Shown in pieces: positions 1 through 64,000 of a stretch of 64,000 bases of DNA. How positions within the stretch are numbered: position 1 is the stretch's first letter; each line of letters begins with the position of its first letter. The position numbers were made by a program, and so were the translations under genes. This DNA is from Chthoniobacterales bacterium (lineage in GTDB: Bacteria; Verrucomicrobiota; Verrucomicrobiia; Chthoniobacterales; UBA10450): contig DATENU010000019.1 of assembly GCA_035274845.1 (NCBI GenBank), positions 1-64,000 on the forward strand. Direction: 5' to 3'. The notes beneath the pieces were generated by a model. It worked only from the letters and a program-made list of their open reading frames with translations, ran no database searches and had not been told where the DNA came from.

Positions 1-1
1 C

Positions 2-3000
2 GAGAAACGCATGTTGCAGGAAGCCGTTGACGCTTTGTTCGATAACGGCAGGCACGGTCGCGCCGTGACCGGCGCAGGCAATCGTCCGCTCAAATCGCTG
101 AGCGATATGCTCAAGGGCAAGGGCGGCCGTTTCCGTCAGAACTTGTTAGGCAAGCGCGTCGATTATTCCGGCCGTTCCGTCATCGTCATTGGTCCGGAGC
201 TCAAGCTCCACCAGTGCGGTCTGCCGAAGAAGATGGCGCTCGTTTTATTTGAGCCCTTCATCATTCGTCGGCTGAAAGACCTCGGCTACGTGCACACTGT
301 GCGCAGCGCGAAGAAGATGATCGAACGCCAGACGCCTGAAGTCTGGGACATTCTCGAGGAAGTGACAAAGGGCCACCCGGTTCTGTTGAACCGCGCGCCG
401 ACCCTGCACCGTCTTTCCATTCAGGCTTTTGAGCCGCAGCTCATCGAAGGTGAAGCCATCCGCATTCACCCGCTCGTTTGCACCGCCTACAACGCGGACT
501 TCGACGGCGACCAGATGGCCGTGCACGTGCCGCTCTCGGTCGAAGCCCAGATGGAAGCGCGCATGCTCATGCTCGCGCCCAATAACATTTTCTCGCCTTC
601 CAGCGGGAAGCCGATCACCACTCCGTCGCAGGACATTACGCTCGGTTGTTATTACCTGACGCAGAACCCGCGGCGTGCCGCTGGCAGCGAAAAGGAAACG
701 CGCCTGCCGCTGTTTGAGAACGCGATCGAAGTCGAATTCGCGATGGCTGACGGCAAGGTCCGCGTCCACGATCGCATCCGCTACAAGAACCCGAATTTCG
801 GAACGGAGACGGTTTACGGCAACGCGAACGATCGCGTCATCGAAACCACCGCCGGCCGCGTCATGTTCAACGAAATCTGGCCGACGGCGATGGGATTTTT
901 CAACAAGGCGGCGGGCAAGAAGCAGCTCACCGATATCATCTGGCGTTGCTATCAGGTCGCCGGCCAGCAGGGCACCGTCGAAACTCTCGATAAGCTGAAA
1001 GAGCTTGGCTTTACCTGGGCGACCAGGGCCGGCGTCTCGATCGGAATTTCGGACATGATCATTCCGAAAGAGAAAGAGACCGAACTGCAGAACGCCTACA
1101 AGTCGATCAAGACGGTGGAGCAGCAGTATCGCAAGGGCATCATCACGGACGGCGAGCGTTACAACAAGATCATCGACATCTGGACGCACGCTGGCGACGA
1201 AATCTCGAACGTCATGTTCCGCACTCTCGAGCACAACGAAGGGCGCAAGGAATTGAACCCGGTCTATTTGATGGTGGACTCGGGCGCGCGGGGCAATCGC
1301 CAGCAGGTGAAACAGCTGGCCGGCATGCGCGGATTGATGGCGAAACCTTCGGGCGAAATCATCGAGCGGCCGATTACCTCGAATTTCCGGGAAGGCTTGA
1401 GCGTGCTCGAGTATTTCATCTCGACGCACGGCGCCCGCAAGGGTCTGGCCGACACCGCTCTGAAGACGGCGGACTCCGGTTACCTCACCCGCAAACTCGT
1501 GGACGCATCCCAGGACGTGATCATCAACGAGATGGATTGCGGAACGGTCAACGGCATCACGGTTCGCTCGATTTACGAAGGCGACGAAGAAGTGGTCGAT
1601 CTTTCGACCCGCATCATCGGCCGGGTGAGCTGCGAGTCGGTGGTTGATCCCGTGACGAAGAAGAAGGTTGTGAAAGCGAACCAGCTCATCGACGAACATA
1701 TTGCCGCGGCGATCGAGAAGGTCGGCGTGGAGAGCCTGAAGATTCGCTCCGTGCTTACCTGCGAATGCGGACGCGGCGTCTGTGCGCAATGCTACGGGCG
1801 CAACCTCGCGACGGGGCAGTTCGTGAAGCTGGGCGAAGCGGTCGGCATCATTGCCGCGCAATCAATCGGCGAACCCGGCACGCAGCTGACGATGCGGACG
1901 TTCCACATCGGCGGCACGGCGAGCCAGACGTTCAAGCAGCCAATCATCAAGGCGAAGAACGACGGTACCCTGCAGTTCAACGACCTCCGCACAGTGCAGG
2001 CGCTCGACGGCAGTTGGATCGTGTTGAACAAGAACGGCTCGATCGGCGTGCATAATGCCGAAGGCCGCGAGCTCGACCGTTATAACGTCGTGATCGGTTC
2101 AGTCATCTCGAAGCCGGACGGCGCCCAGGTAAAGAAGGGGGAGACCTTCGTGCAATGGGATCCGTATAACGTTCCAATTTTGACCGACAAGAGCGGTAAA
2201 ATCGAATTCCGCGACATGATCGCGGGCGTAACGATCAAGCGCGACGTCGATGAAGCGACCGGCCTGATGGGCACCGTCATCATCGAGCACAAGGAAGATT
2301 TGCACCCGCAGATCGTGGTGGTCGGCGAGAAGAAGGAAGTGCTCGCGAGCTATTCCATTCCGGCGGGAGCCCACGTCATCGTCGAGGAAGGCCAGAAGAT
2401 TCGGGCCGGCGCCTTGCTCGCCAAGACGCCTCGAAAGATTGCCAAAACCAAGGACATCACCGGCGGTCTGCCGCGGGTGGCCGAACTCTTCGAAGCGCGC
2501 CGTCCGAAAGACGCGGCGGAGATCGCGAAGATCGACGGCACCGTGGAAATGGGCGGGACAGTTCGCGGCAAGCGGAAGCTTATTCTCAAGGACCCCGAAA
2601 CCGGCGCCGAAGAGGAACACCTTATCTCGCTGACCAAGCACATCATTGTTTTCAAGGGCGACTTCGTGAAGAAGGGCCAGCAGCTCACGGAAGGTCCTGT
2701 TGTGCCGCACGAAATCCTCGAGGTCTGCGGACCGCAGGATTTGCAGGAGCACCTCGTCAACGAAGTGCAGGAAGTCTATCGTCTCCAGGGGGTGGAAATT
2801 AACGACAAGCACATCGAGATCATCGTTCGCCAGATGTTGCGGAAAGTGAAGATCACCGATCCGGGCGACACCTCGCTCCTCTGGGGCGACCAGGTGGACC
2901 GCCTCGATTTCGAAGCGGAGAACTCCAAGGTCGTGGAGCAGGGCGGCAAGCCCGCGGAAGCGACTCCGGTTCTGCTCGGCATCACCAAGGCCTCGCTCGA

Positions 3001-3238
3001 GACCGACAGCTTCATCTCGGCGGCGTCGTTCCAGGATACCACGCGCGTTCTGACCGAAGCGGCCACGTTGGGCAAGGTCGATCGTCTCCGCGGCTTCAAG
3101 GAAAACGTCATCATGGGCCATCTCATCCCGGCGGGCACAGGCTTCCCGGCGGTGCGCGAGATCAAACTCGTGGAGCTCGGCGAGCAAGTCGGGACTTCGC
3201 TGGTCGAGGAACCCGAAGCGCGGCCGGCGCTCGGATAG
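2..3238 (+). CDS. rpoC: RNA polymerase subunit beta' (5'-truncated by window edge)
   Basis: Catalytic beta' subunit of RNA polymerase. The frame is open from base 2 ([16 protein letters not shown]), which is internal in known RpoC proteins, so the real start lies before the window and the Met at base 11 is not the start. Landmarks seen: the [17 protein letters not shown] block, the active-site Mg-binding motif NADFDGDQM near 490-520 with its three Asp, the zinc cluster [11 protein letters not shown] near 1759-1791, and the segment [18 protein letters not shown] near 1860-1915 that carries the trigger helix. The C-terminus ends normally (TAG at 3236). rpoB is expected just upstream. A long antisense frame within it is a codon-bias shadow. 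Confidence 0.98.
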
Positions 3239-3326
3239 TGGGGAATTGGAGTGATGGAGTAGTGGAGTGATGCATAGCGCAAAACCCCATTACTCCAGCA
3301 CTCCATTACTCCATTTCCCCCTCCAC
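3239..3326. repeat. Imperfect inverted repeat with tandem-word arms after rpoC
   Basis: Left arm 3239-3272 and right arm about 3288-3326 are near-complementary over roughly 33 bp, with a short loop. Each arm is built from repeats of an 8-9 bp word of the type GGAGT(G/A)AT. It lies between the rpoC stop and the next start, so it could act as a terminator or transcript-stabilising hairpin. It lacks a T-run on either side. It belongs to the same structural class as the hairpins at 12773, 36557 and 50315. Confidence 0.75.
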
Positions 3327-3328
3327 TG

Positions 3329-3844
3329 ATGTCCATCGCGACCAAAACCGGTGACGAAGGCGACACCTCGCTCATGTATGGGCGCCGCGTCCCCAAGACC
3401 GATGCCCGCGTCGAAGCCTACGGATGCGTTGACGAGCTGAACTCCGCGCTCGGCCTCGCCCGGGCCGCCACCACCGATCCTTTTCTCACCGAACAAATCC
3501 TCGCTCTCCAGAAAGAGCTCGTCATCGTGATGGGCGAGCTGGCCACTGCCGCCGAAGACATGGAACGCTACCGGCGCGACGGCTTCCAGGTCACCGCCGC
3601 CGCCATGACCGATCGCCTGACCGATCTGGTCCATCAGCTCGAAAAAGGCCGCAGCTTCAAGGACTGGTCGACGCCTGGCGCCAATCCGACCGCCGCCGCC
3701 TTCGACCACGCCCGCACCACCTGTCGCCGCGCCGAGCGTCGCGTCGCCGCTCTCCTCGACACCCCGAACGTCAACCGCGAACTCCTCCGCTACCTCAACC
3801 GCCTCTCCGACGCTCTCTGGCTCCTCGCCCGCAAGGCGGAGTGA
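3329..3844 (+). CDS. PduO-type cob(I)alamin adenosyltransferase
   Basis: Transfers the adenosyl group of ATP to cob(I)alamin to make adenosylcobalamin; cytoplasmic, trimeric in the family. The protein has 171 residues, close to the usual size. The N-terminus MSIATKTGDEGDTSLMYGRRVPKTD is the family ATP-binding signature, followed by RVEAYGCVDELNSALGLAR. The C-terminal part has the RTTCRRAERRV and LNRLSDALWLLAR helices. No cobalamin riboswitch is visible in the 90 bp upstream, which is filled by the inverted repeat. No B12-dependent enzyme is encoded in the window, so its client is unknown. Confidence 0.93.
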   Translation: MSIATKTGDEGDTSLMYGRRVPKTDARVEAYGCVDELNSALGLARAATTDPFLTEQILALQKELVIVMGELATAAEDMERYRRDGFQVTAAAMTDRLTDLVHQLEKGRSFKDWSTPGANPTAAAFDHARTTCRRAERRVAALLDTPNVNRELLRYLNRLSDALWLLARKAE

Positions 3845-3845
3845 T

Positions 3846-3958
3846 CAGGGAAGTGACGCCAGGAAGTGACGTGTGATATGTGACATGAGTCTGGCGCGCC
3901 ATCTTTCACGTCACACGTCGCTTCTCTGCTCACGTCACTCGTCACATGCCCGCCAAGC
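3846..3958. repeat. Heptameric GTCACNN/NNGTGAC repeats, inverted arms
   Basis: Degenerate 7-bp words (GTGACGT, GTGATAT, GTGACAT on the left; GTCACAC, GTCACTC, GTCACAT on the right) form two inverted arms around a short centre (about 3887-3905). The element fills most of the gap between the adenosyltransferase and the next gene. It is one of several copies in 3.8-9.6 kb. Confidence 0.7.
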
Positions 3959-4052
3959 CATAGTCCCGCGACTGCGGGACGAAGGCTGGTCACTTTCGAC
4001 GTCCCGTCGAATTAGCCTTGTTAGGCCAGCGACGCCTCCATAACCTGTCGGA

Positions 4053-4526
4053 ATGAATTACACCAAGCTGTTTTGCATCCTGTTCGCGTTCGCCTTGCCG
4101 GTGGCGCTCCTGGCGCAGGGCAATGACGCCGCGAAACCGAACCCCGACCTCGAGAAGGCCATTATCAAGTTCGAGCACGACATGAGCGCCGCGCTCACCA
4201 AGCCCGACGCTGACGCTGCCGCGAAAATGCTGGCCGATTCCTTTTACGCCGTGAATCCCGACGGCACCACGCAAGGCAAAACTCAGTTCGTCGCCGATCT
4301 GAAATCACGCAAGTTCAAGCTCGAATCAAACGAGCTGGACGACATGAAAGTTCACGTCGTTACGGCCGACATGGCCATCGTCACCTATCGCAGCACCGAC
4401 AAAGGCGATTACGACGGGCACGATCTGAGCGGCCAATATCGCTGGCTCGATGTGCTCGCGAAGCGGAACGGCGCCTGGCAGTTCATCGTTTCCCAAGGCA
4501 CAAAAATCGAAGCAGCCAAGAAGTGA
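4053..4526 (+). CDS. Secreted NTF2-like/DUF4440-type protein
   Basis: 157 residues with an N-terminal signal peptide (MNYTKLFCILFAFALPVALLAQ, cleavage after LLAQ or nearby), so probably periplasmic. The mature part looks like a SnoaL/DUF4440 cone fold: an initial helix (LEKAIIKFEHDMSAALTKPDADAAAKMLADSF), a short strand with NPDGTTQGKTQF, then strands ending DVLAKRNGAWQFIVSQGTKIEAAKK. A paralogue of the same layout lies at 26878. No catalytic residue set is evident and the substrate is unknown. The ATG follows CCTGTCGGA with no clear Shine-Dalgarno. Confidence 0.82.
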   Translation: MNYTKLFCILFAFALPVALLAQGNDAAKPNPDLEKAIIKFEHDMSAALTKPDADAAAKMLADSFYAVNPDGTTQGKTQFVADLKSRKFKLESNELDDMKVHVVTADMAIVTYRSTDKGDYDGHDLSGQYRWLDVLAKRNGAWQFIVSQGTKIEAAKK

Positions 4527-4556
4527 CGTGTGACAAGTGACAAGTGACAAGTTGTT
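4525..4556. repeat. Heptamer repeat TGACAAG, left arm
   Basis: Four near-tandem copies of TGACGTG/TGACAAG directly after the 4053 gene stop; the stop codon TGA itself is the first TGA of the array. It is inverted relative to the GTCAC array at 4735-4845, with a truncated S23-type gene between them. Confidence 0.7.
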
Positions 4557-4562
4557 TGTTAG

Positions 4563-4757
4563 ATCGTCGTCCATGCAAACGAGACCCGGAACGACAAAGA
4601 CTTAGTTGTTTGGAAGAAGGCAATTGCACTGGCGAACGCGATTTATGAACTGACCTCAAAATTTCCTGGCGAAGAGAAATTTGGGCTCGTCTCGCAAATG
4701 CGACGCGCTGCCGTCTCCATCCCTCATCACGCTACATATCACACGTCACTTCCCTAA
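4563..4757 (+). pseudogene. Truncated S23/four-helix-bundle (23S rRNA IVP-type) gene
   Basis: The frame reads [20 protein letters not shown], then [20 protein letters not shown], then [12 protein letters not shown], the recognisable first half of the small four-helix-bundle family (S23, intervening-sequence protein). Intact members continue with SNIAEGxxR and two more helices. Here the frame runs into the GTCAC heptamer array and stops at 4755. No start codon is present upstream and the frame is closed by TAG at 4560. The coding match is clear; that it is a remnant rather than a very short gene is inferred from the missing second half. Confidence 0.75.
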
Positions 4758-4845
4758 TTACGTCACACTTCACTTTCCCAATCATGTCACACGTCACTCG
4801 TCACACGTCACTCTCCCCATCACGTCACATGTCACTCGTCACTTC
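4735..4845. repeat. Heptamer repeat GTCACNN, right arm
   Basis: Run of GTCAC words at roughly 7-bp spacing with interruptions (CACGTCACTT, CACGTCACTC, CATGTCACTC). It overlaps the end of the S23 remnant and the start codon region of the following secreted protein, so the array has become part of that gene's 5' end. Confidence 0.75.
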
Positions 4846-5395
4846 CGTATCCGCGGTCTTCCTGGGTCTCTCTTTGGCCTTCAGCGCCGTCGCCTCAGCG
4901 CAAACGACCCCGGCGTCCGCAATGGCGGCCGGGCTACTGCCACCGAAAGAAACTTCTCCTTCCCGGGCAGCAGAATCTCCGGCCCCGAAAGGTTCCGATC
5001 GCCAGGCAAGCATCCAGGCTGAAGTAGAAACCTTCGTCAAATCCCTCTACCGCGACATGGAGCAGGACGATCCCGGTAAAATCCTGGCCAGTTTTGCCGA
5101 CACCGTCGATTACTACAGTTACGGTCCGCAGGGCAAACCCGCCATCGCGCAACAGCTGCGCCAATACTTTTCCGCCTACCCCAGCCGCTCATTCACCGTC
5201 GGTGAAGTGAAAATAGAAGGTCCGCCCTCCAAATCCCGCAAAGTCACCGCCACCTGCGAAGTCCGTTACAAGCTCAAGGACGCCCAGGGAACGACGAGCA
5301 CCGGCCGCTCGAACGTAGAATTGGACCTCATCAAACCCGACAAAGTCATCAAAATCGTCCGCTTCAACGGAACCTCCGTTCCGGACGGGCCGTAG
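4829..5395 (+). CDS. Secreted NTF2-like protein of unknown function
   Basis: 188 residues from the ATG at 4829. The frame is open from 4784, but the extra N-terminus is translated heptamer repeat (SHVTRHTSL), so the inner Met was chosen. MSLVTSVSAVFLGLSLAFSAVASAQ is a good signal peptide. A Pro/Ala-rich linker follows, then a domain with VETFVKSLYRDMEQDDPGKILASFADTVDYYSYGPQGKPAIAQQLR, typical of SnoaL-like folds with an alternating helix and strand pattern. The initiation region itself is repeat DNA with no evident Shine-Dalgarno. No active-site signature is recognised. Confidence 0.72.
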   Translation: MSLVTSVSAVFLGLSLAFSAVASAQTTPASAMAAGLLPPKETSPSRAAESPAPKGSDRQASIQAEVETFVKSLYRDMEQDDPGKILASFADTVDYYSYGPQGKPAIAQQLRQYFSAYPSRSFTVGEVKIEGPPSKSRKVTATCEVRYKLKDAQGTTSTGRSNVELDLIKPDKVIKIVRFNGTSVPDGP

Positions 5396-5450
5396 GGTCC
5401 GACTTTGTCGGGAGGCAGAGCGCGGAAGGCGGACGCCGGAGATTCACACC

Positions 5451-5497
5451 ACACGTTCGCCCGCCTGAGGCGGGACGAACCCGCCGTGGTGGGTCAC
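5451..5497. repeat. Dispersed repeat, copy 1 (inverse of 8637-8674)
   Basis: ACACGTTCGC followed by a centre that differs (CCGCCTGAGGCGG here, itself a small hairpin) and then GACGAACCCGCCGTGGTGGGTCAC. The same two blocks occur in reverse orientation at 8637-8674. Confidence 0.7.
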
Positions 5498-5508
5498 TTT
5501 CCCAGAAG

Positions 5509-6666
5509 TCACCGCCGCGCCGACTTCGCCCGGTACCGCAGGATCAGAGTTCGTTCGGGCTGGCCAAACACGCCGGTTGTGCCCACAGCCCAGAGCGTCC
5601 CTTTTGAGGTGACGGCAATGCCCTGCAGTCGATTACTGGAAGATTCGGGATTCGGGCTGGGGACAGACGTCCAGGCCGATCCATTCCAATGTTCCGTCAG
5701 CGTTTTCTGAACGCTGTCCTGGTTAAACTGGCCCGTCGTCCAGATGTCGCCGCTGGAGGCGGCGACGATCCCGACCAGCACTTCGTTGAGCGCATTACTC
5801 AACGCCGGGGTCAGCATTACACTCCAGCTCAAACCATTCCAATGAAGGGCCAGCGTCTTCGAACTCCCGGCCGCACCCACCGCCCAAACGTCGTTAGCCG
5901 AAATGGCCGCAACCCCATACAAACTGTTGTTTCCGGTGCTGTCGTTCGGACTGGCCACCACCATCCAGTTCGAACCATCCCAGTGCAGCGTCAAGGTGCG
6001 GCTACTACTGTATCCAACCCTGGTTCTGCCCGTGGCCCAGATATCATTCGAGGCGATGGCATCGACCGCATAGAGGATGTCATCCCCAACCGAGGGGCTG
6101 GGCACGATCTGCCAGTTTGCCCCGTCCCAATGCATCGTCAGAGACTGGTTGTTGAAATTGCTGTCGATCGAGTAGCCCACGGCCCAAATGTCGTTAAGCG
6201 CCACCACCGAGATCGCATTCAAGATACAGGAGCTGCCCGCGACATTGGGGCTGGGAACGATGCTCCAGAGCGAAGGCGTGCCTCCCGCTGAATGCTCAAT
6301 AAGCGTGCTGTAAGTATTTCCTCCGTTCGCCGCCTGGCCAACCGCCCAAATGTCGTTCGGGCCCGCGACGGCGACCCCATTAAGAAAATTGTTTCCGCTG
6401 GTCGCATTCGGGCTCGAGATGAGTGACCAATCGGCGCCATTCCAGTGCTCGATCACCGTTCGCCAGGCGAACAAGTCTTCATCGTAGCCGGCGCCCACCG
6501 CCCAGACATCGTCGTCCGCCGAGGCCGCCACGGCCGACAAATTATTCGCCTGGGTGCCCAGGTTTGGGCTGGGGACAACCGCCCAGCCCCCACCGGCTCC
6601 CCGGGAGCCGGCGACGAGGGCGAAGAAAACGAATGCGACGAAACACGACAGGCGAATATTTTTCAT
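5509..6666 (-). CDS. Secreted DVWAVG-repeat protein, probable beta-propeller
   Basis: 385 residues from the ATG at 6666, chosen because AAAGGAGCTC sits 6-8 bases upstream; the frame extends 26 codons further without support. The signal peptide is MKNIRLSCFVAFVFFALVAGSRG. The rest is about seven repeats of 45-50 residues, each containing variants of W-SPN, NxLxGVAVxxxNDIWAVG and LxxHWNGxxW. That periodicity fits blades of a beta-propeller. Function is unknown; binding of an extracellular ligand or a surface role is inferred. A perfect 18-bp palindrome lies 68-85 bp upstream of the start. Confidence 0.8.
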   Translation of the reverse strand: MKNIRLSCFVAFVFFALVAGSRGAGGGWAVVPSPNLGTQANNLSAVAASADDDVWAVGAGYDEDLFAWRTVIEHWNGADWSLISSPNATSGNNFLNGVAVAGPNDIWAVGQAANGGNTYSTLIEHSAGGTPSLWSIVPSPNVAGSSCILNAISVVALNDIWAVGYSIDSNFNNQSLTMHWDGANWQIVPSPSVGDDILYAVDAIASNDIWATGRTRVGYSSSRTLTLHWDGSNWMVVASPNDSTGNNSLYGVAAISANDVWAVGAAGSSKTLALHWNGLSWSVMLTPALSNALNEVLVGIVAASSGDIWTTGQFNQDSVQKTLTEHWNGSAWTSVPSPNPESSSNRLQGIAVTSKGTLWAVGTTGVFGQPERTLILRYRAKSARR

Positions 6667-6733
6667 GACGTGAGCTCCTTTCTCTTCGTTCGGGAGCGAA
6701 TCGAGCATCGCGTGCATTTGAAATGAACCCTTT

Positions 6734-6751
6734 GGTAACAACATTGTTACC
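6734..6751. promoter_or_regulatory. 18-bp perfect palindrome, operator-like
   Basis: GGTAACAA-CA-TTGTTACC, upstream of the DVWAVG gene on the minus strand. Size and symmetry fit a dimeric regulator site. The regulator is not identifiable from the window. Confidence 0.45.
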
Positions 6752-6903
6752 TTTTCCAGACATCACAATTGGAGGAGGGAATTGGCTCCGACGATGTCCC
6801 AAAGTGGCACCGACTATGATGCGAATTAGCGGCTGGAGCGGCGCTCTCTGACCATCGAAAATTGTCTTCGGTAGTCGTGTTCCTTCTTTGCCGCGCCGAC
6901 TTG

Positions 6904-6962
6904 TCTCGTCACATGTCACTTGTCACACGTCACCCGTCACCCGTCACCCGTCACACGTCATT
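6904..6962. repeat. Perfect-period heptamer array GTCACNN
   Basis: Seven to eight consecutive 7-bp units: GTCACAT, GTCACTT, GTCACAC, GTCACCC three times, GTCACAC, GTCATTT. This is the cleanest copy of the family. It is inverted relative to the array at 9566-9595, and the pair brackets the 7.0-9.55 kb genes. Confidence 0.85.
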
Positions 6963-7000
6963 TTCCTGATCATGTGTCAAAAGTGATGAATGACCCCAAC

Positions 7001-8101
7001 TCAACCAGAACTTTGAGCAAGAAAATCCCTTTCGAGCGCTCGACCGAGCTTCGAATGCCCTTCGCCAAAGTGCTTAATCAATCGCTTGAGCGCAGTTCGA
7101 CCGGCCGGCATCAAGATCAGTTTATTTAGTTGCGCCCGAACGCCAAAACGATTCTTAATCGAATTGATTGGAGCGCCGATCTTCCCCGTTATTTTCAAGA
7201 AACTAAATCCGATCTGCATAGTTGTGTCGCCGACCGGGTTCGATGAAATTAGAGCGTCAACATTCCGGCTAACGCTTTGAAACAGCTTCTCCTTCGATAG
7301 GATCTCTGCTGCATCTTCCGCAACAAATGCCTTTCGAAGTTCAGACATCCAACCGCGGAGCTCGCGATAGTCTTCTCGGAGGGCGATCGCCCTCGTTATG
7401 ATGTCGTTGACGTCTGTTGATTCGGCTAGAACTTCCGCCGCAACGGGCGGAAGAAGAAAGCTGGAGAAAAAGCCTGTTTCGTCGACGCGTCGGTAAATTT
7501 TTACCCGCTCTCCTTGGATAAAACCCATAAGCTTGGCGTTGGTATTAACTGGCCCCTCCAAAAATTGTGCACGGGCGAATAAATGCGCTCGCGTGGGATG
7601 GGGAACATACGGCACGCGCAGGAAATCCGCCCGTGCCAACCCGCCTGCGCCGCCCCAAAGAACTTGTGACAGGAAGTTATGGATTGGCCTGCCTGTTTTC
7701 TCATGACTTTGTTTATTCTCGTTGTGCCGTTGACGAACTGAGTCCGAGACGCATAACTCTTCTGCCATCGCCTCGCGCTTCTCTGCCCAATCATCTATAG
7801 CCTTTCGCAAAGGCTTCGGTACGAGAACTTGACTGTCTTCAATCCTCCGTATGGATTCGAACTCACGCCATGCACCGACGAAGTCGGCATCGACCAAAAG
7901 CTGGTCTACTAAAACGATATTGGTGATTAGCTGGCAGAGGGCCTTTAGGCGAACAACGTCCGCAGAAACTTCTTGATAGCCGAAAGATTCGCCGTCGTCT
8001 GAAAACCACAAATGGTGGGCCTTGTCGCCTCTAAGTCCTTCAGCAAGGAGCTCCCCAGCCTCTTGGAGGCTCCAATTGTCGACCAGTACACTTGTGGGCA
8101 T
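7001..8101 (-). CDS. Hypothetical protein, 366 aa
   Basis: I do not recognise the family. The protein is soluble-looking with no signal peptide or membrane segment. It is largely helical, with a charged central region (WAEKREAMAEELCVSDSVRQRHNENKQSHEK), a segment FLRVPYVPHPTRAHLFARAQFLEG, and a basic C-terminus (NRFGVRAQLNKLILMPAGRTALKRLIKHFGEG). The start at 8101 has no strong Shine-Dalgarno. By eye the base composition is less GC-rich than the neighbouring housekeeping genes. With the flanking inverted heptamer arrays that hints at acquired DNA, but this is inference. Confidence 0.7.
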   Translation of the reverse strand: MPTSVLVDNWSLQEAGELLAEGLRGDKAHHLWFSDDGESFGYQEVSADVVRLKALCQLITNIVLVDQLLVDADFVGAWREFESIRRIEDSQVLVPKPLRKAIDDWAEKREAMAEELCVSDSVRQRHNENKQSHEKTGRPIHNFLSQVLWGGAGGLARADFLRVPYVPHPTRAHLFARAQFLEGPVNTNAKLMGFIQGERVKIYRRVDETGFFSSFLLPPVAAEVLAESTDVNDIITRAIALREDYRELRGWMSELRKAFVAEDAAEILSKEKLFQSVSRNVDALISSNPVGDTTMQIGFSFLKITGKIGAPINSIKNRFGVRAQLNKLILMPAGRTALKRLIKHFGEGHSKLGRALERDFLAQSSG

Positions 8102-8296
8102 AAGTGAATGTGTATCAAGCTTTGAACCTGCAAGACCACATCAGGCTTTGATTGGAACGTCACGCCTCCTCCAAATACCGTCTGCGACAATAAGCGTACT
8201 CCGGAGGGTCATTCGTCGTATTTAGGGGTGGGCATGATCTTATTTTTTCAAATCATTCGCAATCTCGGCGAACTGTGCGAGGGCGGCTTACGCTCA

Positions 8297-8500
8297 CTAA
8301 TCTTGATGCCGCCGCCGCATGCAATCGCGTGCGAAACGTTCAAATGCAGCCCATTTCAGATAATGCTTCGTTTGTTCTTCCTCCACGATTTCCTCCAAGA
8401 CTTCCCAAAGCTTTGAGACAGGGACGTGCCAAATCTCAATAATCTCCTTTCGCTTGGTGAAGCGCAGGAGTCGCGCAAACTCATCCATCCTGCCACACAC
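8297..8500 (-). CDS. Small hypothetical protein, possibly 5'-truncated
   Basis: 67 residues from a GTG at 8500. The same frame stays open upstream to a stop at 8615 and still reads like protein (RKALFKRRDKKGRGWTPEQK, then EDAKN), but offers no start codon before the repeat-rich DNA at 8637. The product is charged and helical (KLWEVLEEIVEEEQTKHYLKWAAFERFARDCMRRR). It may be the 3' part of a gene cut by the repeat, or a gene using the GTG. No family recognised. Confidence 0.5.
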   Translation of the reverse strand: MCGRMDEFARLLRFTKRKEIIEIWHVPVSKLWEVLEEIVEEEQTKHYLKWAAFERFARDCMRRRHQD

Positions 8501-8636
8501 ATTTTTCGCATCTTCCTTTTGCTCTGGGGTCCAGCCGCGACCTTTCTTGTCCCGGCGCTTAAAAAGGGCTTTTCGAATTCGATATTTAGCGAAGAAAGCG
8601 GGGGAAAGGAAGAATTAAGACGCGGCCCTGGGACAT

Positions 8637-8735
8637 GTGACCCACCACGGCGGGTTCGTCTAATGCGAACGTGTGACGTGATGAGGGAGCGGGGCGAAGC
8701 CTGTGACGTGTGACAAGTGACGTGGTGGGGAGCGG
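8637..8735. repeat. Dispersed repeat copy 2 plus heptamers
   Basis: 8637-8674 is the reverse-complement copy of 5451-5497. It continues into TGACGTG and TGACAAG words up to about 8735. Located between the small 8297 ORF and the NERD gene; it probably includes the 5' leader of the latter. Confidence 0.65.
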
Positions 8736-8793
8736 GACGCGAAGCACGGCATTTGCCTGCGCTTCTGGCACGGATTTCGCAGTAAAGGCCGGC

Positions 8794-9555
8794 ATGTTCC
8801 CTAAGAAAAAGCAGAAACGATCGACTCTTCCGACAGTTCGCCGGTTGGCTGGACAATCCATTCGGGATGAAAAAGAGCGGCTTACCGACAATCGCTTCGT
8901 ACCGTTTTATTATGCTACCGCATTTCTCTGGATTCTTTGGGGCTTGGATGAATTCAGATCGTGGGCTCACCAGCCACCCCAGCCGCGGCTAATGTTTTGC
9001 GTCGCGGTTGTAGCCACAGGAGTTTCTCTGATCGTTATTGGGCGCTTATTTAACGAGTTCCGCAGACTGAATCGCGGTGAGCGAGGAGAGTTGCATGTGG
9101 CGGAAGTCCTGGAGGGACTTCGCAGATTCGGTTACCAACCTTTTCATGATTTGAAGCGCGACGGATTCAATATCGATCACGTTGTTGTCGGCCCCGCTGG
9201 AGTCTTCGCCATCGAGACGAAATTCCGGAGTGGCGCGGGAGAGATTAGTTTCCGGAACGGCGAAGGACTGTTCGTCGATGGACGTCCGGAAGAAAACGAT
9301 TGTCTCAATCAGGCGGTTGCGAATGCCGCAGAAGTCCGCCGCATGATCAAACAAGATTGCAACGTCCATGAGTGGGTTGATGCCGTCCTCGTTTTCGTGG
9401 GGGATTGGCGAGTCCGAAACGAGTGGCAGACGACGAACGCGCGAGTAGTCACTGCCGATAGGCTCGTGCCGTATTTCGTCAGTCAACAGCCGCGGCTGAC
9501 TCGTCGCGAGATCGAGCTGATTGCGTCGCATCTGGGGCGCTCGGCGAAGAGCTGA
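8794..9555 (+). CDS. NERD-domain membrane protein
   Basis: 253 residues from the ATG at 8794; the frame is open from 8710, but that part is repeat-derived. After a basic start (MFPKKKQKRST) there are two membrane segments (FYYATAFLWILWGL and MFCVAVVATGVSLIVIGRLF), then a nuclease-related domain: GERGELHVAEVLEGL, the core DGFNIDHVVVGPAGVFAIETKFRSG with the D...E.K arrangement of the restriction-endonuclease-like fold, and QAVANAAEVRRMIKQD. NERD proteins are proposed to act on DNA; whether this one is an active nuclease is not shown. The C-terminal domain faces the cytoplasm if the two segments form a hairpin. Confidence 0.8.
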   Translation: MFPKKKQKRSTLPTVRRLAGQSIRDEKERLTDNRFVPFYYATAFLWILWGLDEFRSWAHQPPQPRLMFCVAVVATGVSLIVIGRLFNEFRRLNRGERGELHVAEVLEGLRRFGYQPFHDLKRDGFNIDHVVVGPAGVFAIETKFRSGAGEISFRNGEGLFVDGRPEENDCLNQAVANAAEVRRMIKQDCNVHEWVDAVLVFVGDWRVRNEWQTTNARVVTADRLVPYFVSQQPRLTRREIELIASHLGRSAKS

Positions 9556-9565
9556 TTTCGGCAGA

Positions 9566-9595
9566 GTGACATGTGACGGGTGACATGTGACGAGA
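9566..9595. repeat. Heptamer array NNGTGAC
   Basis: Four units GTGACAT, GTGACGG, GTGACAT, GTGACGA, starting 11 bp after the NERD stop. Reverse-complement partner of the array at 6904. Confidence 0.75.
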
Positions 9596-9648
9596 TCCTC
9601 CTTCGCTACGCTTCGGCGTTACAGGTGCGGGATCCGGGATACCAGTGG

Positions 9649-10008
9649 TCAAAGACGTTTGCGCCGTCTCGCCTGGTAGCGGCCAGGTTGCTCCCGCACC
9701 TCGCCCGCTTTGTCTGCCTTTGCGAGCGGCTCAAGCACCACACGCACCCGAGCGTGGAGGGCGGCGGCGACGCGGCGCAGCATACTGAGGGAATGGCCTT
9801 CGTATCCGGGCGACTCCAAACGGCTGACCTGCTGTTGGGTTGTCTTCAAACGACGCGCGAGTTCGGTTTGCGAAAGGCCAGCTTGCTCTCGCAAGGTGGA
9901 CAGTTGCAGGGCGATATCCCAGGCTTCGCCCGCTTCCTTGAAACGCGCCGCAAACTCCGGATCGCGGAGTTGCTCTTCGAGGAATCGATCAAAGTTGGTC
10001 TTGTTCAT
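9649..10008 (-). CDS. XRE-family HTH regulator, antitoxin-like
   Basis: 119 residues. The N-terminal part (FLEEQLRDPEFAARFKEAGEAWDIALQLSTLREQAGLSQTELARRLKTTQQQVSRLE) matches the layout of HigA-type antitoxins, with the helix-turn-helix at about residues 39-63 and a basic tail RYQARRRKRL. It lies 66 bp downstream of the ORF6N gene on the same strand. No HigB-type toxin is visible on either side, so calling it an antitoxin is only by family resemblance. It could equally be a stand-alone autorepressor. Confidence 0.8.
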   Translation of the reverse strand: MNKTNFDRFLEEQLRDPEFAARFKEAGEAWDIALQLSTLREQAGLSQTELARRLKTTQQQVSRLESPGYEGHSLSMLRRVAAALHARVRVVLEPLAKADKAGEVREQPGRYQARRRKRL

Positions 10009-10017
10009 AATGTCGTT

Positions 10018-10070
10018 CGCTGATGCGAGATGCAGGATACGAGATGCGTGGCGCGCGATGCGGGAGCGTG
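10018..10070. repeat. Short tandem words GATGCGA/GATACGA
   Basis: Irregular run of 7-8 bp words (GATGCGA, GATGCAG, GATACGA, GATGCGT, GATGCGG) filling the gap between the ORF6N and XRE genes. Similar in style to the GTCACNN arrays but with a different word. Confidence 0.5.
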
Positions 10071-10074
10071 TAGG

Positions 10075-10665
10075 CTATTTTTCGAGGCTAAAGCCGATCT
10101 GTTTCCTGGGTGGTTCTGGTGGCGGGGCGAGAAGCGGGCGCAGCTTCTGGAAGAGATCGCGCAAAGCGGCATCGTGGAGAAAGAGGGTGTTATCAATCTG
10201 GGCGAGCCGCTTCACAATGGTTGCATTCGTGGAAAGCTCGTCTCGCATCTTCACGAACGCGCGGATGACGAACACGCTCATCCGCACAGCGCGTTTGCTG
10301 TTCAGAATGTTCGCGGCTTGAAGGGCGCCGTGTTCGGTAAAGGCGTAGGGCCGATATTTGATATTCTGTCCCCGCTTCAAGGTCGCAATTTGCGACCTTG
10401 AACGCATACGTCCCTGAGGATCAATTGTTTGCGATGAACCGGTCGCAATTTGCGACCTCAAGCTGACCGCTTCTTCCGAGGTGAGCTGGAAGGCGAAATC
10501 CGCTGGAAATCGGTGGCGATTGCGGCGGAACTGCTCGTTGAGACGCTTGGTGGGAACGCCATAGAGTGCGGCGAGATCGGCATCGATAATAACGCGCACT
10601 CCGCGAATCTCGCGGATCGTGTCGTCGATCGCCTTATTCGAAAGCGTTAGTTGCTTGGAGGGCAC
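10075..10665 (-). CDS. ORF6N-domain DNA-binding protein
   Basis: About 196 residues from a GTG at 10665; the frame has no Met until far upstream inside another gene, so the start is uncertain. The ORF6N domain is clear: IREIRGVRVIIDADLAALYGVPTKRLNEQFRRNRHRFPADFAFQLTSEE, then LKRGQNIKYRPYAFTEHGALQAANILNS, then a helical tail. Such proteins are found in phages and bacterial accessory regions and are thought to bind DNA. Between the usual LRSQIAT and LKRGQ elements there is a duplicated RSQIAT with about 20 extra residues, encoded by a repeated 17-bp palindrome. Confidence 0.8.
   Translation of the reverse strand: MPSKQLTLSNKAIDDTIREIRGVRVIIDADLAALYGVPTKRLNEQFRRNRHRFPADFAFQLTSEEAVSLRSQIATGSSQTIDPQGRMRSRSQIATLKRGQNIKYRPYAFTEHGALQAANILNSKRAVRMSVFVIRAFVKMRDELSTNATIVKRLAQIDNTLFLHDAALRDLFQKLRPLLAPPPEPPRKQIGFSLEK
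10381..10457. repeat. Direct repeat of 17-bp palindrome inside ORF6N gene
   Basis: GGTCGCAATTTGCGACC occurs exactly at 10381-10397 and again at 10441-10457. Each copy encodes RSQIAT in the same frame, so the 60-bp spacing inserts 20 residues without breaking the gene. Confidence 0.85.
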
Positions 10666-10924
10666 AGGGGGAGACGCATTTTTGTTCTGGGGTCGCCAAA
10701 TATCCAGAGGAAACGGCGGGACTCGGGCTATTTTCGATTTGCGATTTGCGATTGCGGAAAGGGACCCGCGGCTTTTTCCCTTCGACTGGGGAGAGTCGAC
10801 GCTGCAACGACGGCCAGAGACCGCCGCTACAGGTCCGCCGAGAGGGCGGAGCCCGACCACCGCCGTGGCACCTCTCTTCGGTGTTCCCGATGCGATGCGG
10901 TCACAGTCTGTGACCGCATTTCGC
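10666..10924. repeat. Repeat-rich intergenic region with 25-bp perfect palindrome
   Basis: Contains pieces of the GTAGCGGCGGTCTC palindrome family (about 10800-10845) and a perfect palindrome at 10895-10919 (ATGCGGTCACAG-T-CTGTGACCGCAT) that ends a few bases after the stop of the 10925 gene. No credible ORF apart from possible alternative starts of the ORF6N gene. Confidence 0.55.
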
Positions 10925-11578
10925 TTAGCCCATACCGAGCGATTCCAGCGTCGGTTGGTCGACGGCGCCGGTCGTCTCGAGATTTTGGGCGGTCTGATAT
11001 GCGGCCAATGCTTCCTGGGTGAGCGGGCCAACCAGGCCATCCACTTCTCCCTTATATAAGCCCTGCTCTTGCAGGACGCTCTGAACATCGGCCACGATCT
11101 GGTCGAACGGTTTCGCGCTTTTGCCCACGTAAATGGGGCCGTCATATGGGTAATAGGCCGCGGTCTGATCGTAACCCCAGGCCGGATACCAATACCCGGC
11201 GTTCCAGTAGTACCAGCCACCACCGATCAGGACGACGTGTTTATGATTCGCGTTCCACCAGACCCGGTCGTGCCACTGAGGCCGATACGTCCGGTAGACT
11301 TCGTAACGGGGACCTTTCCAGTTGCTGGCCGCTGTGATCCGAAAGTCCTGGTTGAACGTTACGCCGACAATCGTTGAGCTCGGGGTCGCGCGAAAATTCA
11401 GGTGCCGGGGCGTGAAGACGGTCACGTTCTTGTCGACGTGAACCGAGGGCACCCGAGGCTTCGGCACCGTCACCGTGACTTTCGGTTTCTTGATCTGCGG
11501 GAACTGCGCTTGTCCCGTCTGGACGCTGGCGGCGAGCGTAAGGCAACAGCCAATCAATAGGGTGATGAATCTTTGCAT
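10925..11578 (-). CDS. Secreted peptidoglycan-binding-domain protein
   Basis: 217 residues from the ATG at 11578, supported by GAGGAACC just upstream; the longer frame to 11971 has no support. The signal peptide is MQRFITLLIGCCLTLAASVQTGQAQ. A Tyr/Trp-rich central region (HVVLIGGGWYYWNAGYWYPAWGYDQTAAYYPYDGP) precedes a C-terminal PG_binding_1-type domain of about 55 residues (VADVQSVLQEQGLYKGEVDGLVGPLTQEALAAYQTAQNLETTG). Probably an envelope protein that binds cell wall. A second secreted protein with the same domain is at 24247. Confidence 0.85.
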   Translation of the reverse strand: MQRFITLLIGCCLTLAASVQTGQAQFPQIKKPKVTVTVPKPRVPSVHVDKNVTVFTPRHLNFRATPSSTIVGVTFNQDFRITAASNWKGPRYEVYRTYRPQWHDRVWWNANHKHVVLIGGGWYYWNAGYWYPAWGYDQTAAYYPYDGPIYVGKSAKPFDQIVADVQSVLQEQGLYKGEVDGLVGPLTQEALAAYQTAQNLETTGAVDQPTLESLGMG

Positions 11579-12019
11579 TCTGGTTCCTCGGTTGATGTTG
11601 TGATTTCTCCGCGAGTATCCATGCCCGGGGCGGGTGACTTTTGAAAGGAGAAAACGACTCAGGGAATTTTCGAATTTCATTTTGGGCGTAAAGCCCCGTG
11701 GGGCCACGCCCTTTATGGGGATTGAGGGCGATTGAGGGCGAGGCGCAACGGAGTTGCGGGGACCTGCCTGCGTTTGCCTCCCGCCCGGCGGATCGGCTTG
11801 AATCGGAGGCAACCAAAGAGGTCGACGGTCAGAGACGGCCGCTACAGCAAAAATCGGAAAACGGGGCCCGAAAACGGCCCCCAGATTCCTGTTGCGCCCC
11901 GGGGGGAAGTAGCGCATCTTCCCCGTCCGCTCCGCGGGGGAGGCAACGGACTGGAAGTCCGTTCGCGGCACTGGCTTGAAGCCGGTGTTCCACTGATCAG
12001 ACGCGGGACCCGTTTACCT
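11579..12019. other. Intergenic region upstream of rpsB, palindromic repeats
   Basis: About 440 bp without a supported gene. It holds the 5' leader of the 10925 gene, a direct repeat of GATTGAGGGC near 11720-11740, a fragment of the GTAGC family (GACGGTCAGAGACGGCCGCTACAGC near 11823-11847), and short hairpins made of ACTGGAAGTCCGT and GGCTTGAAGCC near 11948-11982. The rpsB promoter must lie here, but I cannot point to it. No recognisable S2-leader autoregulatory structure was identified. Confidence 0.5.
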
Positions 12020-12751
12020 ATGGCAACAGCAGCAGAATTAATTCCTGAGCTTCTCGAAGCAGGGGTCCACTTTGGTCACCAGACCAAGCGTTGGAACCCG
12101 AAGATGAAGCCGTTCATTTTCGAAAAGCGGAACCAGATTTACATCATCAATCTCGATGAAACCGCGCGCCAGCTTCATCGCGCTACCGATTTTCTCCAGG
12201 ACGTCACCCGGCGCGGTGGGAAGATTTTGTTCGTCGGTTGCAAGAAACAGGCGCAGGAGGCGGTAAAGGAAGCCGCCACGGCCTGTGGACAGTTTTATGT
12301 CAATCAACGCTGGCTCGGCGGCACCCTCACCAATCTGGCCACGATCCGCAAGAGCATCGGACGTTTGAAATTTATCGAGCAGATCGAGGAGTCGCCTGAT
12401 TACAAGAAAATGGGCAAACAGGAGCTGGCGGCGCTCGGCCGTGAAGCGGCGAAGCTACGGCGTAATCTGGATGGAATCCTGGAAATGTCCGCGTTGCCGG
12501 ACGCGATGGTCGTGATCGATACGACCCGGGAAGCGAACGCCGTCCTCGAAGCGCGCCGCCTGGGAATCCCCACCGTCGCGATCGTCGATACGAACGCGGA
12601 CCCTGAAATCATCGACTATCCGATTGCCGGTAACGACGATGCGATCCGCGCGATCCGCGTAATGCTGCAGAAGCTGGTGGACGCGATCGTTTCGGCGGGC
12701 GCCGATGCCCGCGCGCGCGAGCAGCTGGAGATGGCCGGAGTCTCTGCTTAG
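12020..12751 (+). CDS. rpsB: 30S ribosomal protein S2
   Basis: 243 residues, normal size. Starts MATAAELIPELLEAGVHFGHQTKRWNPKMKPFIFEKRNQIYIINL, the classic S2 N-terminus. It continues with KILFVGCKKQAQEAV, FYVNQRWLGGTLTN, PDAMVVIDTTREANAVLEARRLGIPTVAIVDTNADPEIIDYPIAGNDDAIRAI. The frame is open upstream to 11732, but that is repeat DNA. Forms the usual pair with tsf, separated here by a 95-bp hairpin-bearing gap. Confidence 0.98.
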   Translation: MATAAELIPELLEAGVHFGHQTKRWNPKMKPFIFEKRNQIYIINLDETARQLHRATDFLQDVTRRGGKILFVGCKKQAQEAVKEAATACGQFYVNQRWLGGTLTNLATIRKSIGRLKFIEQIEESPDYKKMGKQELAALGREAAKLRRNLDGILEMSALPDAMVVIDTTREANAVLEARRLGIPTVAIVDTNADPEIIDYPIAGNDDAIRAIRVMLQKLVDAIVSAGADARAREQLEMAGVSA

Positions 12752-12772
12752 CGGAGACAGTTGAGCCTCGTT

Positions 12773-12828
12773 AGTTGCGAGTTGAGAGACTCCAACGAGC
12801 GACTCGGCTTTTCTCTCAACTCTCAACT
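12773..12828. repeat. Inverted repeat with GTTGAGA words between rpsB and tsf
   Basis: Left arm 12773-12790 (AGTTGCGAGTTGAGAGAC) pairs with 12812-12828 (TCTCTCAACTCTCAACT). A further CTCTCAACT word at 12834-12842 lies just before the tsf ATG. The element occupies the place where a tsf ribosome-binding site would be expected. Confidence 0.75.
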
Positions 12829-12846
12829 ACAAACTCTCAACTTCTT

Positions 12847-13488
12847 ATGGAAATCGATCCCAAGCTCGTCAGGCAACTGCGAGACAAAACCAACGCCGGC
12901 ATCATGGATTGCAAGCGGGCGCTGGCTGAGGCGGGCGGCGATTTGGAGAAAGCCGAGGCAGCTTTGCGCACCAAAGGCATCGCCAGTGCGGGGAAAAAGG
13001 CTTCGCGCGCGACCAAGGAAGGGATTGTCGCGGCCTACATCCATTTGCAGGGCAAAGTGGGCGTGCTCGTCGAGGTGAATTGCGAGACCGATTTCGTAGC
13101 GAAGAACGAGAAGTTTCGCGAGTTCGTGAAGGACATCACCCTCCATATCGCGGCGGCCCATCCGCTTTACGTTAATCGTGAGGACGTGCCGGCGAAGCTG
13201 GTCGACTCCGAACGGGCGATTTACGAGGGTCAGGTGAAGGGCAAGCCGGCGAACGTGATGGACAAGATTGTCGGCGGCAAGCTCGACAAGTTTTACAGCA
13301 CAGTTTGCCTGGTGGAGCAGGGGTTCATCAAGAACCCGGACCAGACCGTCAGGGAACTGATCGCGACGAAGATCGCCGAGCTCGGCGAGAATATCGTGAT
13401 CCGGCGTTTTACGCGCTATCTGGTGGGCGAACCCCTGGAAGTGGAAGCGGCGCCGCCGGCCGAGCAAGCTCAGCAGGAAGCGGCGTAA
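12847..13488 (+). CDS. tsf: Elongation factor Ts
   Basis: 213 residues, of the short type. It starts MEIDPKLVRQLRDKTNAGIMDCKRALAEAGGDLEKAEAALRTKG, the UBA-like domain followed by the TDFVAKNEKFREFV motif (CETDFVAKNE) that contacts EF-Tu. The C-terminal part retains one longer core domain (LDKFYSTVCLVEQGFIKNPDQTVREL). Catalyses GDP release from EF-Tu. The ATG is preceded by CTCAACTTCTT, which is part of a repeat and contains no Shine-Dalgarno. Confidence 0.97.
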   Translation: MEIDPKLVRQLRDKTNAGIMDCKRALAEAGGDLEKAEAALRTKGIASAGKKASRATKEGIVAAYIHLQGKVGVLVEVNCETDFVAKNEKFREFVKDITLHIAAAHPLYVNREDVPAKLVDSERAIYEGQVKGKPANVMDKIVGGKLDKFYSTVCLVEQGFIKNPDQTVRELIATKIAELGENIVIRRFTRYLVGEPLEVEAAPPAEQAQQEAA

Positions 13489-13545
13489 GGCCGGAGATTT
13501 CGAAATCCGAATTTCGAAGAGTTCGAAATTCGACTAAAAAAAATA

Positions 13546-13566
13546 CACCCGGCTGGGTGCCTTTTT
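13546..13566 (+). terminator. Rho-independent terminator after tsf
   Basis: Stem CACCC-GGCT-GGGTG at 13546-13559 followed by CCTTTTT, with an A-run before the stem; 58 bp after the tsf stop. An AT-rich set of TTCGAAAT words precedes it at 13497-13532. Confidence 0.75.
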
Positions 13567-13662
13567 ACGTTTTCTCTTTGTGCCGGTTTTCCATCGAAAA
13601 CCGCGCGGGGTGCCGAGGGATTTCCCGGCCCTTCAAACATCAACCCGAAGGAGAAAATATTT

Positions 13663-14211
13663 ATGAGCATGGATTCATTGAAAGATTTGTACTTGGACGA
13701 ACTGAAAGATCTCTATAACGCCGAGAACCAGCTGCTGAAGGCGCTGCCGAAGATGGCCAAGAAAGCGTCGGCGCCGGAGCTGAAGCGCGCGTTTCAGGAC
13801 CATCTGGCGCAGACTGAGGGTCACGTCGACCGGCTCGCGAAGATTTTCAAGGGGATGGGCGAGAAGCCGACCGGCAAAACGTGTAAGGCCATGAAAGGTC
13901 TGATCGAAGAGGGCAAGGAGATCATCGAGGAGGACGGCGATGGTTCTGTGCTCGATGCGGCCCTCATCGGCGCGGCGCAACGGGTGGAGCATTATGAGAT
14001 CGCCGGCTACGGGGTGGTCCGGACTTTCGCGTCGCTCCTGGGCGAAGACGATGCCATGCAGACGTTGCAGCGAACGCTCAACGAAGAAGCTGAAACGGAC
14101 AAGAAGCTGACGAAGCTCGCCGAATCGGTCATCAACGTCGAGGCGAGCGAGGCCGAAGAAAACGGCGAAAAGCCGAAACGCAAAGCGAAGAAATCCAGCA
14201 AACGGAAATAG
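13663..14211 (+). CDS. DUF892/YciE-type ferritin-like protein
   Basis: 182 residues. Starts MSMDSLKDLYLDELKDLYNAENQLLKALPKMAKKA, then EGHVDRLAKIF, RVEHYEIAGYGVVRTFASLLGEDDAMQTLQRTLNEEAETDKKLTKLAESVIN. Glu and His residues placed on four helices (E24, H47, E51, H/E in RVEHYE, E in EEAETD) fit a di-metal ferritin-like site. Family members are linked to stress response. A Lys-rich tail (KPKRKAKKSSKRK) is an extra. GGAGAAA lies upstream of the ATG. A paralogue is at 39311. Confidence 0.92.
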   Translation: MSMDSLKDLYLDELKDLYNAENQLLKALPKMAKKASAPELKRAFQDHLAQTEGHVDRLAKIFKGMGEKPTGKTCKAMKGLIEEGKEIIEEDGDGSVLDAALIGAAQRVEHYEIAGYGVVRTFASLLGEDDAMQTLQRTLNEEAETDKKLTKLAESVINVEASEAEENGEKPKRKAKKSSKRK

Positions 14212-14503
14212 TTTTAGGGTGCGCTGTCGCCAGCGCATCCGGATGGTCCGCTGATGACAGCGGACGCTACAACATCGCCACCATAGTCCGCGGGACTGTG
14301 GTGGCGATTTCGTTGGTGGATCGCGCGCTACGTCGCGCGATTTTTGACGCATCGAAACTTTTCCGACGGCGACTTTACACAGCGACGGTGCACTCATCGA
14401 GCGACTTAGCGCTCGATCCACCTCGCGCGGATGACACGGATAAGAAATGCATCTGTAATCCATCCGTGAAATCCGCGTAATCCGCGGTTAACTTCGGATC
14501 TCC
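14212..14503. repeat. Cluster of palindromic repeats between DUF892 and ligD
   Basis: Holds several hairpins: GCGCTGTCGCCAGCGC near 14222, a pair around CCACCATAGTCCGCGGGACTGTGGTGG near 14278-14302, and the GGTGGATCG...CGATCCACC element (14313-14422) seen again at 26326 and 57800. Then ATCCGCGTAATCCGCGG words before ligD. No coding signal. Confidence 0.6.
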
Positions 14504-16240
14504 ATGGGACTGACCGAATACAAAAAGAAGCGGGATTTCAAAGTCACGGCTGAGCCGAGCGGCAAGCCATTGCCGAAGTTGGTGAAGGGTGCGTGCCGGT
14601 TCGTGATCCAAAAACATGACGCCAGCCGGTTGCACTACGATTTCCGGCTCGAAATGGAGGGCGTCCTGAAGTCCTGGGCGGTGCCGAAGGGCCTTCCCTG
14701 GGAAAAGGCCGAGAAACATCTCGCGGTGGAGGTCGAGGACCATCCGGTCGAATACGCGACCTTCGAGGGAATTATTCCGCAGGGCCAATATGGCGGCGGG
14801 ACCGTGATGGTGTGGGACGAGGGCCAGTATCATGTCTACGGGGAGGAGCCTTTGAAAGCGCTTCGAAACGGACGGATGCACATGGTTCTGGATGGTGAAA
14901 AGGCCAGGGGAGAATGGTCGCTGATCCGAACCCGGATGGAGGCCGGCAAGCCGCAGTGGCTGCTTTTGAAAAGTGGGCAGAGCGTGCGGCCGATCTCGAA
15001 GAAGCGCGACGATCAGTCGGTGAAAACCGGACGAACGATGGCCCAGATTGCGGCCCAGAAAGATGCCGAGTGGCAATCGAATCGGAAGGAGGATTCGAAA
15101 ACGAGCTTCAAAGCCCGGGTAAAAGCGGCGCTTAAAAAAAAAGCCAAAGAAGAACCAGCAGCGGGCGAAAATAAGATTGTAGGGCAGGCGCATCGCCTGC
15201 CGAACGAGAAGGGAGGCAACCGGAGCGGTCGCCCTACAAAACTTCTAGCGAAACTGCCCAGGGCGAAGCCGCGATTCATCGACCCGATGAAAGCGCGGTT
15301 GGTGGATTCGCCGCCGGGCTCCGGCGACTGGAGTTACGAACTGAAATTCGATGGCTTTCGTGTCTGCGCGGTGAAGGAGGGCAGGAAGATCAGTTTGATT
15401 TCGCGCAACGGGAACGAGATGCGGACACGCTTCCCTGAGATCGCCGAAGCGCTCCAGGACTTTCCGGCAGAAGAATGCGTGATGGACGGTGAGGTGGTGG
15501 CGCTCGACGAGAAGGGGCGATCATCGTTCCAATTGCTTCAGGCGCTCGAGATGGAAGGACGCAAAACGCCGATCCGCTTCTATGCCTTCGACCTGATGCA
15601 ACTGAACGGCCGATCGCTGACCGCGCTGCCGCTCACCGCCCGAAAGGAGTTGCTGGCGCGCATTTGCGCCGAGGTCAGCGATCCGGTTCGCTATTCCGGC
15701 GAGATCAGCGGCGACGCCGAGGCGCTGTTAAGCGAACTGGGACGGCTCGGTTTGGAAGGTTTGATCGGCAAGCTGCGCAATTCCACTTACGAACCCGGAA
15801 GTCGCAGCGGCGCGTGGATCAAGCTGAAGGTCTTAAACGAACAGGAGTTCGTCATCGGGGGATTCACGCCGCCCCAGGGAGCGCGAAAACATTTTGGCGC
15901 GCTCTTGGTCGGTTATTACGAGGGCAAGAAACTGCTGTTTGCCGGGAAAGTGGGGACAGGGTTCGACACGAAGTTGCTCGCCGCGCTCCACAAGAAATTG
16001 ACCGGCGAGAAACGTGACGATTGCCCGTTCGCCGATCTGCCGTCGAAACAGGGCGGGCAATGGGTCCAGGGCATCACGCCATCCATGATGCGAAAGATTG
16101 ATTGGGTGAATCCGGTCTTCGTTTGCCAGGTGAAGTTCGCCGAATGGACACGGGACGGAAAGCTGCGCCAGCCGGTTTTCCTCGGAATACGCGAAGACAA
16201 GAAGCCGCGGGAGGTGGTGCGGGAGGGGCCGTCTGGGTAG
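14504..16240 (+). CDS. ligD: ATP-dependent DNA ligase LigD (3'-phosphoesterase + ligase domains)
   Basis: 578 residues. Residues about 30-155 are the 3'-phosphoesterase domain with the metal-binding signature HDASRLHYDFRLE. Residues about 255-450 are the adenylyltransferase with catalytic Lys in ELKFDGFR (about K281), then DGEVVALDEKGRSSF, EGLIGK and WIKLK. The rest is the OB fold. No polymerase/primase domain is present, which is a known LigD architecture in some bacteria. Acts in end joining, normally with Ku; no ku gene is seen here. The interdomain linker contains a 20-residue stretch (IVGQAHRLPNEKGGNRSGRP) encoded by an inserted palindromic element, and the stop codon lies in a second element. 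Confidence 0.95.
   Translation: MGLTEYKKKRDFKVTAEPSGKPLPKLVKGACRFVIQKHDASRLHYDFRLEMEGVLKSWAVPKGLPWEKAEKHLAVEVEDHPVEYATFEGIIPQGQYGGGTVMVWDEGQYHVYGEEPLKALRNGRMHMVLDGEKARGEWSLIRTRMEAGKPQWLLLKSGQSVRPISKKRDDQSVKTGRTMAQIAAQKDAEWQSNRKEDSKTSFKARVKAALKKKAKEEPAAGENKIVGQAHRLPNEKGGNRSGRPTKLLAKLPRAKPRFIDPMKARLVDSPPGSGDWSYELKFDGFRVCAVKEGRKISLISRNGNEMRTRFPEIAEALQDFPAEECVMDGEVVALDEKGRSSFQLLQALEMEGRKTPIRFYAFDLMQLNGRSLTALPLTARKELLARICAEVSDPVRYSGEISGDAEALLSELGRLGLEGLIGKLRNSTYEPGSRSGAWIKLKVLNEQEFVIGGFTPPQGARKHFGALLVGYYEGKKLLFAGKVGTGFDTKLLAALHKKLTGEKRDDCPFADLPSKQGGQWVQGITPSMMRKIDWVNPVFVCQVKFAEWTRDGKLRQPVFLGIREDKKPREVVREGPSG
15178..15238. repeat. Palindromic element inserted in frame in ligD
   Basis: 61 bp with 8-bp terminal inverted repeats TGTAGGGC (15178-15185) and GCCCTACA (15231-15238) and an inner palindrome GGCAGGCGCATCGCCTGCC (15183-15201). 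It sits between the phosphoesterase and ligase domains and keeps the frame open. Confidence 0.8.
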
Positions 16241-16316
16241 GGATGGCGCGCTGCGCCGTCCGATTCGGGAAAGTTTTAGGGGGCGTTCCGCGGACGCCGC
16301 AGCGCGGCGTCCCTAC
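16237..16316. repeat. Palindromic element supplying the ligD stop
   Basis: Ends are GTAGGGA (16237-16243) and TCCCTAC (16310-16316), with inner complementary blocks GCGCGCTGCGCCGTCC and GGACGCCGCAGCGCGGC. The TAG of the left terminus is the ligD stop codon (16238-16240). Confidence 0.75.
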
Positions 16317-16356
16317 CAAATTGGACTTCGAGCAAATTTCAGGCTTTGATTGAGAC

Positions 16357-16593
16357 ATGAAGGTCAAAGTCCTCGTGACGCCCAAAGCGGCGGTCCTCGA
16401 TCCACAGGGCGCAGCGGTGCGCGACGCGATGCAACACCTCGGCATGCCGGAGGTAAACTCGGTCCGGATCGGCAAATATCTCGAGATCGAAGTGGACGAT
16501 AAGACGCCGAACCTCGAGTCGAGGCTGGATGAACTTTGCCGCGATTTGCTTTCCAATCCGGTGATCGAGGATTACAGAGTGGTGAAGAATTGA
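16357..16593 (+). CDS. purS: Phosphoribosylformylglycinamidine synthase subunit PurS
   Basis: 78 residues, normal for PurS, the small subunit that links PurQ and PurL in the fourth step of purine synthesis. Sequence MKVKVLVTPKAAVLDPQGAAVRDAMQHLGMPEVNSVRIGKYLEIEVDD is characteristic (V-L-DPQG and V-x-VR-GK-E). Followed 27 bp later by purQ on the same strand. purL is not in the window. Confidence 0.95.
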   Translation: MKVKVLVTPKAAVLDPQGAAVRDAMQHLGMPEVNSVRIGKYLEIEVDDKTPNLESRLDELCRDLLSNPVIEDYRVVKN

Positions 16594-16620
16594 GAACGGG
16601 AGAGCGGAAGTAACAAACGA

Positions 16621-17331
16621 ATGAAATTCGCAGTCATCCAGTTTCCCGGTTCGAATTGCGATCAGGATTGCCTCGCGGCTTTGAACGGCATGGCGGGCTT
16701 GCAGGCCGAGTATGTCTGGCACAAGACCCGGTCCCTGGAAGGATTCGACGCGATTGTGTTGCCGGGAGGCTTTTCCTACGGCGACTACCTCCGATGCGGA
16801 GCGATCGCCCGGTTCTCGCCGATCATGGCAAGCGTCGTGGAAGAAGCGGGCAAGGGAAAACTGGTCATCGGAACCTGCAATGGATTCCAGGTTTTGTGCG
16901 AGATCGGACTTCTCCCGGGAGCGCTGGTGCGGAATCGCGGGCTGCACTTCGTCTGCGAACTGGTAACGACGCGAGTGGAAGTGCCGGATTCGGCGTTCAC
17001 CCACGGTTGCCCGCAAGGAACGCTCTTGCGCCTGCCGATCGCCCACGGCGAAGGCTGCTACTTTGCGGATGAGCAGACACTGCGGGAGTTGAACGAGCGG
17101 CGGCAGGTCATTCTTCGATATGCGACCGCCGATGGCCGGATCGAGGCGTCGGCGAACCCGAATGGATCGTTGGAGAATATCGCCGGCATCTGCAACCGGG
17201 AAGGGAATGTGTTCGGCTTGATGCCGCATCCGGATCGCGCATGCGAAGCACGGTTGGGTAGCTCGGACGGTCTGAAAATCTTTCAATCGATGATGGAGAT
17301 GATTGAAACGCGGCGGGCACGGGCGACGTAA
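16621..17331 (+). CDS. purQ: Phosphoribosylformylglycinamidine synthase subunit PurQ
   Basis: 236 residues. Class I glutamine amidotransferase that supplies ammonia to PurL. It starts FAVIQFPGSNCDQDC, with LPGGFSYGDYLRCGAIARFSPIM forming the oxyanion region. The nucleophile Cys lies in IGTCNGFQVLCEIGLLPGAL (about residue 87), and the His/Glu pair in GLMPHPDRACE near residue 200. Complete and typical; forms an operon with purS. TAACAAACG precedes the ATG without a strong Shine-Dalgarno. Confidence 0.97.
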   Translation: MKFAVIQFPGSNCDQDCLAALNGMAGLQAEYVWHKTRSLEGFDAIVLPGGFSYGDYLRCGAIARFSPIMASVVEEAGKGKLVIGTCNGFQVLCEIGLLPGALVRNRGLHFVCELVTTRVEVPDSAFTHGCPQGTLLRLPIAHGEGCYFADEQTLRELNERRQVILRYATADGRIEASANPNGSLENIAGICNREGNVFGLMPHPDRACEARLGSSDGLKIFQSMMEMIETRRARAT

Positions 17332-17460
17332 CGCTTCAAACAGGCCAATTACGGCCACTCTAGGCCTCGGTTTAACGCCAGCCGACACCCCCGGGATTTC
17401 CTTTGCCTGCCAGTCGCTCCGTCCAGCAAAACGTTCGTTTTTCGGGGGTCGCCCGGATGT

Positions 17461-17515
17461 GTCAAAATCGGGGGAAAATTTACACAAGTGTAAACAAACT
17501 TTACACGATTTTGAC
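17461..17515. promoter_or_regulatory. Nested palindromes with three TTTACAC half-sites
   Basis: Outer inverted repeat GTCAAAATCG (17461-17470) and CGATTTTGAC (17506-17515). Inside lie TTTACAC-AA-GTGTAAA (17479-17494), a perfect 16-bp palindrome, and a third direct TTTACAC at 17500-17506. This AT-rich stretch contrasts with the surrounding DNA and lies 79-133 bp before the 17594 gene. It looks like a regulator-binding array; the protein is unknown. Confidence 0.55.
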
Positions 17516-17593
17516 GCTTCAGAAGGCGTTCCCTAGGAGAGATTTGTTCGGCACCTCGAATGCTCAAATTAGGTAGCACAACCCAAAAACCCT

Positions 17594-18070
17594 ATGTTGC
17601 TACAAAAAACTCTGCACATGAACCAGTCGCTCGAAGAGTGCAAATCACGCCTCGCGAGCATTCAGTCTTATCGGCGGCAGTTCGTCATGGTAACGAAAGC
17701 CACGGTAACTTCTTCGAAGACGGTTGATTTCAGTTTTCGCGGGCCCTTGGGCTTTGAAGCCCGCACGGTCCTGCTGGCGGTAGAGAGCGATTCACCAGAT
17801 ACGTTCGCCTTCGAGTCGACAGGCGGAAACCTCGACGTGATGGGCCTGGCGGAGTTCACCGAGATCCGGCCCAACTGCACGGAAGTGACCCTGGCACTTC
17901 ATTACGAGATTAAGAACAGACTGTTCGCCTGGCTTGATCGCCGGTTCCATTTTGTGGATGCATTCGTGAACTCGGAGTTGCGGAGCATTCGCGCCCATTT
18001 CGAAGGGATCGCAGCGCCTGTCGTGGAGCGCACGCCGATGCTTTCGATGTTTGAGACAGCAACGGCATAG
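17594..18070 (+). CDS. Probable SRPBCC-fold protein
   Basis: 158 residues (150 if the second Met at 17618 is used). After a short N-terminus, the pattern of strands SRLASIQSYRRQFVMVTKATVTSSKTVDFSFRGPLGFEARTVLLAVESDSPDTFAFESTGG, then MGLAEFTEIRPNCTEVTLALHYEIKNRLFAWLDRRFHFVDAFVNSELRSIRAHFEG, ends in a long C-terminal helix. This fits the SRPBCC (polyketide cyclase/START-like) fold, often a hydrophobic-ligand pocket. The fold call is by pattern only. It has its own upstream operator-like site and a strong terminator, so it is likely a single-gene transcript. Confidence 0.65.
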   Translation: MLLQKTLHMNQSLEECKSRLASIQSYRRQFVMVTKATVTSSKTVDFSFRGPLGFEARTVLLAVESDSPDTFAFESTGGNLDVMGLAEFTEIRPNCTEVTLALHYEIKNRLFAWLDRRFHFVDAFVNSELRSIRAHFEGIAAPVVERTPMLSMFETATA

Positions 18071-18091
18071 AGGGACTGCTGTCTTAAACAA

Positions 18092-18126
18092 AAGAGCACG
18101 AATTCGGGGGACTTCGTGCTCTTTAC
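18092..18126 (+). terminator. Rho-independent terminator
   Basis: Perfect 11-bp stem AAGAGCACGAA (18092-18102) and TTCGTGCTCTT (18113-18123) with a 10-base loop, followed by TACTTTG; 22 bp after the 17594 gene stop. Confidence 0.85.
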
Positions 18127-18159
18127 TTTGTACGGATGAGCCGCCGCCTCCTAGCGGCG

Positions 18160-18309
18160 GCGAATCCGAATTCCGAAATCCGAAACAATTATCGAAGATC
18201 AAAAATCGGCCAAATGATCGAAACCGCTGGGACGATTCGTTTCGAACATTCCCGCCCTTTGGAGATTGGAAATTGTTTCGAGTTTCGCAATTCGGAATTC
18301 GGGTTTGAT
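18160..18309. repeat. Long inverted repeat with ATTCCGAAATCCGAA words
   Basis: Left arm about 18162-18195 and right arm about 18270-18307 are imperfectly complementary (AATTCCGAAATCCGAAACAATT against AATTGTTTCGAGTTTCGCAATTCGGAATT, given in parts). Lies between two convergent genes and ends just before the tyrS stop region. Confidence 0.6.
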
Positions 18310-18315
18310 CCGGCT

Positions 18316-19482
18316 CTAACTGATCCGAACGGCGTGCGTCTTGTCGAGGCGTAGGACTTGGCCCGGCTCAAATCGGACAATGACTTTTGGATCGACCACT
18401 TTTTCGCCGTTAACCTGAACACTTCCTTGCTCGATTAGGCGCCGAGCATCAGCCCGAGATTTCTCAATCGCAAAGGCGTTTGCGTAAGCTGCCACAACCA
18501 CAGAAACGATATCGGCATTTTCGGGCCGAAAATCCGGCAGAGCGGCATCTGACAGGCGTTTCTCACTGAAGCGCGCATTCCAATCCGCGAGCGTCTTCTC
18601 GGCGTCGGCGCGGGAGTGATACGTCTCCACAATGGAGGAGGCGAGGTGCTTCTTCGCCTCCAGCGGATGGGCTGAAGAATCCAACGGTTTGTCGAGCAAC
18701 AGCGGATAATAGCGCGCCATCAATTCGTCCGAAATGCTCATCAGCTTCCCGAACATTTCCGAGGCCGGTTCCGCGAGCCCGACGTAATTACCAAGGCTCT
18801 TGCTCATTTTCTTTTCGCCATCGAGTCCCTCAAGAATCGGCAGGACCATCACGATTTGCGGCGGCTGGCCCTGCTGTTTTTGCAGATCGCGCCCGACCAG
18901 ATTGTTGAACAATTGATCGGTCCCGCCGAGTTCGACGTCGGCTTTGACCATGACGGAGTCCCAACCCTGCATGATCGGATACTGAATTTCGTGGGCGTGA
19001 ATCGGATGGCCCTCGTCGATCCGGTTCCGGAAGTCCTCGCGCTGGAGCATTTGCTGCAACGTCACCATGCTGTTGAGGCGGATGACATCTTCGAAGTTCA
19101 TTTTGCCGAACCAGTCGCCGTTCGCCACGAGCTGGGTGCGGGCGGGATCGAGCACCTTGAACGCCTGCTCGCGGTAGGTTTCGGCGTTCGCCTGAACCTG
19201 TGCGCGGGTGAGCTGGGGCCGCGTCGCCGAGCGCCCGCTTGGATCGCCGATCATGGAAGTGAAATCGCCTATGATGAGGACTGCCTGGTGGCCCAGGTCC
19301 TGGAAATGCCGGAGCTTCCGCAAAATCAGGGCGTGGCCGAGGTGCAGGTCGGGGCTCGTTGGATCGACCCCAAGCTTAACTCGCAGCGGCCGCCCGAGCC
19401 CCAGCTTCGCGAGCAATTCGGTTTCGCTAATGATTTGAGCCGCGCCCTGCTTGAGAATGGAAAGAGCTTCGTCCGGTTGCAT
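18316..19482 (-). CDS. tyrS: Tyrosyl-tRNA synthetase
   Basis: 388 residues, class I. The HIGH-equivalent is HLGH in VDPTSPDLHLGHALILRKL (about residue 48), GDFTSMIGDPSGRS follows, and KMSKS is intact in GLDGEKKMSKSLGNYVGL. The C-terminal S4 RNA-binding domain is present (ARRLIEQGSVQVNGEKVVDPKVIVRFEPGQVLR). The early insertion pattern (FGKMNFEDVIRLNSMVTLQQMLQREDF) matches the TyrZ-like branch. It lies 26 bp downstream of the secreted gene at 19509 and may be co-transcribed with it. No T-box leader was seen. Confidence 0.96.
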   Translation of the reverse strand: MQPDEALSILKQGAAQIISETELLAKLGLGRPLRVKLGVDPTSPDLHLGHALILRKLRHFQDLGHQAVLIIGDFTSMIGDPSGRSATRPQLTRAQVQANAETYREQAFKVLDPARTQLVANGDWFGKMNFEDVIRLNSMVTLQQMLQREDFRNRIDEGHPIHAHEIQYPIMQGWDSVMVKADVELGGTDQLFNNLVGRDLQKQQGQPPQIVMVLPILEGLDGEKKMSKSLGNYVGLAEPASEMFGKLMSISDELMARYYPLLLDKPLDSSAHPLEAKKHLASSIVETYHSRADAEKTLADWNARFSEKRLSDAALPDFRPENADIVSVVVAAYANAFAIEKSRADARRLIEQGSVQVNGEKVVDPKVIVRFEPGQVLRLDKTHAVRIS

Positions 19483-19508
19483 ATGCCGCGAGACAATGCA
19501 GTAGCGGA

Positions 19509-20021
19509 CTACTTGCTCTTGTTCAACAATTCCCGCACCTGCTCGATCGTGAGCGGTTTGTTTTTGGTCCGGAGAGCCTTTTGGCTCTTGCCCTCGGCAA
19601 GGAAAGGGCGACTGCCCGCAAAGTCGCGCGTTGGGCTGGTCGTTCCGCTTTCGGGCGCGACCTGAACCGTCACGCCAGGAGGGTTAATAACGGAGTCGCT
19701 CTTGGTCGGACGGGAGCGAGGAGTGACATCGGCGACGGCATCGCCAGCGGGGAAACGGCGCGCGGGGGATTCCTTCGCAATGAAGGCCCGCTGGTCGGGA
19801 AAAGTTTTCGTGGGCGGTTTTTGCCGGAGGGAAACGCGGGGAACAGAGATGCGCTTCTCAGCCGACACGGCTTTCGAGGTCACGAATTGTTTGTCCTGTG
19901 CCGGATTTTTGAGGGTGACATCCGGCTTGAGCAGGCGATCGACCAGTTTGCTCTCCTGCTCCTGCGCCGAAAGATTCGAGACAGCGAGCAGCAACATCAG
20001 GGGGGTAACGATCAACCGCAC
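19509..20021 (-). CDS. Secreted low-complexity protein of unknown function
   Basis: 170 residues if the GTG at 20021 is the start (VRLIVTPLMLLLAVSNLSAQEQ, a plausible signal peptide). The frame stays open to 20135, but that part is REP sequence. The mature part is Pro/Lys/Thr-rich without obvious domains (PRVSLRQKPPTKTFPDQRAFIAKESPARRFPAGDAVADVTPRSRP) and ends KNKPLTIEQVRELLNKSK. Probably a disordered envelope protein. Directly upstream of tyrS. Confidence 0.6.
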   Translation of the reverse strand: MRLIVTPLMLLLAVSNLSAQEQESKLVDRLLKPDVTLKNPAQDKQFVTSKAVSAEKRISVPRVSLRQKPPTKTFPDQRAFIAKESPARRFPAGDAVADVTPRSRPTKSDSVINPPGVTVQVAPESGTTSPTRDFAGSRPFLAEGKSQKALRTKNKPLTIEQVRELLNKSK

Positions 20022-20137
20022 ATTGTTGAACGTCGCGAAGTTTGCTCCCGGTTGTAAAGCAAATTGTCCGCGTGAGCGGTCAAGCGTGGCGGCTACGGCG
20101 CGTCGCGCAGCGCTGGGGCATTGCCGTAGCGGCACCG

Positions 20138-20295
20138 GCGCGATTCACCGTAGCCTGGGGCATCGCCCTGTTTAGCCGAAACAAGCGGCCAACTCGGGTT
20201 CTGCCGCGCCAAAGGCGCAGGCTCACCCAAAGCCTGGGGCAACGCCCCAGGATTGCCACATACAGGAAACGATAAGCGCTGAAAGCGCGATTCAC
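20138..20295. repeat. REP array, left of RAYT
   Basis: Contains GCGCGATTCACCGTAGCCTGG (split across 20138-20160), GCCTGGGGCAACGCCCCAGG (20232-20251), CGCCAAAGGCG, and at the inner end AAGCGCTGAAAGCGCG + ATTCAC (20274-20295). The same blocks occur in inverse order and orientation to the right of the transposase gene. Confidence 0.85.
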
Positions 20296-20308
20296 CATCG
20301 AGCGGGGG

Positions 20309-20773
20309 TTAATCCCACACATAACGCTCATCAAAACCGACGCCGTGCTTTCGCAGCAGATTTCGATACTCCTCCTGAAACGTGCGCGTCCGATGATGCA
20401 TTTCCTGGTCGTCGACATACCGCAAAACCGCCTGAAGCTGACTCGGACTGACCGAAAACGCGCCGAAGCCGCGTTGCCAGAAAAAACCTCGATACCGAGG
20501 ATCAAGCGTTTTGATCCATTTCGAAGACACCTTCTTTATCGTTTCAATCAGTTCCGCCTGCGACACGGTTCGCGGCAATGTCGTCACGATATGGACATGG
20601 TCCGACACCCCGCCGGCGTGCACGAATGCCGCCCCGAGGTCGCGGCAAATTGTCGCCAAATAGCCATGCATCTGCCCTCGCGCCTTCGTATCCAACCAGG
20701 GTTCGCGATCTTTCGTGCTGAAAATGACGTGAAGAATAACGTTACTGAGGGACTGGGGCATGGCGTGAATCAT
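20309..20773 (-). CDS. REP-associated tyrosine transposase (RAYT, Y1/IS200-like)
   Basis: 154 residues. HUH motif in GGVSDHVHIVTTLPRT (about residues 55-63) and candidate catalytic Tyr in LRYVDDQEMHHRTRTFQEEYRNLLRKHG (about residue 118). MPQSLSNVILHVIFSTKDREPWL and RGFFWQRGFGAFSVS are family landmarks. Such single-strand transposases cut and move REP hairpins. Here the gene sits exactly between inverted copies of candidate REPs. It appears intact, with the start at 20773. Confidence 0.93.
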   Translation of the reverse strand: MIHAMPQSLSNVILHVIFSTKDREPWLDTKARGQMHGYLATICRDLGAAFVHAGGVSDHVHIVTTLPRTVSQAELIETIKKVSSKWIKTLDPRYRGFFWQRGFGAFSVSPSQLQAVLRYVDDQEMHHRTRTFQEEYRNLLRKHGVGFDERYVWD

Positions 20774-20792
20774 GCCAACGTCCGCGCCGGAT

Positions 20793-21025
20793 GTGAATCG
20801 CGCTTTCAGCGCTAATAATTGTGTTTCGAATCAAATCCTGGGGCGTTGCCCCAGGCTACGGTGAATCGCGCCGTTGGCGCTAAGTTTGAGCGACCAGCGC
20901 CCCATTCATCCGAAACAAGCGCCCACCCTCGCTATTCCGCGCCAAAGGCGCAGCCTCACTTAAAGCCTGGGGCAACGCCCTAGGATTTGCGTGAGACAAT
21001 TTCATTAGCCCTGAAAGCGCGACTC
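20793..21025. repeat. REP array, right of RAYT
   Basis: Begins with GTGAATCGCGCTTTCAGCGC + TAA (20793-20815), the reverse complement of the left inner end. It continues with CCTGGGGC-GTT-GCCCCAGG (20840-20858), CTACGGTGAATCGCGCC, CGCCAAAGGCG, a degenerate GCCTGGGGCAACGCCCTAGG (20966-20985) and CTGAAAGCGCGACTCAC (21009-21025). Confidence 0.85.
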
Positions 21026-21054
21026 ACACGCGGCGCGGAAGAGGCGCGAAACGG

Positions 21055-21699
21055 TCAACGACCGAGCGCCGACATGAGGTTATTCGCACGGGAAGGGGCT
21101 GGGACGGCGCCGCTGAGAATATCGCGCGCCGTTACCCCCTGGCCGTAGTAGCGATGGTTCGCCGTTTTTTGGACCGCGATCACGGTTCCTTCCAACGACG
21201 CACCGACGAACAAACCTTGCGCCCGGCTGTACGTATAGATTGCGGCCGTGGGCGTGATGGCGGCCGCTGCTTCACGACCCACCGGCCCAGCCGCGGCGCT
21301 GGCGTCAGCGCCGAGGGTGAAGTTTCCGTCCCGCGAAAAAGCGCGGACGGCGCGGTTGGTGTTCAGGACAAAGACGTATTCCGTCATTTGTGCGCCAATC
21401 TGCGGGCCCCATCCCGCTCCGCCGGTCCCGATGAAGGAGGGGCCGGACCATCCGTTGCCGGTCCGCGCGACGACCACCCCCTGGCCGCCCTTGCCACTAA
21501 TGCCGAAGCCAATCTTGACGACCGTCATGATGGCCAATCCTTTTGCGTTGCGCAGCACGCTCCGCGGAATGCCGCGCTCCGGCATGGCGCGAAACTGGCG
21601 GATAATGCGAGCCGACTGGTTGACGATTTCCTGTTCAGTTGCGGACATCCCGGCGACGGGGAACAAACAAATCGTGAGCAGTGCGCAGATGGTCTTCAT
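21055..21699 (-). CDS. SYLF-domain (Ysc84-like) secreted protein
   Basis: 214 residues from the ATG at 21699. The signal peptide MKTICALLTICLFPVAGMSA is followed by the SYLF lipid-binding domain: IPRSVLRNAKGLAIMTVVKIGFGISGKGGQGVVVARTGNGWSGPSFIGTGGAGWGPQIGAQMTEYVFVLNT, then GADASAAAGPVGREAAA and AAIYTYSRAQGLFVGASLEGTVI. The family binds phospholipids in eukaryotes; the bacterial role is unclear, probably envelope. Length is usual. Divergently placed to tadA with 66 bp between starts. Confidence 0.92.
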   Translation of the reverse strand: MKTICALLTICLFPVAGMSATEQEIVNQSARIIRQFRAMPERGIPRSVLRNAKGLAIMTVVKIGFGISGKGGQGVVVARTGNGWSGPSFIGTGGAGWGPQIGAQMTEYVFVLNTNRAVRAFSRDGNFTLGADASAAAGPVGREAAAAITPTAAIYTYSRAQGLFVGASLEGTVIAVQKTANHRYYGQGVTARDILSGAVPAPSRANNLMSALGR

Positions 21700-21765
21700 G
21701 GTACAACTTAGTTCGCCCGCCCGAAAGGCAATGGCTGTATAAGCAAGGGAGAGGGCGCATTTTGC

Positions 21766-22257
21766 ATGGATGATCTTATCAAACAGCCGACCGACGAGGC
21801 TTTCATGAACGAGGCCCTGCGTTTGGCGCGGAAGGCGTTCGAAAAAGAGGAGGTCCCGGTCGGCGCCGTCGTCGTGCGAGCGGGAAAAATCATCGCCCGC
21901 GCTTTCAACCAGGTAGAGCTGCTCAAGGACGCGACGGCCCATGCGGAAATGCTCGCGATCACCCAGGCGGAGGCGGCGGTTGGGGATTGGCGGCTGAACG
22001 AGTGCGATCTGTATGTCACAAAAGAGCCCTGCGCCATGTGTGCCGGCGCCCTGGTTCATGTCCGGATGAGGCGGGTGATCTTTGGTTGTGCCGATCCGCG
22101 GAGCGGAGCTGCAGGCGGCTTGCTAAATCTTCTTAAGATGCCCGCCCTAAATCATCGGTGTGAGATCACGGACGGAATTCTGGCGAGGGAATGCGCGTCG
22201 CTCCTGCAATCGTTCTTTCAAGCGCGGCGCCGCGGGGAGCAAGTTCCCGATGTCTGA
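21766..22257 (+). CDS. tadA: tRNA adenosine(34) deaminase
   Basis: 163 residues. Zinc-dependent deaminase converting A34 to inosine in tRNA-Arg(ACG). Motifs: HAEMLAI (zinc His and catalytic Glu, about residue 66) and PCAMCAGALVHVRM (two zinc Cys, about residues 96-99). MNEALRLARKAFEKEEVPVGAVVV is the usual N-terminus, preceded here by 13 extra residues. The C-terminal DPRSGAAGGLLNLL and SFFQARR also fit TadA. Confidence 0.95.
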   Translation: MDDLIKQPTDEAFMNEALRLARKAFEKEEVPVGAVVVRAGKIIARAFNQVELLKDATAHAEMLAITQAEAAVGDWRLNECDLYVTKEPCAMCAGALVHVRMRRVIFGCADPRSGAAGGLLNLLKMPALNHRCEITDGILARECASLLQSFFQARRRGEQVPDV

Positions 22258-22336
22258 GTGGCCGAGAACCGCCTGAATTCTGAAAAAACTTGTTCGCTAA
22301 AACAAATTTCGGTAAAAGGTCCTTGAAAGGTTTAAA

Positions 22337-23572
22337 GTGGCTCCCCGTTTCTCCTTCCGAATCATCGCGTGCGCGGCCATTGCGTCCTTATCTGTTCTGG
22401 CGAACCGGGTGTCCGGGTCTTCTGGCGACCTGTATGTCGTCGGGGACAACTCCGTTTATAAGTATACGCCGAACGGAGCCAGAGAGACAGTTGCTTCGGG
22501 GATCTTCCAGCCGATAGCGCTGGCGTTTGATCGCGCGGGCAACCTGTTTGTTGCCAATCCGGGAAGTTGCGGCTGTATCCCAGAGATCATCTGCGAATGC
22601 CCGCCATCGACCATCATCAAAATCGCGCCGAATGGAGAGCAAAGCACTTTCGTTACGATTCCGTCGTTGTCCTTGCTCGGTCTGGCATTTGATGGCGCCG
22701 GTAACTTGTTCGTTTCGACCGGCGCAAAAATCGTCAAGATTGCCCGCGACGGGGCACAGAGTACGTTCGCGTCTCAGGGCGCTTGGCCGCTTGCTTTCGA
22801 TTCGCTGGGAAAACTCTATGCCAGTTCCGGTTCCGGGAGTTCGATCGTAAAGTTTGCCCCGGACGGGAGCGCAACGACATTTGCCACGTTCACCGGTCCC
22901 GGGGCTTCCATCACCGGGTTGGCATTTGGGACTGGTGGCGATCTTTTTGTGCGCAGGGGGTCGTCGATTTTGAAGATTACGCCAGACGGAACTCGAACAA
23001 CTTTCGCGACAAACGACAGGTTTAATTATGCTCTGGCCTTCGATGGTTCCGGTAATCTTTTTACGGGACTTAATGCCTACAACTCGACCGAGCCGGCCAT
23101 AATAAAATTCACCCCTTCGGGCCAGGCCACAACTTTTGCCCCGGGGCCTTTGCTGGTAAGGGCACTCGCCTTCGAGCCCGTCACGGAAAAGGTTCGCAAT
23201 ATCAGCGCGCGTGGCCGGGTTGGCGTTGGCGATGATACTTTGATCGGCGGCTTTATCGTCGGCGGCAGCGCGCTGGCGAACAACGCCGTGCTCTTGCGCG
23301 CCATCGGGCCGTCGTTGTCAGGCGGGAGCGTCCCGAACCCGCTCGCGGATCCAATCTTGGAATTGCGCGATTCGAGCGGAGCGCTGGTAGCTTCGAATAA
23401 TGATTGGCAGGACACCCAGGGAGCCCAGATCACATCCACTGGGCTCGCTCCGACGGATACCCACGAATCAGCTATCTTCGCCACTTTGCCGGCCGGCAAT
23501 TATACCGCCGTGGTTCGCAGCCATGATCAGACGTCTGGTACCGCAGTGGTCGAAATCTACAGCGTCAACTAG
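22337..23572 (+). CDS. Secreted NHL-type beta-propeller with C-terminal adhesion-like module
   Basis: 411 residues from GTG 22337, with GAAAGG upstream. A signal peptide (FRIIACAAIASLSVLANRVSG) leads into about six blades of 40-45 residues with the pattern LAFDxxGNLFV...IxKxxPxGxxxTFA, an NHL/SMP-30-like propeller. Residues about 285-411 form a separate module: ISARGRVGVGDDTLIGGFIV, AVLLRAIGPSL, LELRDSSGALVASNNDWQD, ESAIFATLPAGNYTAVVR, GTAVVEIYSVN. I know this module from Verrucomicrobia-type secreted proteins. Probably cell-surface; ligand unknown. Confidence 0.85.
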   Translation: MAPRFSFRIIACAAIASLSVLANRVSGSSGDLYVVGDNSVYKYTPNGARETVASGIFQPIALAFDRAGNLFVANPGSCGCIPEIICECPPSTIIKIAPNGEQSTFVTIPSLSLLGLAFDGAGNLFVSTGAKIVKIARDGAQSTFASQGAWPLAFDSLGKLYASSGSGSSIVKFAPDGSATTFATFTGPGASITGLAFGTGGDLFVRRGSSILKITPDGTRTTFATNDRFNYALAFDGSGNLFTGLNAYNSTEPAIIKFTPSGQATTFAPGPLLVRALAFEPVTEKVRNISARGRVGVGDDTLIGGFIVGGSALANNAVLLRAIGPSLSGGSVPNPLADPILELRDSSGALVASNNDWQDTQGAQITSTGLAPTDTHESAIFATLPAGNYTAVVRSHDQTSGTAVVEIYSVN

Positions 23573-23635
23573 TGATAGCCACGTAGCGGAAGGCTGAGCG
23601 AGTTTTCCCGGCTCGACGATAGGAGAGTGTTCCCG

Positions 23636-24187
23636 ATGTCGGATTCAATCACGCCTCCCGAAAATTTTTCGACCGCGCGGCTGATTCTCCGGAAACCTCG
23701 CGAGACCGACGCCCCGCTCATTTTCGCGAGTTACGGGCAGGATCTGGAAGTCAGCCGTTATTTGATTTGGCGACCGCATCGCGATTTGAGTGACGCGCAG
23801 GAGGCGGTTGAGCGTTTCCTGGAGGATTGGCGGACGGGCAGCAAATTCTGCTGGCTTCTTTTCCGGCGGGAGGGAGGCGAACTCGTCGGTTCCATCGCGG
23901 CTCGAATAGACGGGCAGGGGATGCATCTTGGCTATCTTCTCGCCCAGCCTTTTTGGGCCCAAGGACTGATGAGTGAAGCGGTCAATGCCTTGGTCGACTG
24001 GGCTTTCTCCGAACCTTCCATTTTCCGGGTCTGGGCTGTTTGCGATGTCGAAAATGAAAGCTCGGCCCGGCTTCTCGAGCGCAATGGGTTCCAGCGCGAA
24101 GGCACCCTGCGAAAATGGTCGCTGCATCCGAATGTTTCCGCGATGCCCCGGGACTGCTATTGTTACGCCAAAACGCGGGAGGGGTGA
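23636..24187 (+). CDS. GNAT acetyltransferase, RimJ/RimL-like
   Basis: 183 residues from the ATG at 23636, chosen over a GTG at 23627 because AGGAGAG (23621) is spaced correctly for the ATG. The pattern STARLILRKPRETDAPLIFASYGQ, LVGSIAARIDGQGMHLGYLLAQPFWAQGLMSEAVNALVDWAFSE (acetyl-CoA binding loop), VWAVCDVENESSARLLERNGFQREGTLR is that of Acetyltransf_3. The substrate could be an N-terminal or small-molecule amine and cannot be told from sequence. Confidence 0.9.
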   Translation: MSDSITPPENFSTARLILRKPRETDAPLIFASYGQDLEVSRYLIWRPHRDLSDAQEAVERFLEDWRTGSKFCWLLFRREGGELVGSIAARIDGQGMHLGYLLAQPFWAQGLMSEAVNALVDWAFSEPSIFRVWAVCDVENESSARLLERNGFQREGTLRKWSLHPNVSAMPRDCYCYAKTREG

Positions 24188-24246
24188 CAGTTCGGACTCG
24201 CCAGCTGCGGGGCCGTGTGGTTAAGTCCTGATTACTACTCGCCGTT

Positions 24247-24651
24247 ATGATCTCAAAGCTCTGTCTCGTTTTTGTTTTCAGTGCACTTCTCTCCATCCGG
24301 GCATTCGCCGACCCTGAAGATCATGTCTTCCATTCGGCCAATCCGCTCGCGCCGCATGATGAATGGGGCCGGCTCCACCAGATGAAGGACGTGAGTCCAA
24401 CCGATTACGAGCATCGTTCCGGTTCGCGCTGGTATTATTATTTCAAATCGCGCCACGAATTGCTCCGTGATCCGGCCTACGTCGCTTCCCTTCAAACCGT
24501 GCTTCGAAATCGCGGCTACTATTGCGGCCCGATCGACGGAATCATGTCCGACGCCGTTTCCGACGCGATTGCGAAGGTGCAAAAGAATTATGTCCAGAAT
24601 GTGGATGGGCACCTCACCGTTCCCGTCCGGCGCGCCCTGAACCTGCCGTAA
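24247..24651 (+). CDS. Small secreted peptidoglycan-binding-domain protein
   Basis: 134 residues. The signal peptide is MISKLCLVFVFSALLSIRAFA. After a spacer with His/Trp/Tyr residues (HSANPLAPHDEWGRLHQMKD, SRWYYYFKSRHE), a C-terminal PG_binding_1 domain follows: DPAYVASLQTVLRNRGYYCGPIDGIMSDAVSDAIAKVQKNYVQNVDGHLTVPVRRAL. Expected in the periplasm, bound to cell wall. A standalone binding domain with no visible hydrolase part. Confidence 0.85.
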   Translation: MISKLCLVFVFSALLSIRAFADPEDHVFHSANPLAPHDEWGRLHQMKDVSPTDYEHRSGSRWYYYFKSRHELLRDPAYVASLQTVLRNRGYYCGPIDGIMSDAVSDAIAKVQKNYVQNVDGHLTVPVRRALNLP

Positions 24652-24686
24652 TCGCTTCGCTCACGCGGTTTGCCGGGTTCAGTCGC

Positions 24687-24721
24687 AAAAGCCACGTGAG
24701 ACCGCAGGTCTTTTACGTGGC
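24687..24721 (-). terminator. Terminator of tRNA-Gln
   Basis: On the minus strand the hairpin GCCACGT (complement of 24715-24721) with inner AGACC-TGC-GGTCT and closing ACGTGGC is followed by TTTTGCG. It overlaps the encoded CCA end of the tRNA. Confidence 0.7.
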
Positions 24722-24791
24722 AGCCTCGCTAGGATTCGAACCTAGACAAAGAGATCCAGAATCTCTTGTGCTACCATTACACCACGAGGCT
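24718..24791 (-). tRNA. tRNA-Gln (anticodon CTG)
   Basis: Minus-strand cloverleaf: acceptor AGCCTCG/CGAGGCT, D-arm GTGTAATGGTAGCAC, anticodon stem AGAGA/TCTCT with loop TTCTGGA (anticodon CTG), T-arm CTAGG-TTCGAAT-CCTAG, discriminator G and genomically encoded CCA (24718-24720). All stems pair. It reads CAG codons. Confidence 0.97.
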
Positions 24792-24840
24792 TCGTTAACT
24801 GGGCGACAGACGTAAGCTCTTCGACCGAATTTCGCAAGTG

Positions 24841-24923
24841 CTCTGCTGTAGCGGCGGTCTCAGACCGCCGAACCAAATGCCACCGAAGACATCGACGGTT
24901 AGAGACCGTCGCTACAGCGGAGC
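24841..24923. repeat. GTAGCGGCGGTCTC palindromic element
   Basis: Outer ends GCTGTAGCG (24845) and CGCTACAGC (24910-24918), with inner hairpins CGGTCTCAGACCG and GACGGTTAGAGACCGTC. Ends 3-4 bp before the stop of the REC-metallohydrolase gene. Confidence 0.7.
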
Positions 24924-24926
24924 AGC

Positions 24927-26255
24927 CTATCGGGCAGGCGTGTGTCCGCTCAACCAGATTTCCGCGCCTTCCCGGGCGGCTTCCACTTCCAGCTGCCGGC
25001 CACTTTCCACCACCAGGAGACGCGCCCGTTCCAGCATCTCGTCGATCTGGCGGTCGTCGTGGGAGGGATCGTGGTGAAAGAGAAAGAGCTTTTTGGCCCG
25101 GGCCTCCAGAGCGAGCGACACCACCCGGCTCAATGCGCCGTGCCCCCAGCCAATGTGTTCCTGGTATTTCTCATCCGTGTATTGCGCGTCGAGAATGAGG
25201 ACATCGGTGTCCTTGAGGAATTCGACCAGTTTCGAGCGCTGCACCACCGCCTGGGCCCGGGCGCGTTGGGCATGAACGCCATCACGTTCCGCCAGTTTTA
25301 ATTGCAATGGCTCGAAGGGTTCGTTGTCCGGCAAAAAAGCGATCGAGCCCTCCTTGGTGAAAAGCCGGTAGCCCGCGCAGATCCCGGGATGATTCAGGAA
25401 CCGCGAGTGCACCCGGACTTTGCCGACCGAGAAATGCATCCGCTTGAGTTCCCGGATTTTGATCGTGCCCGGCAGGTCCTTCCAACTCACGGGAAAGAAG
25501 GGCAGTTCCATTTGGGCGGCGAGAATTGTCGCGAGACCTTCGCGCGCGCCCTGGTAGCCAAAAACGCGAATCGTATTCTTGGCCTGATAAGCGGGCAGAA
25601 AAAAGGGAAGCCCCTGGATGTGGTCCCAGTGCGTGTGAGTGAGCAGAAGAGTTAGGTTTATCGGGGCGCTGCCAAATTCTTCGTTGAGGGCGAGCCCGAG
25701 CGCGCGAATCCCCGACCCGGCATCGAGGACGATGATGTCGCCGTTCGTGCGAACTTCGACGCAGGTCGTGTTTCCTCCGTAGCCAATTGTGGATGGACCT
25801 GGGACCGGAATCGATCCGCGGACGCCCCAGAATTTTATCCGGGTCGAAGGGGGATGGAACTTCAGGGCGCGAGAGTGGCGATTGGTGAGTCTGCCTGCCC
25901 GGCGCCGGGGACGTTTGATCGCGGCCGCGAGCTTTTCCCATTTCAGCGGCTTAACGAAGTATCCATCGCCGCCGGCCTCGAGGACCGCTTCGCGCTCGAT
26001 GTGATAGCGCTGGCCTGCGACAATGATGATGCGGGTGAGATCCAGCTTCTCACGAATCGCCCGGCAAACCTGGAGCCCGCTCATTTTAGGCAGGAGCAGA
26101 TCGCAAACGATCGCATCCGGCCGTTTGGCGAAGGCTAGCTCGATTCCCGCCTTGCCCTCCAGTGCCTCGATCACCTCCCAGCCATGACGGGTGAACATCC
26201 GAGCGATTCGGCGGCGGCTCTCCACGTCGTCTTCGATGAGTAAGACCGTCGGCAT
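24927..26255 (-). CDS. Receiver domain fused to metallo-beta-lactamase-fold hydrolase
   Basis: 442 residues. Residues 1-115 are a response-regulator receiver: MPTVLLIEDDVESRRR, phosphoacceptor Asp in DAIVCDLLLPKMSG and Lys in YFVKP; the conserved Thr/Ser position is Ala (IIIVAGQ). Residues about 140-420 are an MBL hydrolase of the PhnP/YhfI-like kind: FWGVRGSIPVPGPSTIGYGGNTTCVEV, HTHWDHIQGLPFF (zinc motif HxHxDH), FLNHPG, DAQYTDEKYQEHIGWGHGAL, HHDPSHDD. Suggests a hydrolase controlled by phosphorylation. The substrate is unknown and no cognate kinase is adjacent. Confidence 0.9.
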   Translation of the reverse strand: MPTVLLIEDDVESRRRIARMFTRHGWEVIEALEGKAGIELAFAKRPDAIVCDLLLPKMSGLQVCRAIREKLDLTRIIIVAGQRYHIEREAVLEAGGDGYFVKPLKWEKLAAAIKRPRRRAGRLTNRHSRALKFHPPSTRIKFWGVRGSIPVPGPSTIGYGGNTTCVEVRTNGDIIVLDAGSGIRALGLALNEEFGSAPINLTLLLTHTHWDHIQGLPFFLPAYQAKNTIRVFGYQGAREGLATILAAQMELPFFPVSWKDLPGTIKIRELKRMHFSVGKVRVHSRFLNHPGICAGYRLFTKEGSIAFLPDNEPFEPLQLKLAERDGVHAQRARAQAVVQRSKLVEFLKDTDVLILDAQYTDEKYQEHIGWGHGALSRVVSLALEARAKKLFLFHHDPSHDDRQIDEMLERARLLVVESGRQLEVEAAREGAEIWLSGHTPAR

Positions 26256-26325
26256 GGGTGTCTAGCGCCGGATTCTGTCAGTCTCGTCTGGGGAAACAAG
26301 CGTTTTTCGCTGAGCGCCTTACCCT

Positions 26326-26404
26326 GGTGGATCGGTCGTTGGTGGATCGGCCGCTCCGCGGGCGATGACATCCATCGGTCCCGCTTTGCGGGATTCGATC
26401 CACC
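26326..26404. repeat. GGTGGATCG palindromic element
   Basis: Two direct GGTGGATCG (26326-26334, 26341-26349) and one CGATCCACC (26396-26404) with CCGCTCCGCGGGCG and GGTCCCGCTTTGCGGGATT hairpins inside. The CACC end touches the stop codon of the 26404 gene (minus-strand TAG directly followed by GTGGATCG). Confidence 0.7.
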
Positions 26405-26796
26405 TAAAGAAGGCTGGAACCGAAAGCGCCCGGCTTTCCTTTTTTCCAGCGCAAATCAGGATGGAGATTGATCTCCGCCGGGGGCACCTCGAAGCCAACG
26501 GCGCGGAGCAGGTAAGAAACACCTTCCCGGCTCTCCATGGTTTCCTTGAGGCTGCGCGCGAAGAGCTCGATGTATTCCTTGTAGGATTCGAGCGCCAGCT
26601 TTCCCTCCGCGAAATGCTCCGCGAGCGCCTCGTCGTGGTAATCGATCAGCTCGATCAGGGCGCGGCGCAGCTTGATTCGCATTTCCGGATCGACCACGAC
26701 CTTGAACGGCGTCGCGCCGGCATCAGGTTTAGCGAGCTCCTTTTTCAGCGCGGTTTGATCCGCGGAGACAAGCTGATAATCGCGTGGTTCGTCCAT
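26404..26796 (-). CDS. Hypothetical protein, 130 aa
   Basis: Not recognised. A cytoplasmic, charged protein with long helices (EMRIKLRRALIELIDYHDEALAEHFAEGKLALESYKEYIELFARSLKETMESREGVSYLLRAVGF) and a proline-bounded C-terminal segment (VPPAEINLHPDLRWKKGKPGAF). The codon pattern and clean frame support a real gene. Divergent from the secreted gene at 26878, with about 80 bp between starts. Confidence 0.75.
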   Translation of the reverse strand: MDEPRDYQLVSADQTALKKELAKPDAGATPFKVVVDPEMRIKLRRALIELIDYHDEALAEHFAEGKLALESYKEYIELFARSLKETMESREGVSYLLRAVGFEVPPAEINLHPDLRWKKGKPGAFGSSLL

Positions 26797-26877
26797 TTTC
26801 TGCCCGCTTGCGCCGCGGGAAAGCGAGAAGCCAAGTTGTGGTTGACGCGCCTATGCTGTCAAATCAGAATCGCCGCC

Positions 26878-27318
26878 ATGAAAAAATCTCTATTCACCTT
26901 GGTTATGGTTGCCGGGCTGGCGACGGCAGGATTTTGCGGCTCCGCGGACAGCGAATTGAAAGCGATCGAGGAAAAGTGGCTCGATGCCTACATGAAGAGC
27001 GACCCCGCCTTCCTCAAGAATCTGGAAACGGAAGACTACACCATCGTCGAACCAGAGGGACACGTCTCGACCAAAGCCGACGATGTTAAATCGGTGACCG
27101 ACAAGAAATTCGTCCTGAAATCGGCCACCATGAGTGATTTCAAGTGCCGGATGCTGGGCGACAACGCTGCTGTTGTGACCGCTACGCTGAAGATGAGCGG
27201 CACGGAAGAAGGCAAGGAATTCTCCGGCGAGTTTCGCGGGATGGACGTCTTTGAAAAGAAAGACGGTAAATGGATGGCGGTCGCCTCGCAGCTCACCAAG
27301 ATCGAGAAAGAGAAGTAA
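26878..27318 (+). CDS. Secreted NTF2-like/DUF4440-type protein
   Basis: 146 residues. The signal peptide is MKKSLFTLVMVAGLATAGFCG. The domain is SELKAIEEKWLDAYMKSDPAFLKNLETEDYTIVEPEGHVSTKADDVKSV, then AAVVTATLKMSGTEEGKEFSGEFRGMDVFEKKDGKWMAVASQLTKIEKEK, with the typical DUF4440 ending (D-F-x-K-DGKW-x-V-x-SQ). Paralogous in layout to 4053. Function unknown. Monocistronic, with a strong terminator 28 bp after the stop. Confidence 0.85.
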   Translation: MKKSLFTLVMVAGLATAGFCGSADSELKAIEEKWLDAYMKSDPAFLKNLETEDYTIVEPEGHVSTKADDVKSVTDKKFVLKSATMSDFKCRMLGDNAAVVTATLKMSGTEEGKEFSGEFRGMDVFEKKDGKWMAVASQLTKIEKEK

Positions 27319-27345
27319 AGTCTCCATCTGTCGATTGTTTTAGGG

Positions 27346-27380
27346 ACTGCCCCGAAGGTTCTTCGGGGCAGTTTCGTTTT
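27346..27380 (+). terminator. Rho-independent terminator
   Basis: Perfect 12-bp stem ACTGCCCCGAAG (27346-27357) and CTTCGGGGCAGT (27361-27372), 3-base loop, then TTCGTTTT. Confidence 0.92.
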
Positions 27381-27531
27381 AGGACTAAATCGCGTGCAGA
27401 CGCGCGCGAGAATCCCCGGTTCGGCAACGTCCAGACGGCTGCGTCCATTCGAATCATAAGAGAGCGGACGAGCTGCTCGCTCGAGCAGTCCTGCGTCCGT
27501 GAAAGGGAACGTTAACAACGAAAGGGAATCG

Positions 27532-27870
27532 ATGAAGAAGACAATTCTTAGCATCGCGCTGGCTGTGGTCGCACCATTTGCCTGGGCGCAAACGAGCAGC
27601 ACAAGCACGACAACAACGACAACAAAGACGGTGGATGGCGGCGGAACGATTACCGAGTACACGCCTGGCAGCGTAATCGTCCTGAAGGAGACAAGCGGGC
27701 CGCGGCATTACAAGTTCGGCAAGACCGTGACCTACGTGACCAAGAGCGGCAAGACGCTCGATGAAGAGACCGTGAAGACCCGCATCAAGGTGGGCATTCC
27801 GGTCCACGTGCAGTACACCACCGAAGGCGAAGACATGGTGGTGAGCCGCGTCGTCCTCGACGAGGATTGA
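27532..27870 (+). CDS. Small secreted protein of unknown function
   Basis: 112 residues from the ATG at 27532 with GAAAGGGA just upstream; an upstream Met at 27499 is unsupported. The signal peptide MKKTILSIALAVVAPFAWAQ is followed by a Ser/Thr run (TSSTSTTTTTTKT). Then comes a compact domain GTITEYTPGSVIVLKETSGPRHYKFGKTVTYVTKSGKTLDEETVKTRIKVGIPVHVQYTTEGEDMVVSRVVLDED, probably all-beta. I recognise no characterised family. Confidence 0.8.
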   Translation: MKKTILSIALAVVAPFAWAQTSSTSTTTTTTKTVDGGGTITEYTPGSVIVLKETSGPRHYKFGKTVTYVTKSGKTLDEETVKTRIKVGIPVHVQYTTEGEDMVVSRVVLDED

Positions 27871-27900
27871 TCGCTGTCTGGTTTGTTTGTTTAGGATGCC

Positions 27901-27940
27901 GCCGGCGCTTGGCCACGCTGCTGAGCGCCGGCGCTTTTTC
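27901..27940 (+). terminator. Rho-independent terminator
   Basis: Stem GCCGGCGCT (27901-27909) and AGCGCCGGC (27924-27932) followed by GCTTTTTC, 30 bp after the 27532 gene. Confidence 0.88.
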
Positions 27941-28025
27941 TCCATCAGGCCTCCACTCTCGAGGCGATTGAAGTGGTTCCAATAAGCGGGCCACTTCATC
28001 CCCACCCATCCGCATCAATCCGCGG

Positions 28026-28318
28026 CTACTGCATCGTCCTCGACGCGAGCCCAAGGAGCGGCGCTTTCCAAACCGCCGTCCCTTTCTCGGATAAAGCGCC
28101 GGATCCAATCACAATAGATTCGTTCGCTTCGAATGCTGAAATGCCTTCGCCAAATGGCGTCCCGGACTCATCGAGCAGTTTCGGCTTGTGACCGGCCAAC
28201 GCGGCGGGTACGTTCTGGGACATGCCTCCCAGTCTGGAAAATATTCATCCGGACCGCGAATCTTGATAGCTCGGAAAATCCCGCCTTTGAAGACAGGTTT
28301 TTCCAATCTACTTCTCAT
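28026..28318 (-). pseudogene. Possible frameshifted small gene
   Basis: On the minus strand an ATG at 28318 opens MRSRLEKPVFKGGIFRAIKI, then RGPDEYFPDWEA, before the frame turns into improbable Pro/Arg-rich sequence. The next frame then reads MSQNVPAALAGHKPKLLDES, GTPFGEGISAFEANESIVIG, SGALSEKGTAVWKAPLL to a stop at 28026. The two halves meet near 28223. Either a single gene with one frameshift or an unrelated small ORF (28026-28223). No family recognised. Confidence 0.3.
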
Positions 28319-28332
28319 TAGACCGCTGGCGT

Positions 28333-28638
28333 ATGCCATTCTTTCGCGTGATTCTACATGGTACTGGCATTCGGGTTCCCGATCCCGAGGGCGAGGCGCC
28401 GAGCACTGGATTCTATGTCACCCGTTCGGTCCGCGCCGCGTCAGCAGAGGCAGCGGAGGGGCGCGCGCGCGAAATGGTTTTGCGGGATTGGACCTCCGGG
28501 AAATACGCCACCCACTACGAAGGCGATCCACCAGCACTCAGTGTGGATTCAGTTTACGCTTCAACCCTGCTTGAGCATCTGCGCTTTAAGAACAGAGGAG
28601 GTCACGCGTTTTATCCGCCAGACTCGAACACAGCCTAA
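28333..28638 (+). CDS. Cassette ORF 1, unknown function
   Basis: 101 residues: MPFFRVILHGTGIRVPDPEGEAPSTGFYVTRSVRAASAEAAEGRAREMVLRDWTSGKYATHYEGDPPALSVDSVYASTLLEHLRFKNRGGHAFYPPDS. Small, soluble, no signal peptide; the N-terminal strand and central amphipathic helix suggest an alpha/beta fold. I recognise similar cassette-borne or accessory proteins only as hypothetical. The stop codon TAA is inside the attC RYYYAAC box (GCCTAAC at 28633), as is common for cassettes. Confidence 0.8.
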   Translation: MPFFRVILHGTGIRVPDPEGEAPSTGFYVTRSVRAASAEAAEGRAREMVLRDWTSGKYATHYEGDPPALSVDSVYASTLLEHLRFKNRGGHAFYPPDSNTA

Positions 28639-28755
28639 CCAAGCGATTGAGCGAATGGCTGGCAGCATTTATTCCTGACCTTTTATGAAATTCGATTCTC
28701 AACCCGTAGCGGCGCGCATTCCCGCCAGCCGTCGCTCATCTTGTTCTCGTTAGAC
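28633..28755 (+). repeat. attC site 1
   Basis: R'' box GCCTAAC (28633-28639) and R' box GTTAGAC (28749-28755). Complementary inner arms: GAGCGAATGGCTGGC on the left against GCCAGCCGTCGCTC on the right, with one extra base (bulge) on the left as expected for attC folding. Length 123 bp. Confidence 0.85.
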
Positions 28756-28757
28756 GT

Positions 28758-29201
28758 ATGCATCGCATTCTCTTTTTTTTCCTCCTTGGCGCATCATGTG
28801 CGTTAGCCGAAAAGAGCGAACCGGCGCCGCTAGATGCTCCCTATGAAAAAGTGTTCGACCCATGGCGCGCATGCACAGCCGCGGAGGGCCTCGCAAAACG
28901 CGGCGCTCCAGACGCTCTTCGTACGTGCTTTCTCGCCGCGTATGTTCGGTTGAGTCAGCCGTTCCTCGGAGGCGAAGACCTCGAGGCCATCCACCGTATC
29001 TTCCAAGAGGTGCTTCCAGCTGTGGGCGATAAGAACTTTGCCAGTGCGTTGGAAAAGCAGCGTCCGGAGATTCGTAGCGCGGCCGCTCATTTCCTGAGCG
29101 GATTTTTCAAGATTCGGGATTTCCCCAAAACCCACAAACTGCTGAGAGCAGCACCCCAGATAGATTGGCCACTCGATCGGGCGTATCGCAATGACCGCTA
29201 A
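28758..29201 (+). CDS. Cassette ORF 2, secreted protein of unknown function
   Basis: 147 residues starting 2 bases after attC1. The signal peptide is MHRILFFFLLGASCALAEK. The mature part is helical and repeat-like (FDPWRACTAAEGLAKRGAPDALRTCFLAAYVRLSQPFLGGEDLEAIHRIFQEVLPAVGDKNFASALEKQRPEIRSAAAHFL) and has paired Cys. No family recognised. The gene ends 3 bases before the next RYYYAAC box. Confidence 0.78.
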   Translation: MHRILFFFLLGASCALAEKSEPAPLDAPYEKVFDPWRACTAAEGLAKRGAPDALRTCFLAAYVRLSQPFLGGEDLEAIHRIFQEVLPAVGDKNFASALEKQRPEIRSAAAHFLSGFFKIRDFPKTHKLLRAAPQIDWPLDRAYRNDR

Positions 29202-29204
29202 GAG

Positions 29205-29365
29205 GTCTAACCAGACGATCCCGTTTCGACAGCTCAAGGCCCTGAGCAAGCCGAAGCGGAGCGAACAGCGGACCGCTTTGCGTTCACATTTGAGATGATT
29301 TCCACCCATTCACTCCGAGCGACGCGCGGTCTCGTCCGCCGTCGCTCATCTTGTTCTCGTTAGAT
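29205..29365 (+). repeat. attC site 2 (arm extended by an insertion)
   Basis: R'' GTCTAAC (29205-29211) and R' GTTAGAT (29359-29365). Compared with sites 1 and 3, the left arm carries about 38 extra bases between GACGAT and CGGAGCGAACAGCGG. That extra segment includes TTTCGACAGCTCAAGGCCCT and GAGCAAGCCGAAG, which can form their own small hairpin. The inner left block GAGCGAACAGCGGACCGC still pairs with the right block near 29318-29349. Confidence 0.75.
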
Positions 29366-29807
29366 GCTCAAACGCTTTTACATCTTGACAGCGATAGCAC
29401 TCATTACGGGATCGGCAGCGCTCGCGGGGCCGCCGGATGGGGCGACCATCGCTAACCGTATTCCATTGAAACAGCGCGACCCGACCAGAGCCGCTGAGGA
29501 GGAAATGCAGTGGATGATGAAGATCCATCGTTACACGCCGCTTCTCGCGCAGAGGGATGAGGTGGCTGAAGTCACTGAAAAGGCGAAGCGTGGTGACGCA
29601 CGGGCTTCTGCGACGACCCGCTGGGGTCATACTATCCTGAATTACAATGGCCATTCGATCAGCAACTGGTGGTTTGTCACGCCTAAAGGAAAAAGGGAGA
29701 TTTACTTCGACATGGGTCCGACGCTTTCTCACAAGGAGGACGTTCGACAAGAGTCGGGTCGAGGTCAGTATATGCTACGCATGACGCCTCCACTCAAAGT
29801 GCGATGA
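29364..29807 (+). CDS. Cassette ORF 3, secreted protein of unknown function
   Basis: 147 residues; the ATG begins inside the GTTAGATG of attC2. The signal peptide is MLKRFYILTAIALITGSAALAG. The mature part has a helical N-terminal half (DPTRAAEEEMQWMMKIHRYTPLLAQRDEVAEVTEKAKRGDARAS) and a strand-rich end (WGHTILNYNGHSISNWWFVTPKGKREIYFDMG). No family recognised. Stop 3 bases before the next RYYYAAC box. Confidence 0.78.
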   Translation: MLKRFYILTAIALITGSAALAGPPDGATIANRIPLKQRDPTRAAEEEMQWMMKIHRYTPLLAQRDEVAEVTEKAKRGDARASATTRWGHTILNYNGHSISNWWFVTPKGKREIYFDMGPTLSHKEDVRQESGRGQYMLRMTPPLKVR

Positions 29808-29810
29808 CGC

Positions 29811-29934
29811 ATTTAACCAGGCGATGGAGCGAAGGGCTGGCCGCTTTGGCTCCTCACTCTCCATGAAATTCCCACCCTCAACCGGCAGCGACGGGGCGTC
29901 CCGCCAGCCGTTCCTCATCTTGTTCTCGTTAGGT
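29811..29934 (+). repeat. attC site 3
   Basis: R'' ATTTAAC (29811-29817) and R' GTTAGGT (29928-29934). Inner left GGAGCGAAGGGCTGGCCGC pairs imperfectly with the right-side CCGCCAGCCGTTCCTC. Length 124 bp. Confidence 0.82.
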
Positions 29935-30086
29935 GTAATTCCCGGTGCCATCCAAAAGGCCGTCAGGTCGAGAGGAAGAAGCGGATCGGGCGATATGCGA
30001 AAAATCTGGCTGAAGTTATTGCCTTCGCGAAACAGCGTCAGCAAAACGTCCCGCTGAGTGACCCGCGCGAGCCACCTAAAGCCTAG
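29935..30086 (+). pseudogene. Open C-terminal-like fragment after last attC
   Basis: The frame reads HPKGRQVERKKRIGRYAKNL, then AEVIAFAKQRQQNVPLSDPR, then EPPKA and stops at 30084-30086, overlapping the hppA stop on the other strand. It has protein-like composition but no start codon after the attC box, so it may be the tail of a gene cut by cassette insertion or a decayed last cassette. Low certainty. Confidence 0.3.
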
Positions 30087-32158
30087 AAGAAAATCGGAAT
30101 GATCAGGATCGCGACGATGTTCACGACTTTGATCATCGGATTGATCGCGGGGCCGGCGGTGTCCTTGTAGGGATCGCCGACGGTGTCGCCGGTGACGGAG
30201 GCGGCGTGGGCGAAGGAGCCTTTGCCGCCGAGATTTCCTTCTTCGATGAATTTCTTGGCGTTGTCCCAGGCGCCGCCGCTTGAGGTCATCGCGATGGCGA
30301 CGAAGAGGCCGGTTACAATGGTGCCAACGAGAAGGCCGCCCAGGACCACAGGACCGAGCGGCTTGATGACCGCAACGGCGATAACAAACGCGACCGGCAA
30401 CAACGCCGGCACAATCATTTCGCGCAGGGCCGCCTTGGTCACGATGTCGACGCAGGTGCCGTATTCCGGAGTATCTTCGCCGCGCAAAATGCCGGGCTTG
30501 GCGGTTAATTGCCGCCGGACTTCACGAACAACCGCGCCGGCCGCTTTACCCACGGCGTCCATACTGAACGCGGTGAAAAGGAATGGCAGCAGGCCGCCGA
30601 TGAACAGACCGATAATGACCTTGGGCTCCGTCAGCGAAAACTGGAACGCATACGCTTTATTCCCAAGAGTAAAATGCGCCTTGAGCTCTTCGACGTAGGA
30701 ACCGAAAAGAACTAGCGCGGCCAGACCGGCTGAAGCGATGGCGTAACCTTTCGTGACGGCCTTCATCGTGTTGCCGACGGCATCGAGCTCATCGGTGATG
30801 CCGCGAATTTCCTTCGGCAGATTGCTCATCACGGCGATGCCGCCCGCGTTGTCGGTAATCGGGCCAAAGGCATCGAGAGAGATGATAATGCCCGCCATCG
30901 AAAGCATGCTCATGACGGCAATGGCGATCCCGTAGAGGCCGGCGAAATGGAAGCTGAGCAGGATGGCGATGCCGATAAAGCCGACGGGCAACGCCGTGGC
31001 GTGCTGGCCGATCGCGAGGCCCGCGATAATGTTCGTGGCGTGGCCGGTTTCGGACGCCTTGGCAATCTTCCGGACGGGCGCGTAGGCGGTGGAGGTGTAG
31101 TAATTCGTGATCACGACCACGATGCCGGTCATGAGCAAGCCGACGAGCGAGGCGAAATAGAGGTCGTTAGCAGAACGGGCAACGCCGCCGATCGTGACCG
31201 GGTCGGGGAAAAGCCAGTGGGTCGCAGGCCAATATAGGATGGCCGAAATCAATCCGCTGGCGCCGACCGCGCCCATTAGAACCGAGCCGGGTTTTCCGCC
31301 GCTGAAGTTCACGAAGAGGATGCCGATGATCGCTCCCAGGACAGAAATTCCGCCGAGGACGAATGGGAAAATAATCGCGGCCGGATAGGTGCCGAGGGTG
31401 AGCGCGCCGACCAGGATCGCGCCGATCAGGCTGACCGCGTAAGTCTCGAAAACGTCCGCGGCCATGCCGGCGCAGTCGCCCACGTTGTCGCCAACGTTGT
31501 CCGCGATGGTGGCCGGATTGCGCGGATCGTCTTCCTCGAGATTGCTCTCGATCTTGCCGACGAGGTCAGCGCCGACGTCCGCGGCCTTGGTGTAGATGCC
31601 GCCGCCAAGCCGCGCGAAAACGCTGATCAAACTCGATCCCAGAGCGAGACCGACCAGGCTTTTCACGGCCATGTCGTGACCGGCCCAGTTATTTACCAGC
31701 GTGTAAAAAATACCGACCGAGAGCAGCGCCAGACCGACGACGAGAAGACCGGTGACCGCGCCGCCATTGAACGCGACCCGCATCGCGGCGGAGCGGGATT
31801 GGCTGGCGGCCTGGGCGGTCCGGGTATTGGCCAGGACGGCGATGCGCATCCCGATATAACCAGCGGCCAGCGAACAGAACGCGCCGATCACGAAACCGAG
31901 GGCGGTAAATTTGTCGCGAAAGATGAAGAGAAGGATGAAAATGACCGCGGCAATGGCGCTGATGGTCACGACCTGGCGTTTCAAGTAAGCCTTGGCGCCT
32001 TCCTCGACCGCGCCGGCGATCTGGCGCATCCGGTCGTTCCCGGGCGAGAGCCGAATGACCGCCTTAATGAGGAAAAAGGCGAAGAGCAACCCCAGGGCGG
32101 CGCAGACCATGGAAAGCGTAACACCGGAATTGAGAATGTTGAGGGCAAGAAAAATCAT
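30083..32158 (-). CDS. hppA: Membrane-bound proton-pumping pyrophosphatase
   Basis: 691 residues with about 16 membrane segments. Couples PPi hydrolysis to H+ export. The PPi-binding loop is intact: [45 protein letters not shown], and NDN-type Asp clusters recur near the C-terminus ([21 protein letters not shown]). [24 protein letters not shown] carries Lys where K+-dependent enzymes have Ala, so this should be the K+-independent H+-pumping type (established correlation for the family). Typical in PVC and other soil bacteria as an energy-saving pump. Confidence 0.96.
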
Positions 32159-32223
32159 GACGGCTCCGTTGAAAGCGGGGCACTGTAGTTAGGTTTGTCC
32201 TGCTGGCAACGGGTAAATGCTCG

Positions 32224-32305
32224 TTGCAGTGGAGACGGCCTGCCATCAGGCCGTGGGGAGCAGCAACGTCACCCTCCACGGCCTGAGGGCAGGCCGTCTC
32301 CACTA
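32224..32305. repeat. TGGAGACGGCC palindromic element at the mscS stop
   Basis: GTGGAGACGGCC (32229-32240) and GGCCGTCTCCAC (32292-32303) enclose GGCCGTGGGGAGCAGC-type sequence. On the minus strand the mscS stop TAG runs directly into TGGAGACGGCC. Confidence 0.8.
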
Positions 32306-33802
32306 CAATTCGAAAACGGTTTTCAGGCGCCGCAGGAGCGAGGAGCGATACTCCGACTCCTTCTGTTCGTGCTCCAGCGGCGCGATGGCCTCTTTCACGA
32401 GGCCTTCGCCTTCGAGTTTGCGCCTGGCCAACAGCTCGCTCAGGGCGGACAGGCATTGGGGGGACTCGCGCAGCACTTCCGCCATGATCGGCTTGCTGAT
32501 TTCGAGAACTTCACAGTCGTTCTCAGCCTGGACCGTGGCGGTGCGCGGGTCGCCGGTGAGAAGGGAAAATTCCCCGAAGCAATCGCCCTGGCGCATGGTT
32601 CCAACGCGGACGCTGGTGCCGTTACGGGCAATATTGACCCCCGCCGTACCGCGCAGCATGACGAACATCGAATCGCCCTCGTCCCCTTCACGAATCAGGC
32701 GCTCGCCCCGGCCGTAACGATGAATCGGCGAATTCTGGAGAACGTTCTCCAGCTGCAGGTCGTTCATGCAGTCGAAGAGCGCTTCGTTGCGAATAATTGC
32801 GCGGGCTTCAGCTTTCGGATCGCCCGCGCGGGCGCTGCCGCGCTGGATTTGCAAAGTCCGGATCGGGAACGGAATCGTGATCTGCTGGCGGCGGAATTCG
32901 TACCAGATGTTGGTCCGAATCGCGTCGCAAACGTCGTTATAGAATCGGTGATTGCCCATCGAGAACTTGACTTCGTAGATGACGGCCGAGTCGGCGAAAT
33001 CCATCACGTAAATCTTGACGGGCGGATCGGGGAGCACGCCTTCGGCAGTGGTGGCGGCCCGGTGCAGCGCGTCCTTCACCCGGTTTGGTGGAACATTGTA
33101 ATCGGCCCCGACCCGGAGTCGCATGGCGTGGACCTCCGTTGGGTAATGAAGGTTGACGATCGGATTGCGCGCGACCTGGTAATTGGGGATGTCGAGGTAA
33201 ATGCCGTCGTTGGTTCGGAGCCTGGTCGAACGCCAGTTGATCTCCATGACCTCGGCATATTTGTCGGCGATATGGAGCCAGTCGCCGACCTTGTAGGGCT
33301 TGCTGATCTGAAGCGCGATGCCGGAAACGATGCCGCCGAACAAATCCTGGAGGGCGAATCCAAGGACGATGGCGAAAATGCCGGATCCGGCCAGAAGAGC
33401 TTTGAGCTGTCCTTCGGCGTGATAGCCGATGCTCAGGACCAACAGAAGCGCGACCAGGTAAATCAACAGGGCGACGACCTGGCGGAGAAAATGCGGAATC
33501 GTCGCGCGCCGCTTTTTTTCCCAATAGGCATCCCAGAAATAGCGATCAAGGAGCGCAAGGGCGAACGCGACGCTGAGAATGAAAACGAGCGCGCCGACAT
33601 GGTTTCGCCAGTCGGCCTTGACGCCGTAGAACCACATGGCCGCGTAAAAGGCCAGGGTGAGACAAAAGAGCTGGAAAAGAACCCCGAGACGCACCGCGGC
33701 TCGGCGTTTCAGCAACCGGCCGATCGTTAGGGCGCCGAAAAACGTCCCGAAGAAGATCAGGACCGTGACGGTCGCCTTTTGGGTCTCGAGGAAATGCAAC
33801 AT
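32303..33802 (-). CDS. MscS-family mechanosensitive channel with C-terminal cNMP-binding domain
   Basis: 499 residues. Four or five N-terminal membrane segments (TVTVLIFFGTFFGALTIGRLL, VLFQLFCLTLAFYAAMWFYGV, HVGALVFILSVAFALALLD, VVALLIYLVALLLVLSIGY) precede the MscS core: LLAGSGIFAIVLGFALQDLFGGIVSGIALQISKPYKVGDWLHI, the pore helix plus beta domain. The C-terminal 130 residues are a cyclic-nucleotide-binding fold (GRGERLIREGDEGDSMFVMLRGTAGVNI, GDCFGEFSLLTGDPRTATVQAENDCEVLEI). This suggests channel gating modulated by cAMP or cGMP; ligand binding is inferred from the fold. Confidence 0.93.
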   Translation of the reverse strand: MLHFLETQKATVTVLIFFGTFFGALTIGRLLKRRAAVRLGVLFQLFCLTLAFYAAMWFYGVKADWRNHVGALVFILSVAFALALLDRYFWDAYWEKKRRATIPHFLRQVVALLIYLVALLLVLSIGYHAEGQLKALLAGSGIFAIVLGFALQDLFGGIVSGIALQISKPYKVGDWLHIADKYAEVMEINWRSTRLRTNDGIYLDIPNYQVARNPIVNLHYPTEVHAMRLRVGADYNVPPNRVKDALHRAATTAEGVLPDPPVKIYVMDFADSAVIYEVKFSMGNHRFYNDVCDAIRTNIWYEFRRQQITIPFPIRTLQIQRGSARAGDPKAEARAIIRNEALFDCMNDLQLENVLQNSPIHRYGRGERLIREGDEGDSMFVMLRGTAGVNIARNGTSVRVGTMRQGDCFGEFSLLTGDPRTATVQAENDCEVLEISKPIMAEVLRESPQCLSALSELLARRKLEGEGLVKEAIAPLEHEQKESEYRSSLLRRLKTVFEL

Positions 33803-33856
33803 TGCCTGGCCCTAGATTAGCAGCCCGAAGTCGATGGCGACAAGTTCCGTTGCGCT

Positions 33857-34013
33857 GCATTGGAGACGGCCCGCCGTCGGGCCGTGGGGAGCGACAACGC
33901 AACACTCAAACGGCCTGAGGGCAGGCCGTCTCCATCGGGCCGTGGGGAGCGACGACGCAACACTCAAACGGCCTGAGGGCAGGCCGTCTCCATCGGGCCG
34001 TGGGGAGCGACGA
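33857..34013. repeat. TGGAGACGGCC family, 58-bp tandem repeat
   Basis: Starts with TTGGAGACGGCCCGCC, then the unit from GCAACACTCAAACGGCCTGA to GTGGGGAGCGACGAC repeats with a 58-bp period (first GCAACACTC at 33899, second at 33957), plus a third partial copy. Upstream of mscS on the minus strand, so within its leader or promoter region. Confidence 0.85.
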
Positions 34014-34039
34014 CCACGCTTCGCTTCGCTCGGAATGAC

Positions 34040-34396
34040 CTACAGCTTCGGCGCAATCACCAGCCAGGCCCAGCCGGCCAGAAAGCAAAGACCGCCCAGC
34101 GGGGTGATCGCGCCCAGCCATCGAGTATTCGTCAACGCCATCGTATAAAGGCTTCCGCTGAAAAGGACGATCCCGGCGGCGAGCAAAAAATAGGCGGCGC
34201 GATTTCCGGCCCCGTGCAAAGCGATGGCCACCAAGGCAATCGCGTGGAGAAAGTGATAGAGCACGGCTTTGTTCCAGACGTCGAGCATGTCGTTGCCCTG
34301 GAGCGTCGCTTTCAGGGCGTGAGCGCCGAACGCGCCCAAGCCGACCGCCAGAAAGCAAAACCCAGCCGCGATTCGCAAAAGAGTGACCGGTGTCAT
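34040..34396 (-). CDS. DUF423 membrane protein
   Basis: 118 residues, four membrane helices. MTPVTLLRIAAGFCFLAVGLGAFGAHALKATL with the family signature GAFGAHALK, then WNKAVLYHFLHAIALVAIAL, FSGSLYTMAL and ITPLGGLCFLAGWAWLVIA. YgdD-like inner-membrane protein of unknown function. Its ATG overlaps the pbp1A stop (ATGA), so it is translationally coupled to and co-transcribed with that gene. Confidence 0.93.
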   Translation of the reverse strand: MTPVTLLRIAAGFCFLAVGLGAFGAHALKATLQGNDMLDVWNKAVLYHFLHAIALVAIALHGAGNRAAYFLLAAGIVLFSGSLYTMALTNTRWLGAITPLGGLCFLAGWAWLVIAPKL

Positions 34397-36555
34397 TTGC
34401 CTCCGAAAAATTTGCGGAACGACTGAAAGATCCGGCCGGGCAGGGTGACGGCTTTTTGTCCCACGTCCTGCATTTTTTGGGCGAACTGGGTTTGGACACC
34501 GCCATGAATTTCACAGGCGACGTTTGGGACCTTGTCGTTAGGCAGGTCAATTTCGTAGGCCGTCCCGGCTGAGTTGCATCCGGTGGTCGCGAGATGGTTC
34601 GAAATGGAGCAAACGGCCGCATGGGCCAGCGGCATTGTCGGTTCCAGGGGTTGCGCCGGATAGCGCAACGCCGCCTTTGTCATTACCTGCGTCCAAACAG
34701 GCAGGGCGAGGGCCGCGCCATAACCGTGCGGAATGATCGTCTGCGGTTGATCGAACCCAACCCAGACGCCGCAGGTCAACGCGGTGGTGTATCCGACGAA
34801 CCACGCGTCCTTGTAATCGTTCGTCGTGCCCGTCTTGCCCGCGGCCGGAAGTTTGAAGCCCAGCGACTTTGCGCTCGCGGCCGTTCCACTGATCAGGACC
34901 TGTTCCATCAGTTGCGAGGTCATCCAGGCGGCGCTGGGATCGAGCGCGGGCACGGTCACGTGCGCGGCGCGGTAGATCGGATTGTGCTCCGCGTCGTCGA
35001 TCCGTTCGATGATGTAAGCCTGCTTACGGACCCCGCCATTCGGAAAAGCCGTGTAGGCGGCGGTGAGGTCCTTCAGATCGGTCTCGAACGAGCCAATAAA
35101 AATTGCCGGGCCGCGGGGAATGTTTTCGCCGAGACCGAGAGTGGTCGCGATTTTCTGCACGCCATCGAGTCCCGCGATTTCGCCGACGCGCACGCTCATC
35201 GTGTTTCGGGAATGAATCAGGCCGTAGGAAACCGGTTGAATGCCGCCGTAGGTGCCGTCCGAATTCCCCGGCGCCCAGTTTCCCGCGCCCTGGATTTCGC
35301 CCGGCTGAATGGGGCCATCGCTTACGGCCGCGCCCGGGAGAAGGCCATGGCTGAACGCGACGGTATAGACGAACGGTTTGAAAGAGGAACCGACCTGTCG
35401 GTTCGCCGGCGCGAGGGCGCGATTGAACTTGCTCTGGGCGTAATCGCGGCCGCCCACCAGGGCGCGGATTCCGCCGCTCGCGTTGTCGATCGCCACCAGC
35501 GCTCCCTGGAGATAAGGCATGGAAGAATCCTCACCCTCCTCTGGGGGACGGTAGTTGGCTTTGACAGGATGATGGAAATTCGATTGGCGCTCGATCTTCG
35601 CGAGCTGGGTTTCGAGTGCCTGCGTGGCCGTGTTTTGCACCGTGGGATCTAGCGTGGTGTAGATGAAAAGGCCGCCGTTATCGATCTGGTCCGGCGTGAG
35701 CAACAGATTGAGGTCACGTTGGACCGCGTCCATGGCGTAGTTCTCCTGGATTAGCGGCATCTTCCTGGGATGGGAGGCGACCTTGGTGAGCTTCGCTTCC
35801 TGGGCTTGCCCAGCGCTGATCTTTTTCAAATCCACCATGCGATCGAGCACGGCGTCGCGTTGCAAGGCGGCCCCTTCCGGATTCTTCAACGGTGAAAACC
35901 GATTTGGGCTGCGAATCAAACCGGCCAGGATGGCTGACTCCGACAGGTTCAGCTTGGCGGCATCTTTGCCGAAATAGGCGAGCGAGGCGGTCTGCACTCC
36001 GTAACAGCCGGAGCCGAAATAGATCCGGTTGATGTAAAGCTCGATGATCTGCTGCTTGGTAAAATCGCGCTCGATCCGCAGCGCCACCATCGCTTCCAGT
36101 ATTTTGCGGCTGAGGGTCCGGCCGCCGAGTGGCAAACTGTTGCGGGCCAGCTGCTGGGTGATGCTGCTGGCGCCTTCCTTGGCCGAGCCGCTCATAATGT
36201 CGCGATAAAGCGCCCGCGCAATTCCGCGCCAATCGATCCCGCCATGCTCGAAAAATCGCGTGTCTTCCCGGGCGAGAAGCGCATCAATAAAAAATGGCGA
36301 GACCTCGTTGAGGTCGACCTTGACCCGGTTCGCTCCGGCGAGCCGGCTGTAGATTTTCCCGTCCACGTCGAAGACGGTGTTGCGCTCCGGCATGTCGCCG
36401 ACCCGTTTCAGGTCGTAGGTTTGGGCCCAGACGGCGTAGAAAAAGAGAACGCTGAAAATGGCGACGACGGGCAACCCCAGGAGCGCCAACTTCCACGGAA
36501 GGCGGATCCTGGTCCGGCTTCTTGTCCGGGCCCGGGTGCGAGCGAGGAGCTTCAT
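34393..36555 (-). CDS. Penicillin-binding protein 1A-type bifunctional transglycosylase/transpeptidase
   Basis: 720 residues. An Arg-rich cytoplasmic tail (MKLLARTRARTRSRTRIRL) and one membrane anchor precede the GT51 transglycosylase: LLAREDTRFFEHGGIDWRGIARALYRD, GASSITQQLARN, KILEAMVALRIERDFTKQQIIELYINRIYFGSGCYGVQTAS. Transpeptidase motifs are SSFKPF (nucleophile Ser), SRN (HSRNTMSVR) and KTGTTND. Polymerises and cross-links peptidoglycan in the periplasm. The start abuts an inverted repeat and has no Shine-Dalgarno. The C-terminus has extra Cys residues (AAVCSISNHLATTGCNSAGTA, VACEIH). Confidence 0.96.
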   Translation of the reverse strand: MKLLARTRARTRSRTRIRLPWKLALLGLPVVAIFSVLFFYAVWAQTYDLKRVGDMPERNTVFDVDGKIYSRLAGANRVKVDLNEVSPFFIDALLAREDTRFFEHGGIDWRGIARALYRDIMSGSAKEGASSITQQLARNSLPLGGRTLSRKILEAMVALRIERDFTKQQIIELYINRIYFGSGCYGVQTASLAYFGKDAAKLNLSESAILAGLIRSPNRFSPLKNPEGAALQRDAVLDRMVDLKKISAGQAQEAKLTKVASHPRKMPLIQENYAMDAVQRDLNLLLTPDQIDNGGLFIYTTLDPTVQNTATQALETQLAKIERQSNFHHPVKANYRPPEEGEDSSMPYLQGALVAIDNASGGIRALVGGRDYAQSKFNRALAPANRQVGSSFKPFVYTVAFSHGLLPGAAVSDGPIQPGEIQGAGNWAPGNSDGTYGGIQPVSYGLIHSRNTMSVRVGEIAGLDGVQKIATTLGLGENIPRGPAIFIGSFETDLKDLTAAYTAFPNGGVRKQAYIIERIDDAEHNPIYRAAHVTVPALDPSAAWMTSQLMEQVLISGTAASAKSLGFKLPAAGKTGTTNDYKDAWFVGYTTALTCGVWVGFDQPQTIIPHGYGAALALPVWTQVMTKAALRYPAQPLEPTMPLAHAAVCSISNHLATTGCNSAGTAYEIDLPNDKVPNVACEIHGGVQTQFAQKMQDVGQKAVTLPGRIFQSFRKFFGGK

Positions 36556-36556
36556 T

Positions 36557-36655
36557 GTTGGGTCGTTAAAGGGCTAAAGCGTTGAACAGTTGCAGCGTTA
36601 GAGAGCCGCGACGCTTCAACTGTTCAACGCTTTAACCCTTCAACGATCCAACCCT
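36557..36655. repeat. Near-perfect 40-bp inverted repeat upstream of pbp1A
   Basis: Left arm 36557-36599 and right arm 36609-36655 are complementary over about 40 bp with few mismatches, built of words such as GTTGAACAGTTG and AAAGGGTTAAAGCG. The loop is about 10 bases. The left arm begins 2 bases from the pbp1A start codon. Confidence 0.88.
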
Positions 36656-36672
36656 TAAGCGGTTTGACGACG

Positions 36673-37008
36673 CTAAACCCGCATCTGAACGGCACTGTCG
36701 TGCTGTTCATGGGCGCAGGGCGCGTTGGTCGGCGCTCCGGCGTCGGCAGTGCTCGCTGCGACCAAATTGTTCTCGACCAGGTATTTCTCCACTTCATCGC
36801 CGCTCACATCCGCGAGCATTTTGTCGTTAATTTCGACACACGGGGAGAGGGGTTGGCCCGTTTTCGTTTCCATTTCCCAGCGGAAAGCCGGGTTCTGGAT
36901 GATGTCCTTTTCGGTGTAAGGAAGATTGTATTTGGCGAGCACGGCGCGCACTCCGTTGCTCCAGCCGCAGCTGGTTTTCAAATAGGCGGTAATTTTTGGC
37001 GTATCCAT
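36673..37008 (-). CDS. Glutaredoxin-like protein with CGWS active site
   Basis: 111 residues: MDTPKITAYLKTSCGWSNGVRAVLAKYNLPYTEKDIIQNPAFRWEMETKTGQPLSPCVEINDKMLADVSGDEVEKYLVENNLV. Thioredoxin fold with active site CGWS in place of CPYC, so monothiol, and a cis-Pro element in LSPCVEI that brings a second Cys close to the active site. The C-terminal 25 residues (STADAGAPTNAPCAHEQHDS) are extra and carry one more Cys and His. A role in thiol-disulfide or Fe-S handling is possible. Confidence 0.85.
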   Translation of the reverse strand: MDTPKITAYLKTSCGWSNGVRAVLAKYNLPYTEKDIIQNPAFRWEMETKTGQPLSPCVEINDKMLADVSGDEVEKYLVENNLVAASTADAGAPTNAPCAHEQHDSAVQMRV

Positions 37009-37070
37009 GTCCGCTAAGGTAGCATGGCCGCCACCGTTTGCATTCGCTCTTCGCGGCGCTAAGAAATCAG

Positions 37071-37652
37071 ATGAGCTTTACCCTGCAGATCGGCCAGTCC
37101 GCGCCGAACTTCCAATTACCGGCCACCGACGGAAAGAGCTACGCGCTCGACGATTTTTCCGGCGACCAGGTCCTGGTGATTTTCTTCACCTGCAACCATT
37201 GCCCCTACGTCATCGGCTCCGATGAGGCGACCCGCCGCACGGCGGAAAAATTCTCGCCGCGCGGGGTGCGCTTTGTGGCCATCAATTCCAACAGCGCCAA
37301 CACCTACGCGGAGGATGATTTTCCCCATATGGTCGAGCGGATGCGCGAGGAGAAATTCCCGTGGATCTATCTCTACGATAAAACGCAGGAGATCGCGCTC
37401 TCTTACGGCGCGTTACGGACGCCGCACTTTTATGTTTTCGATCGGAACCGCCGGCTGATTTACACGGGCCGCGCCGTCGACAATCCGCGCCAGGCCGACA
37501 AGGCCAAGACGCACGATCTCGATCGCGCGTTGGAAGAGCATCTCGCCGGGAAACCGATCAGCGTCCCGTTAACGAACCCGATTGGCTGCAATGTGAAGTG
37601 GGAAGGGAAAGACGCGCACTGGATGCCCGGCGACGCCTGCGATTTGGTGTAG
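37071..37652 (+). CDS. Thioredoxin-like (AhpC/TSA-type) protein
   Basis: 193 residues from the ATG at 37071 (an upstream in-frame start at 37038 is less likely). [55 protein letters not shown] has the redox motif [30 protein letters not shown] with the cis-Pro, and the ending [16 protein letters not shown], are typical of a peroxiredoxin-related redoxin family common in bacteria. No signal peptide, so cytoplasmic. The stop TAG is part of the following palindrome. Confidence 0.9.
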
Positions 37653-37735
37653 GCGTTGGAGACGGCCCGCCATCGGGCCGTGGGAGCAGCGGCGTCATTC
37701 CCCAACGGCCGGAGGGCAGGCCGTCTCCAACGCTA
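37650..37735. repeat. TGGAGACGGCC element shared by two convergent stop codons
   Basis: Ends TAGGCGTTGGAGACGGCC (37650-37667) and GGCCGTCTCCAACGCTA (37719-37735). The left TAG is the stop of the redoxin gene, and the right CTA is the stop of the ECF sigma gene on the minus strand. The element therefore fills the whole convergent gap exactly. Confidence 0.88.
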
Positions 37736-38353
37736 TATTTTGTTTCGAAGCGGCCGGACGCCCTGGGTCAATTTTCGCAGGCCCAACTGAAGCCGCGTTT
37801 TCACCGTGCCCAGCGGCGTATCCGTAGTAGCCGCGATCTCGCGCTGGCTTAAGCCGCCGAAATAGGCAAGCTCCACTGCCTCCCGCTGGACCTTCGGCAG
37901 AGTCTTCATTTGCCGCCCGAGAAACCGCCGCAGATCGGTCTGGGTTACTTCGTGGGCGGTCCCGGTTGCGCTGGTGATATGCGCCTGCGGCTTGATTTCC
38001 TCTTCGAAACGTTGCTTCGCCCGGCGATAGCTGTCGCGCCGCCGAACCCGGTCGATAGCCCGGCGTCGCGCGATGGTGATCACCCAGCCGAGCGGCTTCC
38101 CCGCTTTCGGCGAATAATGATGGGCCTCCCGCCAGATTTGGAGGAACGATTCCTGGAGAACATCATCCGCTTCCGATTCTTCATGGACCACGCTGCCGAT
38201 CAGGGCGCGAAGCGAACGGGCGTAGCGCGCGTAGAGCTCGCTCAGGGCCGGCTGCTGGCGTTGCGTGATTTTTTCCATCAACGTTTCGTCGCCCAGGATT
38301 GAAATCTCGGGACCGCCGGCATGCGAAATCTGCAGTTCGGGAAATAAGGCCAT
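37733..38353 (-). CDS. ECF-type RNA polymerase sigma factor
   Basis: 206 residues from the ATG at 38353. Region 2: LSELYARYARSLRALIGSVVHEESEADDVLQESFLQIWREAHHYSPKAGKPLGWVITIARRRAIDRVRRRDS. Region 4: LPKVQREAVELAYFGGLSQREIAATTDTPLGTVKTRLQLGLRKL. The KPLGWVITIARRRAIDRVRR block resembles SigK-type ECFs. No anti-sigma gene is adjacent in either direction, so control is not evident. An alternative start at 38404 would add 17 residues. Confidence 0.93.
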   Translation of the reverse strand: MALFPELQISHAGGPEISILGDETLMEKITQRQQPALSELYARYARSLRALIGSVVHEESEADDVLQESFLQIWREAHHYSPKAGKPLGWVITIARRRAIDRVRRRDSYRRAKQRFEEEIKPQAHITSATGTAHEVTQTDLRRFLGRQMKTLPKVQREAVELAYFGGLSQREIAATTDTPLGTVKTRLQLGLRKLTQGVRPLRNKI

Positions 38354-38531
38354 GCCGTTAATTCGGATTAGCCTCAGCAAGAGGCTATAAGCCGACCGGA
38401 GCATCGAGCGGTAGGAGAAATCCCGATGACAAGGCGTGGGCCCGCTTGAGAAACTTTGGTTTCTTTTAGGGGTTTAACCTATCGACACATCATCCAGTCG
38501 ACTCATGGAAAACCCCGCCCTTTTCGTATTT

Positions 38532-38548
38532 AATCAAGTCACTTGATT
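38532..38548. promoter_or_regulatory. 17-bp perfect palindrome at a start codon
   Basis: AATCAAGTCACTTGATT, perfectly symmetric around the central C, ending 2 bases before the ATG at 38551. It replaces the Shine-Dalgarno position, so it may be an operator on a near-leaderless transcript or a translational hairpin. Confidence 0.45.
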
Positions 38549-38550
38549 CG

Positions 38551-38835
38551 ATGGGCGCGCATTTATTATCCGAGGAAAAACTGGCGATTCTGCAGGCGGC
38601 CGATCCGCGGCGGAAGTGGCATTCGCTCGACGATCAGCGGGTCTGCGTTTTGTGCGGGCGAGTTATTACCGGCCGCCAGATCGAGATCACCCGTGATTCA
38701 CGCGGGGGATATTCCCTGAGTTGTCCAACGCAAGGCTGCCCGGCGTTGCCGAACGATTGGTTTTACCGCGGGAACGCCTCTTCCCGTCCGAAAACTTCCG
38801 ATCACCGCAGTTCCGAAGTAACTTTCTGGGGCTAG
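38551..38835 (+). CDS. Small CxxC protein, paralogue A
   Basis: 94 residues. Core KLAILQAADPRRKWHSLDDQRVCVLCGRVITGRQIEITRDSRGGYSLSCPTQGCPALPNDWFYRG has CxxC plus C-x5-C, a plausible zinc ribbon. The C-terminal 20 residues run into Ser/Arg-rich sequence. A clear paralogue lies convergently at 38878-39117. Function unknown; the ribbon suggests nucleic-acid or protein binding. Confidence 0.75.
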   Translation: MGAHLLSEEKLAILQAADPRRKWHSLDDQRVCVLCGRVITGRQIEITRDSRGGYSLSCPTQGCPALPNDWFYRGNASSRPKTSDHRSSEVTFWG

Positions 38836-38877
38836 AAAACTTTTTGCCTTCAGGGGCAGGAAGGCTTTGGGGCTGGC

Positions 38878-39117
38878 TCAAGGCGCATCGGGTTCCACCC
38901 AGTCGATCGGACCGGAGCGACAATTCTCAGTCGGGCATCGCAACCGCAGAAGTCCGAGGCCATACATGCTTCGCCTGACGTTGATCTGCCAGCCGCTGAT
39001 CAATCGCCCGCAGACGAGGCAAAGCCGGCGATCAGTCGTGCTGTGCCACGGCCTGAATCGATCAAGACGCTGGAGCAGTTTTAGCTTTCGGTCGGCGGGG
39101 GATTCGCTATCGGCCAT
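38878..39117 (-). CDS. Small CxxC protein, paralogue B
   Basis: 79 residues from the ATG at 39117, with AGGAG 9-12 bases upstream. KLLQRLDRFRPWHSTTDRRLCLVCGRLISGWQINVRRSMYGLGLLRLRCPTENCRSGPIDWVEPDAP aligns along its length with the 38551 product (WHS-D-R-C-CGR-I-G-QI ... CPT-C---DW). Convergent to it. Probably an inverted duplication of one gene. Confidence 0.75.
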   Translation of the reverse strand: MADSESPADRKLKLLQRLDRFRPWHSTTDRRLCLVCGRLISGWQINVRRSMYGLGLLRLRCPTENCRSGPIDWVEPDAP

Positions 39118-39310
39118 CAGTTTTCTCCTGGAGGGCATGGTCCGTTGCGAGATTCCTTCCGTTCACGCCTCACTCTGTCAGTTCGGCGCTCCGTCCCCAA
39201 TCGGAGTGCAGCCTGATCCGCGACTCGGTCAATTTCGGAGAATCCTGGGCCGCCGGCGGGATCCGCTCGCCGAACTTTCAATTTGAAACCGGCCTCAGGA
39301 GGAGCCGCGA

Positions 39311-39883
39311 ATGATCTGCATGGAACTGGAAACCTTGAAAGACCTTTACGTGCACGAGCTGAAAGACCTCTACAGTGCGGAAAATCAGCTCATCAAAGCG
39401 TTGCCCAAAATGGCGAAGGCGGCGAAGAACCGGCAGTTGAGCTCCGCGTTCAACCAGCATCTCCAACAAACCAAGCGCCAGGCAAAGCGGCTGGAACAAA
39501 TTCTCAAGAGCCACGGCGAATCGACCCGCGGCCCAAAATGCGAGGGGATGGAGGGTCTGATTGCCGAAGGCGATAAGATGGCCAGGGAGGACGCGGAGGA
39601 TGAGGTCCGCGATGCCGGCCTGATCGCTGCCGCCCAACGGGTGGAGCATTACGAGATCGCTGGCTACGGATGCGCCCACACCTACGCCCAGCTTCTCCGC
39701 GACACGAAAGGGGCGCGCCTCCTGGACACTTCGCTCCAGGAGGAAAGCGCGACTGACAAGAAGCTGACCAAGCTCGCCAGATCCGTGATTAACCTCCGGG
39801 CGAAGAAGGTGCCGAAAAAACCCGAAAAGAAAACGGGAGTGGCAGCGACGCTCAAGAACCTTGTTTCGAAGGTGACGGGCTAG
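39311..39883 (+). CDS. DUF892/YciE-type ferritin-like protein, second copy
   Basis: 190 residues; GGAGGAG lies 8-14 bases before the ATG. MELETLKDLYVHELKDLYSAENQLIKALPKMAKAAKNRQLSSAFNQHLQQTKRQAKRLEQILKSHGES, RVEHYEIAGYGCAHTYAQLLRD, LQEESATDKKLTKLARSVINLRAKKVPKKPEKK. Close paralogue of 13663, keeping the Glu/His positions except that the first His-x3-Glu on helix 2 reads H-x3-T, so metal binding may differ. Its place beside response regulators suits a stress-response locus. Confidence 0.92.
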   Translation: MICMELETLKDLYVHELKDLYSAENQLIKALPKMAKAAKNRQLSSAFNQHLQQTKRQAKRLEQILKSHGESTRGPKCEGMEGLIAEGDKMAREDAEDEVRDAGLIAAAQRVEHYEIAGYGCAHTYAQLLRDTKGARLLDTSLQEESATDKKLTKLARSVINLRAKKVPKKPEKKTGVAATLKNLVSKVTG

Positions 39884-39899
39884 GCGGGACAGATTTTTC

Positions 39900-40133
39900 C
39901 TAAGGCGCCAACGGATCGGGCGCGGGCGAATTTGAAATTCGTTGCGGCGATTTTTGCAAAAGCATCCGCTGCTTGCGCCGCAGCCTGGCCAGGCGGCTTT
40001 TGGCTGCCTCCGGGGTTGGTTGCAAGGAGCGAGGCCGTCTCGGGCGAGGGGAGTTTTCGAGAATGTTGGAAAGGCGGGCGAGCAAGGCCGCCCGGGCTTC
40101 ATCTCCTGTTTGCCCGGCCGGTTCCGAATCCAT
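39900..40133 (-). CDS. Possible small basic protein
   Basis: 77 residues: MDSEPAGQTGDEARAALLARLSNILENSPRPRRPRSLQPTPEAAKSRLARLRRKQRMLLQKSPQRISNSPAPDPLAP. The composition (helix ARAALLARLSNIL, basic helix AAKSRLARLRRKQRMLL) is believable, but there is no strong Shine-Dalgarno and no known relative. Fills part of an otherwise empty 500-bp gap. Confidence 0.35.
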   Translation of the reverse strand: MDSEPAGQTGDEARAALLARLSNILENSPRPRRPRSLQPTPEAAKSRLARLRRKQRMLLQKSPQRISNSPAPDPLAP

Positions 40134-40390
40134 AATGCACTATCCCAGCGCCCCGCTTTTTTGGCAATCGGTCGCGAGGCTGCCTGCGGCGTCGGATTAA
40201 TGCCGATGAAGTCGCTCTGGCTGAGCGGCGCAGAGAATTTTTCCAAAACCCTGCCCCGCTGCAAGGCGTTGCCCACGTTGGGGCTGGGCTTTTGCATCGG
40301 TAAAATCCCTATGTTATTATCAGCGAATACCCGACCAAGCTGGGATCGAAGCCCGAACCATTCGATGACGGCCTCCATCGGCCTCACGCC

Positions 40391-40810
40391 ATGTGCTCCA
40401 TTCTCCTCGTCGAAGATCACGCTGATACCCGGCAAGCCTTCGCCGGTCTGTTGCGGAACTGGGGACACGAGGTTTCCACGAGCGATTCATCGGCGCGCGG
40501 TCTCGCCTTTCTGGACACGAATGAAGTGGATGTGATTCTGAGCGATATCGGACTGCCCGATAAGGATGGCTTTGCCTTCATTGCTCAAGTCCGGGAAAAA
40601 GACTCGAAGGTAATGGCGATCGCGATGAGCGCGTACTTCACCGCGGGCGACCAATGCCAGTGTCGCGATGCCGGTTTTGACATGTATTACCCAAAACCGG
40701 TCGACCTCCTGAATCTGCAAATGGTCCTCGCGCGGATGAATTCCCGGCCGGGCCGGAAACGAAAAGAAATCCTGGCCGCCGATAAACGCCACTCAAGCCG
40801 GGCGGCCTGA
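40391..40810 (+). CDS. Single-domain response regulator
   Basis: 139 residues. MCSILLVEDHADTRQAFAGLLRNWGHEVSTSDSS with acidic pair ED, phosphoacceptor Asp in DVILSDIGLPDKDGF (about residue 54), Ser at the switch position in AIAMSAYF, Lys in YYPKPVDLL. No output domain; ends with a basic tail (GRKRKEILAADKRHSSRAA). Such regulators act through protein contacts. The closest candidate kinase is the hybrid at 42826. Resembles the regulator at 41242. Confidence 0.9.
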   Translation: MCSILLVEDHADTRQAFAGLLRNWGHEVSTSDSSARGLAFLDTNEVDVILSDIGLPDKDGFAFIAQVREKDSKVMAIAMSAYFTAGDQCQCRDAGFDMYYPKPVDLLNLQMVLARMNSRPGRKRKEILAADKRHSSRAA

Positions 40811-41032
40811 GACCTGGTCGGCGCTACGGGCGGGTCGTGTATTTTTCGCGGCGTCCGCGTCCTTTGCTGGACCTCCCGGCAACCGGCTTACCGTCTTCGT
40901 TTTGAAGCAATAACGACGCTCCCGCGAGGCTTGGATCGCTCGGGCGACGTCGGCGCGAAGAGTCTCGCAACTGGCGAGCAAGGATTGGTTCGGTTCGCCA
41001 ATTTTGCTCTTTCCCTCTCCTGATTTTCCCAT
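40793..41032 (-). CDS. Possible small basic protein
   Basis: 79 residues from the ATG at 41032: MGKSGEGKSKIGEPNQSLLASCETLRADVARAIQASRERRYCFKTKTVSRLPGGPAKDADAAKNTRPARSADQ. Helical centre, basic, no known family. It overlaps the end of the 40391 gene by 18 bp on the opposite strand. GAAGGG and GAGGGG lie upstream, but spacing is imperfect. Confidence 0.35.
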   Translation of the reverse strand: MGKSGEGKSKIGEPNQSLLASCETLRADVARAIQASRERRYCFKTKTVSRLPGGPAKDADAAKNTRPARSADQVSGRPA

Positions 41033-41241
41033 GCCCCTCTGAACCCTTCGGTATAGAACGGAACTGGCAAGTAGAGTGCGCGCCTGCGGGGCGCATAATT
41101 TTCTCACACTGCCCGATTATTCTCGGAGCAATCCACTGCGGGCACGCCGCCTGATCCGTGTTCGGGGCTAGCGGCGAAAGGTGCGGGCACTAAACATTCA
41201 CGCAATCAAATCCGGCGCCGGAAACGATTGAGACGGGAGCC

Positions 41242-41604
41242 GTGACTATTCTCCTCGTCGAAGATCATACTGATACGCGCCGCGTGCTTTCCGCGCTCCT
41301 CGAGCGCTCCGGTCATGAAATGATCACGGCCGACGGAGTTACGGAGGCGTTGCAGCTTCTGGGGCACACCCCGGTCGACGTTCTTCTGAGCGATCTCGGG
41401 CTTGCCGACGGTGACGGGCTGGATCTCGTCGCGAAAGCCAAGACCCTGCAACCACAGATTCAGGCCATCGCGTTGACTGCGCGAGGTTCCGAAAAGGATT
41501 ACGAGATAGGGAAGAACGCCGGTTTTGATCATTACCTGACCAAGCCATTCGACCTCCACGAGCTACGCACGCTATTGAACATTCTGGGGCAATCCGCCTG
41601 CTAA
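41242..41604 (+). CDS. Single-domain response regulator
   Basis: 120 residues, GTG start with GGGAG upstream. TILLVEDHTDTRRVLSALLERSGHEMITADGVTEALQLL, Asp in DVLLSDLGLADGDGLDL (about residue 51), Thr in AIALTARG, Lys in YLTKPFDLHELRTLL: all receiver residues are present. No output domain. Shares ILLVEDHxDTR and GHE with the 40391 regulator and is probably a duplicate. Confidence 0.9.
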   Translation: MTILLVEDHTDTRRVLSALLERSGHEMITADGVTEALQLLGHTPVDVLLSDLGLADGDGLDLVAKAKTLQPQIQAIALTARGSEKDYEIGKNAGFDHYLTKPFDLHELRTLLNILGQSAC

Positions 41605-41830
41605 CAACGAGGCCGTGGACGATCCTGGCGGCTGCTGTCGCCCGCAATGCGACCTGCTCGCGAGCGCCACACAACCCGCGCCGCCGGGGCTCAATCGGGA
41701 TTGTCCCGATCAATCAATGGTGGTGGCTCCCGATTGCGGCATCACTCCTGAGAGGGTTGTTTGGGCGATGTTCGAAGAGAATTCCTCATTGTCTGATCAA
41801 CGTCCGGCCTCCGAAGGGGAGGATGCCACC

Positions 41831-41956
41831 ATGAATATTCACGAGCGCGCGATTACAATTCAGAAAAAAGTGAGCGAGCTCTCAACAACGATCGAGCGTA
41901 TCGAACAGAACCTGGCTGAGGCGGGCAATGAATGGCGTAACTCCCGCGATCAATAA
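41831..41956 (+). CDS. 41-residue coiled-coil peptide
   Basis: MNIHERAITIQKKVSELSTTIERIEQNLAEAGNEWRNSRD. The ATG is preceded by GGGGAGGATGCCACC, a good Shine-Dalgarno. Residues 5-35 have hydrophobic positions in heptad spacing (I, V, L, I, I, L), so a short coiled coil is likely. Lies between the response regulators and the hybrid kinase. Function unknown. Confidence 0.5.
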   Translation: MNIHERAITIQKKVSELSTTIERIEQNLAEAGNEWRNSRDQ

Positions 41957-42088
41957 TGAAACCAATCGGAAAATTCCCGCACGGACCGAAGGGGCATAAC
42001 AGCGCCGCGGTAGAGTCGCCGTGATCTCCGAGGCAATCCTTTTCCAGGTCGCGCCGCGTATCTCCTTCAGAGAGGCGAGTTAGAACCG

Positions 42089-42337
42089 GTGCAAAGCGAC
42101 GAAGAAGAGTTGGAGTTTCGGATCACGATCCCAATCGAAGACGCGTTCGCATTCTCGATGGGAGAGTTTCCGCTTCACCCGACCGAAGCCTCGGACGAGA
42201 TGCGCCAGGTCGTGGGCGTTTTGATTGTCGACGCGCTTCAGTATGGCGAGCATTGGCGGGTTGCCGCCGAGGTGCGCGCCTCCCTCGCCGAGCGCTGGCC
42301 GGATTGCCCGGGCTTTCACGGCAACCGTTCCGGTTGA
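42089..42337 (+). CDS. Possible small acidic protein
   Basis: 82 residues from a GTG: QSDEEELEFRITIPIEDAFAFSMGEFPLHPTEASDEMRQVVGVLIVDALQYGEHWRVAAEVRASLAERWPDCPGFHG. Looks like a real alpha/beta protein (beta strand EFRITIPI, helix MRQVVGVLIVDALQ). No family recognised and no clear Shine-Dalgarno. An antisense frame over the same stretch is less protein-like. Confidence 0.45.
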   Translation: MQSDEEELEFRITIPIEDAFAFSMGEFPLHPTEASDEMRQVVGVLIVDALQYGEHWRVAAEVRASLAERWPDCPGFHGNRSG

Positions 42338-42825
42338 AGGTGGGCGCGTGTGTGGGCGTGGCCGCTGTTCGATCTTACCCCGGCGTGTGAGTGAATCATC
42401 CCCGTTTTGGAAAAGGGTTACATCCGTGGCGGGAGCCAAGGCCGTTTCAATTATCGCCAGAGGGAAATAAGGGACGGCATGAAGAGCGGAATCGAGCATT
42501 CAGGAGAAGTGCGGAATGAAACGCGGCCGCGACGCGCCAAGCGCCGTGTGCACGGAACGGCAGAGACCGCCGGACAGCCCGCCCCGTCGCGAGCCCAATT
42601 CACGCGAACTGTCGCGTTACTCAACGCCGCTTTGCGCGTATGGGAAGCCAGTCAGCCGCGGCGCTCGAGCGTTTGGCGACGTAACTATTCGTAGAGGTGG
42701 GATCATGACCACGATCATGAGCAGGAGGAATCCAGCAGGCAAAGCGGATGCGTTTAGATTCGTAAAGGAAACCTGACCGCAGTAGAGTCGGGTTGCGGCC
42801 CCCCTCGAAAGCGGGGCTGAACGTC
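42338..42825. other. Intergenic region before the hybrid kinase
   Basis: About 490 bp. Two overlapping plus-strand frames (42407-42694 and 42516-42776) are Arg/Pro-rich and not convincing. GGAGAAGTGCGGAATG at 42506 gives one of them a passable ribosome-binding site. A short ATG frame at 42705 would give 23 residues. I see no repeat or RNA gene. The kinase promoter should lie here. Confidence 0.4.
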
Positions 42826-45800
42826 ATGTCCGACAAGAACGCGCCACTGGGAACCGAAACAAGGGCGAGGCATAACGGCGCCCCGCCGGCGGCGCAACTG
42901 GATGCGGCGGCGGCCGATATGCCGGGTGCGAACTTGCATGACGGGGCCCGCAAACGCCGTGATCCGAACGAGCCGGTAGCGGTCGTCGGTCTGGGAGCTT
43001 CCGCGGGTGGCGTGAGTGTGTTGCAGCAATTTTTTGCCGACATGCAGGTAGACAGCGGGCTGGCGTTCGTGGTCGTGATGCATCTTTCGCCGGAACACGA
43101 AAGCAGCCTGGCGAGCATCCTTCAGCAGCACACCGCGATGCCTGTCTTACAGGTGACTCACCGGGTGAAGGTTAAACCGAATCACGCCTACGTGATTCCG
43201 CCCAACAACCAACTCGCCTTTGACGACGGCATGCTCGAGCTGCTCGAGCGGCCGCCGCCGAACGGGCGTCCGGTGACGATCGACCTTTTCTTTCGCAGCC
43301 TGGCGCACTCGTTCGGGCAGCGCGCGGTCGGCGTCATTCTTTCCGGGTCCGATTCAGACGGCGTGATCGGGCTCAAGCACATTCGCGCGCAGGGTGGCGT
43401 GACGATCGCGCAGGACCCGGACGAGGCGGAACACAACGCCATGCCGCTGACGGCGATCAGCACAGGAATGGTGGACTGGGTGCTGCCGGTGGCCGAGATC
43501 CCTCCGAAGCTGGTTCACTTCGTCCGCAACGAACACGCGATGAAGTTGCCGCCGGAAATTCCAGACGCTCCGGAGCGCGACGCGAAGTTGAAGGATGCGC
43601 CCGGCGGCGAAACGGTCTCGGACGAAACCCGGTCGCGGACCGATGAGAACGCGATCATGGAAGTGCTCGCACATTTGCGAGCGCAAACCGGCCACGACTT
43701 CACCCATTACAAACGGGCCACGATCCTGCGCCGGATCGCGCGGCGGATGCAGGTGAACCTGGTCGAAAGCATTCCCGATTACCTCGGCTTTCTGCGCCGC
43801 CATTCGGACGAGCCTCTGGCCCTTCTCCAGGACTTGCTCATCGGCGTCACTCATTTTTTCCGCGACCAGGACGCGTTCGCCGCGCTGGAGGCAAACATCC
43901 CCCAGCTTTTTAGTGGCAAAACAAAAGACGATCAGGTCCGCGCCTGGGTGGCCGGTTGCGCGACGGGCGAAGAGGCTTACTCGGTCGCGATGCTGCTGAC
44001 GGAATATGCGGAACGGTTCGAGTCGCCCCCGATCGTGCAGGTCTTCGCGACCGACATCGACGAACAGTCGTTGCTGGAAGCGCGCGAAGGGTTGTATCCG
44101 CATACCATCGAAGCCGATATTTCGCAGGACCGGTTGAGGCACTTCTTCAGCAAGGACCAGGGACGCTATCGGGTGCGAAAGCATCTCCGCGAGAAAGTTC
44201 TTTTCGCCGCCCACAATTTCCTGAGGGACGCGCCTTTTTCCCGGATCGATCTGATTTCCTGCCGCAACCTGCTTATCTATCTCGGCAGCAAAGCGCAGGA
44301 ACAGGCCTTCGAGGTGTTCCATTTTTCACTGCGCTCGGCCGGCCTGCTTTTCCTGGGCGGCTCGGAAACCAGCGCAGGGCACGCGCTTTTTTCGCCGGTG
44401 GATACGAACCACCGAATCTATGCCCGCCGCTCGGTGCCGCGCCCGGTTTGGAAGATCCCGGTGGTGCCGGTGTCGGTGCCGCTGCAGGAGCCGCCGGCGC
44501 GCGCCTTGCCGAAAGCCGCGCTGCCACCGCTCACCCAGGCGACGGTCCAGGATGCCGGAAGGAGATCGGAGGCCAGCGACACCTTAAGCCTGGAGCGGCG
44601 CGGCGCCCTTTTTGGCGAACTGCATTTACGGTTGCTCGAGCAGTACGCGCCACCCTCGGTGGTGGTGAACGCCGAGCACGAGGTCGTTCATCTTTCGGTG
44701 AACGCCGGGGCCTATCTGCGTTTTACTGCGGGCGAACCTTCGGCAAATATCTTCAAGCTCGTCCGGCCGGAGCTCCAGGTGGAATTGCGCACCGCCCTTT
44801 TCAGCGCGGGGCAAAACCGGGATCAAAACGTGCGGAGCTCGCCGCAGACGGTCCACTTCGACTCGCATGACGAAGTCGTCGCTCTCCATGTCCGCCGCGT
44901 CGAGACGAACCAGGGCGAACACTTCTTCCTCGTCCTGTTCCAGCGGCAGGACGAGCCCGGCGCCGCGGCGGAGAATCAGCTCCTCCAGGCAGACGTAGCG
45001 CGCGGTTTGGACGAGGAAATCGCGTTCCTGAAGGCGCAGCTCGCCACCGCGGTCGAGCAATACGAAGCGACCAACGAAGAGCTGAAAGCATCGAACGAAG
45101 AGCTCCAGGCGATCAACGAAGAGATGCGCTCGGCCACGGAAGAGTTGCAAACGAGCAAGGAGGAATTGCAGTCCGGCAACGAAGAGCTGACGACGGTCAA
45201 CGCCGAGCTGAAGAATAGCGTGGAAGAATTGAGCCGGGCGAACGCCGACCTCAACAACCTGATGGGGTCAACCGACATCGGCACCATCTTTTTGAACCGC
45301 CAACTGCGGGTCCATCGCTTCACCCCCAGCGCGCAAAAGATTTTCAATCTGCTCCCTACCGATATTGGCCGGCCGTTGGCGGACATTACTCACCATATCG
45401 ACTACGACGCTCTGATGTCGGACGTGGAAGACGTGCTCGATCGCTTGACGACCATTGAGCGCGAAGTAGCTCGAGACCGGCCGGATGGAGGGGAGGAAGA
45501 GGCCCGCTGGTATCTGGTGCGAATCGCTCCGTACCGCGCGCTGCAGGATCGCATCGCCGGTGTCGTCGTGACCTTTATCGACATTACGCGCCGGCATCGC
45601 GCGGAGGACGCCGTGCGAGAAAGCGAAGAACGCATGGCGCGTCTGGCAGATGCCATTCCGCAGATCGTCTGGACGAATACCGTGGACGGGACCGCGAATT
45701 ACTTTAATCGCCGCTGGTACGACTACACGGGCCTTACCTTCGAGAAATCCGCCGGGCCAGGATGGCAGGCGGTCGTTCATCCTGATGACGCGCCGGCCTC

Positions 45801-47109
45801 CAGGGATCGCTGGCAGAAGGCGCTCAAGGCCGGCGAAGTTTTCGACAGCGAATACCGGCTGCGAAATGCGGACGGTGACTATCGCTGGTTCATCGGGCGC
45901 AACGTGCCCCTGCGCGATAAGGAAAATCGCATCACGGGCTGGTTCGGAACGGCCACCGACATCCACGATCTCAAGCTGGCAGAAGCAAGCACACGTGAAA
46001 TGGAGGGACGCTTTCAGTTGCTCGTCGAGGGGACGCCGGATTACGCGATGTTCCTCCTCGATCCGGAAAACGTAATCACCTTCTGGAGCACGGGCGCGGA
46101 AAAAGTGTTCGGCTGGACCGCGGAGGAAGCAGTCGGGCAGACAGGCGCGATCATTTTCACCGACGCCGACCAGAAGAAAGGCGAAGTAGAAAAAGAGATC
46201 GAAACTGCTGTCCGCGAAGGCCGGGCGCCGGACCGCCGCTGGCACCGGCGGAAGGACGGGTCGCGTCTCTGGGCGGATGGAGTCATGCGTCGAATCGATC
46301 GACGGGACGGGGGACTGCGCGGCTTCGCGAAAATCTGCCGCGATGCGACCGAACAGCGTGAGATTGAAGACGCGTTGCTCCATGCCAAGGAAGAAATGGA
46401 ACAGCGCGTCATCGAGCGAACGCGCGAAGTCGTGGCGACGAACAATGAGCTGGAACGAACGATGGCGCAGCGCCGGCAGCTCGAGCGTGAGTTGCTCGAG
46501 ATCAGCGAGCGCGAGAAGCGGCGGATTGGCGAGGACCTGCACGACATGGTTTGCCAGGAGCTGACGGCCACGGCGCTGTATTTGAAATCGACCGCGAAGA
46601 AGCTCGCGCGGAAGGACGAGGCTGCGGCCCAAACGCTGGAAGAATCCGCCGAGACCGTCAACCGGAATGTCGGCATCGCCCGGGAACTGGCGCGCGGATT
46701 GCAAGCAGTCGAGCTAAGGGCGGCCGGATTGAAAGATGCGCTACGCGACCTGGCAGCGTCCGCGAATCAAAATCGCGGCGTAAACTGTCACTTCAAAGCT
46801 GCCCGGGGTGTTCGCGTTACGGATGACGCGGTTGCACTGCATTTATACCGGATCGCGCAGGAGGCAGTGACGAACGCGCTCAAACATTCCGGGGCCCATA
46901 ACATCTTGATCGCGCTGGATCGGAGCGCGACTCACATTTGCGTAAGCGTGCAAGATGACGGCAAAGGGTTCGATCTCGGAAAACGGCGAAAAGGTTTGGG
47001 TGTCCATATGATGCGCTACCGTGCAAACGCCTTGGAGGGCGAGCTATCCATTGAGCGCCGCAAGACCGGCGGCATGGACATAACCTGCAAGATCCCGATC
47101 AAGCGGTGA
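42826..47109 (+). CDS. CheB-CheR-PAS hybrid histidine kinase
   Basis: 1427 residues, cytoplasmic. Order: CheB methylesterase (about 52-225; GASAGG Ser, MHLSPEHES His, GSDSDG Asp); CheR methyltransferase (about 285-475; FFRDQDAFAAL, WVAGCATGEEAYSVAM, DLISCRNLLIYL); a strong coiled coil (about 732-808; EATNEELKASNEELQAINEE and onward); a PAS domain with DIGTIFLNRQLRVHRFTPSAQKIF; two PAS/PAC units; HisKA_3 (about 1215-1290; EKRRIGEDLHDMVCQEL with phospho-His); HATPase (about 1335-1427; EAVTNALKHSGAHN, DDGKGFD, GLGVHMMRYRA). Start at ATG 42826. The NarL-type regulator at 47245 is the likely partner. Related CheB/CheR-PAS proteins are known, but function here is unknown. Confidence 0.95.
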   Translation: MSDKNAPLGTETRARHNGAPPAAQLDAAAADMPGANLHDGARKRRDPNEPVAVVGLGASAGGVSVLQQFFADMQVDSGLAFVVVMHLSPEHESSLASILQQHTAMPVLQVTHRVKVKPNHAYVIPPNNQLAFDDGMLELLERPPPNGRPVTIDLFFRSLAHSFGQRAVGVILSGSDSDGVIGLKHIRAQGGVTIAQDPDEAEHNAMPLTAISTGMVDWVLPVAEIPPKLVHFVRNEHAMKLPPEIPDAPERDAKLKDAPGGETVSDETRSRTDENAIMEVLAHLRAQTGHDFTHYKRATILRRIARRMQVNLVESIPDYLGFLRRHSDEPLALLQDLLIGVTHFFRDQDAFAALEANIPQLFSGKTKDDQVRAWVAGCATGEEAYSVAMLLTEYAERFESPPIVQVFATDIDEQSLLEAREGLYPHTIEADISQDRLRHFFSKDQGRYRVRKHLREKVLFAAHNFLRDAPFSRIDLISCRNLLIYLGSKAQEQAFEVFHFSLRSAGLLFLGGSETSAGHALFSPVDTNHRIYARRSVPRPVWKIPVVPVSVPLQEPPARALPKAALPPLTQATVQDAGRRSEASDTLSLERRGALFGELHLRLLEQYAPPSVVVNAEHEVVHLSVNAGAYLRFTAGEPSANIFKLVRPELQVELRTALFSAGQNRDQNVRSSPQTVHFDSHDEVVALHVRRVETNQGEHFFLVLFQRQDEPGAAAENQLLQADVARGLDEEIAFLKAQLATAVEQYEATNEELKASNEELQAINEEMRSATEELQTSKEELQSGNEELTTVNAELKNSVEELSRANADLNNLMGSTDIGTIFLNRQLRVHRFTPSAQKIFNLLPTDIGRPLADITHHIDYDALMSDVEDVLDRLTTIEREVARDRPDGGEEEARWYLVRIAPYRALQDRIAGVVVTFIDITRRHRAEDAVRESEERMARLADAIPQIVWTNTVDGTANYFNRRWYDYTGLTFEKSAGPGWQAVVHPDDAPASRDRWQKALKAGEVFDSEYRLRNADGDYRWFIGRNVPLRDKENRITGWFGTATDIHDLKLAEASTREMEGRFQLLVEGTPDYAMFLLDPENVITFWSTGAEKVFGWTAEEAVGQTGAIIFTDADQKKGEVEKEIETAVREGRAPDRRWHRRKDGSRLWADGVMRRIDRRDGGLRGFAKICRDATEQREIEDALLHAKEEMEQRVIERTREVVATNNELERTMAQRRQLERELLEISEREKRRIGEDLHDMVCQELTATALYLKSTAKKLARKDEAAAQTLEESAETVNRNVGIARELARGLQAVELRAAGLKDALRDLAASANQNRGVNCHFKAARGVRVTDDAVALHLYRIAQEAVTNALKHSGAHNILIALDRSATHICVSVQDDGKGFDLGKRRKGLGVHMMRYRANALEGELSIERRKTGGMDITCKIPIKR

Positions 47110-47244
47110 TTGCCTGTGACGTTGTAGCCGTTGTCAGCAGCAGAGGGATTTTCTGTAGCCGCCGCCCTGCGGGCGACGTTTTCAGTCGCAACAGAATTAT
47201 GCGAACACTCGCCGGAGCGGGCGCGATGTTGTTATGATTACGCC

Positions 47245-48063
47245 ATGGCTACCGGTCCAAAATTGAAGCCTGCCAAGGCCCCATCGTCGGCGAAGAAGCC
47301 GACCTCGGGCCCCAGCGCCAAAGAAGCGCGGCGCCTGGCCATCGAGCCCGATGTGAAATCGACCGGCGCGCTCGGCAGCGGGCTGGTCGCTAACCCGAAG
47401 TGCGCCCTGCCGGAATCGATTCGGATCGTGGTAGTTGACGATCATCCGCTTTTCCGCCATGGCCTGATTCAGCTTTTGAATTCGGACGACGGTTTCGCGG
47501 TTTGTGGCGAAGCCAACAGCGCCGGGGAAGCAATGGACGTCCTTCGCAAAGTAAAACCGCACCTGGTCATCGCCGATCTCGGCTTGAAAGGCACCAATGG
47601 GATTGAGCTGACGAAAATGATTGTGGCCGAGTTCCCGCAGATGCCGGTGCTGATTCTTTCCATGCACGATGAGTCGCTGTATGCGGTGCGCTCGCTCCGG
47701 GCTGGCGCGCGCGGTTACGTCACGAAACAGGAAGCGCTCGGCAGTGTCCTCGAGGCCGTGCGCGAAGTGATGGATGGCCACACTTACCTCAGCCCGAAGA
47801 TGGCGAGCCAGGTGATTTCCAAGGTAGTCGTCAATCGGGTCGCGCCGGATGAGGAAATTACGGACAGGTTAAGCGACCGCGAATTGGAAGTGCTGGAACT
47901 GATTGGCGCCGGGAAAGAGGTCAAGGCGATCGCCAAGGCGCTCAACCTCAGTCCGAAGACCGTGGAGACGCACCGGACGCACATTAAGGAAAAGCTGAAT
48001 CTGCAAAACGCGCGGCAAGTCGCGCGTTTCGCCGTCCAGTGGGTGGCCGAGCGGGCGATCTAG
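47245..48063 (+). CDS. NarL/FixJ-family response regulator
   Basis: 272 residues from the ATG at 47245. An unusual 55-residue Lys/Pro/Ala-rich N-terminal extension (KLKPAKAPSSAKKPTSGPSAKEARRLA) precedes the receiver: RIVVVDDHPLFRHGLIQLL, Asp in LVIADLGLKGTNGIEL, Ser in LILSMHDES, Lys in YVTKQEA. The LuxR-type helix-turn-helix is DRLSDRELEVLELIGAGKEVKAIAKALNLSPKTVETHRTHIKEKLNLQNARQV. It directly follows the HisKA_3 kinase, the classic partner type for NarL regulators. Confidence 0.94.
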   Translation: MATGPKLKPAKAPSSAKKPTSGPSAKEARRLAIEPDVKSTGALGSGLVANPKCALPESIRIVVVDDHPLFRHGLIQLLNSDDGFAVCGEANSAGEAMDVLRKVKPHLVIADLGLKGTNGIELTKMIVAEFPQMPVLILSMHDESLYAVRSLRAGARGYVTKQEALGSVLEAVREVMDGHTYLSPKMASQVISKVVVNRVAPDEEITDRLSDRELEVLELIGAGKEVKAIAKALNLSPKTVETHRTHIKEKLNLQNARQVARFAVQWVAERAI

Positions 48064-48066
48064 GTC

Positions 48067-48150
48067 TTCTGTAGCCGCTTCGCTGTGCGAAGCGTGAGAT
48101 AGACGTGGATAACCGCACGCTGCGTCGCCCACAGGGCGACGGCTACAGAA
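48067..48150. repeat. TTCTGTAGCCGC palindromic element
   Basis: TTCTGTAGCC (48067) and GGCTACAGAA (48141-48150) ends, with CGCTTCGCTGTGCGAAGCG and GTCGCCCACAGGGCGAC inside. It lies between convergent regulator and lysS genes. A single half-element (TTCTGTAGCCGCCGCCCTGC) is at 47151, upstream of the regulator. Confidence 0.8.
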
Positions 48151-48156
48151 GCTTCC

Positions 48157-49647
48157 TCACCTCCGCGGCTTTAGCAGCGGGAACAAAATCACATCCCGAA
48201 TCGATTCCGCGCCGGTCAAAAGCATCACCAGCCGGTCGATCCCGACGCCGAACCCGCCTGCCGGAGGCATGCCGTGTTCGAGGGCGAGAAGAAATTCTTC
48301 GTCGAGCTTCTGGGTTTCTTCGCCCGCCTGCTCGATCAGCCGTTGCCGCTGCACAATCGGATCGTTCAGCTCGGAATAGCCGGGCGAAATTTCCTGGCCG
48401 TTGATGATCAGTTCGTAAACGTCCACCAAGGTCGGGTCTTCGACATTTTGCTTCGCCAGCGGCACCAGTTCCTTCGGGCAATGCGTCACGAAAAGCGGGT
48501 CGAACGTTTTCTCCTCAACCAGCTTTTCGAAAACCTGCTGCGTCACTTCATAATCTTCCATGCGTGGATTGATCTCTACCCCGAGCTCGCCGCAACGTTC
48601 GCGTCGTTTTTCGGTGGTGTAGTTAAACCACTCCGGATCGATTTCGCGGATCAGGTCGCGGTAACGAGCGCGTCGCCAGGGACGGGTGAGGTTGAGAGTG
48701 CGCGTGACATTTCCTTCCGCGTCTTTGTGTTCGATCTGGAGGGTCGAGCTCCCGCGAGGTTCGGCGTCCGGCGTCGCTGGAGCTCCGCCCTCCAAAACGC
48801 TCGCCAAATGACAGATCATTTCTTCCACCAGGTCCGCGATCTTTTCGAAATCGGCGTAGGCCCAATACGCTTCCAGCATGGTGAATTCCGGATTGTGCTT
48901 CCGCGAGATCCCTTCGTTTCGGAAATTTCGATTCAGCTCAAAGACCTTGTTGAAGCCGCCGACCAGCAATCGCTTGAGATAAAGCTCGGGCGCAATCCGA
49001 AGGAAAAGCTCGAGCCCGAGCGCCTTGTGGTGGGTCCGGAACGGTTCTGCCGCCGCGCCGCCCGCGACCGCCTGGAGCATTGGCGTTTCGACTTCGAGAA
49101 AGCCTTTCGCCTCAAAGAATCGCCGGATCTCCCGCACAATCACGATCCGTTTTTCGAAGACCGCTCGTGATTGTTCGTTCGTGATCAGATCAAGATACCG
49201 CTGCCGGTAGCGCGTCTCGACGTCCTGAAGCCCATGCCATTTCTCGGGGAGCGGTCGGAGCGCTTTTCCCAGGATCTGGAGAGTGTGCACTTTCAGGGTC
49301 GGTTCGCCGGTCTTGGTCAGAAAACAGCTCCCCTCGACGCCGATGAAATCCCCGAGATCGACCAGCTTGAACAGGTCGATCAGCTCATCGCCGACTTCTT
49401 TCGCGTGGATGTAAACCTGGATTCGCCCCGTGGAATCGCGGAGGTCGACGAAATGGCTTTTCCCCATGTCGCGGTGGGCGGTAATGCGACCGGCCGCCCG
49501 GAGGGAAACGCCTTCGGCGAATTTTTCGCGCACTTCCGCGATGGTGCCGGACGTTTCGTACGCGCTGCCAAAAGGATTGGCGCCCCGGGCCTGGAGCGCC
49601 TCCAATTTCTCACGCCGCTGCGCTATGAGCTGATTCTCTTCGTCCAC
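48157..49647 (-). CDS. lysS: Lysyl-tRNA synthetase, class II
   Basis: 496 residues. N-terminal OB fold (LRAAGRITAHRDMGKSHFVDLRDSTGRIQVYIHAKEVGD), then the class II core: motif 1 near RFFEAKGFLEVETPMLQAVAGGAAAEPF, motif 2 FELNRNFRNEGISRKHNPEFTMLEAYWAYADF, motif 3 GFGVGIDRLVMLLTGAESIRDVILFPLLKPR. An insertion around residues 290-330 (EGGAPATPDAEPRGSSTLQIEHKDAEGN) is longer than in E. coli. Start at 49647 gives the expected N-terminus MDEENQLIAQRREKLEAL. Confidence 0.96.
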   Translation of the reverse strand: MDEENQLIAQRREKLEALQARGANPFGSAYETSGTIAEVREKFAEGVSLRAAGRITAHRDMGKSHFVDLRDSTGRIQVYIHAKEVGDELIDLFKLVDLGDFIGVEGSCFLTKTGEPTLKVHTLQILGKALRPLPEKWHGLQDVETRYRQRYLDLITNEQSRAVFEKRIVIVREIRRFFEAKGFLEVETPMLQAVAGGAAAEPFRTHHKALGLELFLRIAPELYLKRLLVGGFNKVFELNRNFRNEGISRKHNPEFTMLEAYWAYADFEKIADLVEEMICHLASVLEGGAPATPDAEPRGSSTLQIEHKDAEGNVTRTLNLTRPWRRARYRDLIREIDPEWFNYTTEKRRERCGELGVEINPRMEDYEVTQQVFEKLVEEKTFDPLFVTHCPKELVPLAKQNVEDPTLVDVYELIINGQEISPGYSELNDPIVQRQRLIEQAGEETQKLDEEFLLALEHGMPPAGGFGVGIDRLVMLLTGAESIRDVILFPLLKPRR

Positions 49648-49836
49648 TGTGGGTGCGAATTTAGAGCGCTGCCTTCAAATGAACAGCCTTTATCGGCCCT
49701 GCAGGCGCCCTGCTCAGTCGGGGCGTCATCGCGGCGCGGCTACAGCGCTCCACTTATTCGTTTGCAAAGAAAACCGACCCGATGAGATACTTTCGCGCGT
49801 CCTGGCTCGCTCGAGCTCCCGGCGCGACCTTTCCTT

Positions 49837-50307
49837 ATGGACGTTGATCTGCCACAAACCGCCTCGAAAACCGAGGGACCGCTCGTCAAACAATTCTCGA
49901 TTTTCCTGCCGAACAAGGTCGGGGCCATGCTCGATGTGGTGAAACTGCTGCACACCCACAACACCCATGTCGTCGCCATGAGCATTGCGGAGTCCACCGA
50001 CTCTGCCATCGCGCGGATCGTGGTAAGCGATCCGGAACGGGTCGAGGAATTGTTTCGGGAACACAACGTGGCTTTCGGGGTTTGTTCGATGGTGGTGGTG
50101 GAACTGCGCGAGGTGGCGACTCAGCTTGCGAAACTCCTGGCCGCGCTCCTGATGGCTGAGGTCAATGTGCATTTCACCTACCCGCTTTTGACCCATCCCC
50201 GGGGTTTCGCCGCCCTCGCCTTGCATGTCGACGACACCGACTGCGCGTCGTCCGTTCTCCTGGGGGAAGGCTTCAAGCTTCTCAGCCAGGCGGATATTTC
50301 GCGGTAG
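49837..50307 (+). CDS. ACT-domain protein
   Basis: 156 residues. Two ACT-like units: VKQFSIFLPNKVGAMLDVVKLLHTHNTHVVAMSIAESTDSAIARIVVSDPERVEELFREHNVAFGVCSMVVVEL, and LLAALLMAEVNVHFTYPLLTHPRGFAALALHVDDTDCASSVLLGEGFKLLSQADI. ACT domains bind amino acids. Proteins of this two-ACT type without a catalytic part are usually regulatory. No attached enzyme, so target unknown. Divergent from lysS. Confidence 0.85.
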   Translation: MDVDLPQTASKTEGPLVKQFSIFLPNKVGAMLDVVKLLHTHNTHVVAMSIAESTDSAIARIVVSDPERVEELFREHNVAFGVCSMVVVELREVATQLAKLLAALLMAEVNVHFTYPLLTHPRGFAALALHVDDTDCASSVLLGEGFKLLSQADISR

Positions 50308-50314
50308 GCTTCTT

Positions 50315-50376
50315 TCGTAATCGTGCTCGTGCTCGTGCTCGATCTGGCCGCGTTTCGATCACGAGCACGATTGCGA
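50315..50376. repeat. Inverted repeat with GTGCTC hexamer arm
   Basis: Left arm 50315-50344 contains three tandem GTGCTC units within TCGTAATCGTGCTCG...ATC; right arm 50357-50376 is GATCACGAGCACGATTGCGA. The right arm has one hexamer where the left has three. Sits in the leader of the 50439 gene. Confidence 0.75.
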
Positions 50377-50438
50377 TAGGATATTAATTTGAACGGTTTT
50401 GCGCCCGCACGAATCCAAGGCATAATTCCAGAAATCCT

Positions 50439-51578
50439 ATGGACGCAGAAACCGAGGCCATTTCTCCCACGCCGCCACCCGACAAGGTGTTTCGGATCGC
50501 CATGCTGGTGGTCCTGGCCTTTGGCGCGGCCGAAATTGCCGGGCTCAGTGTTTTTTACATTAACCGGTGGCGCACCGAATACATCGCGTCGCATCCGAAA
50601 GTAACGGCGCCGGCCGCGAGTCCAGCGGCATCGGCCCCGCCGGTGGCCGAAACCACCACGAGCCAGCCGGCCACGGCCCAATCCTCTCCGAGCTCCGCCG
50701 CGCTGTCGGTCGCGGAACAGCTCTTGAAGGAAGCGACGGAACTGCGCGACAAGGGCGACACGACGAGCGCTCTGGCCCGGCTTCAGGAAGCCGCTCAGCG
50801 CGATTCGAAAAACGCGAGAGTGTTTGCGGAAATGGCCATGATTTACGAGTCGATCCAGCTTCCCGACCGCGCGACCGAGACCTGGAAAAAAATCGAGGAG
50901 ATTGGTCCCTCGGCCGGCCCGCTTTATGAGCTGGCTGAAATGAAATTGAAAGCCGCGCCAACCACGCAGGCGCCCGCCACCACAACGGGCCCGGGCCTGA
51001 CCGGAACGGCACCGCTGGACGCAGGAACGACCCGGACCGACGCCGATGGCATCCCGGACGGCTCGACCTTCGGGATTACCGAACTGACCGCCACGGACAC
51101 GCCGGATCCCGAGGCGGATACCAACATGAAGCTGAAGATCAGCGTGAAAGTGAAGCCGAATACGCCGATCGATCATACGAAGGTAAAAATTCAGGTCTTC
51201 TTTTACGACACGGTTGATAACAAGGATGTCGTCCTGACGGACGCCGACGTCAGTTACGAATGGCTCACGCCTCATCACGATTGGAAGGACACAAATCCGG
51301 AGGTGCTGGCGGTAACTTACCTGCGGGCGAAGAAAACCGCGTCAACTGAAGCGGACCTGGCCGCCGCGGCGGCTTCCGTAACGCCGTCGGCGACGACGAA
51401 AAAGAAAACCACGGCGAAAAAAGACCAGGCCGCGCAGTCGCCCGGCGAAGGCGGTCACCGGAAATATTTGGGATATATCGTGCGCATTTATTACAACGAT
51501 CAGTTACAGGTCGCCCGCGCCGATCCCACCAAACTCCTGAACATTTTCCCGCCGCCTCTTAGTGCCCCTTCGCAGTGA
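50439..51578 (+). CDS. Membrane-anchored TPR-like protein
   Basis: 379 residues. One N-terminal membrane segment (VFRIAMLVVLAFGAAEIAGLSVFYI) after a short cytoplasmic tail, a Pro/Ala/Thr linker, a TPR-like pair (AEQLLKEATELRDKGDTTSALARLQEAAQRDSKNARVFAEMAMIYESIQLPDRATETWKKIEEI). Then a beta-rich domain (MKLKISVKVKPNTPIDHTKVKIQVFFYDTVDNKDVVLTDADVSYEWLTPHHDW ... YLGYIVRIYYNDQLQVARADP) interrupted by a low-complexity Lys/Thr stretch. Overlaps the next gene by one base (TGATG), so the two are likely coupled. Function unknown. Confidence 0.82.
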   Translation: MDAETEAISPTPPPDKVFRIAMLVVLAFGAAEIAGLSVFYINRWRTEYIASHPKVTAPAASPAASAPPVAETTTSQPATAQSSPSSAALSVAEQLLKEATELRDKGDTTSALARLQEAAQRDSKNARVFAEMAMIYESIQLPDRATETWKKIEEIGPSAGPLYELAEMKLKAAPTTQAPATTTGPGLTGTAPLDAGTTRTDADGIPDGSTFGITELTATDTPDPEADTNMKLKISVKVKPNTPIDHTKVKIQVFFYDTVDNKDVVLTDADVSYEWLTPHHDWKDTNPEVLAVTYLRAKKTASTEADLAAAAASVTPSATTKKKTTAKKDQAAQSPGEGGHRKYLGYIVRIYYNDQLQVARADPTKLLNIFPPPLSAPSQ

Positions 51579-52327
51579 TGCAATTGCTCATCGTCCACGA
51601 CGACGCTGAGGTTGGGGAACAATTGGCGGGAATGGTGGCCGACTACACGAGCCACCAGTGCGATCTGGTCGCGAATGACGCGGCGGCGCTCCGCTGGGCG
51701 CAGACCCACGCGCGCTGCGATCTCCTTCTTGCCCAATTGGAGGGTAGCGGTGTCGATGGTCTTTCTCTCGGCGGGGTGCTGAGTGAAATTTTTCCAGGGT
51801 TGCAGGTATTATTTCTGCCTGCGTATTCCGCGGCCGAACGGTGTCTCGACATCGCGAGGACGAAGGTTTTTCCGGAACCGATCGATGGAGAACGCGTGCT
51901 GGGAGCGATCGAAGCCGCGGCGAACCCGCGGGAAACGGACGCGGATTTGTTTCACGTTCTCGATGTCTTGCAGATGTGCTGCCTGAGCCAGCGGACTGGC
52001 GCGGTGCAAATCGTGAAGGGGGAGCGGAGCGGGATTGTCTATCTGCGGGAGGGCAAGATTGTGCACGCGGAGGGCGCGGTCACGCGTGGCCGAGAGGCGC
52101 TCCTGCAAATCGCCGGTTGGGACGAGGTTGAATTTGCCTACGATTCCGAAGCGCGCGTCCCGGAGACAATCTTCCTGTCGTGGACCGAGGCCCTTGTCGA
52201 GGTAGCTCCTCCCAAAGAGGAGAAGCGGGAGAAGGCCAGCTCGCCTTCCAAGAGGCCGGAACCCCGGCCCGTGGAACCGCCACGGCCGAAGAAGCGCGGG
52301 TTTTTTGCCGGGCTCCTGCGCAGTTAA
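51578..52327 (+). CDS. Degenerate receiver plus DUF4388-type protein
   Basis: 249 residues from the ATG at 51578, which shares one base with the previous stop; a GTG at 51575 is an alternative. Residues 1-115 have the receiver fold (MQLLIVHDDAEVGEQLAG) but the phosphoacceptor position is Gln (DLLLAQLEGSGVDG), the switch residue Pro (FLPAY) and the Lys a Glu (VFPEPID), so it cannot be phosphorylated in the usual way. Residues about 125-205 match DUF4388/PATAN (LFHVLDVLQMCCLSQRTGAVQIVKGERSGIVYLREGKIVHAEGAVTRGREAL). Ends in a Pro/Lys-rich tail. Probably a protein-interaction adaptor. Confidence 0.83.
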   Translation: MQLLIVHDDAEVGEQLAGMVADYTSHQCDLVANDAAALRWAQTHARCDLLLAQLEGSGVDGLSLGGVLSEIFPGLQVLFLPAYSAAERCLDIARTKVFPEPIDGERVLGAIEAAANPRETDADLFHVLDVLQMCCLSQRTGAVQIVKGERSGIVYLREGKIVHAEGAVTRGREALLQIAGWDEVEFAYDSEARVPETIFLSWTEALVEVAPPKEEKREKASSPSKRPEPRPVEPPRPKKRGFFAGLLRS

Positions 52328-52389
52328 AAGATTGCCGCCAGCCAGTGCCTTCTTTCTTCCCTGAGCGAGATGCGTTATTCTGAAACCCG

Positions 52390-53265
52390 ATGAAATGGTC
52401 CCTCAGCCTGATCACGGTTTTTTTTCTAACGGTTAACGCGCCCGCGCAAATCCAGGTGGAACTAAAATTTCAACGGCTGCAATACATTGCCCACGAGCCG
52501 ATCCTCGCCACGGTCAAGATCGCGAACTTCTCCGGACGCGACATCGATCTCCGGGACGACAGCGGCCACCAATGGTTCGGTTTCGAAATCAATTCGAGCG
52601 AAGGCCGCCTCCTGGCGCCTCTCAGCCAGGCTGCACCAGAGCCCGCTCTTCACGTCGAGGCCGGCAAAACCGTCACCCGAAAGATCAACCTGACTTCTCT
52701 TTTCCCGGTGCAGGATTTCGGTTCCTACCATGTCCGGGCGAACGTTTATTTTCCCGATCTCAACAAATTCTTCTATTCCGCGACCAAGGTTTTCCAGGTG
52801 TCCGATGCGCGCCCGATCTGGCAAAAGACCGTGGGGATTCCGGAGAACACGGCCGGAGCAGGGGAGGTGCGGACGTTCTCGCTTCTCTCGAATCGCTTCC
52901 CCGATTACACCTCTCTTTATGTGCGGGTGGAAAACAAGGACCGGGGCGTGGTTTACACCACTTACTCGTTAGGCCGAACCATCGCGAACGACGAGCCGCA
53001 GGCCGAACTCGACCGCGCCAACCAGCTTCACGTTCTTCATTGCGCCGCCCCCCGAACCTGGAGTTATTCTCATGTGGGACTGAATGGGGAACTCCTGGCG
53101 CACTCAACTTTTCTCGAAACAAAATCGCGTCCGCGTTTGCGACACACGGCGGATGGCGTTATCGCGGTGCGTGGTGGAATGCTTTACGTTCCTGTGGCTG
53201 AATCGAAGCGCAGTCCCGCGCCGAAAGTATCCAACCGTCCTCCGCACCCCGTGGCGGACGATTAG
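52390..53265 (+). CDS. Secreted protein of unknown function
   Basis: 291 residues, signal peptide MKWSLSLITVFFLTVNAPAQ. The mature protein begins like an Ig-like beta-sandwich (IQVELKFQRLQYIAHEPILATVKIANFSGRDIDLRDDSGHQWFGFEINSSEGRLL) and continues with LFPVQDFGSYHVRANVYFPDLNKFFYSATKVFQVSDARPIWQKTVGIPE. The later half reads SLYVRVENKDRGVVYTTYSLGR. No catalytic motif. It lies 21 bp before the amidase gene and may be transcribed with it, which suggests an envelope role. Confidence 0.8.
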   Translation: MKWSLSLITVFFLTVNAPAQIQVELKFQRLQYIAHEPILATVKIANFSGRDIDLRDDSGHQWFGFEINSSEGRLLAPLSQAAPEPALHVEAGKTVTRKINLTSLFPVQDFGSYHVRANVYFPDLNKFFYSATKVFQVSDARPIWQKTVGIPENTAGAGEVRTFSLLSNRFPDYTSLYVRVENKDRGVVYTTYSLGRTIANDEPQAELDRANQLHVLHCAAPRTWSYSHVGLNGELLAHSTFLETKSRPRLRHTADGVIAVRGGMLYVPVAESKRSPAPKVSNRPPHPVADD

Positions 53266-53286
53266 AAGCACCGTTAATTCTCAGCG

Positions 53287-54105
53287 ATGAATCGATTTCA
53301 TTTTTCCTGGAGCCGCTGCGCTCTGCTTGCGCTTTTCCTGGCGCTGGCCTCGTCCGGTTACGGCCAATCCCGCACCATTATAATCGATGCCGGGCACGGC
53401 GGTTTTGACCGCGGAGGCGTTCCCGGCCAGCGGATCAGCGAGAAAGATAAGGCGCTCGATGTTGCCCAGCGTTTGAAGCGGATCCTGCAGGCCCAGGGGT
53501 ATCGCGTAATCATGACCCGGGACAGCGACGTCTTTATCCCCCTGGGAACGCGGACCGCGATCGCGAACAATTACCGGGGAGCGAGCTTCGTCTCGATTCA
53601 TTTCAACTGCGCCTCCCGCGTGGGAGCGAACGGGATCGAGACTTATTATTATCGTTCCGACAGCGCGTCGCTCGCGGCCAGCATTCATCGCAACGTCGTT
53701 TCCATTTCGCCTTCGGAAAATCGCGGAATCCGCCGGCGCGGTTTTTATGTCCTGCGGCGCACCGCGATTCCCTCGGTTTTGGTGGAATGCGGGTTCCTGA
53801 CCAATCCGACCGAGGGGCGGCTCGCCTTGAGCGCGGAATATCGCCAAAGCCTGGCGGAGCAAATCGCGCGGGGCATTAACCGGCAACCTCCGATGTCTTC
53901 CAAGCCCCTCACGGCCAGTTTGAGAAGTCTGTCGCTCGGGAACGACTTCGTGCGCGTTCCGCCGGAAAGTTCCGGCCACCGGAAGAAGTCGAAGTCGTCG
54001 AAATCCTCGAAGTCCTCGCGCAAGAGCAAGAAATCTAAGAGCAGCGATAGCGACAGCGACAAGCCGAAGAAGAAAAAATCGAAGAAGAAGAAGTCGGAGG
54101 ATTAA
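53287..54105 (+). CDS. N-acetylmuramoyl-L-alanine amidase (Amidase_3)
   Basis: 272 residues. Signal peptide SRCALLALFLALASSGYGQ. Catalytic domain: TIIIDAGHGGFDRGGVPGQRISEKDKALDVAQRLKRIL (first zinc His), an Arg/Asp block MTRDSDVFIPLGTRTAIAN, SIHFNC (second His), and catalytic Glu in VLVECGFLTNPTEGRLAL. Cleaves the stem peptide from MurNAc in the periplasm. The last 40 residues are a Lys/Ser/Asp repeat (KSSKSSKSSRKSKKSKSSDSDSD, shown in part), a highly charged tail that could hold the enzyme on acidic polymers. The stop adjoins the next start. Confidence 0.92.
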   Translation: MNRFHFSWSRCALLALFLALASSGYGQSRTIIIDAGHGGFDRGGVPGQRISEKDKALDVAQRLKRILQAQGYRVIMTRDSDVFIPLGTRTAIANNYRGASFVSIHFNCASRVGANGIETYYYRSDSASLAASIHRNVVSISPSENRGIRRRGFYVLRRTAIPSVLVECGFLTNPTEGRLALSAEYRQSLAEQIARGINRQPPMSSKPLTASLRSLSLGNDFVRVPPESSGHRKKSKSSKSSKSSRKSKKSKSSDSDSDKPKKKKSKKKKSED

Positions 54106-55590
54106 TTGGAATCGCCGATCGTAAGTTCTGCGGCCATGCGGGCGGCGGAAGAGGCCGCATTTGCCAACGGTGTCGAGGTGGAAGCATTGATGGATCGCGC
54201 CGGCGCCGGTGTTGCCCGGACAGTCCGGCAATTCTTTCCTGAGCCGGGCAAAGCGCTCGTCTTCGTCGGGAAAGGCCACAACGGCGGTGATGCGCTCGTG
54301 GCGGCCAGGTGTTTGAAGGAGGCGGGATGGGAAATCGATCTGCGTCTGGTTTTTCCCGAGAACGATTGCGCGGAATTGACCCGCAAGAAGCTGGAGGAAT
54401 GCAGGACGGCCGAGCGTTCGATCGTCGATGGACTCGCAGAAATGCGTCCCTCGGCTTCCATCATTCTCGATGGCGTGCTGGGGCTTGGGTCGAAACACCT
54501 TTTGCGGGAACCCGTCCGGACAGCCGCGCAGGAAATCAATCGTCTTCGACGCGAGGAAAGGATGTTCGTTTTCGCGGTCGATTTGCCAACCGGGCTCGAC
54601 GGGGACAACGGCGACAGCGATCCGGATTGCGTCGTGGCTGATTTTACCAGCACGATCGCATTCGCAAAGCACGGCCTGGTGGCGGACCGGGTGATCGATC
54701 TCGTCGGGCGGATTGCGGTCGTTCCGCTGGCCGATCTGGTCACTCCACAGGTTCCGGCGAACGATCTCCTGGCCACCGACCAATCGCTCCGCGCGCTTTT
54801 GCCGAGACGAAGATTCGGCGCCTACAAGAATGAGTTCGGAAGGATCGGCGTCGTCGCCGGGTCGCCGGGATTTATCGGCGCGGCGCTGATGACCGCGCAG
54901 GGCGCGTTGCGTTCGGGCGCGGGTCTGGTCGAAGTTTTTGTCCCGAAAGAGATTTATCCGATTGTGGCCGCGGCCGCGCCGGCCGAGGCCATGGTCAAGG
55001 CCGTTCGCTCGTACCGGGATTTGTTGGAGGAGAAGATCGACGTCTGGGCGGTGGGACCCGGCTTGGGCAAATCGCAGGCAAAAGATGTCCTGCGGCTAAT
55101 CGAGCGCGCGACCGCCCCGATGGTGGTTGATGCCGACGGTCTGAACATCGTGTCGGACGACGTTGAAGTCCTGAAACGTTGCGCCGGTCCCCGCCTTCTC
55201 ACGCCGCATCCCGGCGAAATGAAACGGCTGATGGATCCGGGCAAAATGTCACGCGCCGGCCTCGCCCGCAGTTTCACCGATTTGTTTCCGGTGACTCTGC
55301 TGCTCAAGGGGGCCCGGACGGTTGTCTGCGAACGCGGGAAGCCGCTCAGTTACAACTCAACCGGGAATCCGGGCATGGCGACCGGCGGGATGGGGGATGT
55401 GCTTACCGGCGTTTGTGCCGGTTTGATGGGCCAGGGAGTTTCGTTATACGACGTGGCCCGAATCGGCGCGTGGGCCTGCGGCCGTGCGTCAGAGGTCGCG
55501 ATCGTCGAGCGCGGCCAAACCGAACAATCGTTGTTGCCGCGCGACGTCCTCGACAATCTCGGCGCCGCGTTCTGGGAATTGCTTCTGTAG
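54106..55590 (+). CDS. nnr: Bifunctional NAD(P)H-hydrate epimerase / ADP-dependent dehydratase
   Basis: 494 residues from TTG 54106, with GTCGGAGG correctly spaced before it; no intergenic gap to the amidase. The N-terminal half is the epimerase: SSAAMRAAEEAAFANGVEVEALMDRAGAGVARTV, VFVGKGHNGGDALVAARCL, DLPTGLDGDNGD. The C-terminal half is the dehydratase: RFGAYKNEFGRIGVVAGSPGFIGAALMTAQGALRSGAGLVEVF, VVDADGLNI, TPHPGEMKRLM, GNPGMATGGMGDVLTG (ATP/ADP site). Repairs damaged NAD(P)HX. The TAG stop is part of the palindrome that follows. Confidence 0.95.
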   Translation: MESPIVSSAAMRAAEEAAFANGVEVEALMDRAGAGVARTVRQFFPEPGKALVFVGKGHNGGDALVAARCLKEAGWEIDLRLVFPENDCAELTRKKLEECRTAERSIVDGLAEMRPSASIILDGVLGLGSKHLLREPVRTAAQEINRLRREERMFVFAVDLPTGLDGDNGDSDPDCVVADFTSTIAFAKHGLVADRVIDLVGRIAVVPLADLVTPQVPANDLLATDQSLRALLPRRRFGAYKNEFGRIGVVAGSPGFIGAALMTAQGALRSGAGLVEVFVPKEIYPIVAAAAPAEAMVKAVRSYRDLLEEKIDVWAVGPGLGKSQAKDVLRLIERATAPMVVDADGLNIVSDDVEVLKRCAGPRLLTPHPGEMKRLMDPGKMSRAGLARSFTDLFPVTLLLKGARTVVCERGKPLSYNSTGNPGMATGGMGDVLTGVCAGLMGQGVSLYDVARIGAWACGRASEVAIVERGQTEQSLLPRDVLDNLGAAFWELLL

Positions 55591-55696
55591 CCGCTTCGCT
55601 GTGCGAAGCGAACGTGGGAGGCGCCTTTGGGCGGCGACCCGATCAGGGCGAAGACCGCCCCGCCTCGGCGTCGCCCACAGGGCGACGGCTACAGAA
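55583..55696. repeat. TTCTGTAGCCGC palindromic element at the nnr stop
   Basis: TTCTGTAGCC (55583-55592) and GGCTACAGAA (55687-55696) ends with CGCTTCGCTGTGCGAAGCG and GTCGCCCACAGGGCGAC inside, the same blocks as 48067-48150 plus an extra central hairpin. The left TAG (55588-55590) is the nnr stop; the right end is 2 bp from the stop of the convergent TPR gene. Confidence 0.85.
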
Positions 55697-55698
55697 GA

Positions 55699-57729
55699 TC
55701 AAGGTTTGGCCAGGAGTTTCTGAAAACGGGGATCATTCCGGATTGGGTCCCATTGCCAGCGTGAGCGCAGATCGCTGGCCGTGATGCAGCAATTCGTGTT
55801 GTCGACCTGGCCGGGCGTGGCGAGCAAACGTTCCAAAAGCGGTAACGCGGAATCGGCATCGCCCGTCCGCGCATAGATCATTGCCAAAAATCCGTTTACC
55901 CAAGGTCCGTCCACCGCGTCCTTGGATTCGGGCAAAAGCTCGACGGCCCGCCGGCCTTCCCGGATTGCTTCTTCCTTTCGGCCCATAAACGAATAGAGCA
56001 GGCCGAGATTGGCGTGGCGCACGCCGTTGCCGGGGGCCTCCTGGACCGCCTTTTCGAAATCGGGCAAAGCCGCCGCGAATTGGGTTTGGGTGGCGGCGAG
56101 ATCGCCGCGGGCGAGGGCAACGCATCCGCGATAAAAGCTCTTTGGCGTCGGGAGACCGTTTGATTCGAAGACGTCGAGCGGACAGGAGCTCATGGCCATT
56201 TCGGCGGCCGCGAAATCGCGTTCGATCATGGCCAAATCCCAGCGCGCCCTCGTGACCAGGCCCGCGGGATCGATTCCCGGTGAGATTTGCGCCAGGACCG
56301 CTTTCAGCGGAGCGGTTTTTCCAGTCGAGTAAAAATCGATGTAGGCCCGGTTGATCTTATAGTTGGCCGATTCCGGCGCGAGAGTGACCACGCGATCGTA
56401 AGCCCGCGCGGCCTGCGGCCAGTCGTGAAGAATCGCGTAGGTAAAGGCGATTTCGAGGGCGACGTGCACATTGCCCGGGTCCACCGCCTGGGTAGTCTTC
56501 AGCAGTTCCAGGTTTTCCTTGAACTGACCCTGCCGGCGGAGAATCGCGGCCCTGAAGTAACCGATGTCGCTGTCGTTCGGCAACGCGGCCGCGGCGATCC
56601 TAAATTCCTCGAGCGCCTTTTCGTAATTGGCCTCCGCCCAATAATAATAAAGTCCGAAGGCGAGATGGCCTTCGCCCAGGTCGGGGCTGAGTTCGAGCGC
56701 TTTTTCGGCGGCTGTCTTCATGCGCGCTTTGCGGTCATCCGTCGGGTAGAACCAGCGATAAATCCGCGCCTCGGTGGCGGCGAGGCGGGCATAGGCCAGC
56801 GCGAAAGAAGGATCGTGCTGGATGGCATCGGTATAGAGTTCCTCTGCCACCTTGTAGGCTTCGAAAAGCCGATCGGGATTTGATTCATACGTCCGCGCCT
56901 TGAGGTAAAGCACGTAGGCGTCGGGGTTTTTCGTCGGTTTGGTTTCGACGCGGCCCTTTTCTTCCGGGCTCAGGGTGGCCCGAAGCTCTGAGGCAATTTC
57001 CGAGGCCAGCTCGCCCTGGAGCCCGAGCGAATCCGCCAGCGGACGGTCGTAACGTTTCGCCCAGAGATGGCGATCGTTCCGCGCATCGATGAGCTGCACG
57101 GTAACCACCACCCGGTTTTCCCCGCGGCGCACACTCCCTTCCAGCACATTGACCACTCCCAGGGCCTGCGCGATTTGCGGCAGGTTCTTCTTCGTCGCGC
57201 CCCGGTAGGGCATGACCGACGTCCGGCTGATCACCTTCAGTTCGTGAATTTTTGCGAGGCTGGTCAGGATATCATCCTGGATTCCATCGGCAAAAAAGGC
57301 GTTCTCCTTGTCGTCGCTGAAATTTTCAAAAGGAAGGACCGCGATACTTTTTTCCGGCGCGCCGCCCGCCGTTTCAGCGGGGTGCAGGCGTTGATAAAGG
57401 AGAAAGGCAACCGTGCAGGCGAGCACTCCGATAATCAGTCCGTTCAGCTTTTGGCCGGTCTGCTTCTTGATCGATTCCTGGGGAGCGACATCTTCGGTCC
57501 GCCTGATCCCTTCGGGAGTCAATTCGTAAGCCCAGGCGAGAATCACGGCGACAGGGAACCCGAAGGCGAGGAGAACGACAACGAGCCGGACGCACCATCT
57601 CGGGATTTCCAGAACCGGAAAGGTCGCAGCCGCGATCTGGATGATGAGCCATGCGACGACCGCATAGGCGACGGCAACGCGGTAAACATTACGCCGTCGC
57701 AGCTCGGTGAAGAATGCCTTGGGATTCAT
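55699..57729 (-). CDS. TPR protein with membrane anchor and FlgO/TolB-N-like domain
   Basis: 676 residues. N-terminus MNPKAFFTELRRRNVYRVAVAYAVVAWLIIQIAAATFPVLEIP, with two or three membrane segments and VVVLLAFGFPVAVILAWAYELTPEGIRRT, a hallmark of a family that often carries adenylate cyclases. Then a periplasmic domain KSIAVLPFENFSDDKENAFFADGIQDDILTSLAKIHELKVISRTSV, NVLEGSVRRGENRVVVTVQLIDARNDRHLWAKRYDR. Then about nine TPR-like units to the end (WKLLA-type end FQKLLAKP). No cyclase catalytic domain here. Probably scaffolding or sensing; function unknown. Confidence 0.9.
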   Translation of the reverse strand: MNPKAFFTELRRRNVYRVAVAYAVVAWLIIQIAAATFPVLEIPRWCVRLVVVLLAFGFPVAVILAWAYELTPEGIRRTEDVAPQESIKKQTGQKLNGLIIGVLACTVAFLLYQRLHPAETAGGAPEKSIAVLPFENFSDDKENAFFADGIQDDILTSLAKIHELKVISRTSVMPYRGATKKNLPQIAQALGVVNVLEGSVRRGENRVVVTVQLIDARNDRHLWAKRYDRPLADSLGLQGELASEIASELRATLSPEEKGRVETKPTKNPDAYVLYLKARTYESNPDRLFEAYKVAEELYTDAIQHDPSFALAYARLAATEARIYRWFYPTDDRKARMKTAAEKALELSPDLGEGHLAFGLYYYWAEANYEKALEEFRIAAAALPNDSDIGYFRAAILRRQGQFKENLELLKTTQAVDPGNVHVALEIAFTYAILHDWPQAARAYDRVVTLAPESANYKINRAYIDFYSTGKTAPLKAVLAQISPGIDPAGLVTRARWDLAMIERDFAAAEMAMSSCPLDVFESNGLPTPKSFYRGCVALARGDLAATQTQFAAALPDFEKAVQEAPGNGVRHANLGLLYSFMGRKEEAIREGRRAVELLPESKDAVDGPWVNGFLAMIYARTGDADSALPLLERLLATPGQVDNTNCCITASDLRSRWQWDPIRNDPRFQKLLAKP

Positions 57730-57799
57730 GCGATTCGCGGAGAATAACTACCGCGCTTCTAACGCATAGCGAGTCAAAAGCACGGCGAGCGCCGCAGCC

Positions 57800-57827
57800 C
57801 ATCGAGCGGCGGAGCGCTCGATCCACC
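57800..57827. repeat. CATCGAGCG...CGATCCACC element before uvrB
   Basis: ATCGAGCG-GCG-GAGCGCTCGAT followed by CCACC, a short member of the GGTGGATCG family (14313, 26326). Lies 18 bp before the uvrB start; no Shine-Dalgarno is seen after it. Confidence 0.6.
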
Positions 57828-57844
57828 TTGTGCTATTTTGCTTG

Positions 57845-60082
57845 ATGGCGTTCGAGCTCGAATCCAACTACAAGCCGCGGGGCGACCAGAGCCAGGCGAT
57901 CGCGAAGCTGTTGAAGTCGATCGAAGCCGGCAACCGCCACCAAACCCTCCTTGGCGTGACCGGTTCCGGAAAGACATTCACCATGGCGAACGTCATCCGC
58001 GAGCTCGACCGGCCGGCGCTGATCATCTCCCACAACAAAACTCTCGCGGCGCAGCTCTATTCCGAGTTCAAACAATTCTTCCCGCGGAATGCCGTGGAAT
58101 ATTTCGTCAGCTACTTCGATTACTACCAGCCGGAAGCCTACATCCCGCGTTCCGACACCTACATCGAGAAGGATTCCTCGATTAACGAAGAGATCGAGCG
58201 TCTCCGGCTTTCGGCGACGAGCGCGCTGCTTTCCCGGCGCGACACCATCGTGGTCGCGAGCGTCTCCTGCATTTATGGCGTGACCTCGCCGGAGGATTAT
58301 CTCCGGATGTTGCTCACGGTGAAAAAGGGCCAACTGATCGGCCGGGAAGCCGTTCTGGGCCGGCTCGTGGACATGCTCTACGAGCGGAACGACATGAACT
58401 TTTCGCGCGGCAAGTTCCGAGTGCGCGGCGACGTGGTCGAAGTCTATCCCGCCACGGCGGATGAAGAAGCGATCCGGCTGGAATTCTTCGGCGATGAGAT
58501 TGACGCGATCACTCGATTCGATCCGCTGACCGGCCATGCCCATGAGGGCTTGAGCGTGATCACTTTTTATCCGGCGAAACAATTCGTCACGCCGGCGGAC
58601 AAGCTGAATCGCGCGCTGGCGTCGATTCGCAACGAGCTCGATCACCGCATCGTGGAGCTGGAAGCGCAAAGCAAGCTGCTGGAAGCGCAACGGCTGAAAA
58701 TGCGGACGGAATACGACCTCGAAATGTTGCAGGAGATGGGTTTCTGCAATGGGATCGAGAATTATTCCCGCCATCTGTCGGGGCGAATGCCCGGCTCGAA
58801 GCCGTTCACGTTGCTGGATTTTTTCCCAAAGGATTTCCTCCTGGTGGTGGACGAATCTCACGCCACCATTCCGCAAATCGGCGGGATGTATGAAGGCGAC
58901 CGGTCCCGGAAAACGGTGCTGGTGGAATATGGTTTCCGTTTGCCGAGCGCGCTGGATAACCGGCCTCTGAATTTCAAGGAATTCATGGGGATGACGAACC
59001 AGATCGCCTACGTGAGCGCGACGCCGGCCGAGTTCGAGATCAAGAACAGCGTGGTGGGGAACAAGGGATACTTTCCGCATAAGAGGGAGCGGATCGGGGA
59101 AGATGAGCCGATTCCTTTCCTCGTCGCGGGCGAAGCTGTAGCGCAAGTTTCCAACTTGCGGCCCGGCCGGAGCGCAAGTTCCAAACTTGCGCCGCTTTCT
59201 CCGACAGATCAGCCGGTTGGCGAGTTCGATGTGCACACGCCGGGGGCGCCGCTGGTCGTCGAGCAGATTATCCGGCCGACGGGATTACTCGATCCGAAGA
59301 TCACGCTTAAGCCGCTCAAGAACCAGATCGACGAGACAATAGAGCTTTGCCGGCAACGGGTCGAGAAACAGGAGCGCGTCCTGGTTACGACGCTGACCAA
59401 ACGGACCGCGGAGGATCTATCGGATTACCTGCGCGATGTCGGTTTGAAGGTGCGCTATCTGCATAGCGACATCGACACGATCGAGCGGGTCGAGATCCTG
59501 CGCGGCTTGCGCGCGGCGGATTTTGATATTCTGGTCGGCATCAACCTGCTTCGGGAGGGGCTCGATCTGCCTGAAGTGTCGCTCGTCTGCATCCTCGACG
59601 CGGACAAGGAAGGTTTTCTCCGGAGCCAGACCTCGCTCATCCAGACGGCGGGGCGCGCCGCACGTCACATCAACGGAGAGGTCGTGCTTTTCGCCGACAC
59701 GGTGACGCAAAGCATGCAGGCGTTGATGTCGATTTCCGATTACCGGCGAACGAAGCAGATGGAGTACAACGAGAAGCACGGAATCACGCCGCAAACGGTC
59801 CGGCGCGCGGTGCAGGAAAGCCTCCATACGATTTTGCGAGGGCGCGAGATCGCGGCGTCGGTCATCCAGGAATCGGGCGGGGATTTCAATCTCACGGAAT
59901 TGCTGCGCGAGCTCGAAGAGGAGATGCAAAGCGCATCGGCGAATTTGGAATTCGAGCGGGCTGCGTTACTCCGAGATCAAATCATGGAAGTGAAGAGCGG
60001 CACCGGCTTGACGAAGATCGAACCCAAGCGAAAGCCGGTGAAATATGCTCGGAACAGCGGCCGCCGGCGCTCCCGGGTCTGA
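57845..60082 (+). CDS. uvrB: Excinuclease ABC subunit B
   Basis: 745 residues, about 75 longer than usual. Walker A in [17 protein letters not shown] (about residue 38-44), damage-binding beta-hairpin [21 protein letters not shown], helicase motifs [53 protein letters not shown], and the C-terminal UVR motif ([27 protein letters not shown]). The extra length lies between [11 protein letters not shown] and [14 protein letters not shown] and includes about 20 residues ([20 protein letters not shown]) encoded by a palindromic repeat. Core catalytic residues are untouched. Confidence 0.97.
59136..59192. repeat. Palindromic element inserted in frame in uvrB
   Basis: GCGCAAGTTTCCAACTTGCG (59141-59160) and GCGCAAGTTCCAAACTTGCGC without its last base (59172-59192), two related palindromes joined by GCCCGGCCGGA. 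Preceded by GCTGTA. Translated as [18 protein letters not shown] without a stop. Confidence 0.8.
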
Positions 60083-60124
60083 TCGGCAGGCGTGGCTCGC
60101 ACGCGACTAGCTTCTCTTCCCGGC

Positions 60125-61042
60125 ATGAGATTCATCAAGTTACTCCCCGCCATTCTGCCAGTCATCCTGGCCCTCCCGGCTAAGGCCCAGCCGCCGGCCA
60201 CCAGCCCCGGTCTAAACGCCTTGCCCGAAGTGGAGTTTTCGCGCCTCAGCCAGCGCGATCCAAATCCGCTCGGCGCCAGGGCCCTGGCGATCCATCCCGA
60301 GCAATGGAAGCACGGCGAGACCGAGCATTTCATTTATCACTTCGTGGACAGTTTCGTGGTGACGCCGATCTCGGTGGAAGCGGAATTCCATTACCGCGTA
60401 ATCACCAAGGAGCTCCAGCGCGAGCAGCCCGCGGGCAATACGAAATCGCACCTCTACGTTTTCCAAAAACCGGCGGACTGGCAGCAATTCCAGACCGCCG
60501 GAAAATTGGAGCCCTGGACTGGCGGCATTCAATCGCAGGGCAGCCTCTTTGTGGTCAGGGATCCGGCCTACAAATTCAGCGACAACTCGCTCGGGCACGA
60601 AATCGTGCACCTGGTTCTTCATCGCTACTATCCGGACGGTGTCCCGCTCTGGCTGAACGAAGGGTTCGCCCAATACATTTCGAAGGGTGCGCAGGCCAGC
60701 TATTATCGGGCGCGCAACTACAGCGCCAAAGCGCGTTCCCAAACGATCGCGGCGGAAAAACTCTTTCCGCTGACGACCCTCACGACGATGAGCTACCCGC
60801 CTTCGGACCAGGTCGCGATCTTCTATGAGGAATCAGAGAAGCTCGTTCGCTTCCTCGTGGCGACCGACAAGGCGAGCTTCCTCACTTTCCTTGATGCGAT
60901 GGGACGGCACCAGCCGTTCGAGACCGCGTTGTTCCAGACGTTCGGCTCGAAGTTTCAGAACGTGACCGCTCTGGAGGCAAAATTTCGCGAATACGCGGCG
61001 AGCGAGTTCGGAACTTCTTTGCAACAGGCGGGTGGCGGCTAA
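60125..61042 (+). CDS. Secreted gluzincin-type metallopeptidase (peptidase MA-like)
   Basis: 305 residues from the ATG at 60125. Signal peptide MRFIKLLPAILPVILALPAKAQ. Zinc motif HEIVH (in DNSLGHEIVHLVLHRYYPDGVPLWLNEGFAQYISKGAQ, about residue 165) with the third ligand Glu in NEGFAQY, as in peptidase MA/DUF1570-like families. The N-terminal domain (HFIYHFVDSFVVTPISVEAEFHYRVITKEL, LYVFQKPADWQQF) fits that group. Expected in periplasm or outside. Substrate unknown. It overlaps nothing and precedes holA by 14 bp. Confidence 0.86.
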   Translation: MRFIKLLPAILPVILALPAKAQPPATSPGLNALPEVEFSRLSQRDPNPLGARALAIHPEQWKHGETEHFIYHFVDSFVVTPISVEAEFHYRVITKELQREQPAGNTKSHLYVFQKPADWQQFQTAGKLEPWTGGIQSQGSLFVVRDPAYKFSDNSLGHEIVHLVLHRYYPDGVPLWLNEGFAQYISKGAQASYYRARNYSAKARSQTIAAEKLFPLTTLTTMSYPPSDQVAIFYEESEKLVRFLVATDKASFLTFLDAMGRHQPFETALFQTFGSKFQNVTALEAKFREYAASEFGTSLQQAGGG

Positions 61043-61056
61043 ATTTGCCGCCACCA

Positions 61057-62181
61057 ATGCCGAAAGCCAAGGCCAAGACAGCCGGGTCCGAATCGAACGT
61101 CCATGCAATCGTCGGCACCGACGAAAGCGAGGTGAAACGCGTCGCGGCGGAGTTGGCGGCGAAACTGACGCCGCCGGAGGCTGGAGAATTTGGGTTGGAA
61201 GTGATCGACGCCTGCGCCGACAACGTCGACCAAGCCGTAGCGAAGATCCGGCTCGCAGTCGAGGCGTTGCAAACCCTGCCGTTTTTCGGCGGATCCAAGC
61301 TGGTCTGGTTCAAGAACGCGAATTGCCTCGCAGACAGCGTCATCGGCCGGTCCGCGTCGGTGCTGGGCGCGCTAGAGGAGCTGGCGGAACTGATCGACGC
61401 CGGTCTTCCGCAGGACGTCACGCTGTTGATCAGCGCGACCGAGACCGACAAACGGCGCTCCTTTTACAAAACGCTCGGCAAACGCGCCGAGGTGCAGGTG
61501 ATCGATCGCCTCGATTCCTCGCGTTCCGGCTGGGAAGAGGAAGCGACCGAGGTGGTCGGGCGAAAAGCGAAAGCGCGGAAGCTTCAGTTCGATGAGGAGG
61601 CGCTCGATCTTTTCGTGCTCCTGACCGGCGGCGACACGCGGCAAATCGAAAATGAGTTGGAGAAGATCGACCTTTTCCTGGGCAAAGAACGGCGGGTGAG
61701 CGTTGAGCAGGTGCGGGAACTGGTGCCCCTCTCGCGCGCGGGCGTGATTTTCGAGCTGGGAAATGCGCTGGCGGCCTGCGACCTGGGACGTGCCCTGATG
61801 CTCGTAAAGCGCCTGCTCGACCAGGGCGAAAGCGCCATTGGCATTCTCCTCGTCGCGATCCTGCCCACCATCCGGAATCTGCTCCTGGCCAAAGATTTGA
61901 TGGAACGTTATCGGATTCCGCGTCCGCACGCGCCGTTTACCTTTATCTCCGCCCTGAATCGCCTGCCTGCCGACGCGACGGAACATTTGCCTCGAAAAAA
62001 AGATGGCTCGATCAACGGGTATGCGCTCGGGATTGCCGCGCAACAGGCGCACCGGTTTCAGACCGAGAAGCTCATTGCCGGTCTCGAGGCTTGTTTGGAA
62101 GCAAACCTGCGCCTGGTCAGCAGCCAGCTCGATCACGAACTGATCCTGACGGAGATTGTGGTCAAGCTATTGGCGTGCTGA
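61057..62181 (+). CDS. holA: DNA polymerase III subunit delta
   Basis: 374 residues from the ATG at 61057 (a TTG at 61045 is possible). VHAIVGTDESEVKRVAAEL, LPFFGGSKLVWFKNANCL, VTLLISATETDKRRSFYKTL, LLTGGDTRQIENELEKIDLFLGKERRVSVEQVRELVPLSRAGVIFELGNALAACDLGRALMLVKRLLDQGESAIGILLVAILPTIRNLLLAKDL: domains I-III of the clamp-loader delta subunit, which opens the sliding clamp. The length (usually about 330-345) is slightly increased. Follows the metallopeptidase closely, so may be co-transcribed. Confidence 0.94.
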   Translation: MPKAKAKTAGSESNVHAIVGTDESEVKRVAAELAAKLTPPEAGEFGLEVIDACADNVDQAVAKIRLAVEALQTLPFFGGSKLVWFKNANCLADSVIGRSASVLGALEELAELIDAGLPQDVTLLISATETDKRRSFYKTLGKRAEVQVIDRLDSSRSGWEEEATEVVGRKAKARKLQFDEEALDLFVLLTGGDTRQIENELEKIDLFLGKERRVSVEQVRELVPLSRAGVIFELGNALAACDLGRALMLVKRLLDQGESAIGILLVAILPTIRNLLLAKDLMERYRIPRPHAPFTFISALNRLPADATEHLPRKKDGSINGYALGIAAQQAHRFQTEKLIAGLEACLEANLRLVSSQLDHELILTEIVVKLLAC

Positions 62182-62182
62182 T

Positions 62183-62261
62183 TTTTGTAGCCGCCGCCCT
62201 GTGGGCGGCGATCCGGGGCGTAGCTGCGAAGGCGCTGCCCACAGGGCAGCGGCTGCAGAAA
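62183..62261. repeat. TTGTAGCCGCCGCCC palindromic element
   Basis: TTTTTGTAGCC (62183-62193) and GGCTGCAGAAA (62251-62261) ends, inner GCCCTGTGGGCGGCG and CTGCCCACAGGGCAG. It follows the holA stop by 1 bp and ends 3 bp before the stop of the convergent DUF4870 gene. Confidence 0.8.
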
Positions 62262-62264
62262 CGA

Positions 62265-62696
62265 TTAAGCCTCGCCGATTTGCTTCCGGGCCATGGGGCC
62301 GACCCACGGAATATCCCAACGAACGCCGGTGAACGCCTTCACCATCGCGATAATCATGATCACAAGTAGCCCGAGATGGATCAGCGCCGATACGAAAATC
62401 CAGAGCGCGCCGAGAACAGCTCCGATGACGGGAAGCGCCCAAAGGATATGTTGGATTACCCAGGAGATGATGTTGAAGAGAAACCAGATGCCGCCAAAGA
62501 TGATCGACTGCATCGCGTAGAACCGGACGAACTGGTCGTGTTTTTCGAGAATGTAAAAGACCACCCCGCCGATGAGCGGGATGCAGGCGAGGGCGGCGGC
62601 GACGTTTGAGGGAAGTCCCGTAGCGGTCGGAGAAGCGGTTGGGCCCGGAGCAGGATTCGCGGCGGGAGGCGGCGTCGGATCGACTGGATCTGGCAT
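62265..62696 (-). CDS. DUF4870 membrane protein
   Basis: 143 residues. A Pro-rich N-terminus (MPDPVDPTPPPAANPAPGPTASP) is followed by three or four membrane helices (VAAALACIPLIGGVVFYILEKHDQFVRFYAMQSIIFGGIWFLFNIISWVIQHILWALPVIGAVLGALWIFVSALIHLGLLVIMIIAMVKAF). LIGGVVFYILEKHDQFVRFYAMQSI is the signature of the DUF4870/Tic20-like group. Function unknown; proposed to be a membrane chaperone or transport-related protein. Confidence 0.9.
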   Translation of the reverse strand: MPDPVDPTPPPAANPAPGPTASPTATGLPSNVAAALACIPLIGGVVFYILEKHDQFVRFYAMQSIIFGGIWFLFNIISWVIQHILWALPVIGAVLGALWIFVSALIHLGLLVIMIIAMVKAFTGVRWDIPWVGPMARKQIGEA

Positions 62697-62800
62697 TCCT
62701 CATTTAGAGGAACGCCGGACCGATTTGTCAAGGCAACTTGGAAACCGCCGGGCGCTTTTCTCTTTCGCCCGATGGAGGTGGCCGGTACGCTTCCGGCATC

Positions 62801-63865
62801 GTGAATTCGATCAAAGTGCGAGCCGGAGAGCAGGGGTATGACGTCGTCGTCGGCCCGAATCTTCTTGGGCAAGCAGGGGATTTGATCTCTCAAAAACTAC
62901 GAGGGCCGGCCTGCGCGATTATTTCGGATGATAAGGTCGCTGGGCTTTTCGCGGAGAAGGTCCGGCAAAGTCTCACCAGCGCCGGGTTCCAGGCCGCATT
63001 GTTTACGGTCCCGCCTGGCGAAGAATCAAAGGCGATGACCGGGGCGGAAGCAATCTGCGGCCGGATGTTGGAAGCCGGGTTGGACCGGACCTCGTTCATC
63101 GTGGCACTCGGCGGCGGAATGGTGGGCGATCTGGCGGGATTCGTGGCCGCGATTTATCACCGCGGAATTCCATGCGTGCAAATACCGACAACGCTCCTTG
63201 CCCAGGTGGATAGCTCCATCGGTGGAAAAACCGCCGTGAATACGATCGCCGGGAAAAACCTGATCGGCGCGTGGCATCAGCCGGCGCTGGTCATTTCCGA
63301 CGTCGATGCGCTGGCGACGTTGCCGCCGCGCGAATTGCGCCAGGGCTTTGCCGAAATCATCAAGCACGCCGTCATTCGCGACGCGGAAATGTTCGCGACG
63401 TTGCCACGATTCGACCGGACGGATTGGGAGCCGCTTATTCGCCGGAATGTCGAAATCAAAGCGGCCATCGTTGCTGCCGACGAACGCGAGACGACCGGCG
63501 AGCGCGCCCTGTTGAATTTCGGTCACACCGTGGGGCATGCCATCGAGCGGGCAGGGGAGTATCGGGATTTCCTTCATGGTGAAGCGATCAGTCTCGGAAT
63601 GGTCGCGGCCTGTGAAATCTCGATGCGGAAAGCAGGGCTGAGCGACGCCGAGCGGGCTCAGGTCGTGAGGACCTTGGAAACGTTCGAGCTGCCGACGCGG
63701 TTGCCCCCCGATTTTCCGAGAAAAAAAATCCTAAGCGCGCTTCGATTCGACAAAAAGTTCGCGGCTGGCCAAATCCGGTTTGTTCTCTTGTCGAGAATTG
63801 GCTCAGCCCACCTGGCCACAAACGTGACCGCGGCCGACATCGAAGCAGCCGTCGCCCTTCTTTGA
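62801..63865 (+). CDS. aroB: 3-dehydroquinate synthase
   Basis: 354 residues from GTG 62801 (NSIKVRAGEQGYDVVVGPNLL). Second step of the shikimate pathway, NAD+ and Zn-dependent. The NAD-binding block FIVALGGGMVGDLAGFVAAIYHRGIPCVQIPTTLLAQVDSSIGGKTAVNTIAGKNLIGAWHQP and the zinc ligands around RQGFAEIIKHAVI, LLNFGHTVGHAIE and LHGEAISLGM are all present. Full length. Upstream in-frame codons (METAGRFSL from 62738) lack support. Confidence 0.96.
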   Translation: MNSIKVRAGEQGYDVVVGPNLLGQAGDLISQKLRGPACAIISDDKVAGLFAEKVRQSLTSAGFQAALFTVPPGEESKAMTGAEAICGRMLEAGLDRTSFIVALGGGMVGDLAGFVAAIYHRGIPCVQIPTTLLAQVDSSIGGKTAVNTIAGKNLIGAWHQPALVISDVDALATLPPRELRQGFAEIIKHAVIRDAEMFATLPRFDRTDWEPLIRRNVEIKAAIVAADERETTGERALLNFGHTVGHAIERAGEYRDFLHGEAISLGMVAACEISMRKAGLSDAERAQVVRTLETFELPTRLPPDFPRKKILSALRFDKKFAAGQIRFVLLSRIGSAHLATNVTAADIEAAVALL

Positions 63866-63875
63866 TCGCGCCTCG

Positions 63876-63904
63876 GATCTTGACGGCTTAAAGCCGTCAA
63901 GATC
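63876..63904. repeat. 29-bp perfect palindrome between convergent genes
   Basis: GATCTTGACGGCTT (63876-63889), central A, then AAGCCGTCAAGATC (63891-63904). Lies 10 bp after the aroB stop and 28 bp before the stop of the next gene. Probably a bidirectional transcription end, though no T-run follows. Confidence 0.75.
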
Positions 63905-63931
63905 TGGACGCCTCGCAATTCCCAAAAATCT

Positions 63932-64000
63932 CTATTTGCGCGCGTTTTTGTAATAGTCGACCAGGCCATCCACGACGCCGCCGACGTACTCTCGATAAAT
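63932..64000 (-). CDS. 3' end of an unidentified gene running out of the window
   Basis: On the minus strand the frame reads IYREYVGGVVDGLVDYYKNARK and stops at 63932-63934. Only 22 codons are visible, too few to name a family. It is convergent to aroB across the palindrome. Confidence 0.5.
   Translation of the reverse strand: MYREYVGGVVDGLVDYYKNARK

Follow-up and report, generated by a model that had tools for sequence, protein, structure and literature searches.

The transposase gene and its flanking arms

The 64,000-nt stretch of DNA analysed here (hereafter the window) contains a Y1 (HUH) transposase gene on the minus strand at 20309..20773, recognized as an ORF of 154 aa with a Pfam Y1_Tnp score of 83 bits. 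The gene occurs as a single copy in its own genome (4.54 Mb, 24 contigs) and lies within a candidate unit of 675 bp (20206..20880), arranged as inverted arm, gene and arm, which is delineated by its inverted repeats and by the recurrence of this layout in related genomes. The left arm, downstream of the gene, occupies positions 20206..20294 on the minus strand and comprises hairpin H1 (20206-20218), H2 (20233-20251), the H3 stem-loop (20276-20288) and a TGAATC foot extending to 20294. The right arm, upstream of the gene, is found on the plus strand at 20794..20880, with its TGAATC foot at 20794-20799, H3 at 20800-20812, H2 at 20837-20855 and H1 at 20868-20880. Both were detected with an arm pattern which, read outward from the gene, consists of the TGAATC foot, H3 (GCGCTTTCAGCGC), about 23 nt, H2 (CCTGGGGCGTTGCCCCAGG), CT, TGA and H1 (GCGCCTTTGGCGC), with H2 and H1 separated by about 14 nt and a total length of about 88 nt. 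Two of the hairpins, H3 and H1, are small and of the GCGC type, each immediately preceded on its 5' side by a TGA foot, that of H1 standing about 3 nt ahead of the hairpin; the palindrome enclosed by the two, H2, is perfect. The GTAG foot was absent from the arms of the window, the foot of H3 and H1 being TGA. When DNA folding was compared with shuffled sequences in four cases, the left and right arms reached z-scores of -3.6 and -3.25, respectively, and one of the four folds, that of an arm at another locus (L049), was no better than shuffles (z -0.95).

The earlier note, made from the letters of the window alone, had described a Y1 gene centred in inverted palindromic blocks with a 22-bp inverted inner end. 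Both observations hold: the arms at 20206-20294 and 20794-20880 mirror each other, and their inner ends (20272-20295 versus 20793-20816) are 96% complementary over 24 nt. The CCTGGGGC palindromes at 20233-20251 and 20837-20855 are embedded in 24-nt arms that are 100% complementary, and the CTACGGTGAATCGCGCC block is 93% complementary between 20127-20168 and 20841-20882. The latter inverted repeat reveals a fourth-arm remnant at 20138..20168 on the minus strand, reduced to the H1/H2 part. A third arm was identified by repeat comparison and BLAST at 20939..21026 on the minus strand, where it had been missed by the strict arm pattern; it carries a third CCTGGGGC palindrome at 20966-20984. This third arm repeats the left arm in the same orientation (84% over 67 nt) and forms a tail-to-tail (type B) pair with the right arm. 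The mirror-image arrays proposed earlier are thus real for the two arms enclosing the gene and do not extend to the third arm, which is oriented like the left one, so that CGCCAAAGGCG at 20206 and 20939 is a direct and not an inverted pair. The true counterpart of the H1 hairpin at 20206-20218 is GCGCCGTTGGCGC at 20868-20880.

Classification of the transposase

The predicted protein displays the motifs DHVH, FWQRG and YVDDQEMHH. It passes the cut-off of the NCBIfam profile transpos_IS200 (64 bits versus 55) and falls below that of REP_Tyr_transpos (NF047646; 24.1 bits versus 80). Likewise, 28 of 28 relatives match transpos_IS200, and 10 of the 28 touch REP_Tyr_transpos at E<=0.001. Searches of PDB with a profile of these 28 relatives retrieved the ISDra2 and IS608 TnpA structures, whereas a phmmer search with the single window protein gave zero matches. 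An AlphaFold model of the protein (pLDDT 79, pTM 0.73) had its best fold matches in ISDra2, a transposase of S. tokodaii and IS608; TnpA-REP (4er8) came at rank 30.

Judged by its Y---Q--HH, DH[IV]H and WQ motifs, its size and its low copy number, the protein fits TnpA-Y1 subclass 1.2. In the part of PMC6006769 available, this subclass is characterized by DH[IV]H, WQ and Y---Q--HH motifs, about 148 aa and a low copy number, with hosts mostly in Cyanobacteria and Bacteroidetes; its members are described there as generally without terminal secondary structures and as 'no' for REP. The arms flanking the gene, each with three hairpins, depart from this lack of terminal structures, but since the wording is 'generally', they widen the description of the subclass and do not exclude membership. 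The Y---Q--HH signature is present at 54 of 59 related loci, the remaining five being interrupted in the frame read. At several loci in related genomes (L072, L073, L075, L079, L080 and L160), the transposase gene is frame-interrupted and the arms are intact.

Gene-less arms elsewhere in the genome

Searches of the 4.54-Mb genome revealed 45 sites matching CCTGGGGCNNNGCCCCAGG with <=2 mismatches, versus 0 for the reversed control pattern, and BLAST analysis with positions 20775-21040 yielded 73 HSPs at 23 loci. All 22 non-window loci were examined and hold 38 further arms, organized as 12 type A pairs, 4 type B pairs and 6 single arms, one of which (L064) is imperfect; three of the 43 arms matched by regular expression were dropped, as they had 6-7 errors and lay over true arms on the other strand, leaving 40. 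Type A pairs have the order H1-H2-H3, 0-34 nt, H3-H2-H1, with a short spacer in the place taken by the gene in the window, and type B pairs have the opposite arrangement.

All 22 elements are clear of ORFs with coding-like codon use, compared with 15% of random intervals at the same loci that are gene-free, in a test based on a heuristic gene model (ORFs and codon use) rather than on curated annotation. Eight of the 22 loci lie between convergent genes, and many copies sit just after genes, with no fixed orientation of the arms relative to them. Within this genome, hairpins are 85-94% identical between arms, whereas the H3-H2 spacer is 35% identical, close to the 32% obtained with shuffled letters; conservation ends sharply, on the outside at H1 and on the inside at the TGA of H3. 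With spacers near the shuffled level and hairpins retained, these copies are old rather than recent, and may be relics maintained by the host.

As inverted intergenic pairs present in many copies and linked to a Y1 gene, the arms have the layout of REPINs. The search for the hairpin blocks suggested in the earlier note thus recovered them as intergenic pairs at other loci, and the finding that would have spoken against it, namely blocks missing from the rest of the genome and from gene-carrying relatives, is contradicted by copies throughout the genome and by relatives that carry the unit. Its reading of a REP-type repeat stands as far as intergenic palindrome pairs are concerned, but has to be amended to a three-hairpin arm of about 88 nt with no GTAG foot. 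Several arm families seem to coexist: at L115 (G004:C138), an arm pair of similar layout has a different H2 (CCGGTGGT/ACCACCGG), which points to families occurring side by side in one genome or genus. In the window's own genome, a match to the Rfam family Acido-Lenti-1 (RF01687) at L116 (G000:C22:1664-1709) scores 42.3 bits, over the cut-off, with an H2 (CCCAGCGC/GCGCTGGG) that differs from that of the window's repeat family; a single subclass-1.2 gene was found in this genome.

The home locus and its counterparts in related genomes

The unit is surrounded by genes that we take, from reading their ORFs, to be tyrS, a SYLF-like gene and tadA, together with a gene of 208 aa. These neighbours are syntenic in 7 of 7 genomes of the same genus, six of which (G001-G005 and G007) have no arm between the syntenic genes. 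The seventh, G006, carries a gene-less type A pair at the home locus; because the spacers of this pair are unlike those of the window unit, the two occupants need not share an origin. A related gene of G006 (67-68% by segment, frame-interrupted) is found at another locus, also between arms.

Matches to the 4-kb home region within the genus numbered 67 in the window's own genome (G000), 78 in G004, 90 in G006, 8 in G005, 3 each in G003, G007 and G002, and 2 in G001. As all of those in G001, G002, G003 and G007 correspond to the syntenic flanks, no arm was found in these four genomes. Abundance of the arm family thus goes with the presence of a close gene (G000 and G006) or with a gene that was possibly missed (G004, whose assembly is 88% complete in 290 contigs); the other genomes of the genus have few copies or none.

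At another site (L063), arms of the window type were absent from 6 of 6 relatives (L222-L227). This site is the junction of two convergent genes, where each species looked at has a different palindromic filler, the window's arm pair in one and hairpin-rich sequence of another kind in the rest, and for this reason it illustrates lineage-specific content rather than a clean empty site. With relatives only about 70-78% identical, no exact insertion junction or clean target duplication was readable at the home locus or at L063. G011 has two gene units, on different contigs, and both arms were present at all 13 gene loci examined in close relatives.

Conservation of the arms around related transposase genes

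An inverted-repeat score of at least 20 was obtained at 44 of 59 subclass-1.2 loci, compared with 5 of 24 loci of other Y1 genes. When a strict H2 with similar stems was required on each side of the gene, 22 of the 59 loci were retained, versus 0/24 controls and 0/1180 shuffles. In an alignment of 26 H2-H1 segments (24 distinct), 99% of the cells were paired and 8 of the 13 pairs had changed on both sides, with a covariation score of 0.419, compared with 0.168 after shuffling and no more than 0.120 when partners were slid. Because the Rfam model had served to find most of the segments, this test is biased towards the structure. Pairing in the H2 and H1 stems is preserved through compensatory changes. 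Stems differ by 3% between the two ends of one element (9 comparisons) and by 24% between the ends of different elements (91 comparisons), and arm-stem and protein distances showed no significant correlation in a Mantel test (r 0.17, p 0.098, n=14).

Similar elements occur outside this phylum. The best plasmid match of the window protein (42% identity) is encoded by the Persicobacter plasmid CP012861.1 (Bacteroidota), with the Y motif YIQNQKFHH. The gene is flanked by inverted arms whose stems are quite different (H2 CGATGGGT/ACCCATCG), and this H2 occurs 14 times on the plasmid, versus once for the control. Four gene-less pairs, 143-145 nt apart, have outer flanks largely common with the gene-bearing form, from which they differ in the content between the two H3 hairpins. 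Since the outer flanks are shared, this pattern points to a duplicated region that exists in gene-bearing and gene-less versions and is not proof of separate insertions. In two more genes from Bacteroidota, of Lentimicrobiaceae (L078) and Bernardetia (L232; 33% protein identity), no inverted arms were found beside the gene.

Similarity to the Rfam family Acido-Lenti-1

The earlier note had made no link to Rfam. At 20837..20881 on the plus strand, a match to Acido-Lenti-1 (RF01687) covers the H2-H1 half of the right arm with 33.6 bits (E 1.6e-5), under the gathering score of 37, and the third arm reaches 20.4 bits at 20938-20984. Another copy of the window's own arm family (G000:C23:15039-15083) scores 40.6 bits, over the cut-off, as does one of two matches on the Persicobacter plasmid (39.4 and 35.7 bits), and scores beside the gene in relatives are as high as 44.6 bits. 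At E<=0.001, RF01687 was detected in 28 of 58 relative genomes and in none of 14 named controls.

Within 150 nt of the gene, 37 RF01687 matches were identified at 24 of the 54 subclass-1.2 loci scanned, on both sides of the gene at 12 of these 24, and 33 of the 37 point outward; none was found around other Y1 genes at 20 loci scanned. The 54 loci do not comprise L068-L070 (the same places as L082-L084), L077, L107-L110 and L213-L221, and L078 was scanned separately; the control covers 20 of 30 loci, without L163, L182 and L185-L192.

The association extends to whole genomes. Among 387 genomes of the phylum, 51 have both the gene (E<=1e-30) and RF01687 (E<=1e-5), 16 the gene only, 37 RF01687 only and 283 neither, an odds ratio of 24 (p 8e-26) that is uncorrected for shared ancestry and genome size. 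At these thresholds, 37 of the 88 genomes with RF01687 are without the gene, a profile search recovering intact or interrupted genes in only 5 of the 37, and 16 of the 67 gene-bearing genomes are without RF01687. When G055 was included (38 gene-less genomes with RF01687), the profile search gave 6 subclass-1.2 matches, that of G055 being only a fragment. G055 (L113, L140 and L247) has 59 RF01687 matches at E<=0.001, many of equal score, as after a recent burst. Its subclass-1.2 gene either was lost or lies in an assembly gap, only the fragment having been found. A Pfam search of G055 identified a Y1 gene with a stop (L163), with no arms visible by eye beside it.

Other Rfam models also gave matches on paired arms. 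Those to microRNA families, ncS16 and the like are below their gathering scores and were taken as artefacts of long hairpins; the microRNA models MIR537, mir-2765 and MIR898, from plants or animals, are among those scoring below cut-off (L047, L060, L061, L086 and L097). Long DNA inverted repeats mimic miRNA precursors.

Acido-Lenti-1 is catalogued by Rfam as a gene/sRNA of unknown function. In Table 1 of Weinberg 2010 (PMC2864571), as far as available, it is rated 'y' as a probable RNA that is not cis-regulatory. According to the sections available of a 2026 paper (PMC13298647), little is known of this motif, which adjoins protease genes in Tannerella; a role in gene regulation is suggested, and mobile elements were sought there and none found. 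Under the present reading, the Tannerella motif may itself be the trace of a mobile element. No publication linking Acido-Lenti-1 or RF01687 with a transposase was found in the literature covered, from which subscription papers are mostly absent.

Interpretation

Taken together, these data make it quite probable that the unit consists of a transposase gene with its own recognition ends, that the intergenic copies are REPIN-like gene-less miniatures, and that Acido-Lenti-1 is the corresponding family of DNA substrates. The Acido-Lenti-1 'RNA' is most likely DNA recognized by subclass-1.2 Y1 transposases. From the position of the arms, the specificity of the association, co-occurrence and covariation, we infer that the protein acts on the arms. 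HUH/Tyr transposases such as IS608, ISDra2 and TnpA-REP bind hairpins of single-stranded DNA, and their tyrosine cuts where the foot directs (PMC8266576, as available). By analogy, the arm hairpins would fold when the DNA is single-stranded, for instance on the lagging-strand template; the transposase would bind the folded hairpins and cut next to the TGA foot of H3 and H1, the candidate cut guide, moving or maintaining the gene unit and, in trans, the miniatures. As a palindromic DNA hairpin with covarying positions resembles a structured RNA, Acido-Lenti-1 would have been taken for an RNA.

A bolder version of this scenario, which can only be put forward tentatively, is that Acido-Lenti-1 is the DNA end of subclass-1.2 elements in several phyla and that each arm is in itself a minimal IS200-like single-strand transposon of ~88 nt. 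Two TGA-footed hairpins on the same strand (H3 and H1) would then enclose the H2 palindrome, and single arms, pairs (head-to-head or tail-to-tail) and the gene unit would all be assemblies of arms. This proposal stems from the single arms found at 6 of 22 loci, from the occurrence of both pair types with unrelated spacers, and from conservation whose limits are the TGA of H3 on one side and H1 on the other.

Alternatively, the arms may belong to a domesticated REP-like system in which transposition has ceased and the gene and hairpins are kept by the host, with functions, for example, in DNA topology, transcription termination or protection of mRNA 3' ends; we regard this as possible, if somewhat doubtful. 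Hairpins kept with scrambled spacers favour selection and hence a host role, in line with the single-copy gene and with the location of the other copies, 22 of 22 in intergenic regions against a baseline of 15% and eight between convergent genes. Variation in what occupies the home locus speaks for movement, with a gene unit and a gene-less pair alternating at one place between congeners and a related gene sitting elsewhere in G006, and the two gene units of G011, on different contigs, and the near-identical Persicobacter miniatures suggest movement or duplication. Domestication is compatible with the reading of a transposase with its own DNA ends, which covers both moving and maintained forms.

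It appears improbable that Acido-Lenti-1 is a true sRNA or a regulatory RNA element which the transposase unit merely took up, or beside which it inserted. Its Rfam listing as gene/sRNA, the 'y' rating and the regulation proposed for adjoining protease genes (PMC2864571 and PMC13298647, both in the parts available) speak for such an RNA, as do stems that covary as those of an RNA would and the many copies located directly after genes. However, a free-standing RNA accounts poorly for a motif placed on both sides of the gene, inverted and outward-pointing in 33 of 37 matches, in two phyla, and for its being found, among the Y1 loci scanned, only around subclass 1.2 (0/20 other Y1 loci). Nor does it explain why the ends of one element match each other (3% stem difference) better than those of different elements (24%), or why the arms have no fixed orientation to genes.

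It is very unlikely that the unit is simply an active insertion sequence of the IS200/IS605 type (subclass 1.1) that has left many dead copies, despite a protein that passes the transpos_IS200 cut-off and whose nearest solved structures include the IS608 and ISDra2 TnpA. Elements of the IS200/IS605 type have short subterminal hairpins, whereas the unit has inverted arms at both ends, and the protein displays the Y---Q--HH signature of subclass 1.2 instead of Y[IV]ENQ. One gene copy stands against 40-odd arms with no near-identical copies, and on this single copy in its own genome an active multi-copy IS was rejected. Finally, a class-2 RAYT (TnpA-REP) with canonical GTAG REPs, as implied by the RAYT label of the earlier note, can be dismissed: palindromic intergenic inverted pairs together with a single-copy Y1 gene do recall RAYT-REPIN systems, but motif and profile tests contradict this assignment (YVDDQEMHH instead of Y-x-x-x-NP; REP_Tyr_transpos at 24 bits against a cut-off of 80), and the foot is TGA, not GTAG.

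Comparison with known systems and significance

If this reading is correct, RF01687 annotations point not to RNA genes but to DNA that is mobile or REP-like, and enzyme and substrate form a pair directly testable by binding and cleavage assays. A transposase subclass whose members, in the available text of PMC6006769, generally lack terminal structures would thereby gain a likely substrate, and an Rfam 'sRNA' that was described in 2010 and continues to be considered a candidate regulatory RNA (PMC13298647, 2026, in part) would gain a likely identity. Kept hairpins with scrambled spacers also offer a clean case for studying what maintains REP-like repeats in genomes.

Compared with subclass 1.2 as published (PMC6006769, in part), the window protein has the same DHVH, WQ and Y---Q--HH motifs, a size of about 150 aa, a low copy number and a class 1 fold, but here it goes with repeat families and with elaborate inverted ends of three hairpins each, for the most part in Verrucomicrobiota. 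The portions available on TnpA-Y1 class 3 in the same source describe a Q-type Y motif related to class 1, atypical structures flanking the gene and high copy numbers, in Acidobacteria and Planctomycetes, which bring that class close to the window unit; it differs by four residues before Q, no HH, a CnGA foot and a protein of 178 aa. TIRYTs and TIRtrons, with examples from Acidobacteria, also combine Y1 genes with long flanking inverted repeats, some forming moderately abundant families, but they feature a GGGGWSAS motif, with no link to Acido-Lenti-1 in the accessible part of their description (PMC3733652). Of 26 TIRYTs, 20 fall in subclass 2.1 and the other six in 2.2 and 2.5 (PMC6006769, same portions). 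Membership in this group was rejected, as the window unit has inverted arms but a class 1 motif rather than one of subclasses 2.1, 2.2 or 2.5.

RAYT/REPIN systems of class 2 TnpA-REP (PMC3116915, PMC8049555 and PMC8266576, each as far as available) share with the window unit a single-copy Y1 gene flanked by palindromes and gene-less intergenic inverted pairs elsewhere. The window unit differs from them in its transposase class, its three-hairpin arm of ~88 nt, its TGA instead of GTAG foot, and the position of the gene between the two halves of a pair. With Acido-Lenti-1, as described in the part of PMC2864571 available, it shares a 46-nt motif of two hairpins, laid out like the H2-H1 half of the arm; unlike the catalogued sRNA, this motif is here the outer half of a transposase-unit end, H3 being an additional hairpin towards the gene. 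The window unit is thus probably a variant within the known REPIN/REPtron systems, combined with the probable re-identification of an Rfam RNA family.

Follow-up and report, generated by a model that had tools for sequence, protein, structure and literature searches.

The locus beside hppA in this Chthoniobacterales chromosome raises the question of how a row of three small genes, each followed by a candidate recombination site, came to stand there with no working integrase next to it, and whether the row still exchanges genes. An earlier note on the same DNA had read it as an integron gene cassette array with three attC sites and no intI in the window (the whole stretch of 64,000 nucleotides that was analysed), and as a reservoir of new secreted functions. 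The cassette architecture bore scrutiny: the array is chromosomal, adjoins hppA and combines ORFs with what are, judged from sequence, genuine attC sites. Each ORF has its start close behind a core site, and its stop falls within the following inverse core site or shortly ahead of it. Sites of this kind throughout the genome are followed within 30 nt by the start of a same-strand ORF of at least 80 aa in 92% of cases, compared with 26% of control positions.

Table 1 Features of the array, its surroundings and related sites. Positions given without a contig are those of the window; contigs given without a genome belong to the genome under study.
Feature	Position	Strand	Remarks
Extra block	27312..30080		Missing at hppA of three congeners; adds ~2.6 kb net
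Small ORF inside extra block	27529-27870		
intI relic	28087..28223	-	~45 N-terminal codons; frame shift at ~28167; truncated near 28087
attI homologue	28224..28323	+	Core box 28317-28323 is ATTAGAC instead of GTTAGAC
Cassette 1	28318..28749	+	ORF 28333-28638, 101 aa, no family match
attC site 1	28633..28755	+	GCCTAAC 28633-28639 / GTTAGAC 28749-28755; covariance model 99.9 bits, E 2.5e-27
Cassette 2	28750..29359	+	ORF 28758-29201, 147 aa, signal-peptide-like start
attC site 2	29205..29365	+	GTCTAAC 29205-29211 / GTTAGAT 29359-29365; covariance model 82.1 bits, E 4.4e-22 over 29240-29365
REP-like palindrome, 38 nt	29220..29257	+	Within L'' box of attC site 2, next to first extrahelical base
Cassette 3	29360..29928	+	ORF 29364-29807, 147 aa, signal-peptide-like start
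attC site 3	29811..29934	+	ATTTAAC 29811-29817 / GTTAGGT 29928-29934; covariance model 69.5 bits, E 2.3e-18
hppA, membrane pyrophosphatase	30083..32158	-	NCBIfam match; conserved right flank, outside integron
Second integron locus (L250)	C23:710-1460		attI and attC array running to contig edge
attC sites with similar insert, own genome	C21:28229, C21:28822, C20:316047, C20:317452, C15:173271		Degenerate: C15:172130
attC sites with similar insert, other genomes	G022:C12:41179 and 42047; G076:C243:238		

Each of the three sites consists of an RYYYAAC inverse core and a GTTRRRY core around a variable palindrome. On re-reading the window sequence, all three pairs of boxes were found where the earlier note had placed them, and the right-hand 19 bases it described as common to the sites (CTCATCTTGTTCTCGTTAG) are exact in all three. 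Shuffled versions of the window give 0.01 matches to this 19-mer at up to 3 mismatches. It occurs 28 times in the genome at the same tolerance, with zero occurrences of the reversed control. In the named genome collection its matches came nearly all from contigs bearing the labels Spartobacteria, Chthoniobacterales or Verrucomicrobia. Present throughout the genome and nearly confined to such MAGs, it is therefore a feature of the lineage and not a quirk of the window. The 19-mer is also seen in contigs labelled as other phyla (L054 and L082, labelled Bryobacterales MAG, and L085, labelled Lederbergia), which may be due to misbinning, transfer or chance.

The sites share a structure of 24 pairs forming R and L stems, in which one side has two unpaired bases spaced six nucleotides apart. 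This structure was drawn by eye from the sites; in an alignment of 46 sites, all from other genomes, it is 94.9% paired compared with 20-41% for slid versions, a control that favours a structure drawn in this way, while the changes affecting both sides of a pair (161 cells versus 68 in shuffles) are independent of the drawing. When a covariance model built from the same 46 foreign sites was run over the window, the three sites of the array were the only matches at E < 0.1, all on the bottom strand, and the next-best match had an E of 0.63. Site 3 has some pairs broken relative to the model, and site 2 is longer because it contains a palindrome insert. The model finds at least 37 sites in the genome under study and from at least 13 to at least 127 per genome in congeners. 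The congener at the upper end, G023, combines its at least 127 attC matches in long arrays with several intI matches (contigs C54, C20, C43, C10, C13 and others) and, on this evidence, this soil verrucomicrobial MAG holds a large collection of cassettes.

The covariation predicts a bottom-strand hairpin with two extrahelical bases of the T-N6-G/C type, a model that the window sites fit; this spacing matches published data on attC sites that are excised efficiently (PMC3053210). When the bottom strands were folded one by one as DNA at minimum energy, the values were weak and mixed (z = -0.69, -2.80 and +1.29 for sites 1 to 3), so the structural support for the hairpins that the earlier note proposed to predict is taken from covariation within the site family. 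An Rfam search at a permissive threshold returned nothing relevant. From their boxes, predicted fold and model matches, we identify all three sites as attC sites.

The cassette products had been called unrecognised, and Pfam, NCBIfam and PDB sequence searches indeed gave no convincing match for any of them; the signal-peptide-like N-termini of products 2 and 3 were read by eye. In a search of 213 genomes of the order, the own genome among them, product 1 had no relative; it also had no match among plasmids, and its structure predicted from the single sequence reached a pLDDT of 42, too low for use. Within the same 213 genomes, relatives of product 2 occur in four other genomes, one with an attC-like site in front of it, and relatives of product 3 in three (G022, G049 and G055), where they lie beside attC sites or core boxes and occupy attC-bounded cassettes. 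None of the other genomes of the order searched carries two or more of these genes; gene order is not conserved among them, and a conserved operon was rejected on this ground. The surrounding locus varies as well. While hppA itself is present in 8 of 8 genus genomes searched (own included), blastn comparison of congener hppA regions placed the left-flank gene ~60-140 bp from hppA in G020, G023 and G025 versus ~2.77 kb in the window, and the hppA regions of six congeners contain no attC. The patchy spread of the genes, the relatives of cassette 3 elsewhere and the empty hppA locus in congeners support cassette mobility between genomes and places.

The statement that the window lacks intI holds for an intact gene but has to be amended, because the stretch immediately preceding cassette 1 contains an attI homologue and the N-terminal part of an intI gene, frameshifted and truncated. 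This relic is all that is left of an intI gene here. It was recognised by tblastn with congener integrases (best E 1e-11) and translates as MSQNVPAALAGHKPKLLDE, followed after the frame shift by VRDAIWRRHFSIRSERIYCDWIRRFIR. At its end, a short dispersed repeat with similar copies elsewhere in the genome occupies positions 28045-28080 and may mark the intI break. Positions 28091-28324 share 75% identity with the start of intI and the attI region in an intact integron of genome G022, and positions 28140-28324 share 77% identity with contig C23 of the genome under study. The assignment of the attI region is by homology to three other copies (G022, G021 and own C23), in which the aligned core reads GTTAGAC or GTTAGAT; the window core is mutated. 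Where the family has intact divergent integrons, a core box mostly lies 120-155 nt from the start of the IntI match, and the layout in the window fits.

Relic and attI homologue diverge from the array in the same placing as in the intact integrons of relatives. Most relatives have this divergent layout and some an inverted-integrase layout; in L127, L128, L133, L135, L137 and L141, the core box is found just past the 3' end of intI in the same orientation, corresponding to the latter. With intI relic and attI homologue in the normal divergent place, the array is therefore very probably a decayed sedentary chromosomal integron. At the stage of an intact intI, IntI would have captured circular cassettes by joining the folded attC bottom strand of each with attI, thereby placing every new cassette next to attI. 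Later truncation of intI and the change in the attI core would have stopped local capture, and the three cassettes would have remained as an ordinary gene row that might still be moved by IntI supplied in trans, as described for the cassettes of CALINs (PMC12444791), arrays of at least two attC sites with no nearby intact integron-integrase. Tempering this account, the relic is short at ~45 codons, the attI core differs by a single base and an assembly gap in the draft genome could hide an intact intI.

Such a hidden gene would make the array part of a working integron, with an intact intI in a gap still acting on it in trans. The genome is a draft of 24 contigs (95.9% complete, 4.54 Mb), the array on C23 continues up to the edge of its contig, several integrons of congeners are likewise located at contig ends, and draft genomes overstate integrase-less arrays (PMC9024848). 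However, a search of the rest of the genome, proposed in the earlier note, found no IntI over the family cut-off in these 4.54 Mb, a cut-off passed in 33 of 83 family genomes, five of the seven congeners among them; the best matches look, from their sequence, like XerC/XerD-type recombinases. Tyrosine recombinases elsewhere in the genome scored far below the integron cut-off and were rejected as the integrase. Both attI loci found also carry a broken intI. The locus on C23 shows synteny with the intact integron of G022, and its intI retains 27 N-terminal codons followed by a small later piece; since the window intI is truncated and frameshifted and that of C23 is deleted differently, the two attI loci decayed by different lesions. 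Overall, we consider a still working integron unlikely. Because the draft genome contains no intact IntI that could be found, the array looks like a frozen store and not the active reservoir proposed earlier.

It is also conceivable that an IntI encoded elsewhere put the cassettes at a non-classical site by hppA, so that the array never had its own integrase. Off-target insertion of this kind is one published route to CALINs (PMC8618304), and most other attC clusters examined in the genome have neither attI nor intI relic, making this origin possible for them. For the window array, it is largely refuted by the presence, immediately ahead of cassette 1 and in normal divergent layout, of an intI relic and an attI homologue, and we regard it as very improbable. 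That the genes form an ordinary operon with dispersed repeats merely resembling attC, a reading to which the weak single-site folding energies would lend themselves, deserves virtually no credence and is refuted by the covariation with its two extrahelical bases and by the same site family adjoining intact IntI in relatives, with the attC model matching all three sites and gene order not being conserved.

In the array read here as a decayed integron, attC site 2 carries a palindrome directly after the GAT of its L'' box that folds as a hairpin. At least five further attC sites of the genome (at least six including site 2) carry a similar insert at this position, as do sites of two other genomes (Table 1), and related palindromes are also scattered outside attC sites in the own genome. 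With the insert removed, site 2 shares 90% identity with an insert-free site, and one of the C21 sites shares 85% with window site 1. The closest relatives of these two insert-bearing sites are therefore insert-free, which points to independent insertions instead of one inherited event and suggests repeated insertion at a single attC position, with gene conversion as another possible source. We tentatively propose, giving it somewhat less than an even chance, that the palindrome inserts specifically into the attC L'' box, where its side hairpin would change or block IntI recognition, and that it would thus represent an attC-exploiting element. Precedents for attC-targeting elements are the IS1111-attC elements and group IIC-attC introns. 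Y1 (REP-type) transposases have nine matches in the genome, the best being a Y1-type (REP-associated family) domain in the window itself (20405-20749, minus strand). No clear palindrome copy lies beside the eight of these loci that were read, nor was one of the attC-inserted type found beside the window domain, and a link between palindrome and Y1 transposases was rejected.

Verrucomicrobiota are already among the phyla listed with integrons (PMC8618304), and a literature search of partial coverage found no paper pairing integron integrase with Chthoniobacter. The system is thus known in kind, and in these soil bacteria it is common but little described. With two differently broken intI loci beside congeners whose intI passes the cut-off, one lineage documents how cassette arrays lose their integrase, and the cassettes of this group of Verrucomicrobiota form a large uncharacterised pool whose attC family is distinctive. 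If targeting by the palindrome is true, it would add a new case of an attC-exploiting element.

Among known systems, the intact G022 integron (contig C18) shares a homologous intI N-terminus, attI, the attC family and the divergent layout with the window array, but its intI is intact and its locus matches own C23 and not the hppA region. Xanthomonas integrons with inactivated intI (PMC12444791) are similar in having attC arrays beside truncated or lost intI and cassettes that vary among relatives. In contrast to these, the array described here belongs to another lineage and attC family, the intI lesions at the two attI loci of its genome differ from each other, and the window copy of attI has a mutated core. 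By its three attC sites and the lack of an intact intI nearby, the array qualifies as a CALIN, and loss of a recognisable intI is one published origin of CALINs (PMC8618304). Here, however, a recognisable attI and an intI fragment persist, and the origin of the array can therefore still be read.
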